Of a stretch of 64,000 bases of DNA, positions 1 to 64,000 are shown piece by piece. Each line of letters starts with the position of its first letter. The stretch's first letter is position 1. The notes under the pieces were generated by a model, which was not told where the DNA came from, ran no database searches, and saw only the letters and a list, made by a program, of their open reading frames with translations. Origin of the DNA: Thioalkalivibrio sp. ALE31 (GTDB lineage Bacteria; Pseudomonadota; Gammaproteobacteria; Ectothiorhodospirales; Ectothiorhodospiraceae); contig NZ_KB905020.1 of NCBI RefSeq assembly GCF_000377405.1, positions 310,001-374,000 on the forward strand, in the 5' to 3' direction. A program made the translations under genes and the position numbers.

Positions 1-169
1 CGTGCTGAAACGGGCTCATGGTGCCCGGATCGACGTTGATGTACGGATCCAGCTTGAGCAGGGTCACCTTGAGCCCGCGGGCCTCGAGGATCGCCCCCAG
101 CGAGGCGGATGCAATACCTTTGCCCAGAGACGAGACCACGCCTCCGGTGATGAAAACAAAACGCGTCAT
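1..169 (-). CDS. pyrG: CTP synthase, N-terminal fragment (cut by window edge)
   Basis: The first 56 codons read as the start of the glutamine-hydrolysing CTP synthase amidoligase domain, which converts UTP to CTP in pyrimidine nucleotide synthesis. Visible residues are the N-terminal [13 protein letters not shown] nucleotide-binding loop followed by [19 protein letters not shown], both hallmarks of PyrG. The start is the ATG at 169. The rest of the gene lies beyond position 1. It is transcribed in the same direction as the operon ending at 275, about 100 bases upstream, so it may be co-transcribed with it or have its own promoter in that gap; no convincing promoter was seen there. In related bacteria tilS commonly lies directly before pyrG, so the five genes between them look like an insertion. 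Confidence 0.95.
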
Positions 170-274
170 GCGGGAAACCTGGCTGGGAGCTGACAAGCGC
201 CCCGTCCCGGCGCGAACCTGGCACGCGGGGTGGGCGGAAAACGCCTGAAAGAGTACCAGAGCACCCGCCCCTGC

Positions 275-1954
275 TCAATCGGAAGGCGGGGGCAACACCT
301 CGTTTCGGGAACCCCGTGCCAGCGGGCGGAAGGCCACCAGGGTCATGTCGTCGCGCCGGGGTTCTCCGTCGCGATAATCCTCCAGCACCCGCACGACAGC
401 GTCGATCTTGGCGGACAAATCGCGGCCACTCTTCTCGGCCAGGACCTGGCGCAGCCGACGGCGCCCGAACAAGCGTGGCGGCTCGCCACCGACATGATCA
501 TGCGCACCGTCGGTGATCAGGAAGAATTCGGTTCCCGGCTCCACCGGCACCTCGTGGTCGACCGGCTGCGCGGGCTCCAGGCTGCGGTAGCCGAGCCCCC
601 CGCGCACGCCGCGGATTTCCTCGATCTCGCCACCGCGTTCGATCATCAGGGGCAGCCCGACCCCGGCGAAGGCCAGCATCCGGTCTTCCGGCCGATAGAC
701 GCATACCGCGGCCTCCAGCCCGTCATCCGAATCCGAGTCCTGACCGTCCTGACGCAGCCGCGAACGCACCAGCCGGTCCATCTCGCGCAGGATCGCGGAG
801 GGTTCCAGCAGACGGTGTTCGTGCAGGATGCGGTCCAGCGCCGACGCCACCACCAGCGTGATGAACGCCCCCGGGACGCCATGCCCGGTGCAGTCCGCCA
901 CCACCAGGATGCTGTGGCCGTCGATGGCCTCGACCCAGAAATAGTCCCCGCCGACCAGGTGCAGCGGCTCCCAGTAGATCTGCACCTCGTCCAGATGTCC
1001 GTCCAGGGCGTGCTTGTCCGGCAGCATCGCGGTCTGGATGCGCCGGGCATAGCGAATGCTCTCCACCACCAGGCGGTTACTGCGTTCCAGTTCCCGGTTG
1101 GCCTCGTCCACCTGAGCCATCGCCCGTTCGGTCTCGGCCTTTTCGTCTTCCAGCTGTCGGGTTCGCTCCTCCACACGGCGCTCCAGATCGGCGTTCAGCG
1201 CCTTCAGCTCCCCGCGGGCCCCGTCGCGCGCATCCAGCCCCTCCTGGAAGGCGCGCAGCAAGCGGTCCAGCGAGCGCCCCAGGGCCCCCAGCTCGTCATT
1301 CTCGTGATGTCCCAGGCGGGGCATGGGCCAATGGGCTGGCTGGTCCGGGTCGGTATCCGCCACGGCGCGGGAGATCTTCAGCATCGGACGCAGCATGAGG
1401 AAGTAGAACAGCACCACGACCACCAGCGAGACGATCACGGCCTGGGTCACGCTGGTCACGACCCCGGTCTGCAGGCGCGCCACGAAGATCCGCCCCAGGA
1501 CACCGGGGTCCAGCTCCATGCGCAGCTGCCCCACGCCCTGAACGTTGCCCCGGGTTCCCGGATGCGTTAGTTCAAGCTCGTGTGCCCGCAGGTCGCCAAA
1601 AAGCCACTGCGCCCAGTCCCCGGACGCGGCCTCCGCCGCCCGTTCGTCCTCGGCCAGCGTATTGCCAAAATCGTCGAGGATCTCCACCCGCCGGATCTCG
1701 TCGAAGACGAGCAGGCCCTGGACCAGCGAATCGGCCTGACCGGCGCTCAGTTGGAAGGCGGCCTCCGCCGCGGGCGGCTCGACCAGACGCTGCAGACGAT
1801 CCACCTGGGCCTGGGTTTCGGCCCGGAAGGCATTCCAGTCGGAGGCAATGACGTAGGCACTACTGAGGAGGCTGAGCGCAAGCGCAGCAAGCAGCGTGGC
1901 GACCGCCAGCTTGGCAACGAGGCTCCGGTTGCGGCGCCGGGTCTCCGGCATCAT
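275..1954 (-). CDS. siaA: SiaA-type membrane PP2C/SpoIIE serine-threonine phosphatase
   Basis: A 559-residue membrane phosphatase. It has a first membrane helix (about 15-38), a periplasmic sensing region, a second helix (about 168-190), a HAMP segment, a coiled coil (about 245-300) and a C-terminal SpoIIE/PP2C domain. Metal-binding acidic residues are visible in GGDYFW (335-340), DCTGHG (354-359), TDG (481-483) and DDMT (535-538), so the phosphatase should be active. In Pseudomonas aeruginosa, SiaA dephosphorylates SiaC, which then binds and activates the diguanylate cyclase SiaD. The start ATG overlaps the siaD stop by four bases (ATGA), indicating translational coupling. Here siaA is last in the operon rather than first as in Pseudomonas. 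The signal sensed is unknown. Confidence 0.88.
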   Translation of the reverse strand: MMPETRRRNRSLVAKLAVATLLAALALSLLSSAYVIASDWNAFRAETQAQVDRLQRLVEPPAAEAAFQLSAGQADSLVQGLLVFDEIRRVEILDDFGNTLAEDERAAEAASGDWAQWLFGDLRAHELELTHPGTRGNVQGVGQLRMELDPGVLGRIFVARLQTGVVTSVTQAVIVSLVVVVLFYFLMLRPMLKISRAVADTDPDQPAHWPMPRLGHHENDELGALGRSLDRLLRAFQEGLDARDGARGELKALNADLERRVEERTRQLEDEKAETERAMAQVDEANRELERSNRLVVESIRYARRIQTAMLPDKHALDGHLDEVQIYWEPLHLVGGDYFWVEAIDGHSILVVADCTGHGVPGAFITLVVASALDRILHEHRLLEPSAILREMDRLVRSRLRQDGQDSDSDDGLEAAVCVYRPEDRMLAFAGVGLPLMIERGGEIEEIRGVRGGLGYRSLEPAQPVDHEVPVEPGTEFFLITDGAHDHVGGEPPRLFGRRRLRQVLAEKSGRDLSAKIDAVVRVLEDYRDGEPRRDDMTLVAFRPLARGSRNEVLPPPSD

Positions 1955-2823
1955 CCGTGGTCGCCGTGCGTCTGCACGATGACACGGTTGCGCCCCTCGT
2001 TCTTGGCGCGATAAAGCAGGTCGTCAGCGAGCGCGACCAGTTCGCCGGCATCCGGCCAGGGGTTCGTGGTCACCACCAGCCCGATCGACACCGCCAGGGA
2101 CAGCGGCTCGTCCTTCCAGTGCAGGCGGGCGTTCTCCACCGCCGAGCGGATCCTTTCGGCCAGGGCCAGGGCGGCCTCGACGTCCAGGTCCGCGGCCACG
2201 ACGAGGAATTCCTCCCCGCCCATGCGCCCCGCGTATTGTTCCGCCCCCAGTTCGCCGCGCAGGATCTCGGCGAAGCTTTCCAGCGCGAAGTCCCCGGCGG
2301 CATGGCCATGGGTATCGTTGAGGGTCTTGAAGTCGTCGAGATCCAGCATCATCACCGCGAGCGAGTGCGACGCGTCACCCACGCTGTCGGCCATGCCCTC
2401 GACACAGTCGATCACGCGGCGGCGCGAGAACAGGCCGGTCAGGGCGTCCTCCAGCGCCAGGCGCTCCAGCTCGGCCGTCAGGCGCTCGCGTTCGCGGACC
2501 TCGTCAGACAGGGCGTTGTTGAGCTGGGCCAGGTGTTCGGCCTGTTCGCGCAGCTGCCGGTTGGCATCCTGGAGATCCGCCTGCATGCGATCACTCATAC
2601 GCATCATGCGCCGCTGCGCGCGGTAGCTCTCGGAATAGGCCTTGGCGAGCACCTTCACCCCGTCGGCCACCGCGTCCAGCGCCTCCAGCATCTGCTCGGA
2701 GCGCTCCATGATGGCCTTTTCCTGCTCGAACAGGGAAAAGTCGGCCAGGCCCTCGTCCATCTCTTGCCCGTCGCGGGGCCGGCTGGAGGGGTTCATGGAG
2801 TCGTCACGAGAGGGGGCGGTCAT
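1951..2823 (-). CDS. siaD: SiaD-type diguanylate cyclase (GGDEF)
   Basis: A soluble protein of about 290 residues: a helical, probably coiled-coil N-terminal half, then a C-terminal GGDEF domain whose active-site motif reads RMGGEEF. It should make c-di-GMP from two GTP. The four residues where a product-inhibition RxxD site would sit (five before GGEEF) read GAEQ, so the canonical I-site is absent. In the Pseudomonas system the cyclase is switched on by binding unphosphorylated SiaC through the helical region, and the same is inferred here. I chose the ATG at 2823 because it overlaps the siaC stop as ATGA; a GTG at 2835 would add four residues. It is the fourth gene of the solute-binding protein-siaBCDA operon. 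Confidence 0.87.
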   Translation of the reverse strand: MTAPSRDDSMNPSSRPRDGQEMDEGLADFSLFEQEKAIMERSEQMLEALDAVADGVKVLAKAYSESYRAQRRMMRMSDRMQADLQDANRQLREQAEHLAQLNNALSDEVRERERLTAELERLALEDALTGLFSRRRVIDCVEGMADSVGDASHSLAVMMLDLDDFKTLNDTHGHAAGDFALESFAEILRGELGAEQYAGRMGGEEFLVVAADLDVEAALALAERIRSAVENARLHWKDEPLSLAVSIGLVVTTNPWPDAGELVALADDLLYRAKNEGRNRVIVQTHGDHG

Positions 2824-3212
2824 GTCAGCGGACACATGCGGTAGTCGGCGTGCTCGAAGTCCTCGGAGAAATCCTCGCCGAACTCCTCCATGGTTTCGTC
2901 ATCCTCGTGATAGCACCAGTTGATACGGACCTTCAGCCCGGCCTCCGCCCCGTCTTCCAGGATCTGGAACATGTTCATCAGGGCCTTCGCGGTGGACGAA
3001 TTGAAATAGATCATTTCCACCGTGAATTCCACCTCGTCGCTGGCGCGGTCCTCGATTGCCTGGCGCAGCCCCTGGGTCAGTGGGCCGTAGAAGTTCGCCG
3101 CATCTTCCGGATACGACTCCCCCGACAGTCGGTACTGCCCGGCCGCGAAATCGAACTGCACCGCGGGGGTCCGGTCGGTTGCCTCGTGTTCAATGGTCTC
3201 GACGACTGCCAT
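2820..3212 (-). CDS. siaC: SiaC-type phosphorylatable partner-switch protein (DUF1987)
   Basis: A 130-residue single-domain protein of the SiaC/DUF1987 family. The family pattern is clear: an FDFAAGQYRLSGESYPED strand-turn near residues 20-37 and YFNSSTAKALMN at 69-80. In Pseudomonas, SiaC is phosphorylated on a threonine by SiaB and dephosphorylated by SiaA; the unphosphorylated form activates SiaD. The NSST motif (71-74) is the likely phosphosite region by position, which is inference. The gene starts one base inside the siaB stop (TGATG) and ends overlapping siaD by four bases, so the order B-C-D is tightly coupled and the partners are made together. Confidence 0.88.
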   Translation of the reverse strand: MAVVETIEHEATDRTPAVQFDFAAGQYRLSGESYPEDAANFYGPLTQGLRQAIEDRASDEVEFTVEMIYFNSSTAKALMNMFQILEDGAEAGLKVRINWCYHEDDETMEEFGEDFSEDFEHADYRMCPLT

Positions 3213-3802
3213 CAGATGTAGGCCTTCAGGACAAAGTAGGATTGGGCATCGGAAATATGCTGAAAATCGAACTGGATCGGTTCGCTCGCCCGCCGTGCGA
3301 TCTCGATCAGGCCGATACTGCCGCCCTTGCTGCCCTCGTCCGGCGGCTCGCGCAGTTTTTCCTTGTAGAAGCGGCGCAGCTCGTCGCTGTCCATCGCGGC
3401 CAGTTCGCGCAGGCGCGCCGCCAGGGTGTCGGCGTCCTTGCGCCCGATGACATTGCCGCAGATGACGAAGAAGCGGCCGTTCTCCGAACCGACCGTGATC
3501 ATCCCGGAACTCAGCTCAACGGGGGGCTCGTCATCGTGCTCGATGCGTTCGGCCGAATACCGGATGATGTTCTGCACCTGCTCGACAAAGACCGAAAAGA
3601 CCCGGTTCACGGTCTTCGTGTCGGTGGATTCGAGCCGGATCTTCTGGCGCAGCGCATCGCCCAGGGCCTTCAGGATGCCCTCGGAGATGTAACCGGTGAA
3701 CGAAAAGATGATGCCGCGCCGGGTCATGTTGCGCTGAAACCCCAGCACCTCTTCGGCAATCAGGGTCGATGACGCCGCCTGCGCCTCGGCTGCCTCACTC
3801 AT
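3212..3802 (-). CDS. siaB: SiaB-type kinase (DUF6272, ATPase-like fold)
   Basis: A protein of about 196 residues matching SiaB, the cytoplasmic kinase that phosphorylates SiaC and keeps the cyclase off. Visible features are a helix FVEQVQNIIRYSAE resembling the N-box of the histidine-kinase ATPase fold and a glycine-rich loop EGSKGGSIGLIEIARR resembling a G-box. I prefer the ATG at 3802: a GGAG ribosome site lies six bases upstream and the start overlaps the previous stop by eight bases. An ATG at 3814 is possible and adds four residues. It follows a periplasmic binding protein gene that is not part of the Pseudomonas sia operon. Confidence 0.83.
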   Translation of the reverse strand: MSEAAEAQAASSTLIAEEVLGFQRNMTRRGIIFSFTGYISEGILKALGDALRQKIRLESTDTKTVNRVFSVFVEQVQNIIRYSAERIEHDDEPPVELSSGMITVGSENGRFFVICGNVIGRKDADTLAARLRELAAMDSDELRRFYKEKLREPPDEGSKGGSIGLIEIARRASEPIQFDFQHISDAQSYFVLKAYI

Positions 3803-4559
3803 CTCGCTCTCCATTGCTGTTCAGTACGGCCTCGACGATCGCCGCGTAGCGTCCGTCGGCACGCATCGCATCCAGCTCTTCCTGCATGCGGTCCAGCGGC
3901 CCGCGCTCGGTCTCCGGGTGGCAGGCGAGCGACATCACCGTATCGTTGAACGCGAACAGGGATTCGAGTTCCCCGATCCCTTCCAGGCGCGCATACCAGG
4001 GCGCGAGGTGCTCACCGCTCACCCAGACATCGATGCGGTTGGCCGCCAGCTTGCGCGCGTTCAGCCGATCATTGGGGGCGGTATCCACCGGAATCCCCTG
4101 ACGTTCGACATGCAGGGCCACGGCATCGTCGCGATAGCCGCCCACGCGGTAACGCTCCAGTTCGGCCAGAGACGAGGCATTTACGTCCGATCCCTCCAGC
4201 ACGAATGCATGCCACTGGTTCTCGACCAGAGGCCCGACCCAGGTAAAAAGATCCTCGCGCTCCTGCGTGCGCGTCGTTGAAAAGACGCAGGTACCGGGGA
4301 CCGACTGGGCCTCGGCATAGGCGCGGCTCCAGGGCAGCAGCCGGATCTCCGCGTCCACTCCCGCGGCCTCCAGTAGCTGATCCATCACGCGGATGGAGAT
4401 CCCGTCCAGCTCCCCGGATTCGGTCTCGAAATTGAAGGGTGGATAGCTCTCGGTGGTCAGCGTCAACGTGTCGGCTGCCAGCGGCGCCGCCAGAAACGCC
4501 GCGGCCGCCAGCAAGGCCGTGCCCGTACGTCGCCCGCACTGTGCCGCGAAACCTGTCAC
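3795..4559 (-). CDS. Periplasmic solute-binding protein, family 3, heading the sia operon
   Basis: A 254-residue exported protein with a cleavable signal peptide (hydrophobic core about 13-25, cleavage near AAPLAA-DT). The mature N-terminus (LTLTTESYPPFNFE) is typical of the amino-acid-type extracellular solute-binding family 3. No permease or ATPase gene is adjacent, so transport is unlikely. Its stop overlaps siaB by a few bases and it is the first gene of the operon, so it probably senses a periplasmic ligand for the SiaA phosphatase; that link is inference. The chosen start is GTG at 4559, the only one that leaves a complete signal peptide. The ligand cannot be told from sequence. Confidence 0.85.
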   Translation of the reverse strand: MTGFAAQCGRRTGTALLAAAAFLAAPLAADTLTLTTESYPPFNFETESGELDGISIRVMDQLLEAAGVDAEIRLLPWSRAYAEAQSVPGTCVFSTTRTQEREDLFTWVGPLVENQWHAFVLEGSDVNASSLAELERYRVGGYRDDAVALHVERQGIPVDTAPNDRLNARKLAANRIDVWVSGEHLAPWYARLEGIGELESLFAFNDTVMSLACHPETERGPLDRMQEELDAMRADGRYAAIVEAVLNSNGERDE

Positions 4560-4599
4560 GTGCCGCTCACCCGAAACCCATGAAGACGGCCCAAGAATT

Positions 4600-4612
4600 G
4601 TCCGATTCGGAC
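4600..4612 (-). terminator. Small hairpin after tilS
   Basis: A 6-bp perfect stem (GTCCGA/TCGGAC, one-base loop) starts within 20 bases of the tilS stop and is followed on the minus strand by AATTCTT. This is a weak terminator candidate separating tilS from the solute-binding protein operon. The gap is only 60 bases, so the sia promoter must lie here or inside tilS. Confidence 0.3.
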
Positions 4613-4619
4613 GGCTCCG

Positions 4620-5927
4620 TCAACTCCGCGCGTTAGCTCGGTCCGGCCAGAGGACTGCGACAATTACGCCATCCGCCTGACGCAACAACGGAATCCGCTG
4701 ACGCGCCCAGGGCGGGATCCCGCGCTCCTGCATCAGCTTCTTCAGCGGGCGGTGGCCGGCCGGCGTCGCGACCCGCTCGCCCCCACGGCGATAGCTAACG
4801 GTCAGGGGGGCATCGGGCGCGACGCCGAGCTCCCGCAGGCCCGAACGCGTCAGGCGCCGCCCGTCCGCGAGCCGCAGTTCCGGCTGGTCCGCGGGCCACT
4901 CCTGATCGGGCGGAGGCTTCTGCCCTTCGCGCCCCTCCTGCCGCGGCCCGGCCCATAGCTGATCGCGGTAGCGGCGCATCCAGCCGTCTTCCCATTCCAC
5001 CCGCGGGCTGGCGTCGGGGTTGTCCGCCACCACCTGGCGCAGGAATTCCCCCAGGCGTGCGTGACCCGGCGGCCGCAGCCCCTGTGCCTGCAGCCAGTGC
5101 CGCACCAGCCCGCGGGCGGACCCGTTATCCAGCCTGCGCACGTGAGCAAGGTCCAGCCCACCGGACTCCGGGTCCCGTGCCGCCTCCATGTGATCGGCGA
5201 AATGCGTCCGCAGCTGACCGGCGACCTCCCGCTGCCAGCCGGCGGCCCGCGCCAGGCCGGTCACACTCCCGAAGCGTTCGCGCAACAGCGGCAGGACCGA
5301 CTGGCGCAGGAAATTGCGATCAAAGCGCGCATCGCGATTGCTCGGATCGTCGTACCAGTCGAGACCCTCGCGCCGGGCATACTCGACCAGCGCCGCCCGG
5401 GGAAGGTCCAGCAGTGGCCGGCCCAGCCAGGTGGCCCCTTCCCGTCGCAGTGGGCGCATCCCCCGCAACCCGTCGGGTCCACTGCCGCGCAGGGCCGCCA
5501 ACAGGAAGGTCTCGGCCTGATCGTCCGCGTGCTGCGCGGCGAGGAGGATATCCGTCTCCTCCAGCCCGTCGCGCAATGCTATGTAGCGCGCCTCGCGCGC
5601 GGCGGCCTCCAGCCCCGACGGGCGCGGATCAAGGGGTTCCAGCCTGCAGGTCCGGAACGGGCAGTTCAGCGCCCGGGCCACCGCACGGCAATGCTCGGCC
5701 TGGCGCCCGGAGTCGGCCCGCAGACCGTGGTCCACGTGCATGGCCTCGAGACCGGGAATACCCAGACGCACCGCCGCGTGCAGCAGGACGGTGGAGTCCA
5801 GGCCGCCACTGAAGGCAATGCGCACCCGCCGGCGGGCAGGAGGGGGTTCGAGAAATGCCCGCAGCGCGGTGGCTACGGGATCGGGCGCCGGGGCGCCCCG
5901 CTCAGGAAGCGGCTTCCTGGAAGGCAC
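4620..5927 (-). CDS. tilS: tRNA(Ile)-lysidine synthase
   Basis: 435 residues, matching the usual length. TilS attaches lysine to C34 of the CAU-anticodon tRNA-Ile, changing its identity from Met to Ile; it is essential. The PP-loop ATP-binding motif SGGLDST sits at 40-46, followed by the N-type ATPase domain with MHVDHGLR. The C-terminal TilS domain ([23 protein letters not shown]) is present. The start is a GTG at 5927 that overlaps the end of accA by 26 bases, consistent with co-transcription from accA. The order dnaE-accA-tilS is conserved in gammaproteobacteria. Confidence 0.96.
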
Positions 5928-6867
5928 CGTAGTCCATCAGGCGGCGATAGCGCCGCTCGAGACGCTTGCCCGGATCCAGTCCCTCGAGGCCGTCCAGGGT
6001 CTCCAGGAGCGCGGTACGCAGGCGCGTCGACATCGCCTCCGGGTCGCGATGGGCACCGCCCAGAGGTTCCGGCACGATCCGGTCCACCAGCCCCAGCTCC
6101 TTCAGGCGCTCGGAGGTGATTCCCAGCGCCTCGGCCGCTTCCGAGGCCTTCTCCGCGCTCTTCCAGAGGATGGAGGCACAGCCCTCGGGCGAGATGACCG
6201 AATACGTCGAATACTGCAGCATCAGCGTGGCGTCCCCGACGCCGATGGCCAGCGCCCCGCCGGATCCGCCCTCGCCGATCACCGTGGCGATGATGGGCGT
6301 ATCCAGGCGCGCCATCACCCGCAGGTTGCGCGCGATGGCCTCGCTCTGCCCGCGCTCTTCCGCACCGACGCCCGGATAGGCGCCGGGGGTATCGATGAAG
6401 GTCAGCACCGGCATGCGGAAGCGCTCCGCCATCTCCATCAGACGCAGGGCCTTGCGATACCCCTCCGGCCGCGGCATGCCGAAGTTGCGGTACACCTTGT
6501 CCCGCGTCTGGCGCCCCTTCTGATGTCCGATGAGCATCACCGGGCGACCATCCAGACGCGCCACCCCGCCCACGATCGCCGGGTCGTCGCCAAACGCGCG
6601 GTCCCCGTGCAGCTCCTCGAACTCCTCGAACAGATCGGGGATGTAGTCCAGCGTGTAGGGACGCCGCGGATGCCGCGACATCTGCGCGACTTGCCACGGC
6701 GTGAGCTTGGCGAAGATGCTCTCGGTCAGCGACCGGCACTTGTCCTCCAGGCGCTGGATCTCTTCCTGGATGTTGACCTCGGCGTCGTCGCCGACATAGC
6801 GCAAATCGCCGATCTTCGCCTCCAGTTCGGCAATGGGCTGTTCGAAGTCGAGAAAGTCCGGATTCAT
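5902..6867 (-). CDS. accA: Acetyl-CoA carboxylase carboxyltransferase subunit alpha
   Basis: 321 residues starting [19 protein letters not shown] at the ATG at 6867, the usual AccA start and length. It forms the carboxyltransferase with AccD and makes malonyl-CoA, the first step of fatty acid synthesis. The central crotonase-like region contains [12 protein letters not shown] and [18 protein letters not shown], typical of AccA. It lies 94 bases after dnaE and overlaps tilS at its end. A 14-bp GC palindrome (6926-6939) and a possible -10 (TACAAT on the minus strand near 6915) lie in the upstream gap, so accA may have its own promoter as well as read-through from dnaE. Confidence 0.97.
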
Positions 6868-6961
6868 GCAGAGTCCCGAAGGCTTGTTGGTAGAGGCCAG
6901 CGAAAGACGCGAATTGTAACCAATCGCGGCGCGCGCCGCTCCCGTGCCGATGCGCAGCGGT

Positions 6962-9900
6962 CTATCGACCGTACAGCACCTGCGCCTCGCAGTCCGGCCC
7001 CAGCGACTGCTGGATGCCGCGCAACAGGCGTTCGTCCGGCCGGATCGTCCAGCCCTCCGGCAGGCTGATATCGGCCTCCAGCCCATCCCGGCGGTAGCAC
7101 ATGTGCACACGGCAGGGCCCCTCGCGATGCGCCTCCATCAGCCCTCGCAGGTGGGCGACCTGTTCCGGCACCACGCCCTCCAGGCACAGGTGCAGCGCCC
7201 GCGCCCACTGCGCGCGCGCCTCGTCCAGGCTGTAGACGGCCCGCGCCCGCATGCGGGTACCCCCGGCATAGTCGTCCAGCGTGACGGTACCCTCCGCCAC
7301 CAGCAGCGCGTCCGGCTCCAGGCGATCCTTGTACTGGGTGAAGTCGTCGTTGAACAGCACCACCTCGGCCCGCCCGCTGCGGTCATCCAGGGTAACGATC
7401 CCCATGCGCCCGCTCTGCGTGTTGCGCACGCGCACGCCGACAATCAGGCCCGCAATGCGCACGGTCTCCTGCTTACCGCGCCATTTCTGGCCCTGCGTCT
7501 CGTCGGGGCGATCCTCCAGTTTGGCCTCCAGGGCCTGCAGGGTGGTCCCGGTCAGGCGCAGCAGCTCCGCCCGATAGCGCTCCACCGGGTGGCCGGTCAG
7601 ATAGAGCCCCAGGGTGTCCTTCTCGCCCCGCAGGCGTTCGTCATCGTCCATCTCCTCGAGGGTGGCGCTCTCCGGGATGACAGCCGCGGCCGGGTCGCCG
7701 AACAGATCGACTACCCCCAGGCTGGCGTTGCGCTCCGTTTGCTCCGCGGCCGCCACGGCCATGGGGATATCGTTCAGCAGCGTCGCGCGGTTCGCGCCCA
7801 GACCGTCCATGGCCCCGGCGCGCACCAGCGTCTCCAGCACGCGTTTGTTCAGCTTGCCCAGGTCCACCCGCTGGCACAGGTCCACCAGCCCGTGGAAGTC
7901 GCCGCCCTGCCCGCGCGCCTTCAGCAGCGTATCAATCGCGGACTCGCCCACACCCTTGATCGCCCCCAGGCCGTAGACGACGGTCTGCGCGTCGCGACAG
8001 GTAAAGCGGTAATCGGACTGGTTCACGTCCGGCGGCAGGACTTCCAGCCCCATGTTGCGGCATTCCTCGATCAGCCCGACGACCTTGTCGGTGTTGTCCA
8101 TGTCCGCGGACAGCACCGCCGCCATGAAGGGCGCCGGATAATGCGCCTTGAGCCACGCCGTCTGGTAGGCGACCAGGGCATACGCCGCCGAGTGCGACTT
8201 GTTGAAGCCGTAGCCCGCGAACTTCTCCATCAGATCGAAGATATAGGTCGCGACCCCTTCGTCGACCCCGCGTCCGAGTGCGCCCTCGAGGAATATCTCG
8301 CGCTGCTTGGCCATCTCCTCGGGCTTTTTCTTGCCCATCGCGCGCCGCAGCAGGTCCGCGCCACCCAGGGTGTAGTTGCCCAGCACCTGGGCAATCTGCA
8401 TCACCTGCTCCTGGTACAGGATGACGCCGTAGGTCGGCTTCAGGATCGGTTCCAGATCCGGATGCGGGTACTCGACCTGGGCACGACCGTGCTTGCGGTC
8501 GATGAAGTCGTCCACCATGCCCGACTGCAGCGGCCCCGGCCGGTAGAGCGCCACCAGCGCGATGATCTCCTCGAAGCTGTCGGGCTGCAGACGCTTGATC
8601 AGATCCTTCATCCCGCCGGATTCCAGCTGGAACACCGCGGTGGTCTGGTAATCCTTCAACAGGCGGAAGGTGTCCGGATCATCCAGCGGGATCGCGTCCA
8701 GGTCGACCCGCTCCTCGGCATCCATCTTGCGGACGTTCTCGACCGCCCAGTCGATGATGGTGAGCGTGCGCAGGCCGAGGAAGTCGAACTTGACCAGGCC
8801 GACCGCCTCGACATCGTCCTTGTCGAAGTGGGTCACCAGCGACCCGCCGTCGTCTTCGCAGTACAGTGGCGAGAAATCGGTGAGCGCGGAGGGTGCGATC
8901 ACCACCCCGCCCGCATGCTTGCCGGCGTTGCGGGTCAGGCCCTCGAGCTTCTGCGCGAGGTCGATGATCGCGCGGACCTCCTCGTCCTCGTCGTACAGCG
9001 CCTTCAGATCCTCGCTCTCGGTCAGGGCCTTTTGCAGGGTCATGCCCAGTTCGAACGGGATCAGCTTGGCGATCCGGTCGACGAAGCCATAGCCATGGCC
9101 CAGCACGCGCCCGACATCGCGCACCACGGCCTTCGCGGCCATGGTCCCGTGGGTGATGATCTGCGACACCTTGTCGCGACCGTAGCGTTCGGCGACGTAG
9201 TCGATCACGTCGTCGCGCTTCTCCATGCAGAAATCGACATCGAAGTCGGGCATGGAGACGCGTTCGGGATTCAGAAACCGCTCGAAGAGAAGCTCGTAAC
9301 GCAATGGATCCAGGTCGGTAATACCCAGCGCATAGGCCACCAGCGAGCCGGCGCCCGAGCCACGCCCCGGGCCCACCGGGATGCCGTTGTCCTTGGCCCA
9401 CTGGATGAAATCCGCCACGATCAGGAAGTACCCGGGGAACCCCATCTGGCAGATCACGTCCAGTTCCCGCTGCAGCCGCGCCTCGTAGTCCTCCTGCGGC
9501 GCGAAGCAGAAGCGCTCCAGGCGGGCGGCCAGACCCTTCGCCGAGGTCTCGCGCAGGTGATCCTCCACCGTGTACCCCTCGGGCACCGGGAAGTCCGGCA
9601 GCACCGATTCGCCCAGCGTCAGACTGACCGAACAGCGCCGCGCGATCGCGACGCTGTTGGCCAGGGCCTCGGGAATATCCGCGAACCGCTCCGCCATCTC
9701 CTCCGGCGAACGCAGGTACTGCGCCTCCGAATAGCGCCGCGGCCGCCGCGGATCATCGAGGGTCACGCCGTCGTGAATGCAGACCCGGGCCTCGTGGGCC
9801 TCGAAATCTTCCGGACGCAGGAAGCGGACATCGTTGGTCGCCACCACCGGCAGGTCGAAGGCCTCGGCCGCGGCCAGGGCCTGCTCGATCCAGGCCTCCT

Positions 9901-10435
9901 CGCCCGGCCGGTCCGAGCGCACCAGTTCGAGATAGAAGCGCCCCGGGAAGCGCCGCATCCAGGGTTCCAGATCCTCGGCCAGCAGGGCGCGGGCGGTCCC
10001 TGAACCGTTCACGAACAGCCCGTCAATGCCCCCCGACAGCGCGATCAGGCCCTCGGCCGCCGCGTCCAGCCAGGCACAGTCCACCCGCGGGATCCCCTTC
10101 TCCTGGCCTTCCTGCCAGGCCCGCGAGATCAGCCGCGTCAGGTTGCGGTAGCCGGGATCGTTCTGCGCCAGCAGCGTCATCCGTGCCAGACTGCCGTCGG
10201 CGCGCGCATCGCGTACCAGCACGTCCGCCCCGATAATCGGCTGCACGCCCTGTGCGATCGCGGCGCGGTAGAACTTCACCAGCCCGAACAGGTTGCAATG
10301 ATCGGTGACCGCGACGGCCGGCATGCCGCCATCGACGACCGCCTTCACCAGCGGCTTCAGCCGCACCAGGCCGTCGACCAGGGAGTACTCCGAATGCACC
10401 CGCAGGTGCACGAAGCCGGGATGGGCTTCGCTCAT
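6962..10435 (-). CDS. dnaE: DNA polymerase III alpha subunit
   Basis: 1157 residues, the replicative polymerase of the chromosome. An N-terminal PHP domain ([22 protein letters not shown]) precedes the C-family polymerase core. The catalytic motif PDFDVDF falls at 396-402, almost the same numbering as in E. coli, and is preceded by the [14 protein letters not shown] loop. Helix-hairpin-helix and OB-fold regions follow. The ATG at 10435 overlaps the rnhB stop as ATGA, so translation is coupled. Longer upstream readings would run through rnhB and are rejected. Complete, with no sign of damage. Confidence 0.98.
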
Positions 10436-11034
10436 GCCCCGGCCTCCTGCTCCCGCGCGGCGATGGCACGCGCGACGGGCCCGAAGCTGCGCCGGTGCTG
10501 GGGACACGGACCCAGGCGCTCCAGGGCCTCGCGATGGGCCACCGTCGGATAGCCCGAGTGCCGATCAAAACCGTACTCGGGGTAGTCGCCGTGGAGTTCA
10601 CGCAACCAGCCGTCGCGGGCCACCTTCGCGATGATCGAGGCTGCACTGATGGCCGCCACCGAACCGTCCCCGCCGACGATGGCCTCGGCCGTCCAGGGCC
10701 CCTCGGGGGTAAAGCGCCCATCGACCAGCAGGTGCGCGGGTGCCAGGGCCAGACCGGCCACGGCTCGCTGCATCGCCAACAGAGTGGCGCGGTGGATATT
10801 CAGTGTGTCGATCTCCGCGGCCTCGGCCCGCCCCAACGACCACGCCAGTGCATCCGCGCGGATCTGTACGTCCAGCGCCTCCCGGCGCCGGGCACTCAGC
10901 TTTTTGGAGTCGGTCAGGCCGGGACAGGCGTAGTCCTGCGGCAGAATCACGGCCGCCGCGACCACCGGCCCGGCCAGCGGCCCGCGCCCGACCTCGTCCA
11001 CGCCGGCGACGTGGCGCTGCGCTGCCTCTGTCAT
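10432..11034 (-). CDS. rnhB: Ribonuclease HII
   Basis: 200 residues. RNase HII removes RNA from RNA-DNA hybrids and single ribonucleotides from DNA. The conserved [16 protein letters not shown] motif with catalytic Asp and Glu opens the protein, and [12 protein letters not shown] and [14 protein letters not shown] follow in family order. The ATG at 11034 is chosen for its GGAG ribosome site five bases upstream; a start 30 bases earlier lacks one. It is the first gene of rnhB-dnaE-accA-tilS. In the conserved order lpxB lies just upstream, but here lpxB has been turned round (see gnnA-gnnB-lpxB). Confidence 0.96.
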
Positions 11035-11102
11035 GGAGTCTCCACCACGGTGAACTGCGGGCAATCATCCGAACACGACCATGCGCCGCGCCGGGGATCC
11101 GT

Positions 11103-11108
11103 TACAAT
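11103..11108 (+). promoter_or_regulatory. Possible -10 element for gnnA-gnnB-lpxB
   Basis: TACAAT lies 46 bases before the gnnA start in the 119-base divergent gap between rnhB and gnnA. No good -35 hexamer is visible at 16-18 bases upstream, so this is a weak call resting on the need for a plus-strand promoter in this gap. Confidence 0.25.
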
Positions 11109-11153
11109 AGCGCCGAAAATCCTAGCACACCCCCTCCGGATCCGAGCCTACCC

Positions 11154-12167
11154 ATGTCCCAATCCCCGTTACGCTGCGCCGCCATCGGCGTGGGCCACCT
11201 CGGCAGATGGCATGCCGCCAAGTACGCTGCGCTGCCGGATACCGAGCTGGTGGCCGTGGTCGACGCCGACCCCGAAACCGCCCAACGCGTGGCGGCCGAC
11301 AACGACTGCCGCGCGGAGACCGATCATCGCGCCCTGATCGGGCAGGTCGATGCGGTCTCCATCGCCGCCCCCACCACCCTTCACTACGACATCGCCCGCG
11401 ATTTCCTCGAGGCCGGCTGCCACGTGCTCGTGGAGAAGCCCATCACCGCGACCCTGGAGCAGGCCGAGGCCCTGAACCGGATCGCCGAGAAGCAGGGCGT
11501 GGTACTCCAGGTCGGGCATCTGGAACGCTTCAATGCCGCCCTGCGCCGACTGACCGAGAGCCCGCTGCATCCCCGATTCATCGAGTCCCATCGCCTGGCG
11601 CCCTACAAGCCTCGCGCCACCGATGTCTCGGTCGTCCTGGACCTGATGATCCACGACATCGACATCATCCTGTCGCTGGTGGACGCGCCGCTGACCGAGA
11701 TCCGCGCCTCCGGTGCCCGGGTGCTGACCGGCGACATCGACATCGCCAACGCCCGCCTGGAGTTCGCGAACGGCTGCGTCGCCAATGTCACCTCCAGCCG
11801 CATCAGCACCAAGTCCGAGCGCCGCATGCGCATCTTCCAGTCGCATGCCTACGCATCCGTCGACTTCCAGAATCGCATCCTGTCGCTGAACCATATCGGT
11901 GACCCCGATCCGGAGACCGGCGCCCCGGCCATCCATCGCGAGGAGAGTGTGTTCGACGAGGCCGATGCCCTGCTCGCCGAGATCCAGGCTTTCGTGGCCG
12001 CGGTCCGCGGCCAGGGTCCGGTCGTCGTCAGCGGCCGCGACGGCCAGCGCGCGCTGGAGACGGCCAGCCGCATCACCGACCTGGTCTATGAAAACCTGAA
12101 CATCATGAGCCGGGCCGACGGCCCGCACAGCCACCTCGATGCGAACCCCACAGGAGTCAAGCCGTGA
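11154..12167 (+). CDS. gnnA: Gfo/Idh/MocA dehydrogenase, likely UDP-GlcNAc 3-dehydrogenase GnnA
   Basis: 337 residues. An N-terminal Rossmann fold begins with IGVGHLGRWH (11-20). The family lysine lies in VEKPIT (K95), and MIHDID supplies the conserved active-site histidine (H167). In Acidithiobacillus ferrooxidans, GnnA oxidises the 3-OH of UDP-GlcNAc and GnnB aminates it, giving UDP-GlcNAc3N, which LpxA then N-acylates. I assign GnnA because it is followed, with a four-base overlap, by a DegT-type aminotransferase and then lpxB. The family alone would also allow another sugar-nucleotide oxidase, for example in O-antigen synthesis, but no other glycan genes are nearby. Confidence 0.78.
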   Translation: MSQSPLRCAAIGVGHLGRWHAAKYAALPDTELVAVVDADPETAQRVAADNDCRAETDHRALIGQVDAVSIAAPTTLHYDIARDFLEAGCHVLVEKPITATLEQAEALNRIAEKQGVVLQVGHLERFNAALRRLTESPLHPRFIESHRLAPYKPRATDVSVVLDLMIHDIDIILSLVDAPLTEIRASGARVLTGDIDIANARLEFANGCVANVTSSRISTKSERRMRIFQSHAYASVDFQNRILSLNHIGDPDPETGAPAIHREESVFDEADALLAEIQAFVAAVRGQGPVVVSGRDGQRALETASRITDLVYENLNIMSRADGPHSHLDANPTGVKP

Positions 12168-13261
12168 TCCCGATGGTCGACCTGCAGCGCCAGTACCAGA
12201 GCCTGCGCCCCGAAATCGATGCCGCCCTTCAGGACGTGCTGGCCGGCGCCCGTTTCATCCTGGGCCCCAATGTGCAGACCCTGGAACAGGAACTGGCCGA
12301 CTACCTCGGCGTCGAGCACGCGATCACCTGCGCGTCGGGCACCGATGCCCTGCATCTGGCCCTGGCCGCGGCCGGGATCGGCCCGGGTGACGAGGTCATC
12401 ACCACCCCGTTCACCTTCATCGCCACGGCCGAGGCCATCCGCTACGTCGGGGCCGACCCGATCTTTGTGGACATCGACCCGCGCACCTTCAACATCGATC
12501 CGGATCAGGTAGAGGCTGCGATCACCGAACGCACCCTGGCGATCCTGCCGGTGCACCTGTTCGGCCAGCCAGCCGACATGCCACGCCTGCAGGCCATCGC
12601 CGAGAAGCACAAGGTGATGATCGTGGAGGACTGTGCGCAGTCCTTTGGCGCGACGGTCGACGGCGTGCAGACCGGTGCGGGCAATGCCTTCGGCTGCTTC
12701 TCGTTCTTCCCCAGCAAGAACCTCGGGGCCTTCGGCGACGGCGGCCTGGTCACCACCAGCTGCCCGTCGTCCGCCGAGGCCCTGCGCCGTCTGCGCAATC
12801 ACGGTTCCAGCGAGCGCTACTACCACGACGAGATCGGCTACAACAGCCGGCTGGACGAGATGCAGGCCGCGATCCTTCGGGTGAAGCTGCCGCACATCGA
12901 TACCTACAACGCGGAGCGCCGCCGGGTCGCCGCGCGCTACCGCGACGGCCTGGCCGGCCTGCCCGTGGAGGTGCCCTTCGAGGACGGTATCGGGACCCAC
13001 GTCTACCATCAGTACACGCTGCTGACCGATCACCGCGATACCATCATGGAGGCCCTCAAGGCCGCCGAGGTCGCCTGCGCGATCTACTACCCAGTGCCCC
13101 TGCACCAGCAGAAGGCCTTCGCCGACCTGAAGAATCGCCCGGAATCGCTGCCCGTCACCGAAGACATCGCCGCGCGCTGCCTGTCGCTGCCCGTGTTCCC
13201 CGAACTCGAGGACGCGACCATCGACATGATCTGCGGGAAGATCCGCGAAGCCCTCGCATGA
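12164..13261 (+). CDS. gnnB: DegT/DnrJ/EryC1 PLP aminotransferase, likely UDP-3-keto-GlcNAc transaminase GnnB
   Basis: 365 residues of the sugar-nucleotide aminotransferase family. Landmarks are MVDLQRQYQSL at the N-terminus, CASGTDALHLAL phosphate-binding turn, EDCAQSFGA (the Asp that contacts pyridoxal) and the PLP lysine in FFPSKNLGAFGDGG (K185). It should transfer an amino group, probably from glutamate, to the 3-keto sugar made by the upstream dehydrogenase. The GTG start overlaps the gnnA stop (GTGA), with an AGGAG ribosome site upstream. The gap to lpxB is 40 bases, so all three are probably one transcript. Confidence 0.8.
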   Translation: MIPMVDLQRQYQSLRPEIDAALQDVLAGARFILGPNVQTLEQELADYLGVEHAITCASGTDALHLALAAAGIGPGDEVITTPFTFIATAEAIRYVGADPIFVDIDPRTFNIDPDQVEAAITERTLAILPVHLFGQPADMPRLQAIAEKHKVMIVEDCAQSFGATVDGVQTGAGNAFGCFSFFPSKNLGAFGDGGLVTTSCPSSAEALRRLRNHGSSERYYHDEIGYNSRLDEMQAAILRVKLPHIDTYNAERRRVAARYRDGLAGLPVEVPFEDGIGTHVYHQYTLLTDHRDTIMEALKAAEVACAIYYPVPLHQQKAFADLKNRPESLPVTEDIAARCLSLPVFPELEDATIDMICGKIREALA

Positions 13262-13301
13262 CGCCACCCCGCCCCGCGCCGACTGGAGCCCCGCTCCGGC
13301 A

Positions 13302-14468
13302 ATGACGCAGCATGTGGTGATCTGCGCCGGCGAAAGCTCGGGAGACGCCCTCGGGGCGGGGCTGGTCCACGAGCTCTCCGCGCTCGAGCCCGGACTGCGC
13401 TACTCGGGCATGGGCGGGACACAGATGCGGGCCGCCGGCGTCGACACGCTGATCGACGTCTCCGAGCTCGCGGTGGTCGGCCTGGTCGATGTGCTGGTGA
13501 ACTACCCGCGCCTGCGCCGGCTGTTCCGGCGCATGAGCCGCCATCTCGAAACCGAGCGTCCGGACCTGCTGGTCCTGGTCGACTACGTGGAGTTCAACCT
13601 GCGCCTCGCGGCACATGCCCGCCGCCTCGGGATTCGTGTGCTGTTCTACGTCAGCCCGCAGCTTTGGGCCTGGCGCTCCGGGCGCATCAAGCGCATTCGC
13701 CGCTGCGTCGACGCCATGGCGGTCCTGTTCCCGTTCGAGACCGAGGTCTACGAGACCGCCGGCGTACCGGTGCGCTATGTCGGCAACCCGTTGGTGGACC
13801 GGGTGCAACCGCCGCAAACACCGATTCGGGAAACGCTGGACCTGCTGCCCGAGACGCGACTGGTTGGCCTGTTGCCCGGCAGCCGGAGCGGCGAACTGAA
13901 GCGCCACTGGCCCATGCTCGTAGACACGGTCCGGCGCATCCATGCCGCGCATCCGGATGTACGGTTCGTGGTTTCGATGGCACCCGGGGTAACGACCGAT
14001 CGCTTGACCGAGCTCGCGGCCTGGGACGACCTGCCCCTGCAGTTCGTGGGAGGTGATGCGCAAACCCATTCCCTGATGGCCGGGGCGGATCTCCTGCTGA
14101 TTGCCTCCGGCACAGCCACGCTCGAGGCCGGACTGCTCCAGGCCCCGATGCTGGTCTTCTACCGGATGGGGGCCGTGAGCCATGCTGTGTTCTCGCGCCT
14201 CGTTCGCCTCGAGAACATCGCCCTGGTCAATATCGTCGGGGGCGAGCGCCTGGTACCCGAGTACCTGCAAGAAGATGCCAGCCCCGAGCGCCTCGCGCGG
14301 GATGCCATGAGCCTGCTCACACACCCCGAGGAACGGTTGGCCATGCGTGAACGGCTGGCCCGCGTGCGAGAACGCCTGGGGGATGGTGGGGCCGACCGCC
14401 GCGTCGCCGAAATGGCGCAGGAACTCCTCCAGCACGGCCATCTGTTGACTAGGGAGACGCTGATTTAA
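13302..14468 (+). CDS. lpxB: Lipid-A-disaccharide synthase
   Basis: 388 residues, the normal length for LpxB, the glycosyltransferase that joins lipid X to UDP-diacylglucosamine to make the lipid A disaccharide. It opens with VVICAGESSGDALGAGL, and contains VLVDYVEFNLRLA, YVSPQLWAWR and LPGSRSGELKRH, all LpxB hallmarks. It is third in the gnnA-gnnB-lpxB operon and convergent with lpxA. The last five codons (RETLI) and the stop are supplied by a copy of a dispersed short repeat (14452-14470), so the C-terminal tail seems to have been set by repeat insertion. Confidence 0.96.
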   Translation: MTQHVVICAGESSGDALGAGLVHELSALEPGLRYSGMGGTQMRAAGVDTLIDVSELAVVGLVDVLVNYPRLRRLFRRMSRHLETERPDLLVLVDYVEFNLRLAAHARRLGIRVLFYVSPQLWAWRSGRIKRIRRCVDAMAVLFPFETEVYETAGVPVRYVGNPLVDRVQPPQTPIRETLDLLPETRLVGLLPGSRSGELKRHWPMLVDTVRRIHAAHPDVRFVVSMAPGVTTDRLTELAAWDDLPLQFVGGDAQTHSLMAGADLLLIASGTATLEAGLLQAPMLVFYRMGAVSHAVFSRLVRLENIALVNIVGGERLVPEYLQEDASPERLARDAMSLLTHPEERLAMRERLARVRERLGDGGADRRVAEMAQELLQHGHLLTRETLI

Positions 14469-14470
14469 TC
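14452..14470. repeat. Dispersed GGGAAACGCTGAT-type repeat, copy 1
   Basis: The sequence GGGAGACGCTGATTTAATC matches the core found at 31251, 38661, 46791 and 55505. This copy overlaps the lpxB C-terminus and provides its stop codon. It abuts the longer inverted-repeat element that fills the lpxB-lpxA gap. Confidence 0.6.
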
Positions 14471-14857
14471 ACAGAGGACACGGAGTGCACGGAGAAGGGA
14501 AAGGTCAAAGGCGGTATACAGGAAGCTGGGAAGGCAGGAAGGGGTTACAGGGGTGAGGCGCCGGTGGGCTCGGGGGCATCTGGGAGCTCCTGAGGGAGCG
14601 TGGCTGCGAACGTAGCGCGACTATGTTCCGTGAGACGGGGCGCCCTCGACGTTCGCCACGTCGCTTTGTGACCCAAAATGACGAATGGGTCGCCCCCGGA
14701 TCACATACCGGTGATGGCCCATTCACTTTGCGGTTACAGCAACGGCCCGCCAGAAAGGCCCGTTTACTGAAACCATCTGAATCGGAATTTCTTCGCCCCT
14801 TCCGACCTTCCTGTGAATCGCCTTTGCCCTTCTCCGTGCACTCCGTGTCCACTGTGG
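14470..14857. repeat. Inverted-repeat element (CACGGAG type) between lpxB and lpxA
   Basis: A 388-base non-coding element fills the convergent gap. Its ends are long, nearly perfect inverted arms: 14470-14513 and 14819-14857, both carrying CACGGAGTGCACGGAGAAGG. A second, weaker inverted pair lies just inside (near 14518-14545 and 14788-14815, ACAGGAAG...GGAAGGGG). The arms are built from short purine-rich CACAGAG/CACGGAG units about ten bases apart. Short open frames inside show no domain and are not called as genes. The design resembles a non-autonomous mobile element or a structured repeat; similar CACGAAG-type arms bound the element at 54651. Confidence 0.65.
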
Positions 14858-14888
14858 TTCCATGACCGAGGGAGTTGGAGCGCAAAGG

Positions 14889-15671
14889 TCAGTGGGGGCG
14901 GCCGCCGCGCAGGATGCCGCGCCGGCTGCCACGGACGAACCCGATCAGGTTGCGCACCTCGGGGAAATCGGTCTCCTCGAACATCGTGTCGAGGTGGCTC
15001 TCGCGGCCGGCCCGGCCGCGCATGCCCTGAATGAATACCCGATGGAGCGCCTGGATGGCCTCGTTGGAAAAGCCATTGCGCTTGAGCCCCACCTTGTTGA
15101 TCCCGATCAGACGCGCGTAGTTTCCGCTCGCCAGGCAGTACGGCGGCAGGTCGCGGTTCAGGGCGGCCCCCATGCTGGTAAAGGCATAGGTCCCCACCCG
15201 GCAGAACTGATGCACCAGGGTGAACCCCCCCAGTGTTGCGTGATCCTGGATCTCCACATGCCCGGCCAGCGAAGTGGCGTTGGAGAAGATGATGCTGTTG
15301 CCAATGGTGCAGTCGTGGGCGATGTGCACGTACGCCATGATCAGGTTGTCGTGCCCGATCACCGTTTCGCCCAGCCCCTTCTCGGTGCCCCGGTGCAGCG
15401 TCACCGATTCGCGGATCACGTTGCGGTCACCGATCACCAGCCGGGTCGGCTCGCCGCGATAGCTGGTGTCCTGCGGCTCCTCCCCGAGCGAGGAGAACTG
15501 GAAAATCCGGTTGTCGCGCCCGATCTCCGTGGGCCCGTTAATCACCACGTGCGGCCCGACCCGGGTCCCGGCGCCGATCTTCACGTTGGCACCGATCACC
15601 GAGAACGGTCCGATCTCCACCGAGGAGTCGATCTCGGCACTGGGATGGACGTCGGCCCGCGGATCAATCAC
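14889..15671 (-). CDS. lpxA: UDP-N-acetylglucosamine (or GlcNAc3N) acyltransferase
   Basis: 260 residues from the GTG at 15671, which overlaps the fabZ stop as GTGA; the first residues MIDPRADVHP then align with other LpxA proteins. The left-handed hexapeptide-repeat helix is obvious. Counterparts of E. coli catalytic-site histidines 122, 125, 144 and 160 are all present (H116, H119, H138, H154). The position equivalent to E. coli Gly173, the acyl-chain ruler, is Met167; Met there selects ten-carbon chains in Pseudomonas aeruginosa. With gnnA/gnnB close by, the sugar substrate may be UDP-GlcNAc3N. It is the last gene of the minus-strand envelope block. Confidence 0.95.
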   Translation of the reverse strand: MIDPRADVHPSAEIDSSVEIGPFSVIGANVKIGAGTRVGPHVVINGPTEIGRDNRIFQFSSLGEEPQDTSYRGEPTRLVIGDRNVIRESVTLHRGTEKGLGETVIGHDNLIMAYVHIAHDCTIGNSIIFSNATSLAGHVEIQDHATLGGFTLVHQFCRVGTYAFTSMGAALNRDLPPYCLASGNYARLIGINKVGLKRNGFSNEAIQALHRVFIQGMRGRAGRESHLDTMFEETDFPEVRNLIGFVRGSRRGILRGGRPH

Positions 15672-16162
15672 GCCGGAATTTCCTGGCCGGAACACATCAG
15701 TTGTGCGGTGGCGCAGACATCCTCGCCGACCTTCGCTACCGCATCGAAGCGCCAGATCCCGCGCACCGTACGCTTGAGATCAACCCGCAGGTGAAGCTGA
15801 TCGCCGGGCACCACCTGACGCCGAAAACGCGCCTCGTCGATGCCGACGAACAGGTAGAGCTGCTGCTTGTCCTGATTCTCGTTGCGCGCCTCTTCCGTCT
15901 TGAATGCCAGGAGCCCGGTCGCCTGGGCCAGGGCCTCGAGGATCAGGACCCCCGGCATCACCGGCTTGATCGGGAAATGGCCCTGAAAATACGGCTCGTT
16001 GATGCTGACATTCTTGATCCCCGTGAGATAGCTGCCCGCCTCCCACTCCAGCACCCGATCCACCATGAGGAACGGGTAGCGATGCGGCAGGTAGCGCATG
16101 ATCTCCTGGACGTTAAAGTCATCCACGCCGGTGTCCTTTTTCTGATTCTTGAGATGCCGCAT
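15668..16162 (-). CDS. fabZ: 3-hydroxyacyl-ACP dehydratase FabZ
   Basis: 164 residues from the ATG at 16162. It has a hot-dog fold with LPHRYPFLMVDRV, the catalytic His in FQGHFPIKPVMPG and the catalytic Glu in LILEALAQATG. FabZ removes water from 3-hydroxyacyl-ACP in fatty acid elongation and competes with LpxA and LpxD for the same acyl-ACP. The N-terminus is about 12 residues longer than most FabZ proteins; a GTG at 16126 would give the more usual length. It sits between lpxD and lpxA as in most gammaproteobacteria. Confidence 0.95.
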   Translation of the reverse strand: MRHLKNQKKDTGVDDFNVQEIMRYLPHRYPFLMVDRVLEWEAGSYLTGIKNVSINEPYFQGHFPIKPVMPGVLILEALAQATGLLAFKTEEARNENQDKQQLYLFVGIDEARFRRQVVPGDQLHLRVDLKRTVRGIWRFDAVAKVGEDVCATAQLMCSGQEIPA

Positions 16163-16257
16163 ACGGACCGCTGCGCGGACGTGCGATACGACGTTCGATC
16201 GGTTCTTCGCCCGTACATGGGCCAGAACCGGCTGTTCCCGGGACGGGATCGTCCCCC

Positions 16258-17271
16258 CTAACGTGCCAGGCGTCGCAGCCGTGCCAGCATGCGATTCCAC
16301 AGCCGCGCCTCCTGATGCGGCACCCCGGACGCGTAGTGACCCGCCCGGTCGATGGAGCGCGTAACCAACGTCATCGCGTGGATCGTCACGTGATCCGCAA
16401 TGGAAAGATGCCCCAGGATCCCGGCGCCGCCCCCGATCGCGCAATGGGCCCCGATACGGGCACTCCCCGCAATGCCCACACAGCCGGCAATGGCAGTATG
16501 GTCGCCAATCTCGACGTTATGGGCAACATGAACGAGGTTGTCGATCTTCACACCGGTGCCGATGCGCGTCGCCTGCAGCGCCCCGCGATCAATGGTGGTA
16601 TTAGCCCCGATTTCCACATTCGAGCCGATCACGACGCGGCCCAGCTGCTCGATCTTCTCCCAGCCGTTGCCGCCGGCCGATGCGAAGCCGAAGCCGTCGG
16701 CGCCGATCACGCAGCCGCTGTGCAGGATGCACCGTTCCCCGACCTCCACCCCATCGAGCAGCGTCACGCGCGGGTACAGGAAGGTGCCGGCCCCGATGGT
16801 GACGCCCTCACCGACCACACAATGCGCGGACACCACGGCCCCCGCGCCGATCACCGTCCCGGCACCAATCACGGCGCCAACCGCGACGCTTGCATCGGCC
16901 GCCACCGAAGCACCGGGATCGACGAACGCACCCGGATGTACGCCCGCGGGCCGCAAGCGGCGGCGAGCGCCGAGGCACTGACTCGCACGTGCATAGCCCA
17001 GGTAGACATCCTGCAGCACAATCAGGGGCCGCCCGGGAATCACAGGCAGGTCCGCGGTTGCGGGCACCAGGATCACGCCCGCAGCACAGTTCTCGATTTC
17101 TTCGGCATGCCGGTCGGGGTCGGTGACGAAGGTCAGATCCCCGGGTCCGGCTGCGGCCAGCGGGGCCAGCCCCGCAACCCGCCGCTCACCCTCGCCGACA
17201 AGCCGCCCGCCCAGGGTTTCCGCCAGCTCGCGGGCGGTATACCCGCCGTCAGTCGCGCTGCATTGCGGCAA
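16258..17271 (-). CDS. lpxD: UDP-3-O-acylglucosamine N-acyltransferase
   Basis: 337 residues. An N-terminal uridine-binding domain (DLTFVTDPDRH) is followed by a long hexapeptide-repeat helix and a C-terminal helix ending RMLARLRRLAR. The catalytic histidine lies in KIDNLVHVAHNVEIG. LpxD adds the second hydroxyacyl chain in lipid A synthesis. The start overlaps the skp-like gene by 23 bases. The third step of the pathway, LpxC, is not encoded here. Confidence 0.95.
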   Translation of the reverse strand: MPQCSATDGGYTARELAETLGGRLVGEGERRVAGLAPLAAAGPGDLTFVTDPDRHAEEIENCAAGVILVPATADLPVIPGRPLIVLQDVYLGYARASQCLGARRRLRPAGVHPGAFVDPGASVAADASVAVGAVIGAGTVIGAGAVVSAHCVVGEGVTIGAGTFLYPRVTLLDGVEVGERCILHSGCVIGADGFGFASAGGNGWEKIEQLGRVVIGSNVEIGANTTIDRGALQATRIGTGVKIDNLVHVAHNVEIGDHTAIAGCVGIAGSARIGAHCAIGGGAGILGHLSIADHVTIHAMTLVTRSIDRAGHYASGVPHQEARLWNRMLARLRRLAR

Positions 17272-17764
17272 GGATGTCGTCCGTAATATCGATGCGATCG
17301 CTGGCGTAGAGCACGTTACGCTCGGTGAGGATCAGGTCGATGTCGCGTTCGCGGGCGAGGTCGACGATGGCATCGTTGATACGCCGCTGGAGCTTGGCCA
17401 GCTCCTCGTTGCGACGCACGTTCAGGTCCTCGCTGAAGCTCTCCTGGGCCCGCCGGAACTCGCGCGAGCGCTGCGAAAACTCGCGTTCCAGGTCGGCACG
17501 TTCCGACGGATTCATCAGGTCCCCGTCGCGCTCCAGCCGGTCCCGCAGGCGCTGCAGCTCCTCGCGTTCCGCCACGAGTTCCGAGTCACGCGGGGAAAAT
17601 TCGCGCTCCAGTTCGCGCATCGCCTCCTCGGCCTGCGGCGAATCCTCGAGGATCCGGTTCATGGTGACGAAGGCCACGTTCTGCGCGCCCGCCGCCGCCG
17701 GCAGCGCCAGCCACCCGCTGACGACCATCATCACGATCACCCACCAGGCTAGCCCGGATCTCAT
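17249..17764 (-). CDS. skp: Periplasmic OmpH/Skp-family chaperone
   Basis: 171 residues with a signal peptide (about 1-27, ending PAAAGA). The mature part opens with NVAFVTMNRILEDSPQA, typical of OmpH/Skp, and continues as long charged helices that form the tentacles of the trimer. Skp holds unfolded outer-membrane proteins for the BAM machine, and the gene follows bamA directly. The ATG at 17764 is chosen because a GGGAGG ribosome site lies five bases upstream; the frame extends upstream to 17803 without one. Confidence 0.92.
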   Translation of the reverse strand: MRSGLAWWVIVMMVVSGWLALPAAAGAQNVAFVTMNRILEDSPQAEEAMRELEREFSPRDSELVAEREELQRLRDRLERDGDLMNPSERADLEREFSQRSREFRRAQESFSEDLNVRRNEELAKLQRRINDAIVDLARERDIDLILTERNVLYASDRIDITDDILAAMQRD

Positions 17765-17805
17765 ACCGCCTCCCGATGCCCTGGCATCGCTTGCATCGAC
17801 CATCT

Positions 17806-20139
17806 TCAGAAACTGGCCCCCAGCAGGAACTGGAAGCGCTGCAGATCATCACCCGGCTGGTTGTTGAACGGCTCGGCCACACTGAAGCTCAACGGCCCCA
17901 CCGGGGAGAACCAGGTGACCGCGACCCCGGCCGATGCGCGCAACTCGCTACTATCGAAATCCGACACCTGATCGAACACGTTCCCGGCATCCACGAAAGT
18001 ACTCATGCGCACCGCGTCGTTGTCGGCGGCAAACGGCATCGGGAAGAACAGCTCCGCGGACAGCGTGGTCCGGAAGCGACCCCCGTAGGGATCGTCGTTC
18101 GAATCACGCGTCGCGGGCTGGCCATCCCGCAGCGGGCGCAGGTCGCCCAGGCGGTTGTCCTCATACCCGCGCACGGAGCGAATGCCGCCGGCGAACAGCC
18201 GTTCGTAGAACGGCACCTCGTCGCCCCCGTAGCCATCCGCATAGGCCAGCCCGGCCGACAGACTGAAGGAATAGCGATCGGACAGCCGGAAGATCTCCTG
18301 GCCCGAGTACGTCAGCTTGTAGAATTCGCGGTCACTGCCCGGAATCGCCACTTCCAGTCCGACCCGGTGCCGCCGACCTTCCGAGGCGAAGGTCGTGCTG
18401 TCCCGCGTGTCATGGACGTAGCTGGTCTCCAGCTTGTAGAGATTCGCCGAGTCACCGAACTCGTCCAGCTCGTCAATGATCTCGTCCGGTGTGCCGATGC
18501 GCGTCGCAGACGCCTCGACCGTCTCGATTTCGATGTTCTCGAAACCGGGCCGGACCTGGATGCGGTCGAATTCCGACAGCGGGATGCCGTAGGTCACGTC
18601 GAAGCCAAAGCGATTCGACGAGTACCGCGAGATGTTCGCCTCCTCGGCATCGATCTTCCGGTAAAAGACAGAGAATCCGCGGCTCGCGCCGGACGGCGTG
18701 AAGTGCGGATTGGTCACGCTCATCCGGAACAGCTGGTTGACCTTGCTGGTACTGACCTCGGTCGAGAAGCGGTTCCCGGTCCCGAGAAAGTTGTCCTGGG
18801 TCAGACTGGCGGTCAGCAACAGGCCCTGGTTCTGCGAGAAGCCGGCCCCCAGGGACAGGGCCCCGGACTGCTGCTCGGTCACGGTGATGTTCAGGTCCAC
18901 CTCGTCATCCGTACCGGCGACCCGCTCGGTCTCCACGTTCACACTCTGCACGAACGGCAAGCGCTGGATGCGCACCCGCGAGCGCTCGATCAGCGCGCCG
19001 TTGTACCAGGCGCTCTCCATCTGGCGCAGCTCGCGGCGATAGACCCGCTCCTCGGTGTTCTGGTTGCCGGTAATGCGGATGTTACGCACATACACGCGCG
19101 GCCCCGGGTCAACGAAGAAGGTAATCGCGACCTCACGGTTGTCCTCGTCCACATCGGGGACCGGGTTCACGTTGGCGAAGGCATAGCCCTCGCGTGTCAG
19201 CCGCTCGCTGATGCGCTCCGCCGACTCGGTGATCTGGCTGCGCGAGAACGGCGCGTCGATATCCACCTCGATCAGGTCTTCCAGCTCCTCGCGCGGGATG
19301 ACGAATTCGCCGGCCAGATCCACGCCAGTCACCGTGTAGCGCTCGCCCTCGTCCACGTTGATGGTGATGAACAGGTCCTTGCGATCGGGCGTCAGGGTGA
19401 CCTGCGTGGAGTCGATGTCGAACTCCAGGAACCCCTGGTCGAGGTAATGCGAACGCAACTGCTCCAGGTCTCCGGAGAGCTTTTCGCGGGAGTAATTGTC
19501 GCGGCGACTGAAGAATGCCCACCAGCGGGGCACCCCGGATTCAAAACCGCGGGTCAGCTCGCGCGTGCTGTAGCTCTCGTTGCCGACCACGTTGACCTGG
19601 CGGATCTTCGCCACCGGCCCCTCCGCGATGTCGATCTCCACGTCCACGCGGTTGCGCGGCAGCTCGACGATCTCGACGTCGATCTGGACGTTGTAGCGGC
19701 CACGGGCGAAGTATTGCTGGCGCAGTTCGCTCTCGATACGGTCCAGCATAGTCCGGTTAAACACCCGCCCCGAGCGCAGGCCCGCGGAGTTCAGGGCCTC
19801 GCGCAGCCCGTCGTCCGGGATGTCGCGGTTGCCGGAGAAGTTGATCTCGTTGATGGCGGGGCGCTCCGAGACGATCACCACCAGCACGTCACCGCGTCGC
19901 GCGATCTCGACGTCGTCAAAGAAACCGGTCTGGAACAGCTCGCGGATCACCTCCGGACTGCGACTGTCGTCGAAGGTATCGCCCACCTGCACGGGCAGAT
20001 AGCTGAGCGCGGTGCCGGCGGTGATCCGCTCGAGCCCCTCGATCTCGATGTCCTCGATCTCGTAGGCCTGCCCCCAGGCCGTCCCCGCCAGGCCCAGCAA
20101 GCCGATCAGGGCCATTCCTCTCAAGCTGTTTCGCGCCAT
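17806..20139 (-). CDS. bamA: Outer membrane protein assembly factor BamA
   Basis: 777 residues: signal peptide ending TAWG, five POTRA domains in the first 400 or so residues (starting IEDIEIEGLERITAGTALSYLPVQVGD), then the 16-strand Omp85 barrel. The VRGYEDNRLG motif is the conserved L6 loop that enters the barrel, and the last residue is Phe as in most outer-membrane barrels. BamA inserts barrel proteins into the outer membrane. It lies between rseP and skp in the standard order. Confidence 0.97.
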   Translation of the reverse strand: MARNSLRGMALIGLLGLAGTAWGQAYEIEDIEIEGLERITAGTALSYLPVQVGDTFDDSRSPEVIRELFQTGFFDDVEIARRGDVLVVIVSERPAINEINFSGNRDIPDDGLREALNSAGLRSGRVFNRTMLDRIESELRQQYFARGRYNVQIDVEIVELPRNRVDVEIDIAEGPVAKIRQVNVVGNESYSTRELTRGFESGVPRWWAFFSRRDNYSREKLSGDLEQLRSHYLDQGFLEFDIDSTQVTLTPDRKDLFITINVDEGERYTVTGVDLAGEFVIPREELEDLIEVDIDAPFSRSQITESAERISERLTREGYAFANVNPVPDVDEDNREVAITFFVDPGPRVYVRNIRITGNQNTEERVYRRELRQMESAWYNGALIERSRVRIQRLPFVQSVNVETERVAGTDDEVDLNITVTEQQSGALSLGAGFSQNQGLLLTASLTQDNFLGTGNRFSTEVSTSKVNQLFRMSVTNPHFTPSGASRGFSVFYRKIDAEEANISRYSSNRFGFDVTYGIPLSEFDRIQVRPGFENIEIETVEASATRIGTPDEIIDELDEFGDSANLYKLETSYVHDTRDSTTFASEGRRHRVGLEVAIPGSDREFYKLTYSGQEIFRLSDRYSFSLSAGLAYADGYGGDEVPFYERLFAGGIRSVRGYEDNRLGDLRPLRDGQPATRDSNDDPYGGRFRTTLSAELFFPMPFAADNDAVRMSTFVDAGNVFDQVSDFDSSELRASAGVAVTWFSPVGPLSFSVAEPFNNQPGDDLQRFQFLLGASF

Positions 20140-20211
20140 GCTCTCCGCCAGAAAAAGGCCGCTCGGCAGACCCGTCGAAGACCCTCGATCCGGAGGGGCC
20201 CGTCGCCACGC

Positions 20212-21573
20212 CTAGCCGAACAGTCGTGTCAAATCATTGTACAGGGCCAGTGTCATCAGGCCCGCGATCGCCAGGAGCCCCACCTGCTGTCCGATGATCT
20301 GGGTACGCTCCGACACCGGGCTGCCCTTGACCGCCTCGGCGGCGTAATACAGCAGATGTCCGCCATCCAGCATCGGGATCGGCAGCAGGTTGATGATCCC
20401 GAGGGACACACTGACCAGCCCCAGGAAACCCAGAAAAGCCGAGATCCCGATCAGCGCCGAGACCCCCGCGAACTCGGCTATGGTAACCGGTCCGCTGATA
20501 TTTTTAACCGACGCATCCCCGGTGATCATTCGCCACAGGATGCCGAGCGTCAGGACCGAGACATCCCACGTGCGCTGGACACCGGACACAAAGGCCGACA
20601 CCGGGCCCTGACGCACCAGGACCGCCATCTCCCGCGCCGCCGGCTGATCCGGGTCCACCCCGGCACCGATCCGGCCGATGCGCGTGCCCTCATGATCCAC
20701 AGCCTCCGGCGTCATGCGCAGCTCCAGGGTTCGGCCATCCCGCTCGACCGTCACCTGCAAGTCCGTCTCCGGACGGGCACGCACGCGCTCGACCCAGTCG
20801 TTCCAGTCGGTCACCGCGTCGCCATCCACGGCCAGCACGCGATCACCCGGCTCCAGCCCCGCCGCCGCGGCGGGGCTCCCGGCCTCGACCGCGCCGATAC
20901 GCGGTTCCAGCGCGGGGCGATACGGCCGCAAGCCCAGCTTGTCGAGGAACTGCCCCTCGCCCAGCAGCGCCTGGCGATCGCGCAGATCCACCTCGCGCTC
21001 GAACTCGCGACCCTCCACATCCCGCACCAGCAGGGTCACGGCCTCGCCGCGCACGGCATGATCCAGCAGCCGCAGGTTGGCCTGCTCCCAGTCCACGACC
21101 GCGCGATCCCCCACCCGCAGGATCTCCTGCCCGCGCTCGAGCCCGGCCTCGGCGGCCGGCGTCTCCGGCGCCACCTCGCCCAGAATCGGCTTGACCCCTC
21201 CCACGCCCACCATGAACATCACGGCGTACACCACGATGGCCAGGAGGAAATTCGCCGCGGGTCCCGCCGACACCACAAAGGTACGGGCCTCGAGACCCTT
21301 CTGGTTGAAGGCGCGCGGGACCTCCTCCGGCGCGACGGCCCCCTCGCGCTCATCCAGCATCTTCACGTAGCCGCCCAGGGGCAGCGCGGCGATCACGAAC
21401 TCCGTCCGATCCCGTCCGAAGTAGCGCTTGTACAACGGGCGCCCGAAACCGACCGAAAACCGCAGCACCTTGACACCCATCAGGCGCGCGGCCAGGTAAT
21501 GTCCATACTCGTGCACGGTCACGAGCACGCCGATCGCCACCGCAAATGCCAGCAGGCTCGTCAGAAAGGTCAT
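20212..21573 (-). CDS. rseP: Site-2 protease RseP
   Basis: 453 residues, an inner-membrane zinc protease that cleaves anti-sigma factor RseA in the envelope stress response. The zinc motif HEYGH is at 21-25 in the first membrane helix. Two PDZ domains fill the middle, and the second catalytic segment [13 protein letters not shown] is near the C-terminus. The ATG overlaps the dxr stop by four bases. RseP next to bamA links sigma-E signalling with outer-membrane assembly, a conserved arrangement. Confidence 0.97.
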
Positions 21574-22772
21574 GACACCACTTGCCGTGCGTTCGCCACC
21601 TGCTCCCCGGCGATCGCGCGTGCCTTCCGGTCAGCGCTCAACACCCGCTCCAGCGAGTCCACCGGCTCGGCCTCGATGGCATCGAGAGTGGCGGCGATCA
21701 CCACGGGGATCTCGCTGAACGCCAGGCGTTCGGCGAGAAACGCCTCCACCGCCACCTCATTCGCCGCGTTCAGCACCGCCGTCGCCGTCCCCCCGCGCTC
21801 CAGGGCCTGATAGGCCAGCCCCAGCGCAGGGAAGCGCGCCGCTTCCGGTTCGGAGAACTCCAGCCGGCCCATGGTCAGAAGGTCCAGGGGCTCGACCCCG
21901 GATTGCATGCGCTCGGGCCAGGCCAGGGCATGGGCAATCGGTGTTCGCATATCGGGATTCCCGAGTTGCGCGAGCACAGAGCCGTCGTCATAGGCCACCA
22001 TCGAGTGCACGATACTCTGCGGATGCAGCACCACCTGGATCGTCGCCGGCGGTACTGCGAACAGCCAGCAGGCCTCGATCACCTCCAGGCCCTTGTTCAT
22101 CATCGTTGCGGAGTCCACCGAGATCTTGCGCCCCATCTCCCAGTTGGGATGAGCGCAGGCCTCGTCCGGGGTGATGCCGGCAAAGCTGTCCAGCGGACGA
22201 TCGCGAAACGGCCCGCCCGACGCGGTCAGCCAGATCCGGCGGGCACCATGACGTGTCACCGGCTCCGCACAGACGTACCCGTTCGGCAGGCACTGGAAGA
22301 TCGCGTTGTGCTCGGAATCGATGGGCAGCAGGCACGCCCCGGAGCGCCGCACGGCATCCATCAGCAAGGCGCCGGACATCACCAGCGCCTCCTTGTTCGC
22401 CAGCAACACCCGCTTGCCTGCCTCCGCCGCGGCCAGCGTGGGCAACAGCCCGGCGCCCCCCACGATCGCGGCCATCACCGCGTCCACCTGCGGCGCGCGC
22501 GCCACCTCGGCCAGGGCCTCCGCGCCCGCGCGCACCTGCGTGCGCGAACCGGACGCCGCCAGGGCCGTGCGCAGGGCATCCGCGGCATCCGCATCGACCA
22601 TCACCGCGACGTCCGGCGCGTGCCGGAGGCACTGCTCGCGCATACGTTCCACATTGCGATGAGCCGTCAGGGCATGGACGCGGAACCGTTCCGGCTGACG
22701 CGCCACCACGTCCAGCGTGCTCAGCCCGATACTGCCGGTCGATCCGAGAATGGTGAGCTGCGTCGTCTTCAT
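21570..22772 (-). CDS. dxr: 1-deoxy-D-xylulose-5-phosphate reductoisomerase
   Basis: 400 residues, the second enzyme of the MEP isoprenoid pathway, making 2-C-methylerythritol 4-phosphate with NADPH. The NADPH loop is [15 protein letters not shown] near the N-terminus; substrate and metal residues are in [13 protein letters not shown] and in [11 protein letters not shown]. The product supplies the precursor for undecaprenyl phosphate made by the neighbouring uppS product. Starts at ATG 22772, 21 bases after cdsA. Confidence 0.97.
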
Positions 22773-22793
22773 GAGTACCTGCGCCTGCGCGCG

Positions 22794-23630
22794 CTATCCC
22801 GTCACCGGCGAGGCCGGTATCAGCGCCAGCCACAACAGCCCGGCCAGGAACACCGGGGCGGCTGCAACCATACTGTCGAACCGGTCCAGAATACCCCCGT
22901 GACCCGGCAGCAAGGAACCACTGTCCTTGGCCCCGGCCTCGCGCTTCAGGATGCTCTCGAACAGGTCCCCGACCACCGACACCAGACCGATCAGTACCGA
23001 CAGCAGAAGGAAGACCAGCGCGTCCATCGGGGCAAGCCCCCACCCGATCGCCACCACGGTCGCGAAGGCCAGTACCGTGAGCAGGCCGCCGAACAACCCC
23101 TCGCGGGTCTTTCCCGGGCTGATATGGGGCGCCAGCGGGTTGCGGCCGAAGGCCTTGCCGGCGAAGTAGGCGCCCGTATCCGCGAGCCCCACCAGCACCA
23201 CCAGATACACCACCAGCAACGGGGCCAGTGCGTGCAACCAGACGAGGCCCATTCCGGCCGGCACCAGGGTGAGGATCGCCGCAACCGCAAACAGCGGTCC
23301 ATGTCGGCCGCGCGCGCCCTCCTCGTGTTCCCGGTAGAACGGCAGCACCAGCAGGATCACCAGCCACCACAGCAGGGCCAGGCCCAGAATCAGGTAGTGC
23401 AGCGCCCCTGCGGGGGCAGTTCCAAGCGCCAGCACGGGGGCGCCCACGGCCGCGACCAGCGCGGCGCGGGCACCGTGGCCCACCAGTCCCGCCAGGCCGC
23501 CCCATTCCCAGGTGGCCAGCCCGAGCACCAGCACCACCAGGAGCAGCACGGCCCAGTTGGGGCCCCAGGCCACCAGGGCCAGGGCCGGCAGGCCCAGGGC
23601 CGACGCCGTCAGGATCCGTTGCCTAAGCAC
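22794..23630 (-). CDS. cdsA: Phosphatidate cytidylyltransferase
   Basis: 278 residues with seven or eight membrane helices. The C-terminal CdsA signature with KREAGAKDSGSLLPGHGGI and DRFDS is intact. It makes CDP-diacylglycerol from phosphatidate and CTP, the branch point for phosphatidylethanolamine and phosphatidylglycerol. The GTG start overlaps the uppS stop by eight bases. Confidence 0.96.
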   Translation of the reverse strand: MLRQRILTASALGLPALALVAWGPNWAVLLLVVLVLGLATWEWGGLAGLVGHGARAALVAAVGAPVLALGTAPAGALHYLILGLALLWWLVILLVLPFYREHEEGARGRHGPLFAVAAILTLVPAGMGLVWLHALAPLLVVYLVVLVGLADTGAYFAGKAFGRNPLAPHISPGKTREGLFGGLLTVLAFATVVAIGWGLAPMDALVFLLLSVLIGLVSVVGDLFESILKREAGAKDSGSLLPGHGGILDRFDSMVAAAPVFLAGLLWLALIPASPVTG

Positions 23631-24375
23631 CGGTCGCCTCCCCCGGCGCGGCCGCGTCGCCCGCGGCCGGCACGCGCCCGAAGCGGCGCTGGCGGCTTGC
23701 GTACCAGGTCAGCCCTTCCTCCAGCTCCGTATTCGTCACATCCGGCCAGAAGGTCTCGATGAACAGCAGTTCGGCGTAGGCCGCCTGCCACAAGAGGAAA
23801 TTGCTGACCCGGTGTTCACCCCCGGTGCGGATCAGCAGATCCACGTCCGGCAGGCCGGCCGTACTCAGATATCCGGAGAAGGCGGCCTCGGGGTCCGCTC
23901 CGCGGTCGCTGTCGGCCACCCAGCGGCGGGCCGCCTGCAGGATGTCCCAGCGCCCGCCATAGCCCAGTGCGACCACCAGGCACATCCGATCATTGCCGGC
24001 GGTGGCGTGCTCGGCCTCGGTCATGCGTGCCTGAAGATCGGACGGGAACGTCGCGCGATCCCCGATAAAGCGCAGCGCGATACCCCGCTCGACGAGCTCC
24101 GGAAGCTCCGCCTCGATGGCGGAAACAAACAGGTCGAACAGGGCCTCGACCTCTTCCCGGGGGCGGCCCCAGTTCTCGCTGCTAAAGGCAAACAGGGTGA
24201 GGGTGCCAACGCCCTGTTCGGCAAAGAAGCGCACGGCGTTGCGCGTCGCCTCCAGCCCGGCGCGGTGGCCTTCGGATCGGCTCAGACCGCGCGCCTCGGC
24301 CCAGCGGCCGTTGCCATCCATGATGATGGCCACATGCGCGGGAAGCCCATCGCGGGGTTTGGGGATAACCGGCAT
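23623..24375 (-). CDS. uppS: Undecaprenyl diphosphate synthase
   Basis: 250 residues of the cis-prenyltransferase family. The first motif IIMDGNGRWA, the FAFSSENWGRP region and the C-terminal LIRTGGEHRVSNFLLWQ with YAELLF are all present. It builds the C55 lipid carrier used for peptidoglycan, O-antigen and other glycans. The last 20 or so residues are an Ala/Pro-rich tail. It lies 12 bases after frr in the order frr-uppS-cdsA-dxr-rseP, as in Pseudomonas. Confidence 0.97.
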   Translation of the reverse strand: MPVIPKPRDGLPAHVAIIMDGNGRWAEARGLSRSEGHRAGLEATRNAVRFFAEQGVGTLTLFAFSSENWGRPREEVEALFDLFVSAIEAELPELVERGIALRFIGDRATFPSDLQARMTEAEHATAGNDRMCLVVALGYGGRWDILQAARRWVADSDRGADPEAAFSGYLSTAGLPDVDLLIRTGGEHRVSNFLLWQAAYAELLFIETFWPDVTNTELEEGLTWYASRQRRFGRVPAAGDAAAPGEATGA

Positions 24376-24387
24376 CGTGCGCGCCGG

Positions 24388-24945
24388 TCAGACTTCCATC
24401 AACTCGGCTTCCTTGTCCGCCAGCATCGCGTCGATCTTGGCGATGTGGTCGTCGGTCAGCTTCTGGACCTGCTCCTGGGCCTTGTGCTCGTCGTCCTCGG
24501 ACATCTCCTTGTCCTTGACCAGCTGCTTGAAGGCATTGTTGGCGTCACGCCGGATATTGCGCACGGCGACCCGTGCGTGCTCGGCCTCCGCCTTCACCAC
24601 CTTCACCAGCTCGCGGCGGCGCTCTTCCGTCAGCGCCGGCAGCGGCACCCGGATCACGGTCCCCATGCTCGCCGGGTTCAGCCCCAGATCGGAGGTCATG
24701 ATGGCCTTCTCGACCTTACCCACCATGTCCTTCTCGTACGGCACCACGGCCAGGGTGCGCGCATCCTCGGCCGTGATGTTCGCGACCTGGTTGATCGGCA
24801 CTTCCATGCCGTAGTACTCCACGTGCACGTGCTCGAGCAGCGTGGGGTGCGCCCGCCCCGTGCGGATCTTCGACAGTTCGTTGCGCAGCGCTTCCAGGCT
24901 CTTGTCCATGCGCTCGCGCGCGTCCTTGATGGTGGCGTCACTCAT
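24388..24945 (-). CDS. frr: Ribosome recycling factor
   Basis: 185 residues, the standard length. It splits post-termination ribosomes together with EF-G. The family pattern is clear: [23 protein letters not shown] near the N-terminus and [25 protein letters not shown] in the long C-terminal helix. The start overlaps the pyrH stop by eight bases. Confidence 0.98.
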
Positions 24946-25675
24946 TGCGGGATCCCTCGACCAGGGTACCCACCGCCTCGCCCATCACGAGCCGCTGCAG
25001 GTCGCCCCTGGCAAACATGTTCATTACACGAATCGGCAGGCCGTTGTCGCGGCACATCACCAGGGCCGTGGTATCCATCACGCCCAGGCGCCTTTCCAGC
25101 GCATCATCGAACGTCAGGCGTTCAAAGCGTCGGGCATCCTTGCTCTTGACCGGGTCGGCATCGTAGACACCGTCGACCTTGGTCGCCTTGATCATGATAT
25201 CGGCGTTGATCTCGATCGCCCGCAGGCTGGCCGCGGAGTCCGTCGTAAAGAACGGATTACCGGTCCCGGCCGCGAACACCACGATCCGCCCCTTCTCGAG
25301 ATGGCGCACCGCACGGCGCCGGATGTAGTCCTCGCAGACCTGGTTGATCCGGATCGCCGACATTACTCGAGAGAAACGCCCGGCCCGCTCGATCGCATCC
25401 TGCAGCGCCAGCGCGTTGATCACCGTCGCCAGCATGCCCATGTGATCACCGGTCACCCGGTCCATACCGCCCTGCGCCAGACCCGCACCGCGGAAGATAT
25501 TACCGCCACCGATCACGATGCCGACCTCTACCCCCATGCGGGAGAGCTCCGAGACCTCTTCGGCCACCTGCGCCAGGACATCCGGGTCCACCCCGTAGGA
25601 TTGCTGGCCCATCAGGGCCTCCCCGCTCAACTTCAGAAGGATGCGCCGGTACGCGGGCTGGCTGTCCTGACTCAT
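24938..25675 (-). CDS. pyrH: UMP kinase
   Basis: 245 residues of the amino-acid-kinase fold. It phosphorylates UMP to UDP, feeding UDP-sugars for LPS and, through PyrG, CTP. Visible motifs are [12 protein letters not shown] at the N-terminus, [12 protein letters not shown] and [17 protein letters not shown]. The ATG has AAGGA upstream. It lies about 100 bases after tsf, and two hairpins occupy that gap. Confidence 0.98.
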
Positions 25676-25709
25676 GGAGTTCCTTATCTCGGGCTCGTTA
25701 TTCTCGCTT

Positions 25710-25725
25710 GCCAGTTTTTTCTGGC
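25710..25725 (-). terminator. A-rich-loop hairpin upstream of pyrH
   Basis: A 5-bp stem GCCAG/CTGGC with a six-base loop (AAAAAA on the minus strand) lies 35 bases before the pyrH start. It is small and could be a processing or attenuation signal rather than a terminator. Confidence 0.3.
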
Positions 25726-25740
25726 CCTCTTATCCGGAAA

Positions 25741-25759
25741 CGGCCGCTTCAAGCGGCCG
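25741..25759 (-). terminator. GC hairpin between tsf and pyrH
   Basis: A perfect 9-bp stem (CGGCCGCTT/AAGCGGCCG, one-base loop) lies 20 bases after the tsf stop and is followed on the minus strand by TTTCC. It may end or attenuate the rpsB-tsf transcript, or act as an RNase-stop that stabilises it. Confidence 0.5.
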
Positions 25760-25777
25760 CCCCGGGATCCTGCTGGA

Positions 25778-26647
25778 TCAGGCGCCGCGCGCCTGAGCCA
25801 TGACCTCTTCGGCGAAGTTCTCGGTCTTCTTCTCGATGCCCTCGCCCACTTCATAGCGGATGAATCCGGACACCGACGCACCCTTGCTCTCCAGCAACTG
25901 GCCGACGGTCTGATCGGGGTCCTTCACGAACGGCTGGCCGACCAGGGTAATCTCGCCCAGGTACTTGCGGATCCGGCCCTCGATCATCTTCTCGATGATG
26001 TTCTCGGGCTTGCCGGACTCCTCGGCCTGCGCCTTGAAGATCGCGCGTTCCTTGTCGAGCAGCTCGGTCGGCACCTGGCTTTCGTCCACGCACACCGGGT
26101 GGCTGGCCGCGATATGCATGGCGATGTCCTTCGCCAGCGCCTCGTCGCCGCCGTTCAGGCCGACCAGCACGCCAATGCGGGCGCCATGCTGGTAGAAGCC
26201 CAGGGCCCCTTCCGCGCTCATTCGTTCGAAGCGACGCACCTGGACGTTCTCGCCCACCTTGGCGATCAGCTGGGTGCGCTGCTCTTCCAGGGTCTGGCCA
26301 TCCACGGTCTCGGCCATCAGACCCTCGACGGAATCGGCTGCGGTGTTCAGCGCCACCTTGGCGCAGGTGCCGGTGAAGGCACGGAAGTTGTCGTCATTGC
26401 CAACGAAGTCGGTTTCGCAGTTGATCTCGACGATCACGGCCTGCGAACCCTCGCAGGCGATCTCGACCCGGCCCTCGGCCGCAACCCGATCCGCCTTCTT
26501 GTCGGCCTTGGCCATGCCGGACTTGCGCATGGCTTCCACGGCCGCTTCCAGGTCTCCCCCGGTCTCGGTCAGGGCCTTCTTGCATTCCATCATGCCGGCG
26601 CCAGTGCGCTCGCGCAGTTCTTTCACTTGTGCAGCAGTAATCTGCAT
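25778..26647 (-). CDS. tsf: Translation elongation factor Ts
   Basis: 289 residues. EF-Ts exchanges GDP for GTP on EF-Tu. The N-terminal UBA-like segment [19 protein letters not shown] and the TDFVGN motif that contacts EF-Tu are present, and the length is normal for gammaproteobacteria. It has a CAGGAG ribosome site and follows rpsB, as in nearly all bacteria. Confidence 0.98.
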
Positions 26648-26671
26648 CGTTGGTGCTCCTGAATCATGCTC

Positions 26672-26698
26672 GGACCGGCCGCCTCGGGCGGCCGGTCC
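26672..26698 (-). terminator. Strong GC hairpin between rpsB and tsf
   Basis: A perfect 12-bp stem (GGACCGGCCGCC/GGCGGCCGGTCC, three-base loop) begins seven bases after the rpsB stop. No T-run follows. This position is known to control the relative amounts of S2 and EF-Ts mRNA in other bacteria, so it is more likely an attenuator or mRNA-stabilising stem than a full stop. Confidence 0.55.
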
Positions 26699-26704
26699 CG
26701 GTTA

Positions 26705-27478
26705 TCAAGCGGGGTTGGCGGGCGACGCGGTGTCGTCGGAACCTTCGGCCGCGGCCGGCTCGGCGAACTCTTCTTCGCTCACGCCACCGGTGCTCACGGC
26801 GCCCTTGGCCTCGATGATCGTGTCGGCGATCGCGGCCACGTAGAGCTGGATGGCACGCATCGCGTCATCATTGCCCGGGATCACGTAGTCCACGCCTTCC
26901 GGGGAATGGTTGGAATCGACCACTGCCACCACCGGGATGCCGCGCTTCTTCGCCTCGGCCACGGCAATCTTTTCGTAGCCCACGTCGATCACGAACATGG
27001 CGTCGGGCATGCGGTTCATGTCCTTGATACCGCCCAGGCTGCGATCCAGCTTTTCCTTCTCGCGGCGACGGCTCAGGGCCTCGCGCTTGTTCAGGACCTG
27101 GAAGCTGCCGTCGGCGTCCATCGTCTCGAGATCCTTCAGGCGCTTGATCGACTGCTTGACCGTGTTGAAGTTGGTCAGCATCCCGCCCAGCCAGCGGTGG
27201 CTCACGTGCGGCATGCCGCAGCGACGTGCCTCTTCCGCCACCACGTCGCGCGCCGAGCGCTTGGTGCCGACAAACAGGATCTGGCCGCCGTCGGCGGCGA
27301 GCTTGCCGAGGAAGTTCAACGCGTCGTTGAACATCGGCAGGGACTTCTCGAGGTTGATGATATGAATCTTGTTGCGTTCCCCGAAGATGTACGGGGCCAT
27401 CTTGGGATGCCAGTAACGCGTCTGGTGGCCGAAGTGCACGCCGGCCTCCAGCATCTGTCGCATAGTCACGAGGGACAT
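26705..27478 (-). CDS. rpsB: 30S ribosomal protein S2
   Basis: 257 residues, opening with [26 protein letters not shown] after the initial MSLVT. It contains [12 protein letters not shown] and the C-terminal [18 protein letters not shown] motif, all invariant S2 features. An acidic, Ala-rich tail ends the protein. An AGGAG ribosome site precedes the ATG at 27478. First gene of the long minus-strand block; map is divergent upstream. Confidence 0.98.
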
Positions 27479-27657
27479 GAGGTTTCTCCTGTAACGGGTT
27501 GAGCCTCCACGTATCCCGATCTGAAACCCGAACCGAATCTTCTTTCGCGAGCGGGCACCCGACAGACCGTGCCGATACGTGTGTGGATTTAGGTTTCGAA
27601 CACCGGCCCCGCAAAGGGCGGCATCCGGCCCCGCCGAATTGCCAGCGAGGCGCGCGC
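27479..27657 (-). promoter_or_regulatory. rpsB 5' leader
   Basis: About 180 bases lie between the predicted promoter and the rpsB start with no gene inside. S2 is known to repress its own mRNA through the leader in enterobacteria, so this is a candidate autoregulatory region. GC-rich inverted segments occur near 27600-27640, but I cannot fold the RNA here. Confidence 0.35.
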
Positions 27658-27687
27658 TTTATAGCATAGGACGCTTACCCGAACCAA
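27658..27687 (-). promoter_or_regulatory. Predicted promoter for rpsB block
   Basis: On the minus strand an extended -10 (TGCTATAAA) has its TATAAA at 27663-27658. A TTGGTT hexamer at 27687-27682 is 18 bases upstream. It is the best sigma-70-like site in the divergent rpsB-map gap. Confidence 0.45.
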
Positions 27688-27724
27688 ACGCCGAGCCCCT
27701 CCGGGCGCCGCGGCGGGAGCCCCC

Positions 27725-28510
27725 ATGTCCGTTTCCATCAAGACCCCCGAAGAGATCGAACACATGCGCGTCGCCGGCCGCCTGGCCGCCGAAGTCCTCG
27801 AGATGATCGAGCCCCATGTGCAGGCCGGCGTGACCACCGGGGAGCTGGACCGGATCTGCCACGACTACATCGTGAACACCCAGGACGCGATCCCGGCCCC
27901 GCTCAACTACCGGGGCTTTCCCAAGTCGATCTGCACCTCGGTGAACCACCAGGTCTGCCACGGCATCCCGGGCGACCGGAAGCTGAAGAACGGCGACATC
28001 CTCAACATTGACATCACCGTCATCAAGAACGGCTTTCACGGCGATACCAGCCGCATGTTCGTGATCGGCAAGGCCGGCATCCAGGCCCAGCGGGTGATCG
28101 ACGTGGCGCGCACCAGCATGTACCTCGGCATCCAGCAGGTCCGCCCCGGGGCCACGCTGGGCGACATCGGACACGCCATCCAGGAATACGCCGAGGCCCG
28201 GCGCTGCTCCGTGGTGCGGGAATTCTGCGGTCACGGGATCGGGCGCGGCTTTCACGAGGACCCACAGGTCCTGCACTACGGCAAGCCCGGCACCGGCATG
28301 ACGCTGGAGGAAGGCATGTGCTTCACCATCGAACCCATGATCAATGCCGGACGCCGGCATACGCGCATCCTCGCCGACGGCTGGACCGCCGTGACCAAGG
28401 ATCACAGCCCCTCGGCCCAGTGGGAGCACACCATCCTGGTGACCGCGGATGGCTACGAGATCCTGACCCTGCGCAAGGACGAAACCCCGCCCCAGGAGAT
28501 CGCGGCCTGA
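27725..28510 (+). CDS. map: Methionine aminopeptidase, type I
   Basis: 261 residues. It removes the N-terminal Met from nascent proteins. All metal ligands can be placed: Asp in NIDITV and GDTSRM, His in FCGHGIGRGFHEDP, and Glu in FTIEPM and QWEHT. The early PKSICTSVNHQVCHGIP segment is typical of type Ia enzymes. It is divergent from rpsB and followed by glnD 58 bases later, so map-glnD may share a promoter in the 246-base gap. Confidence 0.97.
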   Translation: MSVSIKTPEEIEHMRVAGRLAAEVLEMIEPHVQAGVTTGELDRICHDYIVNTQDAIPAPLNYRGFPKSICTSVNHQVCHGIPGDRKLKNGDILNIDITVIKNGFHGDTSRMFVIGKAGIQAQRVIDVARTSMYLGIQQVRPGATLGDIGHAIQEYAEARRCSVVREFCGHGIGRGFHEDPQVLHYGKPGTGMTLEEGMCFTIEPMINAGRRHTRILADGWTAVTKDHSPSAQWEHTILVTADGYEILTLRKDETPPQEIAA

Positions 28511-28568
28511 TCCGGGCTTTTCGCCTCCCTTACCCGCCGATTCGCACCAACAACGCCACGGAGTTGCA

Positions 28569-31244
28569 ATGAATCCTGCGGGCAGCACCCCCGGCGAACT
28601 CGATACCCCGGCCTTCACCGCCGACTGGGGCGAGGACTACCAGCGCCTGAGCCGCAACCCGGGGAACATCGCCCTGTTCCGGGACCGCCGCCGCGCCATC
28701 CTGGAGCAGCAGTACCAGGGCTTTCGCGACGGCATGCCCATCGCCGAACTGATCCATGGCCATGCCCGGCGCATCGACGAGCTGCTCAAGCTGATCTGGG
28801 CGCAGAAGGGCCTGGCCGACGACGACCGGCTGTGCCTGATCGCAGTCGGGGGCTACGGGCGCGGCGAACTGCATCCCGCCTCCGACATCGATATCCAGAT
28901 CATCCTCGAGGGCGAGCACGACCGTGCCCGCTTCGACCGCATCAGCGATTTCGTCACCTTCCTCTGGGATATCGGCATCGAAGTCGGACACAGCGTGCGC
29001 AGCATCGAAGACTGCACCCGCGAGGCGCGCGACGACATCACCGTTGCGACCAACCTGATCGAGGCCCGCTACCTGGCCGGTCATCTGGGTCTGTTCAACG
29101 ACTTCCGCCAGGCCATCGAACCCGATCGCATCTGGGACTCGCGCAGTTTCTACGCCGCCAAGCTGGCGGAACAGCAGGCCCGGCATCGCCGCTTCGGCGA
29201 GACCGCCTACCGCCTGGAGCCAAACGTCAAGGAAGGCCCTGGCGGGCTGCGCGACATCCAGATGATCGGATGGGTCACCAAGCGCCACTACGGCGCCGAG
29301 CGCATCGAGGAACTGGTCTCGCTGGGCTTCCTGCGCGAGGGCGAATTCCGCGAGATGATGGAGGGCCAGAACTTCCTCTGGCGCGTGCGCTTCGCCCTGC
29401 ACATGCTGGCCGGCCGCCGCGAGGACCGCCTGCTGTTCGACCTGCAGCGCCAGCTGGCCAACACCTTCGGCTTCGTCGACCAGAACCACAACCGGGCGGT
29501 CGAGCAGTTCATGCAGCGCTACTTCCGCACCATCAACGACCTCGAGCGCCTGAACGAGCTGCTCCTGCAGCACTTCAACGAGGCCATCCTCGACAATCCC
29601 GAAGACCTGCAGGACCCGGTCCGCATCCATCAGCGCTTTCAGGTTCGCGGCGGCTACCTGGAGGCCGCCCACGACCAGGTCTTCATGATCTACCCCCCGG
29701 CGCTGCTGGAAGTCTTCCGCCTGCTGCAGGAGCACCCCGAGATCCAGGGCATACGGGCCTCCACCATCCGCCTGATCCGGGCGCATCGCCACCTGATCGA
29801 CGGTCATTTCCGGCGCAACCCGGTCTGCCGGGAGCTGTTCATGGACATCCTGCGGGCCCCGCGCGGCATCACCAGCCAGCTCCGCCGGATGAACCGCTAT
29901 GGCGTGCTGGGCAACTATCTTCCGGCCTTCGGCCGCATCATCGGGCGCATGCAGTATGACCTCTTCCACGCCTACACCGTGGACGAACACACCCTGAACG
30001 TGGTGCGCAACGCGCGCCGGCTCGCCCTGCCCGAGTTCGCCCACGAACAACCCCTGGCGCACCGCATCCACGCGAGCCTGGAACGGCCGGAACGCCTGGT
30101 CCTGGCCGCGCTGTTTCACGACATCGCCAAGGGTCGCGGCGGCGACCACTCCGAGCTGGGCGCCCACGACGCCCTGCACTTCTGCCAGCAACACGGGCTC
30201 TCGGACGCCGATGCCGGGCTGGTCGCCTGGCTGGTGCGCTCGCACCTGCTGATGTCCCTCACGGCCCAGCGCAAGGACATCTCGGACCCCGAGGTGGTCC
30301 TCGGCTTCGCACGGGAGGTCGCCACCGGCGAACGCCTGGACTTTCTCTATCTGCTCACGATTGCCGATATCCGCGGCACCAACCCGGAGCTATGGAACAG
30401 CTGGAAGGATGCCTTGCTCCAGACCCTCTACCACGCCACGCGCAACGTCCTCGATCGTGGCCTGGACACCCCGCCGGACATGGACGAGCAGATCCGCCAG
30501 ACGCGCGTCGAGGCGCTCGAGCGGCTGCAGCAACAGGGTTTCGATCCGGAACAGGCGCGTCGGCTGTGGGATGAACTCGACGACGAGTATTTCCTCCGCC
30601 ATTCCGCCGACGAGATCGCCTGGCATGCCCAGGCCCTGCTCCCGCTGGAACCGGACGCGCTCCCGCTGATCCTGGTACGCCCCAAGACCTCGCGCGGCAG
30701 CACCGAGATCTTCGTCTATGCCGAGGATCACCCGCAGATCTTCGCCCGCATCACCAGCGCATTGACCCAGCTCGGGCTCGACATCGTAGACGCCCGCATC
30801 ATCACCACGGCGGGTGGCCGCACCCTGGATACCTTCCTGGTCCTGGAGAGCGGCGGCGGCCAGACCGTCGATGCCGGCTATCGCGCCGACGAGATCCGCC
30901 ACGCTCTGGAGCAGGAACTCGCCCGCCAGGGCCGCACCCCCAACCCCGCCACGCGTCAGCTACCGCGACGCCTCAAGCACTTCGACGTGGACACCCGCAT
31001 CGAATTCGAGCCGGCGCCCGGGGGCCACGCCACGCGCATGCGCCTGCGGGCCCTGGATCGACCGGGCCTGCTGTCCACCATCGGGCATATCCTTGGCGAG
31101 CAGGGTATCGACGTCCGCACCGCCCGCATCGCCACGGCCGGCGAACAGGTCGAAGACAGCTTCCTGCTGAGCCGACCCGGGCGCACCCCGCTGGACGCCG
31201 AGGCACAGACCCGACTGCGCGAGGCCCTGCTTCAGGCCCTCTGA
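28569..31244 (+). CDS. glnD: Bifunctional uridylyltransferase/uridylyl-removing enzyme GlnD
   Basis: 891 residues. GlnD is the primary nitrogen sensor: it uridylylates PII proteins when glutamine is low and removes UMP when it is high. The nucleotidyltransferase motif GGYGRGELHPASDIDI lies at 94-109. The HD hydrolase domain shows LFHDIAKGRGGDH near residue 515. Two C-terminal ACT domains start near 712 (IFVYAEDHPQIFARI) and 822 (LRALDRPGLLSTIG) and bind glutamine. All domains are present, so both activities are expected. A hairpin repeat lies just after the stop. Confidence 0.97.
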   Translation: MNPAGSTPGELDTPAFTADWGEDYQRLSRNPGNIALFRDRRRAILEQQYQGFRDGMPIAELIHGHARRIDELLKLIWAQKGLADDDRLCLIAVGGYGRGELHPASDIDIQIILEGEHDRARFDRISDFVTFLWDIGIEVGHSVRSIEDCTREARDDITVATNLIEARYLAGHLGLFNDFRQAIEPDRIWDSRSFYAAKLAEQQARHRRFGETAYRLEPNVKEGPGGLRDIQMIGWVTKRHYGAERIEELVSLGFLREGEFREMMEGQNFLWRVRFALHMLAGRREDRLLFDLQRQLANTFGFVDQNHNRAVEQFMQRYFRTINDLERLNELLLQHFNEAILDNPEDLQDPVRIHQRFQVRGGYLEAAHDQVFMIYPPALLEVFRLLQEHPEIQGIRASTIRLIRAHRHLIDGHFRRNPVCRELFMDILRAPRGITSQLRRMNRYGVLGNYLPAFGRIIGRMQYDLFHAYTVDEHTLNVVRNARRLALPEFAHEQPLAHRIHASLERPERLVLAALFHDIAKGRGGDHSELGAHDALHFCQQHGLSDADAGLVAWLVRSHLLMSLTAQRKDISDPEVVLGFAREVATGERLDFLYLLTIADIRGTNPELWNSWKDALLQTLYHATRNVLDRGLDTPPDMDEQIRQTRVEALERLQQQGFDPEQARRLWDELDDEYFLRHSADEIAWHAQALLPLEPDALPLILVRPKTSRGSTEIFVYAEDHPQIFARITSALTQLGLDIVDARIITTAGGRTLDTFLVLESGGGQTVDAGYRADEIRHALEQELARQGRTPNPATRQLPRRLKHFDVDTRIEFEPAPGGHATRMRLRALDRPGLLSTIGHILGEQGIDVRTARIATAGEQVEDSFLLSRPGRTPLDAEAQTRLREALLQAL

Positions 31245-31250
31245 CGCCGA

Positions 31251-31275
31251 GGGAAACACTGATTAAGTGTTCCCC
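31251..31275. repeat. Dispersed hairpin repeat, copy 2 (glnD / ZorB-like gap)
   Basis: GGGAAACACTGATTAA followed by GTGTTCCCC forms a stem of about nine base pairs with one bulged base in the short convergent gap between glnD and the OmpA-like gene. It can serve both strands as a terminator. The left arm matches the motif seen at 14452, 38661, 46791 and 55505. Confidence 0.6.
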
Positions 31276-31281
31276 TTACGA

Positions 31282-32040
31282 TCAGCGCCCGCGCGCCTCC
31301 AGCGGCAAGGGTTCCGGCGCCGCCGGCGAGGCCTCGCCCAGCAGGCGCGTTTCAAAGTCCGTCAGCACGCTGAATTCGACCCGTCGGGAGGCCCGGCGGT
31401 CCTCCTCGCCCTGTGCATCCAGCACCCGCCGCGAAGATGACAGGCCCACGGCGGCGACCCGCGAGCGAAACCAGTCTGCCTCCTGCAGGGGTTCCAGCTG
31501 GTAGGCATATTCCAGCACCGCCCGCGTGCGCCGCTGGCTAAGATCCATGTTGCCGAAATAAGCCTCCAGGGGATCGTCGCTCCCGGCCCACTCACTCGAC
31601 GTGTGGCCTTCGATCCGCACCTCCCGGATCACCTCGGCGAACGGGCGCAGCTGTTCGGCATAGCGCGGCATGAAATCCGCCAGAATGGCCTCGAATCGCG
31701 GCCGGATGGAGGATGAACTGCGCTCGAACAGGACCTCCGGCTCACGGAAACGCAGCGTCAGGCTGTCGCGATCCAGCTCCGCGTTCCAGCGCGGCAGATC
31801 CTCCCGGAACTCCTCCTCCAGCACCGAATAGATCGCCGCGCGCAGCGCGGCCGCCTCGTTGCGGACCTCGGTGTGGGCCGCGCTCTCGCGCTCCACCTGC
31901 ACCATGTGCAGCAGGGCCAGGAACAGGAAGATCATCATCAGTGCGGCCATGAGGTCCGCCACCGCCAGCCAGTGCGAGCCCTGATCGGCCTCGTTCCCGC
32001 CACCCGGCCCTCGGCGGCGACGCGCGAGCCAGGCCAGCAT
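31282..32040 (-). CDS. MotB/OmpA-family stator protein, ZorB-like
   Basis: 252 residues. A single N-terminal membrane helix WLAVADLMAALMMIFLFLALL carries Asp29 in the position of the proton-binding Asp of MotB-type stators. The C-terminal half is an OmpA peptidoglycan-binding domain with VRIEGHTSS and the LSQRRTRAVLEYA helix found in ZorB-type proteins. The start ATG shares one base with the stop of the upstream MotA-like gene (TGATG), so the two are a coupled pair. No zorC, zorD or zorE follows; the next gene is glnD, convergent. The role is therefore a proton-driven inner-membrane motor of unknown output. Confidence 0.75.
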   Translation of the reverse strand: MLAWLARRRRGPGGGNEADQGSHWLAVADLMAALMMIFLFLALLHMVQVERESAAHTEVRNEAAALRAAIYSVLEEEFREDLPRWNAELDRDSLTLRFREPEVLFERSSSSIRPRFEAILADFMPRYAEQLRPFAEVIREVRIEGHTSSEWAGSDDPLEAYFGNMDLSQRRTRAVLEYAYQLEPLQEADWFRSRVAAVGLSSSRRVLDAQGEEDRRASRRVEFSVLTDFETRLLGEASPAAPEPLPLEARGR

Positions 32041-33101
32041 CAGCTACGCCCGCCCGCGGATACGGCCGGAGCGGCGCGCTCGGCACCCCAGCGACCCTCG
32101 GCCGCATGGCCCGCCTGCACGGCATTCTCGATACTCTCGAGCATCGCCTCCAGGCGAGCGTCCATCGCCGGGAAGGCCTCGGTGGCGCGGTCGCGCAGCG
32201 CCGCGATACTGCCCAGAAGCGCCTCCAGCTCCACCGTCTCCCGGCGCAGGCTGGACAGTGTCGATTCCTGGTCCTCCACGTGCCGGGTGATCTGCAGGGC
32301 CTGGCCGGTCATCCGCTCCAGGGTCTGCTCGGTTTGCTCCACCCCGGCCCGCGCCTGGTCGAACGCGCGGTGCAGGCCGTCCATCTGCTGACGGTACTGC
32401 TCCTGCCATTCCACCAGCCGGGCCACCGAGTCATCCAGACGCCGGAAGTTCTCGCCGAACTGCTCGCCCAGGCGGCTGTTGAAGTCGTGAATCACCCGCT
32501 CCAGGGCCTCCACCAGATGCCCGCTGCTCATCTCCGTGATGCGCTCGGCCATGCCGTCCAGGGTCCGGGTCAGTTCGCGGTGCTGCTGTTCCAGCCGCGC
32601 ATCGAGGCGCTGATCCAGCTTGCGCACCGCCTCGCCCACGGCGAGCGTGGCGTCGCGCTGCTGCGTCGCCAGTTCTGCGTCACGGGATGGCCCGCTCGCG
32701 GCGCGTGTGGGCGAGGATTCGGTGGCCGATACCGGCGCCGGCGCCGGCGCGATCACCTGCACGATGCGCAGCACGGCGGCCAGCAGGATGCCCACGATAC
32801 TGGTCACGAAGGCCAGCTTGAGACCCTCCAGCAGTGCAGGGATGCTGGCCTCGACGCGGCCGGCATCGAAATCCAGCAGGCCAATGGCAACACCCAGAAA
32901 GGTCCCGAGGATCCCGAGGGTCGTCAGCAAGGTGGGCGCTGCCCCCTGAAAGGCCTCCGCACGGCGCAGGGCGGTGGCCGCCAGGCCCGCCAGGAACAAC
33001 CCGAACAGCAACAGCGCAAACAGCCCAATCACCGTCAACGGACTCAAGTCCTGCAGGCTGGCCAGGAGGGCTTCGGCCACCCGATCCAGAATTCCGCTCA
33101 T
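32040..33101 (-). CDS. MotA/ExbB/TolQ-family motor protein, ZorA-like
   Basis: 353 residues. Three membrane helices are visible: one near residues 20-45 (LFALLLFGLFLAGLAATAL), one with TLGILGTFLGVAIGLLDF and one with LKLAFVTSIVGILLAAVL; the last two carry the motor-core pattern of ZorA proteins. A long, mostly helical cytoplasmic tail with heptad-like Gln/Glu/Arg segments follows (about 140-340), shorter than in ZorA of complete Zorya systems. The ATG at 33101 is chosen for a GGAGG ribosome site seven bases away; an ATG at 33107 is too close to it. It pairs with the ZorB-like gene. Confidence 0.75.
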   Translation of the reverse strand: MSGILDRVAEALLASLQDLSPLTVIGLFALLLFGLFLAGLAATALRRAEAFQGAAPTLLTTLGILGTFLGVAIGLLDFDAGRVEASIPALLEGLKLAFVTSIVGILLAAVLRIVQVIAPAPAPVSATESSPTRAASGPSRDAELATQQRDATLAVGEAVRKLDQRLDARLEQQHRELTRTLDGMAERITEMSSGHLVEALERVIHDFNSRLGEQFGENFRRLDDSVARLVEWQEQYRQQMDGLHRAFDQARAGVEQTEQTLERMTGQALQITRHVEDQESTLSSLRRETVELEALLGSIAALRDRATEAFPAMDARLEAMLESIENAVQAGHAAEGRWGAERAAPAVSAGGRS

Positions 33102-33391
33102 TTTCATTCCTCCAGGCCGCGGGCACTTCACGCCCCACGCCGTATTGCGAACCTCTCGCAACAATACCTAGCAAGAATAGAGCCAGCCCCACCAATCCGC
33201 GTCAGCAAGCGCCCCATCCGCCCGGCAAGGCCATCCCGAAGCACAGAACGACAAATTCTCGACACACAAGGCCACGGGATTCTCGCCTGCCTCGACTAAC
33301 GCATGTCCATTAATTGACGCATCACGAAGGGACGGAATGAACACCCCACCCCGTCTACTCAATGAATCCCTGCAAGAAATCGAACTAACCC

Positions 33392-34372
33392 ATGAACCCC
33401 TGGTTCACCCGCACACCTCGCCGCGCCGGCGAAGTCCAGCTCCGCCGACGCACGCCGATACGCGTCAGCATGATGCTAACGCTGCTGGGGCTTTGTGCAT
33501 GGGGGCAGGCCGGTGCGCTGGAAGAGACACCGCCCCAGTCGGCCACGCAGTCGCCGCCGCTTGTGTTCGGACTCCAGCCATTCGCCAGCCCCCCGGCGCT
33601 TTTCCAGCGCTACGCCCCCCTGCGTGACTGGCTGGCGAACGAAACGGGCCATCCCACTAGGCTTGAGTCCGCACGCGACCTTGCCACACTGGTTGCCCGC
33701 GGGCGCGACGAGCGTTACGACCTCATGCTCGTGGCGCCCCATGTGGTCCCCCTGCTGCTGGATCACGCGCCCTATCACCTTGTCGCCCGCACCGAGGAAC
33801 AGCTCGCGATGGTGCTTTTGGTTCGCCCCGGGGATTCGATCGCATCCATATCCGACCTGGCCGGCCGAACCATCGCCGCTCCATACGAGGAAAGCCGTGC
33901 CGCGACCCTGGCGCGAGGCGTCACGGATGCGCAGGATTGGCCAGACCCGCCCGGCCCCCCGCGTTATCGGTACTACCATCACAACAGTGCGGCCATCGCC
34001 GCGTTCCAGCGCGAGCTCACCGACGCCCTGGTCATGATCATCGAGGGCACCGTGCTGCCCGCCCCGCCCCCTCCGAACCCGCGCCGACCACGACATCTCT
34101 CCCTGGCAGACGGCAGTCTGGTGCGAATCCTGGCGCAGTCCGAGCGCTTTCCCGGCCTGGCGCTCCTGATACACGAGCGGCTCGCCGAACAAGTACCCGA
34201 CCTGGACGCCCGCGTGACCTCCATGCCGCGCGACGAGGCGGAAGCGACACTGCTACGCCAGATCGGTCACCGCAGCTTCGTCTCTACACACGCCGGGGAA
34301 TACACGAGCTTCCGCGGCGCACTCGAGTCGATGGAAAGGCAGCTCGAACTGGAGACACCCAACCCGCCATAA
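33392..34372 (+). CDS. PhnD-like periplasmic solute-binding protein
   Basis: 326 residues. An arginine-rich N-terminus and hydrophobic stretch MMLTLLGLCAWGQAGA form a signal peptide. The mature protein opens with LVFGLQPFASPPALFQRYAPL and contains MLVAPHVVPLLL and FRGALESMER, the pattern of the PhnD/SsuA/transferrin-like family that binds phosphonates, phosphate or other small anions. No transporter genes are beside it. The next gene, 240 bases on and in the same direction, is a membrane GGDEF-EAL sensor, so this protein probably feeds that sensor; this is inference. The ligand is unknown. Confidence 0.8.
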   Translation: MNPWFTRTPRRAGEVQLRRRTPIRVSMMLTLLGLCAWGQAGALEETPPQSATQSPPLVFGLQPFASPPALFQRYAPLRDWLANETGHPTRLESARDLATLVARGRDERYDLMLVAPHVVPLLLDHAPYHLVARTEEQLAMVLLVRPGDSIASISDLAGRTIAAPYEESRAATLARGVTDAQDWPDPPGPPRYRYYHHNSAAIAAFQRELTDALVMIIEGTVLPAPPPPNPRRPRHLSLADGSLVRILAQSERFPGLALLIHERLAEQVPDLDARVTSMPRDEAEATLLRQIGHRSFVSTHAGEYTSFRGALESMERQLELETPNPP

Positions 34373-34613
34373 CGCACCGTTCGCAACCACCAGGTTACGG
34401 GCTGCCATGAAAGGCCTCCGGATGAACCATCATCACGGATGGGCATCCTTCGACCAGTCCCGTAGAATGACGGGGTTTGCATCATTCTCGTCCCGCCATC
34501 GACACGGGCGGACACGCGACCCGGGTACTCCTCATGACCTCGTCCGGCCTGGCTCGAACCGGCTTCGGCCCCGCCTTAATGGCCTCGCTCCAAAAAGGCG
34601 GGCCCCAATCCGC

Positions 34614-37406
34614 ATGCGTCTGAATTTCGCCTGGCAGATCATCATCGGGACCGTCGCGATCCAGGTCGCGATGGTGGCGGTGCTGATGTTCAGCGGCATC
34701 TCCCAGGTCCAGCAGAACCAGTCGCAGATGCTGGAGCGCTTTGCCGAGCAGCAGGGGCGCCTCCTGTCCAGCGCGCTGACCCCGGGGCTGGCCTACGCCG
34801 ATCCGGCGATGCTGCAGGACCTGCTGGACCTGGTCGCGGACGACTCCCACGTGCTCTACGCCGTGGTGCTCGATGCCCAGGACCAGCCCATGGCCTCCGT
34901 GGGCATCTCGCCGGAGGCAATCCCCGAATCCGGCGACCGCATTCGCACTGCCCCTGGACAGATCGAGATCCTCCGGGACATCGAACTGGCCGGACAGCCC
35001 CTGGGCACCCTCGCGGTCGGGTATTCGACGGACGCCATCGATGCCCTGTCCGCCGACCTCCTGCAGCGCAACGTCCTGCTGGCCATGGGCGTTCTGGTAC
35101 TGTCGATGGTGGCCGCGATTGTGTTCAGTCTGGTGATCACCCGCCGGCTGCGCCTTTTGAATCAGGGCGCGAAGGCCCTGCAGGTCGGCCGCCTGGACCA
35201 TCGCATCCCGATGCGCTCGAACGACGAATTCGGCGACCTCGCGCGCACCTTCAACGACGTCGCCGCCCATCTCGGTACAACCCAGACCACGCTGGAACAG
35301 CAAAACCAGCAACTCAACCGCTCGGTCGCGCGCCTGGAATCCATGCTGGGCGGGGCCAATGCCATCCTGTGGGAGGCCAACCCCGCCACTCACGAATGGG
35401 AGTTCGTCGCCGGCGACACCCGCCACCTGCTCGGCTTTCCCGCGCGCAATCTGGGCCGCGGCGAACTGCGGGCCCGCCACATCCATCCGAGCGACCTGCC
35501 GCGGGTCCAGAACGCCGCCCGCGAGAGCCGCAACCAGTCACGCACCGTGGACTACCGCTTCGCGCACCGCGACGGCCAGTGGATCTGGCTGCGCGACATC
35601 CTGTCCTGGGCCACGGACAGTGACGGCCGCGAGAGCCTGCGCGGACTGACCCTGGATATCACCGCCCATCGCCGCACCACCGATGCCCTGGCCGAAAGCG
35701 AGAATCGCTACCGCGATGTCGTGGACCACATCTCCGAGGTCATCTTCCGGACCGATGCGGACGGTCGCTGGACCCTCCTGAATCCCGCCTGGGAACACCT
35801 CACCGGCTTCAGCGTGGAGGAGACCCTGGGCCGCCCGATGTGCGACTTCGTGGCCCCGGAGGACACCGAGGACGCCCGCAGCTTCTGCGCCACCCTGCTG
35901 GAGGGCGGGTCCCATGCCCAGTCCGAGGAGATCCGCCTGCGCACCCGCGAAGGCGACATCCGCTGGGTCAGCGTCTATGCCAGTGCCCGGTTCAATGAGC
36001 GCGGCGAGGTCACGGCGACCTTCGGCACGATGACCGACATCTCCGACCGCAAGCAGGCCGAGGACGAGATCCGCCGTCTCGCCTTCTTCGACGGCCTGAC
36101 CCATCTGCCCAACCGTACCCTGCTGCACGATCGACTGAGCCAGACGCTCGGGAACACCGAGCGCAGCCATTTGCACGGCGCGCTCCTGTTCATCGACCTC
36201 GACAACTTCAAGGACATCAACGACACCCTGGGGCATGCCGTGGGCGACGACCTGCTGCGGCAGGTCGCCGAGCGCATGCAGGACTCGGTCCGCGAGGCCG
36301 ATACCCTGGCGCGCCTTGGGGGCGACGAGTTCGTGGTCATCCTCAACGACCTCCACCCCGACCCGGCGCGGGCCGCGACCCAGGCGGAAGCGGTGGGACG
36401 CAAACTGATCGACCTCCTGCGCGACCCCTTCGAGCTCGCCGGACAGAAACGCCATGTCACCCCGAGCATCGGCGCCACGCTGTTCAGCGGCCGCAGTCTG
36501 GGCGTGGAAGAGATCCTGAAACAGGCGGACCTGGCGATGTATCGGGCGAAGAACGCCGGGCGCAACACCGTCCGCTTCTATGACCCCGACCTGCACCGCG
36601 CGGTCGAGGCCCGCTTCGAACTCGAGAGCGAGCTGCGCCATGCGCTCGATCAGGACCACTTCAGCGTGCACTACCAGCCGCAGGTGGATGCCTCCGGCGC
36701 GGTCATGGGCGCCGAGATCCTGCTGCGCTGGATGCACGAAACCCGTGGCGCGATCTCCCCCGCCGAGTTCATTCCGGTCGCCGAACAGACCGGCCTGATC
36801 GTCCCGATCGGACGCAAGGTCATGCGCGCGGCCTGCGAGCAACTGGCCGCCTGGCAGCACCAGCCGGCCTTCCGTGACCTGACGCTGTCGGTCAACGTCA
36901 GCGCCCGCCAGTTCCGCCACCGCCACTTCGTCCGCGACCTGGCGGCGATCCTGGACGAAACCGGCGCCCCCGGGGAACGCCTGAAACTGGAACTGACCGA
37001 GAGCATGTTGCTGGAGAACGTGGAAACGGTCATTGCCCACATCGAGGAACTGCGCACGCTCGGGATCGAATTCTCCCTGGACGACTTCGGCACCGGTTAC
37101 TCGTCGCTGGCCTACCTCAAGCGCCTGCCGCTGGCCCAACTAAAGATCGATCAATCCTTCGTGCGCGATGTGCTGGATGACCCGAACGATGCCGCGATTG
37201 CCCAGATGGTGGTCAATCTGGCCCACACCCTGGACCTCGACGTGATCGCCGAAGGGGTGGAGAACGACGATCAGCGCGCCTTCCTGTTCGGCCTGGGCTG
37301 CCGTCATTTCCAGGGCTACCTGTACGGTCACCCCGACACCCTGGCCGTCCTGGAGGCACAGGTCCTCCGCCAGGCGGGAAACCGCCACCCGGCCGCCCAC
37401 CGATAA
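34614..37406 (+). CDS. Membrane PAS-PAS-GGDEF-EAL c-di-GMP turnover protein
   Basis: 930 residues from the ATG at 34614, which places the first membrane helix at the N-terminus (8-28); the frame runs further upstream without domain content. A periplasmic sensor region, a second helix (about 154-176), HAMP, PAS (about 240-355), PAS (about 365-475), GGDEF and EAL domains follow. The cyclase motif is GGDEF (569-573) with an RxxD inhibition site (560-563). The phosphodiesterase domain keeps EILLRW, LELTESM, DDFGTGYSS and KIDQSFV, so both halves may work. The upstream PhnD-like protein is the likely periplasmic partner. Confidence 0.9.
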   Translation: MRLNFAWQIIIGTVAIQVAMVAVLMFSGISQVQQNQSQMLERFAEQQGRLLSSALTPGLAYADPAMLQDLLDLVADDSHVLYAVVLDAQDQPMASVGISPEAIPESGDRIRTAPGQIEILRDIELAGQPLGTLAVGYSTDAIDALSADLLQRNVLLAMGVLVLSMVAAIVFSLVITRRLRLLNQGAKALQVGRLDHRIPMRSNDEFGDLARTFNDVAAHLGTTQTTLEQQNQQLNRSVARLESMLGGANAILWEANPATHEWEFVAGDTRHLLGFPARNLGRGELRARHIHPSDLPRVQNAARESRNQSRTVDYRFAHRDGQWIWLRDILSWATDSDGRESLRGLTLDITAHRRTTDALAESENRYRDVVDHISEVIFRTDADGRWTLLNPAWEHLTGFSVEETLGRPMCDFVAPEDTEDARSFCATLLEGGSHAQSEEIRLRTREGDIRWVSVYASARFNERGEVTATFGTMTDISDRKQAEDEIRRLAFFDGLTHLPNRTLLHDRLSQTLGNTERSHLHGALLFIDLDNFKDINDTLGHAVGDDLLRQVAERMQDSVREADTLARLGGDEFVVILNDLHPDPARAATQAEAVGRKLIDLLRDPFELAGQKRHVTPSIGATLFSGRSLGVEEILKQADLAMYRAKNAGRNTVRFYDPDLHRAVEARFELESELRHALDQDHFSVHYQPQVDASGAVMGAEILLRWMHETRGAISPAEFIPVAEQTGLIVPIGRKVMRAACEQLAAWQHQPAFRDLTLSVNVSARQFRHRHFVRDLAAILDETGAPGERLKLELTESMLLENVETVIAHIEELRTLGIEFSLDDFGTGYSSLAYLKRLPLAQLKIDQSFVRDVLDDPNDAAIAQMVVNLAHTLDLDVIAEGVENDDQRAFLFGLGCRHFQGYLYGHPDTLAVLEAQVLRQAGNRHPAAHR

Positions 37407-37407
37407 C

Positions 37408-37426
37408 AATTCGATTAAATCGAATT
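37408..37426. promoter_or_regulatory. AT-rich palindrome upstream of wrbA
   Basis: AATTCGATT and AATCGAATT form a perfect 9-bp dyad with one base between, two bases after the GGDEF-EAL stop. It stands out from the GC-rich surroundings. A -10-like TATAAA lies at 37457-37462, so the dyad sits about where an activator would bind; it could also be a weak terminator of the upstream gene. Confidence 0.4.
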
Positions 37427-37456
37427 TTAAGGGGCGTTTTTCGGCATTTTCTTTCG

Positions 37457-37462
37457 TATAAA
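37457..37462 (+). promoter_or_regulatory. Possible -10 element for wrbA-doxX
   Basis: TATAAA in an AT-rich patch 54 bases before the wrbA start. No matching -35 is visible, which fits activation from the palindrome at 37408. Confidence 0.35.
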
Positions 37463-37515
37463 TCGGATCTACGCTGGCGGGTATTCAATTCCAGCCAAAC
37501 GGAGACCCGTCGACC

Positions 37516-38136
37516 ATGAGCACCAAGATCCTGATCCTGTACTACTCCACCTGGGGCCACATCGAGCAGATGGCGGAGGCCGTGGCCCGGGGGGCCCGCG
37601 AAGTCCCGGATACCGAGGTCACGATCAAGCGCGTCCCGGAACTGATGCCGGACGAGGTAGCCCGCAACGCCGGCGCCAAGCTCGACCAGGCCGCACCCAT
37701 CGCGAAGCCGGAGGAACTGGCGGACTACGACGCCATCATCATCGGCACCCCGACCCGCTTCGGCCGCATGGCCGCCCAGATGGCCAACTTCCTCGACCAG
37801 ACCGGCGCCCTGTGGTTCGGCGACAAGCTGGTCGGCAAGGTCGGCAGCGTGTTCAGCTCCACGGCATCGCAGCATGGCGGCCAGGAGACGACCCTGGTCT
37901 CCACCATCGTTAACCTGCTGCACTACGGCATGACCGTGGTTGGTCTACCCTACACCGAGAAGCGCATGCTCGACGTTAGCGAAGTCTGCGGCGGTACGCC
38001 CTACGGTGCCACCACGCTGGCGGCCGGGGACGGCTCGCGCCAGCCGAGCGAGAGCGAACTGGGCATGGCCGCCTCCCAGGGCCGACACGTTGCGGAGGTC
38101 GCCCGCGCCCAGCGGCTTGGACGCGAGGCCGGCTGA
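37516..38136 (+). CDS. wrbA: NAD(P)H:quinone oxidoreductase WrbA
   Basis: 206 residues of the flavodoxin-like WrbA family. The FMN phosphate loop is [12 protein letters not shown]; the central [13 protein letters not shown] and the late [14 protein letters not shown] are typical. It reduces quinones by two electrons, avoiding semiquinone radicals. A GGAGA ribosome site precedes the ATG. A DoxX-type membrane protein follows, a pairing often linked to quinone or electrophile stress. Confidence 0.93.
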
Positions 38137-38156
38137 CCGAACCGGTCCATTTTCCA

Positions 38157-38182
38157 GGGCCCCCTCGTTCTGGCGGGGGCCC
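38157..38182 (+). terminator. GC hairpin between wrbA and doxX
   Basis: An 8-bp stem GGGCCCCC/GGGGGCCC with a ten-base loop starts 20 bases after the wrbA stop. No T-run follows, so it may reduce rather than stop transcription into the doxX-like gene. Confidence 0.4.
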
Positions 38183-38260
38183 AGCCGAATCGGGCCCGGC
38201 GGCATCGCCCCGGGCCCCAACGCGGGCCACTGCCCGCCCTGCTACAAGGAGAGTATCGAC

Positions 38261-38653
38261 ATGGACCACACCCTCGACGACAGCGGCAAGCTGATCCTGC
38301 GACTGGCGCTCGGCATCATGATCCTGCTGCACGGCATCGCGAAGATCACCGGTGGCATCAGTGGCATCGAAGGCATGCTGGCCGACGCCGGACTCCCGAC
38401 CATCCTGGCCTACGGGGTGTATATCGGCGAGATCCTGGCGCCGATCCTGGTCATCCTCGGACTCTATGCACGCATCGGCGCCGTACTCATCGCGATCAAC
38501 ATGGTCTTTGCCATCGCTCTGGCGCATGCCCACGAGGTCTTCCAGCTCACCGGCCACGGCGGCTGGGCCCTGGAACTGCAGGGCATGTTCCTGTTCACGG
38601 CCATCGCGCTGGCCCTGACCGGCCCCGGCCGTTTCGCGATCAACCGCCAATAA
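38261..38653 (+). CDS. DoxX-family membrane protein
   Basis: 130 residues with four membrane helices, matching the DoxX family (LILRLALGIMILLHGIAKI at the start; GMLADAGLP; GEILAPILVILGLYARIGA). AAGGAGAG lies upstream of the ATG. DoxX relatives act in membrane redox complexes or in oxidative-stress defence; the exact role here is unknown. Placed 124 bases after wrbA in the same direction, it may share quinone-related regulation. Confidence 0.85.
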   Translation: MDHTLDDSGKLILRLALGIMILLHGIAKITGGISGIEGMLADAGLPTILAYGVYIGEILAPILVILGLYARIGAVLIAINMVFAIALAHAHEVFQLTGHGGWALELQGMFLFTAIALALTGPGRFAINRQ

Positions 38654-38660
38654 CCCTAAA

Positions 38661-38678
38661 GGAGACGCTGATTGAATC
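38661..38678. repeat. Dispersed GGGAAACGCTGAT-type repeat, copy 3
   Basis: GGAGACGCTGATTGAATC lies eight bases after the doxX-like stop. It is closest to copy 1 at the end of lpxB (GGGAGACGCTGATTTAATC). No second arm is seen. Confidence 0.55.
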
Positions 38679-38691
38679 GCGATGTCTTGAC

Positions 38692-39016
38692 CTCCGCTCA
38701 GACATCCAGCGCCTCTGATCCCGCGAAAACCCTCTCCACTCGGCGCGACGACAACGGGGGGGTCAAGGTCAAGACAACGGTGGTCCCGACGGTCTTGCCA
38801 GTAGGTGAAGGCTGGGTCTTCGGACATCTTGGGCACGCACGGCCTTTGGCCGTTGCGTGCCGCGCCCGCCAGCGGGCGCCGGGGGCTTTCAGGCGGCAAT
38901 GCATAGGGTCAGACAGGAATGTTGGACTAGCTCCTGTTTTGACCTTCCTCCCCCGTATGGAGCCCCTCGCGGAGGGCGTGATGGGCCGGGAGAAGGCGCT
39001 GGATGTCTGAGCGGAG
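38692..39016. repeat. Element bounded by a perfect 22-bp inverted repeat
   Basis: Positions 38692-38713 and 38995-39016 are exact reverse complements (22 of 22). The 281 bases between hold further dyads: 38832-38844 with 38848-38861, and 38862-38869 with 38872-38879. No open frame has recognisable domains. The whole gap 38654-39326 is non-coding; this part could be a small non-autonomous mobile element or a structured RNA. Confidence 0.6.
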
Positions 39017-39098
39017 CCGGAGGCGCAGCGAGTTCAGCGCCGCCGGCCCAGCGCGTCCGGAGCGAGGTTCCCGGGCGAAATCCGGGTGCCCTTCTTTG

Positions 39099-39128
39099 GG
39101 TCCTTTCTTGGGCAAGCAAGAAAGGACC
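39099..39128. repeat. Perfect 12-bp hairpin in non-coding gap
   Basis: GGTCCTTTCTTG and CAAGAAAGGACC are separated by six bases. The stem lies outside the 22-bp-bounded element and about 200 bases before the efflux adaptor gene. It could terminate read-through from either side. The remaining bases to 39326 show no gene. Confidence 0.5.
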
Positions 39129-39326
39129 TCGGGGCGCGCTGGCGAGTCAGCGCCGGGCAGTATGTGGACCGAAGGCACCGTAAACACCGGAGGACGAACC
39201 AGGACCAGCCTCACAACGGTTGAGATGAACGGTAAGTCAGGTGATAACCGATATGCGTCCAGCGCGATCTGCGCCACACCGGGTGATGGGGAAGCGCTGG
39301 ATGGCGGGATTTGCGAGACTGACGCT

Positions 39327-40520
39327 ATGGCGATGAAAAAGCGAATTACGGTTGGGCTGATCGTGCTGGCGGGGGTGGCCGCGCTGGTGTGGGCGCTGCG
39401 CCCGCAGCCGGTTCCGGTGTCGCTGACCACGGTCGAGGCCGGCCCGTTCGAGGAGACCGTACGCGAGGAAGGCCGCACGCGGCTGCGCGACACCTTTACC
39501 GTGTCGGCGCCGATCGCCGGCTTCCTGCATCGCGTCGAGCTGGAAGAGGGCGACGCAGTCGAGCTCGGCGATACGCTGTTCCGTATGGAGCCCCTGCCGA
39601 CCCCGGCACTGGATGTGCGCTCGCGCGAACAGGCACGCGAGAACCTCGCCGCTGCGCGGTCGCGCCTGCAAAGCGCCGAGGCGAATCTCGAGAATCTGCG
39701 GGCCGAGGCTCGCTTCGCCGAATCCGAGTACCGCCGGCACCTGGAGCTGTTCGAGCGCGGGGCGGTCTCGGCCACCGAGGTGGAGCGTATGGAGACCGCG
39801 CGTGACCGCGCGCGCTCGGCGGTGCGCGCCGGCGAGTCCGCGGTAGAGGTCGCGCGCAGCGAGATCGAGGGGGCCCGGATCGTGCTGGAGATCGCCAGCG
39901 GCCAGATGCCGGAATCCGAGGCCGAGACCCTGTCCGTGCGCTCGCCAGCCACGGGTGTGGTGCTGGAGCGCCATCGCTGCTGCGAGGGCACGATCGGGGC
40001 CGGCGAGCCGGTGCTGGTCGTGGGCGATCTCGATGATCTCGAGGTGCAGGTGGACCTGCTGTCCATGGACGCGGTGCGCGTGGTGCCGGGCATGCGCGTG
40101 CGCCTGACCGACTGGGGCCGCGATGCCGAACTGGAGGGCACCGTACGCCGGGTACAACCGTTCGGCTTTACCAAGATCTCTGCGCTGGGCGTGGACGAGC
40201 AGCGCGTGCCGGTGATCGTCGACCTCGACGCGGTGGAGGCCCGCATGGCCGGGCTGGCAGTGGGCTACCGCGTGGAGGCCGAGTTCCTGCTGTGGGAAGG
40301 GGATGAGGTGCTGCAGGTCCCGACCAGTGCGCTGTTCCGGGACCGCGGCGAGTGGTCGGTGTTCGTGGTCGAGGACGGCCGTGCCGAGCCGCGCCGGGTC
40401 GAGGTGGGGCGTCGCTCGGGTTTCGCCACACAGATCCTTGAGGGCCTGGAGGCGGGCGAGCGTGTCGTCACCCGCCCGGGGGACCGGGTGCGGGCCGGCA
40501 CGCGGGTTACCGAGAACTGA
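39327..40520 (+). CDS. Periplasmic efflux adaptor (HlyD/RND membrane-fusion family)
   Basis: 397 residues. One N-terminal membrane helix (about 7-24), then the biotinyl-lipoyl halves (VSAPIAGFLHRVELEEGDAV and, later, VRSPATGVVLERH), a coiled-coil hairpin between them (about 95-200), and a beta-barrel and membrane-proximal domain. Such adaptors bridge inner-membrane pumps and outer-membrane channels. No RND or ABC pump gene and no TolC gene is nearby; hrpB follows by nine bases. The start is the ATG at 39327; the upstream frame to 39003 is repeat-rich and lacks a ribosome site. Confidence 0.85.
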   Translation: MAMKKRITVGLIVLAGVAALVWALRPQPVPVSLTTVEAGPFEETVREEGRTRLRDTFTVSAPIAGFLHRVELEEGDAVELGDTLFRMEPLPTPALDVRSREQARENLAAARSRLQSAEANLENLRAEARFAESEYRRHLELFERGAVSATEVERMETARDRARSAVRAGESAVEVARSEIEGARIVLEIASGQMPESEAETLSVRSPATGVVLERHRCCEGTIGAGEPVLVVGDLDDLEVQVDLLSMDAVRVVPGMRVRLTDWGRDAELEGTVRRVQPFGFTKISALGVDEQRVPVIVDLDAVEARMAGLAVGYRVEAEFLLWEGDEVLQVPTSALFRDRGEWSVFVVEDGRAEPRRVEVGRRSGFATQILEGLEAGERVVTRPGDRVRAGTRVTEN

Positions 40521-40529
40521 CCGCTGTAG

Positions 40530-43043
40530 ATGGCCACAGAGTTGAATGAGGCGCCGCAGGCCCGGGCGCTGGAAGATCTGCTAACCCCCCTGGATGCCGC
40601 GCTGCAGACGCGCGGTGCCGCCGTGCTGGTGGCCGAACCCGGTGCCGGCAAGACCACCCGCGTCCCGCTGCATCTGGCCGCCTCCAGCCCCGAGGATCGC
40701 GTGATCGTGCTGCAGCCGCGCCGGCTGGCCGCCCGCATGGCGGCGACCTACATGGCCGGGCAGCTCGGTGAAGCGGCCGGGCAGACGGTCGGCTACCGCG
40801 TGCGCGACGAGCAGAAGGTCTCGGATCGCACCCGGGTGGAGCTGGTCACCGATGGCCTGTTCCTGCGGCGCATCCAGGGCGACCCGCTGCTGGAAGGTGT
40901 CGGCACCGTGGTCTTCGACGAATTCCACCTGCGCCGGCCCGAGGCCGAGCTGGCGCTGGCCTTTGCCTTGCAGGTGCGTCGGCTGCTGCGCCCGGAGCTG
41001 CGCATCGTGGTGATGTCGGCGACCCTCGACGACGAGGCCGTGGCGCGGCTGCTGGCCGGTCCGGAGGGGGATGCCGTGCCGGTGCTGCGCGCGCGCGGGC
41101 GGCAGTTTCCGGTGGAGGTCCGTTATGTCCCGACGGCGAAGGATGCGCCGCTGGCCGACGGCGTGGCGCAGGCGGTGCGGGACGCGCTGGCGGCGGAGAC
41201 GGGCTCGATCCTGGTCTTCCTGCCCGGCGAGCGCGAGATCCGCGAGGTGGCCACGCGGCTGGGCGAGGAGATGGATACCCCTGCCGGCCCGGCGCAGATC
41301 GCGCCGCTGTTCGGCCGGCTGCCGGCGCAGGAGCAGGCCCGGGCCGTGCGCCCGGCGCCCGCGGGCGAGCGCAAGGTGGTGCTGGCGACCGACATCGCCG
41401 AGACCAGCCTGACCATCGAGGGCGTGCGCGTGGTGATCGACGCGGGGCTCTCCCGCGAGCCGCGCTTCGATGCGGCGACCGGGCTCTCGCGGCTGGTGAC
41501 GCTCCCGGCCTCGAAGGCCGCCGCCGAACAGCGGGCCGGGCGTGCCGGTCGCACCGAGCCCGGCGTAGCGATCCGCCTGTGGTCGCGGGTCGACGAGGTC
41601 GCGCGCCCGGACTACGCGACCCCGGGGATGCAGCAGGTGGACCTGCTGCCGTTGGCCCTGGAGCTGGCCGGCTGGGGCGAGGCGGTGGCCGAGCTCGACT
41701 GGCTGGAGCCGCCGCCCGCGCAGGGCTTGGCCTCCGCGCAGGCCGTACTCGCGGAACTGGGTGCGGTGGATGCCGACGGGCGGATGACCGGGCACGGCCG
41801 TGCCCTGCTGCGCCTGCCGACGCACCCGCGCCTGGCCCACATGCTGTTGCGGGGCCGGGAGCGGGGGCTTGCGCGCCTGGCCTGCGAACTGGCGGTGGCC
41901 GTGGAAGAACCGGGTGTGGCCGGGCCGGAGGCGCCGCTGGAGCTGGGTGCGCGCCTGGAGCACGCGCGGCGCTCGGGTAGCCGGGTCTGGCAATCCGGCC
42001 TGCGGCGTCTGGAACAGGCGCTGGCACGAGTCGGGGAGCGCCCCGCGGGTACGGAGGCGGCACTGGACGAAAGCACGGCGCTGGGCGTGCTGGCGGCGCT
42101 GGCCTGGCCGGAGCGTATCGCGCGTCGCCGCGGCGAGGTGGCCGGGCGCTTCGTGATGGGGAACGGCCGCGGCGCGTGGCTGCCGGAGCGCGAGCGTCTG
42201 GCGCATGCCGACTACCTGGTCGCGGTGGATTGCACGGATGCCGACCGCGAGGCCCGCATCCGCTGTGCGGTGATGCTGGACCTGGCGGCACTGGAGCAGG
42301 AGGCCCCGGAGCTCTTCCACCGCGAGATGCGCTGCGACTGGGTGGAGGATGGCTCGCGGCTGGAAAACGCGCGGGTTCGGCGGATCGGCACGCTGGTGGT
42401 GGAGCGGCAGATGGTCGTGCTGGACGATCCCGCCGCCACCATCCCGCGCTGGTGCGAACGGCTGCGCCGCGAGGGCCTTGCGCTGCTGCCCTGGGATGAT
42501 GCGGCAACCCAGCTGCACGCCCGCATCCAGTTGCTGCACGAGACCCTGCCGGAGTCTGGCTTTCCGGATCTGCGCGACGCTGCGCTGCTGATGACCCTCG
42601 AGGAGTGGCTGGGGCCGTATCTGGCCGGGATCACGCGGCTCCGGGATCTGGAGCGGCTGGATCTGGCGGCGATCCTGCGCGCGCGGCTGGACTGGGAGCG
42701 CCAGCAGCAACTGGAGCGGGAGGCGCCGGCACGGATCGAGGTGCCCTCCGGCTCGGCCCACCATGTCGACTACACGCAGGACCCGCCAGTGCTGGCGGTC
42801 AAGCTGCAGGAGCTGTTCGGCCTGGGCGAGACGCCCCGGGTGGCGGGCGGCCGCGTGGCGCTGGTGCTGCACCTGCTGTCGCCGGCGCGGCGTCCGGTGC
42901 AGGTCACCCAGGATCTCGCCAGCTTCTGGGAGAACGGCTATCCGGAGGTGCGCCGCGAGCTGAAGGGGCGCTATCCGAAGCACCCCTGGCCGGAGGATCC
43001 GTGGAATGCGCCGGCCACGCGGCATACGAAGCGGCGTGGGTAG
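40530..43043 (+). CDS. hrpB: ATP-dependent helicase HrpB
   Basis: 837 residues, the usual length for HrpB, a DEAH-type RNA helicase. Walker A is EPGAGKTTRVPL, Walker B is FDEFHLRRPE, motif III reads VVMSATLDD, and motif VI reads QRAGRAGRTEPG. The HA2 and HrpB-specific C-terminal domains follow, ending with the YPKHPWPEDPWNA segment typical of the family. The cellular role of HrpB is not well defined. It starts nine bases after the efflux adaptor, so it may be co-transcribed with it. Confidence 0.95.
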   Translation: MATELNEAPQARALEDLLTPLDAALQTRGAAVLVAEPGAGKTTRVPLHLAASSPEDRVIVLQPRRLAARMAATYMAGQLGEAAGQTVGYRVRDEQKVSDRTRVELVTDGLFLRRIQGDPLLEGVGTVVFDEFHLRRPEAELALAFALQVRRLLRPELRIVVMSATLDDEAVARLLAGPEGDAVPVLRARGRQFPVEVRYVPTAKDAPLADGVAQAVRDALAAETGSILVFLPGEREIREVATRLGEEMDTPAGPAQIAPLFGRLPAQEQARAVRPAPAGERKVVLATDIAETSLTIEGVRVVIDAGLSREPRFDAATGLSRLVTLPASKAAAEQRAGRAGRTEPGVAIRLWSRVDEVARPDYATPGMQQVDLLPLALELAGWGEAVAELDWLEPPPAQGLASAQAVLAELGAVDADGRMTGHGRALLRLPTHPRLAHMLLRGRERGLARLACELAVAVEEPGVAGPEAPLELGARLEHARRSGSRVWQSGLRRLEQALARVGERPAGTEAALDESTALGVLAALAWPERIARRRGEVAGRFVMGNGRGAWLPERERLAHADYLVAVDCTDADREARIRCAVMLDLAALEQEAPELFHREMRCDWVEDGSRLENARVRRIGTLVVERQMVVLDDPAATIPRWCERLRREGLALLPWDDAATQLHARIQLLHETLPESGFPDLRDAALLMTLEEWLGPYLAGITRLRDLERLDLAAILRARLDWERQQQLEREAPARIEVPSGSAHHVDYTQDPPVLAVKLQELFGLGETPRVAGGRVALVLHLLSPARRPVQVTQDLASFWENGYPEVRRELKGRYPKHPWPEDPWNAPATRHTKRRG

Positions 43044-43058
43044 CCGGCCCGGGATTGG

Positions 43059-43085
43059 CGGGGGCTTCGCCTGCAAGCAGGCTCC
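43059..43085. repeat. REP-like small hairpin after hrpB
   Basis: GCCTGC/GCAGGC with a two-base loop (43069-43082), embedded in GGGGGCTTCGCCTGC...GCTCCC. This resembles the repetitive extragenic palindromes of Pseudomonas-like bacteria. Only one copy was seen in this window. Confidence 0.35.
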
Positions 43086-43205
43086 CTCAAGCGTTCTGCC
43101 CGCCAGGGTTGCGGGGCAAAGGCGCGGCCGTCATCAGAGAATGCGGAGGGTGGCGTTCTCGGGTAGTGTCGCGTTCAGTGCTGTCCGACGAGGAAGCGAA
43201 CCGCG

Positions 43206-43427
43206 ATGCTGAAGTTCCTGACCGTGATCCTGATCCTGCTGTTTGTCTGGTGGCGGGTGTCGCGCTGGATGGATGTGCGCCGCCGCCGCGCGCAGGGGGA
43301 GGATGTGTCCTACCAGGTGGACGTGAAGGGGTTTCGGCCGATCACGGTGCTCAGCATCATCTTTCTGATCCTCTACGGCGGCTACGTGATCTGGTTTGCC
43401 CTGACCGAGTGGGCGGATCTGCTGTAG
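43206..43427 (+). CDS. Small two-helix membrane protein, unknown
   Basis: 73 residues: a first membrane helix (LKFLTVILILLFVWWRV), a basic cytoplasmic loop (MDVRRRRAQGEDVSYQVDVKG), then a second helix (VLSIIFLILYGGYVIWFAL). I do not recognise the family. It is followed within 22 bases by the end of pilR on the other strand and preceded by a 162-base gap with a REP-like hairpin. Coding-like codon use and helix pattern support a real gene. Confidence 0.6.
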   Translation: MLKFLTVILILLFVWWRVSRWMDVRRRRAQGEDVSYQVDVKGFRPITVLSIIFLILYGGYVIWFALTEWADLL

Positions 43428-43449
43428 CGGCGGACTGGTCGAGGGACCG

Positions 43450-44855
<1,406 letters not shown>

Positions 44856-44859
<4 letters not shown>

Positions 44860-46493
44860 GCGCCTTGTTCCTTTGGCGATTCGTCTTCCAGGGGAGCGAA
44901 CAGGATCCGGAAGCAGCCGCCGGTGGGCGTCCGGATGTACTCCAGCGAGGCCCCGTTGTTTTCGCACAGCATGCGCGAGATGTACAGGCCGAGCCCGGTT
45001 CCGCCGCTGCGACCGGAGACGAACGGTTCAAACAGGTCCTTTTCCTGTTCCGTGGAGATCCCGGGACCGGCATCGATGACATCCAGGCTGACCACGCGGG
45101 CGACCTGGCCGGCGCCCCCGCGCAACACGATGGGCGGACTGTCGGGTTCGTCGTGACCGCCGTGGATGCGCGCGTTGGTGCACAGGTTCCACAGGATCTG
45201 GTTGAGCTGCGAGCGATCGAACTGGATTTCGGAGTCGCCCGGTTCCACCCGGGCATGCAGGGTGGAGCGGGGCAGTTGCAGGGCCCCGCAGAACTCCTCG
45301 GCAAAGCGGTCCAGGGTCTCCTGCAGGTTCAGGCGTTCGCGCTCGCCGGCGTCCCGGCGTGACAGGCTGAGGACATTGGAGATCAGTTCGTTCACCCGCT
45401 TGCTCTGGTTGTTGATGATGTCGAGCAGGCGCTGGTCGTGAGGCGCGAGGTCCGGTGACTCGCCGAGCAACTGGGCGCTGTGGCTGATCGCACCGAGCGG
45501 GTTGCGGATTTCGTGGGCGATGCTGGCGGTCAGCCGGCCCAGGGCCTGAAGCTTGCTGGCCTGGGCCTGGCGCTGAAGCTCGGCGGCGTCCTCCAGGATC
45601 AGCAGCGTGCCCTGGTCGCCGCGATCGCCCAGCGGCGCCAGGCGGATGCGCAGGGCCGGCTGATCGCGATCGCCCGGCAACTGCTGGCTGGTGTTGGGCC
45701 TGCCGCTGCGCTGCCACTCGCGGATGACGCGGGCCACCGAGGGCGACAGCGACGACAGGTGGCGCCCCGGCCGTGGCGGCAGCAGGCGGCGGGCGGCCTC
45801 GTTGATGGAGCGGATGTAGCCCTCCGGGTCCACCGCGATGACCCCGGCGCTCATGCGCGCGATGATCTGGGCATTCAGCTCGGCCAGATTCGCCAGGTCG
45901 GCCTCCTGGCGTTCCACCTGGGCGCGCGTCTCGCCGGCCCGGCGGGCGAAGTGGCGCGCCAGCAGGCCGGCCGCGAACAGGGTGGCGCCCAGCAGGCCAG
46001 CCTGGGTGATGGCGCTCTCGCCAGGATGGAGGAGCAGGGCGCTGACCGTCTCGGCCAGCAGCAGCGCCAGGGTGGCGATGGCCGCCAGACTCAGCGCGAA
46101 GCGCGCGCTGGATAGCAGTACCGCGGCGACCAGGGCGGGGACCAGCAGGAGGCCGATCCCGGTGCCGACCCCACCGGAGACGAGCAGCAGCCCGATCAGG
46201 CCGATGCCGTCCCCGGCGCCCCCGATCAGGGCGATGCGGCTGAGGCTGGTGGTGTTCGGGTTGTGGGTGCAACGCCAGGCGAAGCCGGCCGCGGCCAGTG
46301 CGAAGGCGAGGTAGGCCGTGGCGATCACCGCGTAGAACTGGGGGGCGACCGCATGCAGTCCCAGCGGGGTATCCGGGAACAGTCCCAGCAGCAGCAGAAC
46401 CGCTGCGACAAAGACCCGGTAGAGCGCGAACAGCCAGGCGGAACGCCGGGTGTCGGCGTCGATCGGCGTGTGCGCCCCGTTCTGGCCGTCCAT
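44856..46493 (-). CDS. pilS: PilS-like membrane sensor histidine kinase
   Basis: 545 residues. Six membrane helices fill the first 190 or so residues, as in PilS. A PAS-like domain (IIARMSAGVIAVDPEGYIRSINEAA) follows, then the H-box SIAHEIRNPLGAISHSAQL and ATPase boxes (N-box LWNLCTNARIHGG, G-boxes DAGPGIS and GGTGLGLYIS). In Pseudomonas PilS reads pilin in the membrane and phosphorylates PilR. It starts 11 bases after the small CxxC protein and is coupled to pilR. Confidence 0.9.
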
Positions 46494-46504
46494 GCGCGGG
46501 GGGA

Positions 46505-46777
46505 TCAGTCGTCTTCGCTGTGGGTGTCGGCGTCCGAGCGGCTGCGGTCGACCTCGGCGTGCTGGCGCGAGCAGTACAGGCGGTCCCCGTCGCGGTAGGC
46601 CTCGGCCTCCGGCACGTGCACGCCGCAGAAGGCGCAGCGGATCACCGCGCCACCTTCCTTGAGGCGTTCGGGGCGTTCCCCGCGGGAGACCTGCTTGCGG
46701 TTGCTGCTGGAGCGCACCAGGGTGCGCACCGCGAGGAACACGGCGACGATGGCAACGATCAGGAGCAGCAGGCGCAT
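46505..46777 (-). CDS. Small membrane protein with CxxC zinc-ribbon-like motif (PP0621 type)
   Basis: 90 residues. An N-terminal membrane helix (LLLLIVAIVAVFLAV) leads to a basic linker and a cysteine-rich segment CAFCGVHVPEAEAY...LYCSRQH, which looks like a small zinc-binding knuckle. Proteins of this build are often found just before pilS in gammaproteobacteria. Function unknown; it is the first gene of the small protein-pilS-pilR transcript. Confidence 0.8.
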   Translation of the reverse strand: MRLLLLIVAIVAVFLAVRTLVRSSSNRKQVSRGERPERLKEGGAVIRCAFCGVHVPEAEAYRDGDRLYCSRQHAEVDRSRSDADTHSEDD

Positions 46778-46790
46778 GACCGGATTCTAG

Positions 46791-46830
46791 GGGAAACGCT
46801 GGTCAATGTGCACATTGATCAGCGTTTCCC
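46791..46830. repeat. Dispersed repeat, copy 4: full palindrome after ppc
   Basis: The two 20-base arms 46791-46810 and 46811-46830 are reverse complements with one mismatch and no loop; each begins or ends with GGGAAACGCTG. This is the most complete member of the family. It lies between the ppc stop and the start of the small CxxC gene, so it may terminate ppc and separate it from pilSR. Confidence 0.7.
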
Positions 46831-46885
46831 TGACGCGATGATGGTCGCGGACCATCGGACCGGCCAGCTCGCGCTCCCGTAAGGG

Positions 46886-49726
46886 TCAGCCGGTGTTGCG
46901 CATGCCGGCGGCGATGGCGTTGATCGAGCGCAGCAGGGGCGACAGCCAGGGATTGTCGGCGTCGTCTCCGGCCTCGGCGTCGAACTCGCGGGATTCGCGC
47001 AGCAGGTGGATCTGGATGCTGTTGAGCGGGTCCAGATACGGGTTGCGCCGTTGCAGCGAGCGCGCCAGCAGGGGGGTCTCGTCCATCAGGGCGTCCAGCT
47101 GGGCGACCCGCAACACCTCGGTCACGGTGCGGCTGTGCTCGTCGCGGACCCGGGCATAGATGCGTTCGGCCAGGTCCGGGTCGCTGCACAGGCGGGCGTA
47201 CTCGGCCGCGGTGCGCATGTCGGCCTTGGTCAGCGCCATCTGGCAGTTGGACAGCAGCGAGCGGAAGAACGGCCACTCCTGGTACATGCGCTGGAGCTGG
47301 GCCAGGCGCTCGGGATCGTCGCCACGCCAGCGCTCCAGCGCGGTGCCGATGCCGTACCAGGCGGGCAGGGTGTGGCGCGCCTGGGCCCAGCCGAAGACCC
47401 AGGGGATCGCCCGGATCGAGCTCTTGGAACGATCGGTCTTGCGCCGGTGCGAGGGGCGCGAGCCGATGTTCAGGAAGCCGATCTCCTGCACCGGGGTGAT
47501 CTCGTAGAAGTAGTCGAGTACGCCGTCGGTGCGGTCGATCAGCTCGCGATAGGCATCCTCGCCGCATTGCGCGAGATCCTGCATGGTGGCGCGGTAGTCG
47601 TCGCGATCCTGGCGCGGTGGCCGGATCAGGCTGCGCGAGGCGAGCATGACACCGGTGGCGCCCATGCCCAGCTCATAGACCGCGGTCTCCACGTTGGAGT
47701 ACTTGTACGACAGCACCTCGCCCTGTTCGGTGAACTTGATGCGCCCCTGCACGGTGGCCGGGGGCTGGGCGAGGATGGACTCATGGGTCGGGCCGCCGCC
47801 ACGGCCGACGGTGCCGCCGCGGCCATGGAACAGCTGGCAGCGCACGCCAAAGCGGTCGGTGATGCCGACGATCTTCTTCTGCGCCTCGTAGAGGTTCCAG
47901 CTGGAGGCGAGGATGCCGCCGTCCTTGCAGGAATCCGAATAGCCGAGCATCACGTCCTGGATGTTGCCGGAGGCGGCCAGCAGGCGGGCGTAGACCGGGT
48001 TGGACAGCAGGCCCTCGAGGACGTCCTCGACATGCAGGAGGTCCTCGATGGTCTCGAACAGCGGCGAGATGCGCAGGTGGCAGAAGGGGTTGCCGTCTTC
48101 GTTGTCTCCGGCCAGCCCCGCGAGGCGCCCCAGCAGCAGGACCTCCAGCACATGCGAGGCCGCGTGGGTCATGGAGATCACGTAGGTCCCGATGCCATCC
48201 GGGCCGACCTCGCGGCGCATGCCCTGGATGACCTCGAACACGCGCAGGGTTTCGCGGGTGCCTTCGCCCAGGGCGTCGCGGTCCAGTTCCGGCAACTGTT
48301 CGGCGGCGATCAGGTCGCTCAGGGCCTGCTGGCGGCCGGTCTCGTCCAGGGCGGCGTAATCGGTGTCCGGGGCCAGCTGGCCGAGGATCTCGGCGATCGC
48401 GTCGGTATGCACGGTGGATTCCTGGCGCACGTCCAGGTGGTGCAGGTGGAAGCCGAAGGTCTCGACCAGGCGGATCAGATCGGTCAGCGCGCCGCTGGCG
48501 ATATTGCGGTCGCCGTGGCTGATCAGCGAGTCGCGGATCAGCTTCAGGTCGCTCAGGAAGGCCTGGGCGTCGGCATAGGCGCTGTTGGTCGGAAGCACCG
48601 CGGCCTCGCCATGTACCCGCCGGACCACGGTGTCCAGGGTTTCGCGCAGGCGATACCGCATGATGTAGAGCTTGCGCCGGTAGGGCTCGCTCTCGAAGCG
48701 GTCGGAGGCCCCCTGGAACACCGCGTTCGCGATGTTGGCGTCGGAGTCCAGGCTGTCGAGGAAGGCCTGCGACGGCTGACACATGAACGACGAGTGGGTC
48801 AGCACGTTGCGCAGGTGGTTGACCCGCTTGATGTATTCGCGCAGGACCTGCTCCATCGCCAGGCGACAGGACAGTTCGGTGACCTCGGGGGTCACGTTCG
48901 GGTTGCCGTCGCGGTCCCCGCCGATCCAGGAACCGAAGTGCAGGAAGGCCGGGATCCGCACCGGCAGGCTGCCGTCCGGGTGGACGCCGTAAATGCGGCG
49001 GATGGCCTTTTCCAGGAAGCGGTAGGACTGCGGGATGGCCTCGAACAGGCTCTCCTCGAAGTAGAACAGACCGTACTTGATCTCGTCCTGGACCTGCGGC
49101 TTCTTTACCCGTACCTCGTTGGTGCGCCAGAGGATCTGGATCTGGGTTTCCAGTTCCTCGGTGATGAGGCGGCGTTCCTCCTCGCCCAGACCGGGCTGGT
49201 TCAGCCGGTCGGCGGTCTCGAACACGCGGCGCTGGTTCTCCATCGTGGTCCGGCGACGGGCCTCGGTGGGGTGGGCGGTGAAGACCGGCTGGTAGTGCAG
49301 TTCGCTGAGCAGCCGTTCCAGTTCCTCGGCGGTGACCCCCTCGTCATGCAGCTGGCGCAGGGTCTGGTCGAAGGAGCCGGTCCACAGCGGTTCGCCGCTG
49401 GAGACCTGGGCCCGGCGCCAGCGGTAGAACAGGTCTTCCTCCGCAATGTTGACCAGGCTGAAGTAGATGCTGAAGGCGCGGATCACGCGCTCGGTGAGCG
49501 CGGCGTCGAAGTGGGTGATGTCCGCCATCAGCTGGCGGCGCAGGTCCGGGTCCTCGTTCTTGCGCAGGCTGACAAAGCCGCGGCGCAGCTTTTCGACCGC
49601 GTCGAATACCGCCTGGCCTTCCAGCTTGTGGATCACGTTGCCCAGGAGTTCCCCGAACAGCCGCACGCGGGCGCGCAGTTCCTTGTCCTTGGGCAGGAAT
49701 CGGTCGTGTTGATCGCTTCGAGTCAT
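46886..49726 (-). CDS. ppc: Phosphoenolpyruvate carboxylase
   Basis: 946 residues. It fixes bicarbonate onto PEP to give oxaloacetate, refilling the TCA cycle. The catalytic His lies in VFTAHPTEARRRT (H152), and the glycine loop FHGRGGTVGRGGGPTH and the C-terminal GMRNTG are intact. It is somewhat longer than the E. coli enzyme (883). It follows glgA by 81 bases on the same strand and ends before the copy 4 palindrome. Confidence 0.97.
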   Translation of the reverse strand: MTRSDQHDRFLPKDKELRARVRLFGELLGNVIHKLEGQAVFDAVEKLRRGFVSLRKNEDPDLRRQLMADITHFDAALTERVIRAFSIYFSLVNIAEEDLFYRWRRAQVSSGEPLWTGSFDQTLRQLHDEGVTAEELERLLSELHYQPVFTAHPTEARRRTTMENQRRVFETADRLNQPGLGEEERRLITEELETQIQILWRTNEVRVKKPQVQDEIKYGLFYFEESLFEAIPQSYRFLEKAIRRIYGVHPDGSLPVRIPAFLHFGSWIGGDRDGNPNVTPEVTELSCRLAMEQVLREYIKRVNHLRNVLTHSSFMCQPSQAFLDSLDSDANIANAVFQGASDRFESEPYRRKLYIMRYRLRETLDTVVRRVHGEAAVLPTNSAYADAQAFLSDLKLIRDSLISHGDRNIASGALTDLIRLVETFGFHLHHLDVRQESTVHTDAIAEILGQLAPDTDYAALDETGRQQALSDLIAAEQLPELDRDALGEGTRETLRVFEVIQGMRREVGPDGIGTYVISMTHAASHVLEVLLLGRLAGLAGDNEDGNPFCHLRISPLFETIEDLLHVEDVLEGLLSNPVYARLLAASGNIQDVMLGYSDSCKDGGILASSWNLYEAQKKIVGITDRFGVRCQLFHGRGGTVGRGGGPTHESILAQPPATVQGRIKFTEQGEVLSYKYSNVETAVYELGMGATGVMLASRSLIRPPRQDRDDYRATMQDLAQCGEDAYRELIDRTDGVLDYFYEITPVQEIGFLNIGSRPSHRRKTDRSKSSIRAIPWVFGWAQARHTLPAWYGIGTALERWRGDDPERLAQLQRMYQEWPFFRSLLSNCQMALTKADMRTAAEYARLCSDPDLAERIYARVRDEHSRTVTEVLRVAQLDALMDETPLLARSLQRRNPYLDPLNSIQIHLLRESREFDAEAGDDADNPWLSPLLRSINAIAAGMRNTG

Positions 49727-49807
49727 ATCGGGCCTGTGCGCGCAGGACGACGATCGCCGCTGCCTGGGCTTGCCGGTTGGGGTCGGGAGGTCGCGAAAAG
49801 GACGCGA

Positions 49808-51295
49808 TTATAGCGCAGATGCGGCCTTCGCACGCCGGCTGCGGCGCGGGAGCTGTTCGCGGTACAGGGCGAGATAGGCGTCGGCGCTCGCGTTCCAGCC
49901 AAAGTCGCGGGCCATGCCGGTGCGCATCAGTTGTTCCCAGCGGCCGTCGCCGCGGGCGGCGTACAGCCCCAGGGCGCGCTCCAGCGCGCCGCCGAGGGCG
50001 GCCACGCTGTCCGGCGAGAAGCTGAATCCCGTGGCCGTGCCGGCGTCCAGATGATCGGGTGTGGCGTCGACCACGGTGTCCGCCAGGCCCCCGGTGGCGT
50101 GGACCACCGGCGGGGTGCCGTAGCGCAGGCTGTAGAGCTGGTTGAGCCCGCAGGGCTCGAAGCGCGAGGGCATCAGGAACAGGTCGGCGCCGGCCTCGAT
50201 CTGGTGGGCCAGGGGCTCGTCATAGCCGATGTGCACCCCGACCCGGCCGGGATAGGCGCGCGCCAGGGCGCCGGTGGCGTGTTCCAGGTCCTTCTGGCCG
50301 GAGCCGACCAGGGCCAGCTGGATGCGCCCGGCCTCCAGCAGCGGGGTGCAGGCGGCATGCAGCAGGTCCACGCCCTTCTGCTCGACCATGCGGCCCACGT
50401 GGCCCAGCAGCGGGATGTCCGGGTCCGGTTCCAGGCCCAGGCGGGTCTGTAGCGCGGCCTTGTTGGCGGCCTTGCCGGCGAGGTCGTCGGCGCTGTAGCG
50501 CGCGGCGATATGGCGGTCGCGCGCCGGGTCCCAGTCGCGGTAGTCGACCCCGTTGAGGATGCCGTGCAGGTCCGCGGCGCGGGCGCGCAGCACGCCGTCC
50601 AGGCCCATGCCGGAGGCTGGCTCCTGGATCTCGCGGGCATAGGTCGGCGAGACCGTGGTGATGGCGTCGGCAAAGACCAGGGCCGCCTTCATGAACGACA
50701 GCTGGTCGTGAAACTCCAGCGCCTCCGGGTGCCACAGGTCCGCGGGCAGGTTCAGCTCCTGCAGGGTGCTGGCCGGGAACAGGCCCTGGTAGGCCAGGTT
50801 GTGAATGGTGAATACGGTCCGCGGGCGCTCGATGCCGGTGCGCTCCGGGTCCAGCAGCAGCGGCACCAGGCCGGTCTGCCAGTCGTTCAGGTGGATCAGC
50901 TCCGGGGTCCAGTCCAGCCCGGCCTCGTCGCGCGCGAGGGCGACGATGGCGCGGGCGAAACCGGCGAAGCGCTGGGCGTTGTCCGGCCAGTCCATGCCGT
51001 TGCTGGCGCTGTACGGATTGCCGGCGCGCTGGAAGTACTCCGGCCAGTCGATCAGGTAGACCGGCACGCGAGTGCCGGGCAGGCGGCCCTCGAGGAGCTG
51101 CCACGGGGCGTTGTCCGGACCCGGGCGCGGGGTGGCATCCACCAGGTTGCGGCAGGCCTCGGGATAACCGGGCAGGACCAGGCGCACATCCTGGCGTCGG
51201 CGGCGCAGGGCGGCGGGCAGGCTGGCACTGACATCGGCGAGCCCGCCGGTCTTGACCAGGCTGTAGGCCTCGCTGCTGGCGAACAGGATGCGCAT
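49808..51295 (-). CDS. glgA: Glycogen synthase (ADP-glucose)
   Basis: 495 residues of the GT5 family. The ADP-glucose site KTGGLADV begins at Lys15, and the C-terminal half carries MPSRFEPCGLNQLYSLRYGT with the catalytic Glu. It extends alpha-1,4-glucan chains. No glgB or glgC is nearby. It is divergent from pgi, which supplies hexose phosphates, with a 105-base gap between. Confidence 0.96.
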   Translation of the reverse strand: MRILFASSEAYSLVKTGGLADVSASLPAALRRRRQDVRLVLPGYPEACRNLVDATPRPGPDNAPWQLLEGRLPGTRVPVYLIDWPEYFQRAGNPYSASNGMDWPDNAQRFAGFARAIVALARDEAGLDWTPELIHLNDWQTGLVPLLLDPERTGIERPRTVFTIHNLAYQGLFPASTLQELNLPADLWHPEALEFHDQLSFMKAALVFADAITTVSPTYAREIQEPASGMGLDGVLRARAADLHGILNGVDYRDWDPARDRHIAARYSADDLAGKAANKAALQTRLGLEPDPDIPLLGHVGRMVEQKGVDLLHAACTPLLEAGRIQLALVGSGQKDLEHATGALARAYPGRVGVHIGYDEPLAHQIEAGADLFLMPSRFEPCGLNQLYSLRYGTPPVVHATGGLADTVVDATPDHLDAGTATGFSFSPDSVAALGGALERALGLYAARGDGRWEQLMRTGMARDFGWNASADAYLALYREQLPRRSRRAKAASAL

Positions 51296-51400
51296 GAAGA
51301 GTTCCCCGGGAACGGAACCGGCGGCGCCGGATGGTTTCTATGGATTGTAACGCAGGGGGCCGGGCGGCACTCTGGGGAACAGGACAAGCGGGGGCATGGA

Positions 51401-53068
51401 ATGACGACAGGACGGGATACGGGGATGGAGAGTGCCCTGCGGGTCGAGGCCCGCCGGCTGGAGGGCGAGACCTTGCGCGATCTGTTCGCGCGCGATCCCG
51501 ACCGGGTGCAGCGGGATGTGCAGGAAATCGCCGGCATGCGCCTGGACTGGACGCGTCAGCGCCTGGACGCCCCGGCCTGGGATGCGCTCTTCGAGCGGGC
51601 CGCGGCCTGCGAGGTGCCGGAGGCGCTGCGCGCGCTGTTCGCCGGCGAACGGGTCAACACCACCGAGGGCCGGGCGGCGCTGCATACCGCCCTGCGTCTG
51701 CCGCGCGAGGCGCGCTGCGAGGTGGATGGCCACGATGTCGTGCCCCAGGTGCATGCCCAGCTGGACCGGGTCGAGGCCTTCGTGCAACAGGTCCACGACG
51801 GTACCCACCGGGGCTACAGTGGACGTCCGATCCAGCGGGTGGTGAACATTGGCATCGGCGGTTCCGACCTCGGGCCGCGCATGGTCTGCCGGGCGCTGGC
51901 GCCGCACGCGCGGGCGACGTCCGAAGGCCCGCCGCTGGCGGTCCAGTTCGTCTCCAACGTGGACGGCGCGGCCCTCTCCGCCGTGCTGCGCGAGGCCGAT
52001 CCGGAGACCACGCTGTTCATCGTCGCCTCCAAGACCTTCGGCACCCAGGAGACCCTGACCAACGCCCGCGCGGCCCGCGCCTGGCTGCTGCGCCATGCAC
52101 CGGACGACTCGGCCGTGGCGCGCCACTTCGTGGCGGTGTCCACCGCGCGCGAGCGGGTGACCGAATTCGGCATCGACCCGGACAACATGTTCGGTTTCTG
52201 GGACTGGGTCGGTGGGCGCTACTCCGTGTGGTCCACCATCGGGCTGCCGGTGGCACTGCTGCTGGGCATGGACGGCTTTCGTGCCTTCCTCGGCGGCGCG
52301 CACGCCGTGGACGAGCACGTCCGGCGCGCGCCGATCGCGCAGAACGCCGCGGTACGCATGGCGCTGGTGGATCTGTGGAACCAGAATCTGCTGGGCGCGC
52401 AGTCGCGCGCAGTGCTGCCCTACGACGAACGCCTGTCGCTGCTGCCCCCGTACCTGCAGCAGGCGGAGATGGAGAGCCTGGGCAAGCGCGTGGGGCTGGA
52501 CGGCCAGGTGGTGATGGACGATACCGGTGCGGTGGTCTGGGGCGCGGTGGGGACCGACGGCCAGCATGCCTTCTTCCAGCTGCTGCATCAGGGCACGCGC
52601 TTCATCCCGGCCGAGTTCATTGGCGTGGCGCGCCCCGAGCACGACCTGCCGGCGCAGCATCCGTTGCTGATGGCCAACCTGGTCGCGCAGGCGGAGGCGC
52701 TGGCGACGGGCAAGGACGAGGGCGCGGTGCGCGCGGAGATGGCGGCGGCGGGACAGTCGCCGGAGGCGATCGACGCCCTGGCGCCGCACCGGAGCTTCCC
52801 CGGCAACCGGCCGAGCACGCTGATCCTGCTGGAACGCCTGGACCCGGCCACGCTGGGCGCGCTGATCGCGCTGTTCGAGCACAAGATCTACGTGCTGGCC
52901 ACGCTGTGGGGCATCAACGCCTTCGACCAGTGGGGGGTGGAGCTGGGCAAGCAGTTGGCCGGCCAGATCCTCGCGGATCTGGAGCCGGGGGCGACACCCG
53001 CCGCACATGATCCCGCGACCACCGCCACGCTCGACTGGTTGCGCCCGCGGTTACCGCACGGGGATTGA
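51401..53068 (+). CDS. pgi: Glucose-6-phosphate isomerase
   Basis: 555 residues. Both family signatures can be read: NMFGFWDWVGGRYSVWS and, near the C-terminus, NAFDQWGVELGKQLA. Earlier VNIGIGGSDLGPRM binds the phosphate. It interconverts glucose 6-phosphate and fructose 6-phosphate. I use the ATG at 51401; an ATG at 51425 is also possible. The frame is open far upstream through the antisense of glgA, which is not part of the gene. Confidence 0.96.
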   Translation: MTTGRDTGMESALRVEARRLEGETLRDLFARDPDRVQRDVQEIAGMRLDWTRQRLDAPAWDALFERAAACEVPEALRALFAGERVNTTEGRAALHTALRLPREARCEVDGHDVVPQVHAQLDRVEAFVQQVHDGTHRGYSGRPIQRVVNIGIGGSDLGPRMVCRALAPHARATSEGPPLAVQFVSNVDGAALSAVLREADPETTLFIVASKTFGTQETLTNARAARAWLLRHAPDDSAVARHFVAVSTARERVTEFGIDPDNMFGFWDWVGGRYSVWSTIGLPVALLLGMDGFRAFLGGAHAVDEHVRRAPIAQNAAVRMALVDLWNQNLLGAQSRAVLPYDERLSLLPPYLQQAEMESLGKRVGLDGQVVMDDTGAVVWGAVGTDGQHAFFQLLHQGTRFIPAEFIGVARPEHDLPAQHPLLMANLVAQAEALATGKDEGAVRAEMAAAGQSPEAIDALAPHRSFPGNRPSTLILLERLDPATLGALIALFEHKIYVLATLWGINAFDQWGVELGKQLAGQILADLEPGATPAAHDPATTATLDWLRPRLPHGD

Positions 53069-53090
53069 CCCACGTCCGTTCCGGCTTGGC

Positions 53091-53936
53091 TCAGACGGTC
53101 AGGGCGTCGTCGGACTCCTCGATAGCGGGGACGTCCGTGGGCAGGGTGATCGTCCGGGTGTCGCCGTCCAGCCAGAAGCGGATCTCGGCCTCCGCGCCAT
53201 CGGCGGTGGCCGACACCGCCTCGAGGAAGTCCATCGGGGTGGCGGGCACGCGGCCGTTCACCTCCAGGATCAGGGCCCCGTGGCTCAGTCCCGCGGTGGC
53301 GGCCCGCCCGGTCGCGCGGCTGACCAGAACGCCGGGTTCGTCGGGCAGTTGCAGGGCCTCGCGCAGGTCGTCGCGGGCCTCGACTACGGTGATGCCCAGG
53401 GCGGTGACGACCTCGTCCTCGCCCGGCGGCGTGTAGTCGAAGGGCACCTCCGCCTCGAGGATCTCCGGGGCGACGTGGATCGCCGCCCCGCTGCGAACGG
53501 CCAGGGCGAGCGCGTCGCTGGGACGGGTGTCGATCATCCGCGGCTCGTCGTCGCCGGCCACACGCACCTCCAGCCAGCCGAGATAGGTGCCGTTTTCCAG
53601 GCCGTCCACGATCACCCGCTCCAGGCGGGCGTTCAGTTGCTCCAGCAGGTCGATCATCAGATCGTGGGTCTGCGGGCGCGACAGCGGGACCTCGTGCATC
53701 GCGAGCAGGATCGCGCGGGCCTGATCGGTGCCGATCACGATGGGCACCACCTCGCCGGAGGCCGGGTGGCGCAGCAACGCGATGGGGGCGCCGGAGTTGG
53801 CGTCCACCCCGACGGTGGCCAGCTCGACCGGCAGCAGGCGATCCGGATCAGTGGCCATCTCTCGCGCCAGGGCATCGCTGGCCAGAACCAGCAGCAGGAC
53901 GAGTACGAGGGGCAGGGATAACCGGGAGCGGGGCAT
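53091..53936 (-). CDS. Exported bifunctional-nuclease-domain protein with C-terminal PDZ
   Basis: 281 residues. A signal peptide (SLPLVLVLLLVLASDALA) is followed by a BFN/DUF151 domain (about 35-165): VPIVIGTDQARAI, RPQTHDLMIDLLEQL and MIDTRPSDALALAVRSGA match the family pattern. A PDZ-like domain follows (GRAATAGLSHGALILEVNGR, about 200-265). BFN domains have reported nuclease activity in plants and are usually cytoplasmic in bacteria, so a secreted BFN-PDZ fusion is unusual. No close neighbour suggests a role; it is convergent with pgi. Confidence 0.75.
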   Translation of the reverse strand: MPRSRLSLPLVLVLLLVLASDALAREMATDPDRLLPVELATVGVDANSGAPIALLRHPASGEVVPIVIGTDQARAILLAMHEVPLSRPQTHDLMIDLLEQLNARLERVIVDGLENGTYLGWLEVRVAGDDEPRMIDTRPSDALALAVRSGAAIHVAPEILEAEVPFDYTPPGEDEVVTALGITVVEARDDLREALQLPDEPGVLVSRATGRAATAGLSHGALILEVNGRVPATPMDFLEAVSATADGAEAEIRFWLDGDTRTITLPTDVPAIEESDDALTV

Positions 53937-54032
53937 CGGCAGGGTGCCTGGGAAAAGGTGTCTCCCGATCATGGCAGTGCGCTCGCGAGGCGTCCAGAAT
54001 ACCCGGCCTGCTTTTCCGGATGGATGGATACG

Positions 54033-54632
54033 ATGGCCAGTGACAAGCCCTATGCCCCGGCGGCGGAACAGAACCGCGCGCCGATCCTGGAGGTGCTGCG
54101 CGAGCGCTTTCTTGCCCACGGTCGGGTGCTGGAGATCGGCGCCGGAACGGGGCAGCACGCGGTGCACTTCGCCGCGGCGCTTCCCCACCTGGACTGGCAT
54201 CCCAGTGATGTGGCCGAGAATCTGCCCGGTGTAGAGGCCTGGCGGCGCGATGCCGCCGTGCCCAACCTGCGGCCGGCACGGCCACTGGACGTGCTGCGGG
54301 ACCCCTGGCCGGAGAGGCCGTTCGAATACGTCTACAGCGCCAACACCGTGCACATCATGCACTGGCCGGCGGTCGAGGCGCTGTTCGCCGGCGTGGCTCG
54401 GGTGCTGGCGCCGGACGGGCTGTTCGCCCTGTATGGCCCGTTCGCCCACGACGGCGCCCACACTGCCGAATCCAACGCGCGCTTCGACCAGATGCTGCGG
54501 GCGCAGGACCCGGGCATGGGCGTGCGCGACCGCGCCGACCTGGACGCGCTCGCCACCGCCGCCGGACTCGCACCCGAGGCGGTCATTGACCTCCCCGCCA
54601 ACAACCAGATCCTCCTCTGGCGCAGGACGTAG
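54033..54632 (+). CDS. DUF938 SAM-dependent methyltransferase-like protein
   Basis: 199 residues. It opens with the DUF938 pattern KPYAPAAEQNRAPIL and has motif I VLEIGAGTGQHAVHFA, with SANTVHIMHW and LYGPF further on. This family is a Rossmann-fold methyltransferase of unknown substrate. The start is the ATG at 54033; an ATG at 54024 is possible. It is divergent from the BFN-PDZ gene and ends before an inverted-repeat element. Confidence 0.85.
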   Translation: MASDKPYAPAAEQNRAPILEVLRERFLAHGRVLEIGAGTGQHAVHFAAALPHLDWHPSDVAENLPGVEAWRRDAAVPNLRPARPLDVLRDPWPERPFEYVYSANTVHIMHWPAVEALFAGVARVLAPDGLFALYGPFAHDGAHTAESNARFDQMLRAQDPGMGVRDRADLDALATAAGLAPEAVIDLPANNQILLWRRT

Positions 54633-54650
54633 CTCTTTCAGGGCGTGGCT

Positions 54651-54967
54651 ATCACGAAGCACACGAAGGCACGAAGAAATTCAAAGTCGGATTGACCACG
54701 GAGTGCACAGAGACCACGGAGAAATCCGAAAGGCTTCAAGGGGAGGGGCAATGGAATGATCCGTTGAGATCAGATCGGGACCAGGAACTGCTTCCCGCTT
54801 GCTCCGGAACAGCCTGCCATCCCGTTGAGCTGAAATAGGGCGAGCGGCGATCAGGGTCAGCCGCCCGCCCTATATGCCCCCTTTATCTCTCTGTGTCCTC
54901 CGTGACCTCTGTGGTAGACAGGCTCTTGACCTGGCCCTTCTTCGTGTCTTCGTGTGCTTCGTGGTGA
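54651..54967. repeat. Nested inverted-repeat element (CACGAAG/CACGGAG type)
   Basis: A 317-base non-coding element in a convergent gap. Outer arms at 54652-54678 and 54938-54967 are reverse complements but for a three-base indel and one substitution (CACGAAGCACACGAAG units). Inner arms at 54695-54721 and 54887-54915 are looser (CACGGAG/CACAGAG units). The layout, two arm pairs of about ten-base units, matches the element at 14470 in style but not in core sequence. No gene is visible inside. Confidence 0.65.
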
Positions 54968-54979
54968 ATACAGGGGGGG

Positions 54980-55405
54980 TCAGCAGTCGCCGATGCGTTG
55001 GCCGCGCATTTCCATGCGCACGTTCATCGGGCCCATCGGGGTGTCCATCTCGCTGGTCATTTCGCCCTCGGCGCGATCGCCCATGAAGCGCATGCTGCCC
55101 TCCATCTGCATCTGGCCGCCCTGCGGGTCGGTGCAGCTCATGGTGTAGTCCATGCGGTCGGCGGTCATGTCCATCTGGTCCAGCGTGCAGCCCTCCGGCG
55201 CCTCGATGATGTTCTCGCCGCGATCGATCTCTTCCTGGGTGACGCACTCGGTCGTGGTCTCGGTCTGGTCCGGCATCCCGGCCATGCCTTCCATGATCAT
55301 GGTGTTCTGGTTCTCCCACAGGCCCGGCTGGATGTTCGGGGTGTCGGCCTGGGCGGCCAGCGGCAGGGCCACGAGGGGCAGGGCGGCGAAAAGGATGCGC
55401 AGCAT
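54980..55405 (-). CDS. Exported DUF3617 protein
   Basis: 141 residues. The signal peptide is MLRILFAALPLVALPLAAQA. The mature protein, PNIQPGLWENQNTMIMEGM...TECVTQEEID...CTLDQMDMTADRMDYTMSC, fits DUF3617, a periplasmic family of unknown function. It is unusually rich in Met (about one residue in eight), including many MxxM spacings. AGGAG lies seven bases before the ATG. Two or three cysteines may form disulfides. Confidence 0.8.
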   Translation of the reverse strand: MLRILFAALPLVALPLAAQADTPNIQPGLWENQNTMIMEGMAGMPDQTETTTECVTQEEIDRGENIIEAPEGCTLDQMDMTADRMDYTMSCTDPQGGQMQMEGSMRFMGDRAEGEMTSEMDTPMGPMNVRMEMRGQRIGDC

Positions 55406-55504
55406 GACAGTCTCCTGAAACGGGGTAAGGCGATCGTTCAATGGTGCCTGCCCCGCCATGACGGGGCAAACGCTGGTCTCCGCGACCGCGCACTGGCACC
55501 TTAA

Positions 55505-55520
55505 GGAAACATTGATCAGT
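55505..55520. repeat. Dispersed repeat, degenerate copy 5
   Basis: GGAAACATTGATCAGT matches the repeat core with two or three changes. It lies in the divergent gap before the metzincin gene, about 48 bases upstream of its ATG, and could affect that promoter. Confidence 0.4.
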
Positions 55521-55552
55521 GGTTCTACAAGGATTCACTCGGAGGGAACGCG

Positions 55553-56509
55553 ATGGCATTGCCGTTGTGGCTGGTCGGGGGTGTCGGCGCGCTCGCGCTG
55601 GGGGGGGTGCTGTGGCAGGAGGGGCAGTTGCCGGGCTCGTCCGGCGGGCACGCGCACCTGGCCGCGCCGCGCTGCGAGGTGCCGGTCACCTTGCACCTGG
55701 CGGGCGTGGATCCGCGCTTCCGCCTGGAGCGCGACGCGGTGCAGACGGCCCTGGATGCGGCCGTCCGGATGTGGGACGGGGAGACGCCGGACGTGCTCTT
55801 CCGCCAGCGTGAAGGCGAGGGTATGCCGGTGCGGCTGGTGTTCGACGAGCGCCAGGCAGGAGCCGAGAGCCGGGACCGTGCCCGCGCGGAACTGGACCGC
55901 CTCCAGCGGGGGATCGCCGAGCGCGAGGAGCGCCTGGATCATCGCCACTCGGCGCTGGCGGCGGATGCCGCGGGCTATCAGCGTCATCTCGAGGATTTCC
56001 AGGCGCGCCAGCGCGAATACGAGCAGGCGGTGGCCGCCTGGAATGCCGGTCGCATGGCGCACAGCGCGGGGAATCGCGAACGTCTGGAGCGGCAGCGCCG
56101 GGCGCTGGACCGCGCGGGTGACGACCTCGATCAGCGCCGGCGCACGCTGGAACAGCGCCGTGACGAGCTCAACCGCGACATCCGGGCACTGGAGCGCGAG
56201 ATCGATGGGTTCAACGAGCGGGTCGCGGAGCTCAACCGCGAGATCGGTACGACCGGGGCCTTCGACATGGCGGTGTACGAGCAGCACGGGGCGCGGCGCT
56301 CGATCACCGTGTTCAAGGCGAGCGACGCGGACGAGCTGCGCCTGACGCTGGCGCACGAGCTGGGCCATGCCCTGGGGATCGATCACGTGGACGACCCGGC
56401 GGCCGTAATGCACGCGATGCTGGGGGAGGCCAACGCCGGGCGGCGCGACCTGAGCGAGGCCGACCGCCGCGCGCTGGCGGCGGCCTGCGACGTGGAGCTT
56501 GCGCGGTGA
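55553..56509 (+). CDS. Matrixin-like zinc metalloprotease with internal coiled coil
   Basis: 318 residues. A hydrophobic N-terminus (about 3-20) may be a signal or anchor. An N-terminal matrixin-like half (VTLHLAGVDPRFRLERDAV...VRMWDG) is followed by a long charged coiled coil (about 100-230) and then the catalytic segment. The zinc motif is HELGHALGIDH at 268-278, with a Met-turn at M286. The coiled coil thus splits the protease domain. GGAGG lies seven bases before the ATG. The substrate is unknown; a periplasmic or secreted protease is likely. Confidence 0.8.
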   Translation: MALPLWLVGGVGALALGGVLWQEGQLPGSSGGHAHLAAPRCEVPVTLHLAGVDPRFRLERDAVQTALDAAVRMWDGETPDVLFRQREGEGMPVRLVFDERQAGAESRDRARAELDRLQRGIAEREERLDHRHSALAADAAGYQRHLEDFQARQREYEQAVAAWNAGRMAHSAGNRERLERQRRALDRAGDDLDQRRRTLEQRRDELNRDIRALEREIDGFNERVAELNREIGTTGAFDMAVYEQHGARRSITVFKASDADELRLTLAHELGHALGIDHVDDPAAVMHAMLGEANAGRRDLSEADRRALAAACDVELAR

Positions 56510-56512
56510 TCG

Positions 56513-56540
56513 CCGGGGTCGGGCGAATGCCCGGCCCCGG
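56513..56540. terminator. Bidirectional GC hairpin between metzincin and fadL genes
   Basis: Arms 56513-56524 and 56529-56540 pair over 12 positions with one G-T pair and a four-base loop. It sits in the 39-base gap between two convergent genes and can serve both; no T-run follows. Confidence 0.55.
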
Positions 56541-56548
56541 TATCGGTG

Positions 56549-57847
56549 CTAGAAGTGGTAGCGCATGGCGGCGGCCAGTACGTGCACGTGACCCGAGGTG
56601 GTGCCCTGCATGTTCACAAAGGTATCCGCCTGTCCATCCCCGCTGGAATCGAAGCCCCGGGTGACGTCCAGGTCCTCGCTGCCGATGTGGATGTAGCTGT
56701 AGCCGAAGTCGAAGGTGAAGCGGTCACTACTGGTTAAGGTGGCGCCGATGGAGAACCAGGTGCGGTCGCCATCCGGAGTGCGTGTGCTGCGGCCGTCGGT
56801 CTGGGTCGGGGTCTGGTCATACTGGATGCCGCCGCGCAGGGTCCAGCGCGGGTTCATTTCGTACTCGGCTCCGACCGCCAGGGCGTAGCTGTTGCGGTAG
56901 TTCTGTTCCAGCACCTGTTCGTTGCCCTGCGGCAGCTGGATGCGGATCTCGTCGAAGTTCGACCAGTTGAACCAGGTGTACTGAGCCAGGCCGGTCCAGC
57001 GGTCATTGAAGCGGTGGCGGATGCCGATGGAGGCGATATCAGGCAGCTTCAGGTCGGCCTGCCCGGGCAGCACGGAGACAGGCCCGCCCGCGGGCTCGGT
57101 GATGGTCGCCGTGCCGCTCAGGGTGTGGGTGATGCCGTCGCGGTAATGGATGCCGAGGCGGGTGTCATCGCCCAGATCGAACAGCATCCCGATGTTGAAG
57201 CCGATATCCCAGTTGTCGCCCTCGAGCTTGAATTCGCCATCGCTGGCGGGCGTGGGCGGGAAGCCGCCGGGGATGGCGCTGCGCAGGGTCGCGTCGGCGT
57301 ACTGCAGGTCGAGGCCGCCGCCGATGGAGATGCGGTCGGTCAGGTCGAAGGCGATGCTGGGCTGCAGGTTCAGCACCTGCAGGTCGGATTCCAGCGAGTC
57401 GTAGCGGGCGAAGAAGTCATCGTTGTATTCGTTCTTCAGGCCGAAGGGCGCGCTGAGGCCAAAGCCCAGCCAGACGCGTTCGGAGTACTGCTCTGCCCAG
57501 TACAGGTTGGGGATCGGGGTCGGGTCGTAGGGGTTGTTGCCGTCGCGGCCCTCGTACGGGGCTCCATTGATGGTGGAGCTGCTGCGCCTGACCTTGGCCT
57601 CGGGGGCCAGCAGATACACGCCTGCCTGCACCTCGTTGCGTTCCAGGCGGGTCATGCCGGCCGGGTTGAAGTAGATGGTGCTGGCATCGGAGGCGATGGC
57701 GGCCTCGCCGGCATAGGCGCGGCCGAGACCGGAGACCCCTTGCTCCTGCAGGTAAAAGCCCGCGGCCAGCAGGGTCGTGGGTGTGGCGAACAGGACGGTG
57801 CTGACGGCGGCGGCAAGCGCCAGACGGCGCGAAGGCTTCAAGGTCAT
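56549..57847 (-). CDS. FadL/OmpP1-family outer-membrane transporter
   Basis: 432 residues. The signal peptide ends near TTLLAA. The mature N-terminus GFYLQEQGVSGLGRAYAGEAAIASDASTIYFNPAGM is the FadL hatch with its NPA motif; 14 beta strands follow, ending YHF. FadL proteins let long-chain fatty acids or other hydrophobic compounds cross the outer membrane. No fatty acid degradation genes are nearby, so the substrate is open. Confidence 0.92.
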   Translation of the reverse strand: MTLKPSRRLALAAAVSTVLFATPTTLLAAGFYLQEQGVSGLGRAYAGEAAIASDASTIYFNPAGMTRLERNEVQAGVYLLAPEAKVRRSSSTINGAPYEGRDGNNPYDPTPIPNLYWAEQYSERVWLGFGLSAPFGLKNEYNDDFFARYDSLESDLQVLNLQPSIAFDLTDRISIGGGLDLQYADATLRSAIPGGFPPTPASDGEFKLEGDNWDIGFNIGMLFDLGDDTRLGIHYRDGITHTLSGTATITEPAGGPVSVLPGQADLKLPDIASIGIRHRFNDRWTGLAQYTWFNWSNFDEIRIQLPQGNEQVLEQNYRNSYALAVGAEYEMNPRWTLRGGIQYDQTPTQTDGRSTRTPDGDRTWFSIGATLTSSDRFTFDFGYSYIHIGSEDLDVTRGFDSSGDGQADTFVNMQGTTSGHVHVLAAAMRYHF

Positions 57848-57978
57848 GCGGTCTCCCCCTTATTGGTCTTTTTTCGGGGGGACCGTCGGCGGGCGGTATG
57901 GCGCTTCCGGCACGAGCTCCCCCGCCGCGGACACTACCGATTCCGGGGAGATGATGCCAACCGCATCACGTTTTTCGG

Positions 57979-58167
57979 TCAGGTCACCAGGATCAGGCCC
58001 ATCAGTGCGGCGACGCCGCCGCCCACCAGCAGCGCGAGGGTGCGCCGGGTAAAGCGGCCGAGGATCAGGCGCGCTGCGCGCTCGCGCATGCCGAAGGCAT
58101 CCTGCAGGCCCACAATAGCGGCGATCAGGCCCCCGACCAGCAGGATGATTCCAAGGATCTGGGTCAT
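57979..58167 (-). CDS. Small two-helix membrane protein, possibly DUF3185
   Basis: 62 residues. Helix one ILGIILLVGGLIAAIVGL and helix two LALLVGGGVAALMGLILV flank a basic loop. The pattern is like DUF3185 proteins, but the match is by eye. It starts three bases after the GlsB-like gene and is probably co-transcribed. About 130 bases between it and fadL hold no gene. Confidence 0.6.
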   Translation of the reverse strand: MTQILGIILLVGGLIAAIVGLQDAFGMRERAARLILGRFTRRTLALLVGGGVAALMGLILVT

Positions 58168-58170
58168 CGG

Positions 58171-58422
58171 TCAGGCCTTGTGAATCAGCCGGAGCAGGCC
58201 CAGCAGAAGTACGGCACCGACGGTGGCGGCGGCGAGGTTGCCGATCAGCCCGCCGGCTTGGACCCCGAGCTGGGTGAACAGCCAGCCGCCGAGGAAGGCC
58301 CCGATCACGCCGACCACGATATTGAGCAGGATGCCCTGCCCGGAGCCGTGCACCAGCAGTCCGGCGAGCCAGCCAGCGATGCCGCCGATGAGCAGGAGGA
58401 GGAGAAGGGATTCGATGGCCAT
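58171..58422 (-). CDS. GlsB/YeaQ/YmgE-family membrane protein
   Basis: 83 residues with three short, glycine-rich membrane helices. GGIAGWLAGLLVHGSGQG and NIVVGVIGAFLGGWLF are the family signature, often labelled transglycosylase-associated, although the enzyme link is not proven. GGAG lies upstream of the ATG at 58422. Such proteins are often induced by stress. The 270 bases between here and mltF hold no other gene. Confidence 0.88.
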   Translation of the reverse strand: MAIESLLLLLLIGGIAGWLAGLLVHGSGQGILLNIVVGVIGAFLGGWLFTQLGVQAGGLIGNLAAATVGAVLLLGLLRLIHKA

Positions 58423-58692
58423 GATGTCGCGCTCCTTGCGGGTAACGGAGTGTTGGAGTGTGCCGAGGTCGCTGCGTTCCCCGAAAAGCACGGTGGCGAA
58501 GGGTTCGACTGTACAGGGCACGCGGCTGGGCCGCCCACCAGCGGTGACCTCCGCAAGGGATGGCAACCCCTTCGTCGTGGGTATTTTTGAGAACCATTCC
58601 GCAAAACCCTAGTCTCTGTATCGGACATTCATGGATCCGTCATGGACGGGGTCAGCCAATCCGCGCGGCCTGTCGACGGGAAGGAAACCGGA

Positions 58693-60159
58693 ATGCATGA
58701 ACCGAATGATCGCGCCGCCGCGGGCTGGCGCCCGTCATCCCGCGGACAGGGCCGCGCGCTGCTGCCCGCCGTACTGCTGGCGCTGCTCGCGGGTTGTGGC
58801 GCCGAGGACGGGCAATCCGACTCGATGGTCTCGAATGCCAGCGCCGGCGAGCGGCTGGCGCCGGTGGAGGAGACCGGCACGCTGCGCGTAGTGACCCGCA
58901 ATGCCCCCACCACCTGGTACTTTGACCAGCATCTGGAAGCGGCGGGCACGGAGCATGATCTGGTCGAGGGCTTTGCCCAGGCGCATGGCTGGCAGGTGGA
59001 GTGGGTCATGGCCGAATCGGTCTCCGGTGTGCTCGAGGCGCTGGCCTCCGGGGAGGCGCACATGGCCGCGGCGGGGCTGACCCATCTCGCCTCGCGGGAC
59101 GAGCGCTTCCGACGCGGCCCCGATTACATGGAGATCACCGAGCAGGTGGTCTGCCATCGCGACTTCGATGCCATGCCTGAATCGGCGGACGACCTGGGCT
59201 CGGTGGATCTGGTGGTCTCGGCCGGCAGCAGCTACGTGGAGACCCTGGAGCAAGTGCTTCCGGAAGCGGCCGGGTTCGAGGTCCGCGAGATCGGTACCGA
59301 GCGGCTGATGGCGCAGGTCGCCCGGCAGGAGATCGACTGCACCGTGGCCGACTCGCATATCGTGCGCTACAACCGCCGCTCCTTCCCGCATCTCGACATT
59401 GCCTTCGATCTGTCCGAGCCGCGCACCCTGGGCTGGTACGTACAGCCGGACCAGGAGGCGCTGGCCGAACTGGCGGGCGGCTGGATGCAAGGTGATGGCG
59501 GCCGGGAACTGCGCGAACTCGTGGACGAGCGCTACTACGCCTACATCGATCAGTTCGACTTTGTCGACCTGCGGGCGCTCAACCGGCGCATCGAGGACCG
59601 CCTGCCGCAGTATCGGCCGTATTTCGAGGAGGCGGCCGAACGCACCGATCTGCCGGCTGATCTGCTGGCGGCCCTGGCCTACCAGGAGTCGCACTGGGAT
59701 CCGGAGGCGCGCAGCCCCACCGGTGTGCGCGGCCTGATGATGCTGACGCAGCGCACGGCCGAGTCCCTGGGGGTGGATCGCCTGGACCCGGTGCAGAGCA
59801 TCGACGGCGGGGCGCGCTACCTGCAGCGCCAGCACGAACTGCTGCCCGACGACATTGACGAGCCCGACCGCACCTACCTGGCGCTGGCGGCCTACAACAT
59901 CGGCCGCGGGCACCTGCTGGATGCGCGCCGGCTGGCGCGCGAGCTGGGGCGTGATCCGGATCGCTGGGCCGACATGCGCGAGACCCTGCCGCTGCTGACC
60001 GAGGAGCGCTACTACCAGAACCTGCGCTTCGGCTACGCTCGCGGCTACCAGCCGGTGTACTACGTGCAGCGCATTCGCAACTACCGCGACGTGATCCGCC
60101 CGGTCTTCGTGGCCGAGGACGAGCTCCCGTCCGACCGGATCGTGGTCAGGCGCGACTGA
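58693..60159 (+). CDS. mltF: Membrane-bound lytic transglycosylase MltF
   Basis: 488 residues. A lipobox LLAGC places the lipidated Cys at 35. An extracellular solute-binding-like domain (about 55-300, starting GTLRVVTRNAP) precedes the SLT domain with catalytic Glu in AYQESHWDPEARSPTGVRGLM and the AAYNIGRGHL segment. MltF cleaves peptidoglycan and is allosterically controlled by muropeptides bound to its first domain. The ATG at 58693 has AAGGAA upstream; an ATG at 58642 would bury the lipobox further in. Its end overlaps the next gene, on the other strand, by 14 bases. Confidence 0.94.
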   Translation: MHEPNDRAAAGWRPSSRGQGRALLPAVLLALLAGCGAEDGQSDSMVSNASAGERLAPVEETGTLRVVTRNAPTTWYFDQHLEAAGTEHDLVEGFAQAHGWQVEWVMAESVSGVLEALASGEAHMAAAGLTHLASRDERFRRGPDYMEITEQVVCHRDFDAMPESADDLGSVDLVVSAGSSYVETLEQVLPEAAGFEVREIGTERLMAQVARQEIDCTVADSHIVRYNRRSFPHLDIAFDLSEPRTLGWYVQPDQEALAELAGGWMQGDGGRELRELVDERYYAYIDQFDFVDLRALNRRIEDRLPQYRPYFEEAAERTDLPADLLAALAYQESHWDPEARSPTGVRGLMMLTQRTAESLGVDRLDPVQSIDGGARYLQRQHELLPDDIDEPDRTYLALAAYNIGRGHLLDARRLARELGRDPDRWADMRETLPLLTEERYYQNLRFGYARGYQPVYYVQRIRNYRDVIRPVFVAEDELPSDRIVVRRD

Positions 60160-61237
60160 TCCCGGGCCGGCGGGCGTTGCCCGAGACCAGTGCATCCAGC
60201 GCCTGCTGCCAGCGCGGTTCCAGCCGAGCCGGCAGCCAGGCGCGCACGTCCGGTGCCGGCGGCGTTCCCTGTTGCAGCCAATGTCGCAGGCGCTCGGTCA
60301 GGGCCGCGCCATCGCCGGCGGGATAGCGGCAAGTGTCTGGATATTGCTCGCGGTAGGCCAGGGCATCCGGGACCAGTGGCGTCGCCCCGGCGGCCGTGGC
60401 CTCCAGTACCGCGAGTCCCTGGAACTCGTGCAGGGCGGTGCTGACGACGATGCCCGCGCGGCCCAGCAGGTCTTCGTATTCCCGGCGCGGCAGCTTGTCA
60501 TCCGCCACGATGCGGTCCCCGAGGGCGGCGCGCAGTCGCTGCAGGGCCTCGGGGGGTTGCGCGGGCCGCGCCCCCAGCAGGGCGAGCCGGAAGTCCACGC
60601 CGGCCTCCCGCAGCTTTAGCAGCGCCTCGACGAACACCTCCGGCGCCTTGTCGTACTCCCAGCGGTGATTCCACAGGATCAGGCGCGGATCGCGCGGGTT
60701 GTCCGCCGCGGTGGGTGGCGCGACCGGGACGGGCAGGACCTCGCTGCGTGCCTGCAGCCGGGTGCGCAGGCCTTCAGGGACATGATCCGGCATCCGCGAG
60801 AGCAGGGCGTCCATGCCATCCAGGAACGAGGCGCGGTTGAAGGCGGAGTTGAAGGCCACGCGGTCCGCCGCCAGTGCCGCGTAGATCTGCACCATCTGGG
60901 GCTCCACGGAATCCACCTGGTCGCGGCCGACCGGGTAGGCGAACTGGTTTTCGTGCACGTAGTACAGCGTGGGTGGCCGGGCGAGTGACGGATGCAGGCC
61001 GCGCAAGGTGGCCAGGTCCACCATCGAGGTGGCGATGACCGCATCGGCCTCCACGCCCGCGAGCCGGTCCAGCCAGGAGACCGGGTTGCCGCGGATGCGC
61101 CAGCGGAAGTGCCGCCCGGGCAGTTCCTGCACCTCCCAGTCGAATTGACCGAAGGTCGTGGTCAGCCAGTCGACCCAGGCGGCGTGACTGTCGGCCCGGT
61201 AGGCGGAGAGCAGGAGGATGCGCGAGCGTGGCGGCAT
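60146..61237 (-). CDS. DUF3524 glycosyltransferase, predicted tRNA-queuosine mannosyltransferase
   Basis: 363 residues of a GT4-type fold. The N-terminal ILLLSAYRADSHAAWVDWL is the DUF3524 motif shared with human GTDC1/QTMAN, the enzyme that mannosylates queuosine in tRNA-Asp. The C-terminal half keeps LWNHRWEYDKAP and the EFQGLAVLEATAAGATPLVPD nucleotide-sugar site. Queuosine mannosylation in bacteria is inferred from the human enzyme only. The coding ends of this gene and mltF overlap by 14 bases on opposite strands. Confidence 0.78.
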   Translation of the reverse strand: MPPRSRILLLSAYRADSHAAWVDWLTTTFGQFDWEVQELPGRHFRWRIRGNPVSWLDRLAGVEADAVIATSMVDLATLRGLHPSLARPPTLYYVHENQFAYPVGRDQVDSVEPQMVQIYAALAADRVAFNSAFNRASFLDGMDALLSRMPDHVPEGLRTRLQARSEVLPVPVAPPTAADNPRDPRLILWNHRWEYDKAPEVFVEALLKLREAGVDFRLALLGARPAQPPEALQRLRAALGDRIVADDKLPRREYEDLLGRAGIVVSTALHEFQGLAVLEATAAGATPLVPDALAYREQYPDTCRYPAGDGAALTERLRHWLQQGTPPAPDVRAWLPARLEPRWQQALDALVSGNARRPGISRA

Positions 61238-61325
61238 GCAGGCGGGCTGGCGGTCGGGAGCGAGGCCCTACCTTGCCGCTGCGCGGTGCATGCCGCAATC
61301 GCATCATCGGCTACGGCATGCGCGG

Positions 61326-61886
61326 TCAACGCGCGGTTGCGCTCCAGCGTTGGCTGGCCATGGGCGTGTCGACCGGGGTGCCGGCGATGTGGTTGGTGTA
61401 GTTGGACAGGGTCTTCAGGCCGATCGCCAGGATGACCTCCAGCATCTGCGCGGGAGTGTGGCCGGCGTCCAGAAAGGCCTGCTGGGTGGGCTCGTCAACC
61501 CAGCCGCGCTGTTCGAGCATGGTGCGGGTGAACTGGCGCAGGGCCTCCAGTTTGGGGTCCCCGATCACGCGGTCCTCGCGCAGCGCGGCGATCACGTCGT
61601 CGGGTACGCCGGTCATGCGACCCGTCATGCTGTGCGCGGCCATGCAGTAGTCGCATTCGTGGTAGCGGCTGACGGTCAGCAGCAGGACGCCCTGTTCGGT
61701 GGGGCTCAGCGACGTCTTCTGCAGCAGGTCGTGGAGCGCCAGGTAGGCCTCGGCCAGGGCCGGGGCGCTGGCCATCTTGCGGATCAGGTTGGGGACCATG
61801 CCGAAGGTCTGTTCGGCCCGGTCAAATACGGCTTGCGCCTCCGGGGCGCTGGCGGCGTCGTGCAGGGGGAAGCGTTCATCGTTCAT
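61326..61886 (-). CDS. Carboxymuconolactone-decarboxylase/AhpD-like peroxidase-related protein
   Basis: 186 residues, all-helical, with the AhpD-type redox motif CDYCMAAHS (CxxCxxxH). Such proteins reduce peroxides or act on reactive small molecules. The ATG overlaps the TetR stop by 11 bases, so it is in one transcript with its likely regulator. This pairing usually means induction by the compound it removes. Confidence 0.85.
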   Translation of the reverse strand: MNDERFPLHDAASAPEAQAVFDRAEQTFGMVPNLIRKMASAPALAEAYLALHDLLQKTSLSPTEQGVLLLTVSRYHECDYCMAAHSMTGRMTGVPDDVIAALREDRVIGDPKLEALRQFTRTMLEQRGWVDEPTQQAFLDAGHTPAQMLEVILAIGLKTLSNYTNHIAGTPVDTPMASQRWSATAR

Positions 61887-62517
61887 GGGGTACCTCCGGG
61901 GGCGAGTGGGTCAGGAGTGTGACCAGCGCCGGGCCCAGGCGCAGGACCGTCGCCGGGTCCTGGTCGGCCTTGGCCATCACCAGGATTCCTTCCATCAGGG
62001 CCAGCCACTGCTCGGCCAGCGCCTCGGTGTTGGTATCGCCGGGTAGTTCGCCGTCCTGAACGGCCTCGTCCAATACGGAACGGAAATGGGCGGTGACGGC
62101 GTCCAGGTGCCCCCGTATCGCCCGGCGCAGGGTCGGGTTGTGGGTCCCCATCTCCACGGCCAGGTTGCCGAAGGGGCAGCCGGGGAGCTGGCCGGATTCC
62201 GCCTGCATGCGGGTCTCGAAGGCGTGGATCGCATGGACGAACGCCTCGATCCGGGCGTGCAGGCCGTTGGCGCCGGCGAGCCCCGGGATCAGCACCTCGC
62301 GCTCGAAGTCGGCGTAGAGGGCGTCCAGCATCGCCAGGGTGAGCGCCTCCTTGCCGGGGAAGAAGTGGTACAGGCTGCCCTTGCGTACACCGGCGCGGGC
62401 GCAGATCTCGGCAATCCCAACGCTGGTGTAGCTGCGTCCGACGATCAGTTCGCGGGCGGCCTTGAGCAGGTCTTCGCGGCTGTCGTGTCGGGTGTGATGG
62501 GGGGTGGTTGTCTCCAT
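61876..62517 (-). CDS. TetR-family transcriptional regulator
   Basis: 213 residues. The N-terminal helix-turn-helix reads REDLLKAARELIVGRSYTSV...RAGVRKGSLYHFFPGKEAL, typical of TetR. The C-terminal part binds an unknown ligand and has one Cys (GCPFGN). A dyad operator lies just before its start at 62522-62554, so it probably represses itself, the AhpD-like gene and perhaps the divergent gene at 62584. Confidence 0.92.
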   Translation of the reverse strand: METTTPHHTRHDSREDLLKAARELIVGRSYTSVGIAEICARAGVRKGSLYHFFPGKEALTLAMLDALYADFEREVLIPGLAGANGLHARIEAFVHAIHAFETRMQAESGQLPGCPFGNLAVEMGTHNPTLRRAIRGHLDAVTAHFRSVLDEAVQDGELPGDTNTEALAEQWLALMEGILVMAKADQDPATVLRLGPALVTLLTHSPPEVPHER

Positions 62518-62521
62518 GTCT

Positions 62522-62554
62522 TTGCACACTAGTTGACCGGTCGGTAAAGTGCAA
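62522..62554. promoter_or_regulatory. TetR operator and overlapping promoter
   Basis: A dyad centred on GACCGGTC (62535-62542) has matching outer TTGCAC/GTGCAA hexamers at 62522-62527 and 62549-62554. Read on the minus strand, TTGCAC and TAGTGT are 17 bases apart and could be the -35 and -10 of the tetR promoter, so repressor binding would block it. Confidence 0.6.
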
Positions 62555-62583
62555 GGCAAGGCCGTTACAGAAGGTGTGAGCCC

Positions 62584-63315
62584 ATGTCTCGAATCCCCGA
62601 AGCGTATGAAGTGAGCGATGGGGCCGGTGTCACTATCCCGGCACAATATGCCGAATCCTGGGAGGACGGTTTTGGCGTTCGCGGCTGGAAGCTGGACCTG
62701 CCGGGGCGTGGCGCCGATGTGATTGCGGCTACGCCGTATACCGGCGAGCGCATTCCGACCTCGGTGTTCGTGCACGACATCGTGGATCACCACCTGTGCG
62801 GCTTCGCGCTGTCCGGCTATGTCGACGAGGCGGGAGCCCTGATCCAGCTGGCGGAACGCACCGGGTCCGATCCGGTGGCGGATTTCGTGCAGATCATCGA
62901 CGAGGACCTGTTGCCCGGGCTGTTCGAGAGTGACGACTGGCGCGAGTTGTTGCCCGATTCGCTGGTTGCGGAGGTGGAGGCGGCCCCGGACGCGCGTTCG
63001 GGCATGGCGCGGCTGCGCGAGCTATGGGGCGACGGGGTGCTGCGGGCACTATGGATTGCCGGGTTCGTGGAGACGGGCTGGGGGCTCGCGGCGAGAGCGC
63101 GCGAGGCCTGGGAACGCCACGGGCTGGACTACGCCCGCCGCGCCGCGACCGCGCGGGCATTGCAGCGGCTGTTCGAACGGGTGGATGCCACGGTGCTGGA
63201 TCAGGGCTGGAGCCGCGCGCGGGGCGTGTTCCGGGTCGCCCCTGCGGGGGTGGGTTTTTGCTTCGAGGAGCCTGCGGCGGGCCGCGGCGAGTATCTTCCC
63301 GTCACGGATGACTGA
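62584..63315 (+). CDS. Unknown protein divergent from tetR
   Basis: 243 residues; I do not recognise the family. No signal peptide or membrane helix is evident. A histidine/acid-rich stretch VFVHDIVDHHLCGFALSGYVDE lies near residues 60-82 and could bind metal. The rest is mostly helical with many acidic residues. It begins 66 bases from tetR across a shared operator, so it may be under the same control. Confidence 0.7.
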   Translation: MSRIPEAYEVSDGAGVTIPAQYAESWEDGFGVRGWKLDLPGRGADVIAATPYTGERIPTSVFVHDIVDHHLCGFALSGYVDEAGALIQLAERTGSDPVADFVQIIDEDLLPGLFESDDWRELLPDSLVAEVEAAPDARSGMARLRELWGDGVLRALWIAGFVETGWGLAARAREAWERHGLDYARRAATARALQRLFERVDATVLDQGWSRARGVFRVAPAGVGFCFEEPAAGRGEYLPVTDD

Positions 63316-63344
63316 GGGGTTGTGCGCACCCCTTCGGGGCGCGT

Positions 63345-64000
63345 TCATCTATCGGCGGCGGGGAGCTCCAGTGACGGGCGGTGCAGGTGGTAGCCCTGGG
63401 CCATGTCCACGCCCAGTTCGGCCAGCATCTCGAGGGTGGCTCCGTCTTCCACACACTCGGCGACGGTTTGTTTTTCCAGGCCCCGGGCGACATCGACCAT
63501 CGCGCGGATGAAGGCCTGGTTGTCGCGGTTGTTCGGCAGGTCGCGCACGAACATGCCGTCGATCTTGAGGATCTGCACGCCGAGGTATTTCAGGTAGGCG
63601 AAGGTGGAGAAGCCGGAGCCGAAGTCGTCCAGGCAGACCGTGCAGCCCGTGTGCTGCAGCGCCTCGATGAAGCGCTGGGCATCCTGCATCTCGGAGACCG
63701 CCGCGGTCTCGGTCAGTTCGATGATCAGCCGTCGCGGTTCGACCCCCTGCTGTTCCAGCTGCTGGGCGATGTATTGCGGCAGTCCCGGTTCGTCGAAGCT
63801 GCGCCCGGAGATGTTGATCGCGATCCCGGGGATGGCCGGGTCCCCGGCCAGTCGGCGGATGCTCTCGCGGATCACCCAGCGATCGATGTCGAGGATCTGC
63901 CCGGTCTTCTCGGCAATCGGGATGAACTGGCCGGGCATGGCGATTTCCTCCGGGGACGCCGGGTCGCGCATGCGCACCAGGGCCTCCATGTGGTGCAGGT
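63345..64000 (-). CDS. EAL-domain c-di-GMP phosphodiesterase, C-terminal part (cut by window edge)
   Basis: The 218 or so residues in the window form an almost complete EAL domain. It starts with the EALVRM motif at the edge and keeps INISGRSF, LIIELTETAA, DDFGSGFSTFAYLK, ILKIDGMFV and the GYHLHRPS end. Catalytic residues look intact, so it should hydrolyse c-di-GMP. Anything N-terminal, such as GGDEF or PAS domains, lies beyond 64000. It is convergent with the unknown gene at 62584. Confidence 0.88.
   Translation of the reverse strand, partial: LHHMEALVRMRDPASPEEIAMPGQFIPIAEKTGQILDIDRWVIRESIRRLAGDPAIPGIAINISGRSFDEPGLPQYIAQQLEQQGVEPRRLIIELTETAAVSEMQDAQRFIEALQHTGCTVCLDDFGSGFSTFAYLKYLGVQILKIDGMFVRDLPNNRDNQAFIRAMVDVARGLEKQTVAECVEDGATLEMLAELGVDMAQGYHLHRPSLELPAADR

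Follow-up and report, generated by a model that had tools for sequence, protein, structure and literature searches.

The gene pair and its chromosomal site

The window, a stretch of 64,000 nucleotides from the genome of Thioalkalivibrio sp. ALE31, contains two adjacent genes that encode a ZorA-like and a ZorB-like protein (Table 1). The TGA stop codon of zorA and the ATG start codon of zorB share base 32040, so that the MotA-like and the OmpA/MotB-like gene overlap by one base, as stated in the first-pass annotation of this locus. The same overlap occurs in 4 of 14 Thioalkalivibrio relatives, and a 4-base overlap is found in most of the others. The TLGILGTFLG core, the aspartate within ADLM (D29) and the OmpA domain described in that annotation are all present, based on the sequence and on Pfam matches, and the structure model of ZorA contains predicted helices at residues 2–18, 21–45, 49–76, 83–117, 138–211 and 217–343, in agreement with the helical tail that had been proposed. 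The flanking genes are likewise as first described, with the PhnD-like label supported by Pfam and the other neighbor being a gene that, from its sequence, we take to be glnD.

Table 1. Features of the zorA/zorB locus and its flanks (positions in the window)
Feature	Position	Strand	Remarks
zorB-like gene	31282–32040	minus	252 aa (P0002); motor Asp in a single N-terminal membrane helix, followed by a peptidoglycan-binding domain of OmpA type
ZorB OmpA domain, residues 104–217	31390–31731	minus	Pfam OmpA, 4.4e-9; contains H146 and S148, with R219 just after
ZorB Asp29 codon, ion-carrying aspartate	31954–31956	minus	equivalent to D24 of E. coli ZorB II
zorA-like gene	32040–33101	minus	353 aa (P0001); membrane helices followed by a cytoplasmic rod of two helices
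ZorA shortened-rod distal end, residues 281–330	32112–32261	minus	conserved; candidate output surface
ZorA pore core, residues 50–114	32760–32954	minus	includes T67 and S101, which probably form the Ser/Thr ring; aligned to 8vvi
glnD-like neighbor (presumed)	28569–31244	plus	adjoins the pair; context, outside the system
PhnD-like periplasmic binding protein gene	33392–34372	plus	Pfam Phosphonate-bd, 1.4e-25; divergent from zorA; context, not counted in the system

The pair is carried by 15 of 30 Thioalkalivibrio genomes, ALE31 included, and it adjoins glnD in every one of the 15 (ALE31 and 14 others). Eight of the 15 genomes that lack it are at least 96% complete and seven are 58–80% complete, the latter including one (G018) in which the contig ends at the site of the pair. 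Other genes follow glnD in the five pair-less genomes that were read, and in four of these (L255–L258) a helicase-like gene, found at 40530–43043 in ALE31, lies only 1.0–1.7 kb past glnD. In ALE31 and the rest of the pair-bearing subclade the two are separated by a block of approximately 9 kb (31282–40529 in ALE31) that contains zorBA, the PhnD-like gene, a GGDEF/EAL gene and others. The proximity of the helicase-like gene to glnD in pair-less genomes therefore indicates that this block was gained or lost at one place. The PhnD-like gene is 33–63% identical to the gene at the same place in relatives, compared with 81–95% for glnD and 64–91% for the GGDEF/EAL gene, and may have been replaced or be fast evolving.

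Relationship to the Zorya type II motor

Profile searches match the ZorA-like protein to the PADLOC ZorA2 model (E = 1.2e-62) and the ZorB-like protein to ZorB2 (E = 3.1e-79). The best match in the PDB for both proteins is 8vvi, the Zorya type II ZorAB from Sulfuricurvum kujiense (E = 6.7e-29 for ZorA and 4.5e-43 for ZorB). Chance similarity is far exceeded in all of these matches. Foldseek searches with the structure models also match 8vvi, with E = 1.2e-4 for ZorA (pLDDT 79.6, pTM only 0.37) and E = 3.0e-16 for ZorB against chain 8vvi_B (pLDDT 85.4). Results from NCBIfam place both proteins far under the equivalog cut-offs (ZorA2, 163 bits versus 700; ZorB, 209 bits versus 400), suggesting that they are divergent members of the type II motor family. 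The general motor domains score poorly, with Pfam MotA_ExbB at 14.9 bits (cut-off 22.9) and MotB_plug at 17.6 bits (cut-off 24), and MotA_N is not found among the best 25 of 29 Pfam matches. Judged by profiles and models, the pair encodes a Zorya type II-like motor whose nearest solved relative is 8vvi. The resemblance to the Zorya motor noted in the first-pass annotation thus stands and can be sharpened to type II. Clustering with flagellar, Tol or gliding motors, against which that annotation had set its proposal, was sought with profiles and predicted folds; both favor ZorAB II, and an identity as one of these other motors was rejected.

Similar to the type II ZorAB of S. kujiense, the pair possesses the motor sequences and fold, the motor aspartate, the Ser/Thr positions, the proximal rod and the wall-binding His, Ser and Arg. 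In contrast to type II systems, the pair has no zorE, its ZorA stops before a tip segment that is present in 8vvi, a Leu occupies the position of E. coli ZorB R230 (Arg or Lys in 45 of 64 other rows), the NCBIfam cut-offs are not reached, and the genes occupy one fixed place in the chromosome. Zorya types I and III share distant ZorA and ZorB homology with the pair and give weaker matches than type II, although one PADLOC ZorB1 model still reaches 169 bits. The flagellar stators MotAB and PomAB share the general motor principle and an OmpA-type anchor, whereas their sequence match is weak and the pair differs in its long rod and in its locus in Thioalkalivibrio. ExbBD and TolQR have the MotA/TolQ/ExbB pore core in common with the pair, at a Pfam score under the cut-off, but the pair has an OmpA anchor and a rod, and Foldseek matches to these proteins are weaker than those to ZorA.

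Phylogeny and distribution

A scan of 84,980 species genomes yielded at least 558 stretches that encode a relative of the pair, the best 80 of which were used. Nineteen of these 80 loci (8 from Thioalkalivibrio, 11 from Chromatiaceae) have a ZorB that is 62–91% identical to that of ALE31, while the remaining 61 are at most 51% identical. No ZorE was found in the 19 stretches, one of which (L107) ends 0.3 kb past zorB and is too short to show a downstream ZorE. In contrast, a ZorE match is present in the stretch for 62 of 64 loci outside the clade (the 61 and three plasmid loci). The phylogeny recommended in the first-pass annotation was run on ZorB alone, using 87 of 129 rows chosen by the author, and places the pair in a clade of its own (support 100/100) within which Thioalkalivibrio (99/98) and Chromatiaceae (94/74) separate. 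Both groups are placed in Chromatiales by NCBI. To the extent of the available text, the open-licence literature on Zorya and ZorAB contains no description of this clade; the PADLOC authors report having looked for orphan genes without success (PMC8565338), and ZorAB was omitted from a stator phylogeny (PMC12505986).

It had been suggested that such a pair is the ancestor from which Zorya took its motor, in which case Zorya II would have arisen by the gain of ZorE and the rod tip. The root of the tree is weak, with an outgroup branch of approximately 5 changes per site. The AU test does not reject placing the root on the stem of the clade itself (p 0.40), consistent with an ancestral motor. 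The outgroup root, weak as it is, places the clade nested, and among the best 80 loci members of the clade are confined to Thioalkalivibrio and Chromatiaceae, whereas ZorAB II with ZorE is found in several phyla. An ancestral position is consequently not favored and seems quite improbable.

To represent the Chromatiaceae group, 146 genomes were sampled from the family group that contains Thiorhodococcus minor. A clade-type ZorB (62–70% identity) is carried by 27 of these, a 42–51% type by 8, and both types by 3. In two of the three, Thiocystis violacea and Thiospirillum jenense, a long ZorA precedes the second ZorB and ZorE comes after it, which amounts to a complete Zorya II beside the pair; the third is G507, and ZorE status was checked for the first two only. 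The coexistence of the pair with a complete Zorya II indicates that the pair constitutes a second system, distinct from Zorya II and not a broken form of it. Elsewhere in the scan, a 4.2-kb contig binned into a Heimdallarchaeota MAG carries a ZorA-ZorB-ZorE set (L133:663–3960), possibly through contamination.

Conserved residues and selection

The ion-carrying D29 of ZorB is invariant in all 44 rows of the clade and in all 64 other ZorB rows of the alignment. ZorB H146, S148 and R219, equivalent to E. coli H141, S143 and R215, are invariant in 44/44 clade rows, and ZorA T67 and S101 are invariant across 42. At the position of E. coli R230, 43 clade rows have Leu and one has Ile, compared with Arg in 34 and Lys in 11 of the 64 other rows. 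All four E. coli ZorB II residues are reported to be required for wall binding and defense (PMC11890865). In ZorA the mean fraction of the top residue is 0.79–0.80 over residues 281–320 versus 0.20–0.58 over residues 121–180. Pairwise dN/dS values of the ALE31 genes against 14 relatives are 0.04–0.28 for zorB, 0.09–0.30 for zorA and 0.06–0.21 for glnD (Nei-Gojobori, with the ALE31 sequence as sole reference and dS up to 1.6 in zorA). The pair is under purifying selection in Thioalkalivibrio, and with its key residues intact the motor core looks to be a working one.

These results bear on two alternatives. The first is that the pair is a decaying relic of Zorya II, as the missing ZorE and tip might suggest. 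Both ALE31 genes are open, selection on them is purifying and the active residues are invariant, and this explanation was rejected as hardly credible. Exceptions to an intact pair are a frameshifted zorA at L111 and a Thiorhodovibrio MAG in which the clade zorB (L103:9968–10717) has no adjoining zorA, through real loss or an assembly fault. The second is a self-sufficient minimal defense module, another of the possibilities first raised, in which the motor itself would halt infection, for example by an ion leak upon damage to the wall by phage. Retention of the motor Asp and of three wall-binding residues is compatible with such a module, and an ion-channel abortive model for ZorAB has been proposed (PMC8565338). 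The same source terms ZorAB insufficient for defense, however, and loss of any Zorya II component, ZorE included, is reported to have abolished protection against T7 (PMC11890865). The conservation and context of the pair also resemble those of a housekeeping gene, and minimal defense is rather improbable.

Searches for effectors

The absence of zorE noted in the first-pass annotation was confirmed by profile searches, which find no ZorE near the pair or elsewhere in the ALE31 genome. A profile derived from 14 ZorE sequences, some of them decayed, has no match at E ≤ 0.01 in any of the 15 pair-bearing Thioalkalivibrio genomes, and an unlinked ZorE, one of the effectors that annotation had advised looking for, was accordingly rejected as the effector in these genomes. 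Applied to pair-less Thioalkalivibrio genomes, the same profile gives matches to the HNH part in 3 of 8, and in ALE31 the sole match of the PADLOC ZorE model is a generic one, confined to the HNH portion of a 156-aa frame (E = 5.7e-6). Two control genomes gave positive matches at approximately 1e-107. No ZorE is found in the 29 Chromatiaceae-group stretches that carry the pair, and nothing beyond generic HNH matches is found in 9 of 11 pair-bearing Chromatiaceae genomes. In the other two a strong match lies away from the pair: in Thiospirillum directly after the second ZorB (6.6e-92), and in Chromatium okenii LaCa as a partial match (6.7e-48) with no second ZorB found. A search of the ALE31 genome for a type I motor found nothing, one ZorC model gave no match in a search in which no control gave a signal either, and none of the 8 proteins neighboring the pair matches a PADLOC defense model.

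A defense module could in principle use an effector that is unrelated to ZorE, encoded elsewhere and recruited by the shortened rod. The conserved end of the rod suggests a binding partner, and the patchy distribution among species would suit a defense gene. Against this, the pair occupies its fixed site beside glnD in 15/15 genomes, PADLOC matches among its neighbors number 0/8, it coexists with a complete Zorya II in two genomes, and no candidate partner emerged from the searches for ZorE and ZorC (the latter without a responding control). Defense through an unlinked effector is thus unlikely.

The ZorA rod tip and ZorE

Alignment reveals that ZorA proteins from ZorE-bearing loci end in a conserved segment, the tip, that is absent from the clade of the pair. 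Scored on the half of the set unused in its building, a tip profile detects the segment at the protein level for 59 of the 60 loci whose ZorE is intact, with the 60th (L132) encoding it in a shifted frame, and in 10/10 loci with dead or truncated ZorE. In the clade it finds 0/43 (best E 3.2e-3), the L111 test having used the shortened frame of its frameshifted zorA. ZorE state was assigned by the HH...C..C/H-H pattern, giving 62 intact, 10 dead or truncated and 8 without a match among the 80 loci; a contig end or a probable frameshift truncates some of the 10 (L167, L143). Of the 8 loci first scored without ZorE, L170, L184 and L188 have the tip and a ZorE-like remnant beside zorB (the likeness in L184 being by alignment, as the profile gave no match), L179, L181 and L187 have neither tip nor ZorE, L191 is without the tip on a contig that ends 60 bases past zorA and is too short to show ZorE, and L147 is disrupted. 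Every examined locus with both a zorA and a protein derived from ZorE therefore encodes the tip.

On the tree, ZorE and the tip change together in 3 independent contrasts, which is suggestive and not significant (sign test p 0.25). The labels for the contrasts were set by hand, with L103, L114, L147 and the outgroup left out, and 3 contrasts remain when L191 is dropped. The ZorA of 8vvi is short, at 378 aa, and retains the tip, indicating that shortness alone does not account for its absence from the pair. In the available text of PMC11890865 and PMC13192584, ZorAB is described as bringing ZorE to the membrane upon infection and rod mutations as abolishing defense, and the same portions name no docking site for ZorE on ZorAB. 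Motors that are jointly without ZorE and the rod tip point to the tip as this dock, and we infer that it may be the ZorE docking site.

A number of related gammaproteobacterial loci show broken HNH domains, N-terminal remnants or a motor only. In L177:7611–8489, L178:9020–9904, L180:7131–8009, L182:2935–3732 and L184:3264–3989, a short ZorA and ZorB are followed by a ZorE-like protein; the HNH His pair is lost in all five (HH to HY or further gone, as in L184). From their sequences these ZorE-like proteins appear to be nuclease-dead, kept with the motor and the ZorA tip. The ZorE-like proteins at L131:10690–11268, L155:10720–11235, L170:7133–7606 and L188:7267–7770 consist of an N-terminal part without the HNH domain, with the ZorA tip kept; in L188 just a short remnant precedes a Lys/Ala-rich tail. 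A second motor-only ZorAB (L179:3266–4818, L181:8426–10068) occurs elsewhere in the tree in two genomes of one family, with a very short ZorA (276–306 aa) and near a gene that is presumably elongation-factor-like. At L187:4092–5276, ZorA has an extra N-terminal region and ends right after the membrane helices, with no rod. As judged from these sequences, the clade of the pair is the clearest case of a wider trend of ZorE decay.

The Chromatiaceae neighborhood

Neighboring genes were compared at 29 loci (11 named, and 18 from the Chromatiaceae-group sample). In 11 of these motA-motB immediately precedes zorA in the same orientation, within 0.3 kb, and it is found upstream at 1.0 kb in L250 and at 6.0 kb in L252. 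Two further loci have genes nearby that we take to be fli genes, without motAB, bringing the motAB or flagellar context to 15/29 overall; L112 and L247 have less than 0.8 kb upstream of zorA, too short to show motAB. An HDOD gene follows the pair in 16/29 loci. Pfam supports the motA, motB and HDOD labels as well as that of a sigma-54 regulator at L104. The motAB linkage may reflect one ancestral arrangement, and since shared ancestry could explain it, it is a lead only and no proof of function.

The linkage in the Chromatiaceae group, directly after motA-motB in 11/29 loci and near motAB or flagellar genes in 15/29, might be taken to indicate an auxiliary stator or a switch part of the flagellum. 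The sequence is nevertheless that of ZorAB II, with flagellar stator matches far weaker, and the pair has no flagellar neighbors in the Thioalkalivibrio loci. The long ZorA rod also has no known counterpart in MotA. A flagellar part is thus very improbable.

Proposed function

The pair is kept at a fixed site without ZorE and without the rod tip, so that the motor probably now serves a different purpose. Of the possibilities first raised, a motor that stands alone and drives a different output agrees best with the data, the output itself being a matter of conjecture. The explanation that we favor, at somewhat better than even chances, is that the pair is a Zorya II-derived motor core that was uncoupled from ZorE, became chromosomally fixed and was domesticated for a non-nuclease output. 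Stand-alone defense and an ancestral motor are less likely than this uncoupled motor.

It is proposed that the proteins assemble as ZorA5:ZorB2 into a peptidoglycan-anchored, ion-driven rotary motor. ZorB would bind the wall and respond to the state of the wall or envelope. Ion flow past Asp29 would then turn or bend the ZorA pentamer and rearrange the rod, and the conserved end of the shortened rod (residues 281–330) could act on a partner encoded elsewhere. ZorE and the tip would have been lost rather than never gained. We think that the most likely output is envelope or cell-surface sensing tied to motility or a second messenger, because the pair often follows motA-motB and adjoins HDOD genes in Chromatiaceae.

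Several observations weigh against an uncoupled, domesticated motor. The motAB linkage is missing in Thioalkalivibrio and from roughly half of the 29 loci of the Chromatiaceae group. The distribution of the pair is patchy, as that of defense genes would be (27/146 in the Chromatiaceae group, and missing from 8 Thioalkalivibrio genomes at least 96% complete). A strong ZorE match lies elsewhere in 2 of 11 pair-bearing Chromatiaceae genomes, and the coupling of tip and ZorE, at 3 independent contrasts and p 0.25, is suggestive.

A broader proposal, tentative and with the balance somewhat against it, is that Zorya II motors have repeatedly been freed from their nuclease and domesticated, with this clade as the most complete case, a fixed, wall-sensing rotary motor with a non-defense output, and with the tip as the dock for ZorE recruitment. 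For annotation, the finding is a warning, as Zorya models match such pairs despite the absent effector. If the pair is domesticated, an immune machine would have been converted to serve a cellular function, and motors of this kind would have one more use in addition to motility, nutrient uptake, envelope upkeep, gliding and defense.
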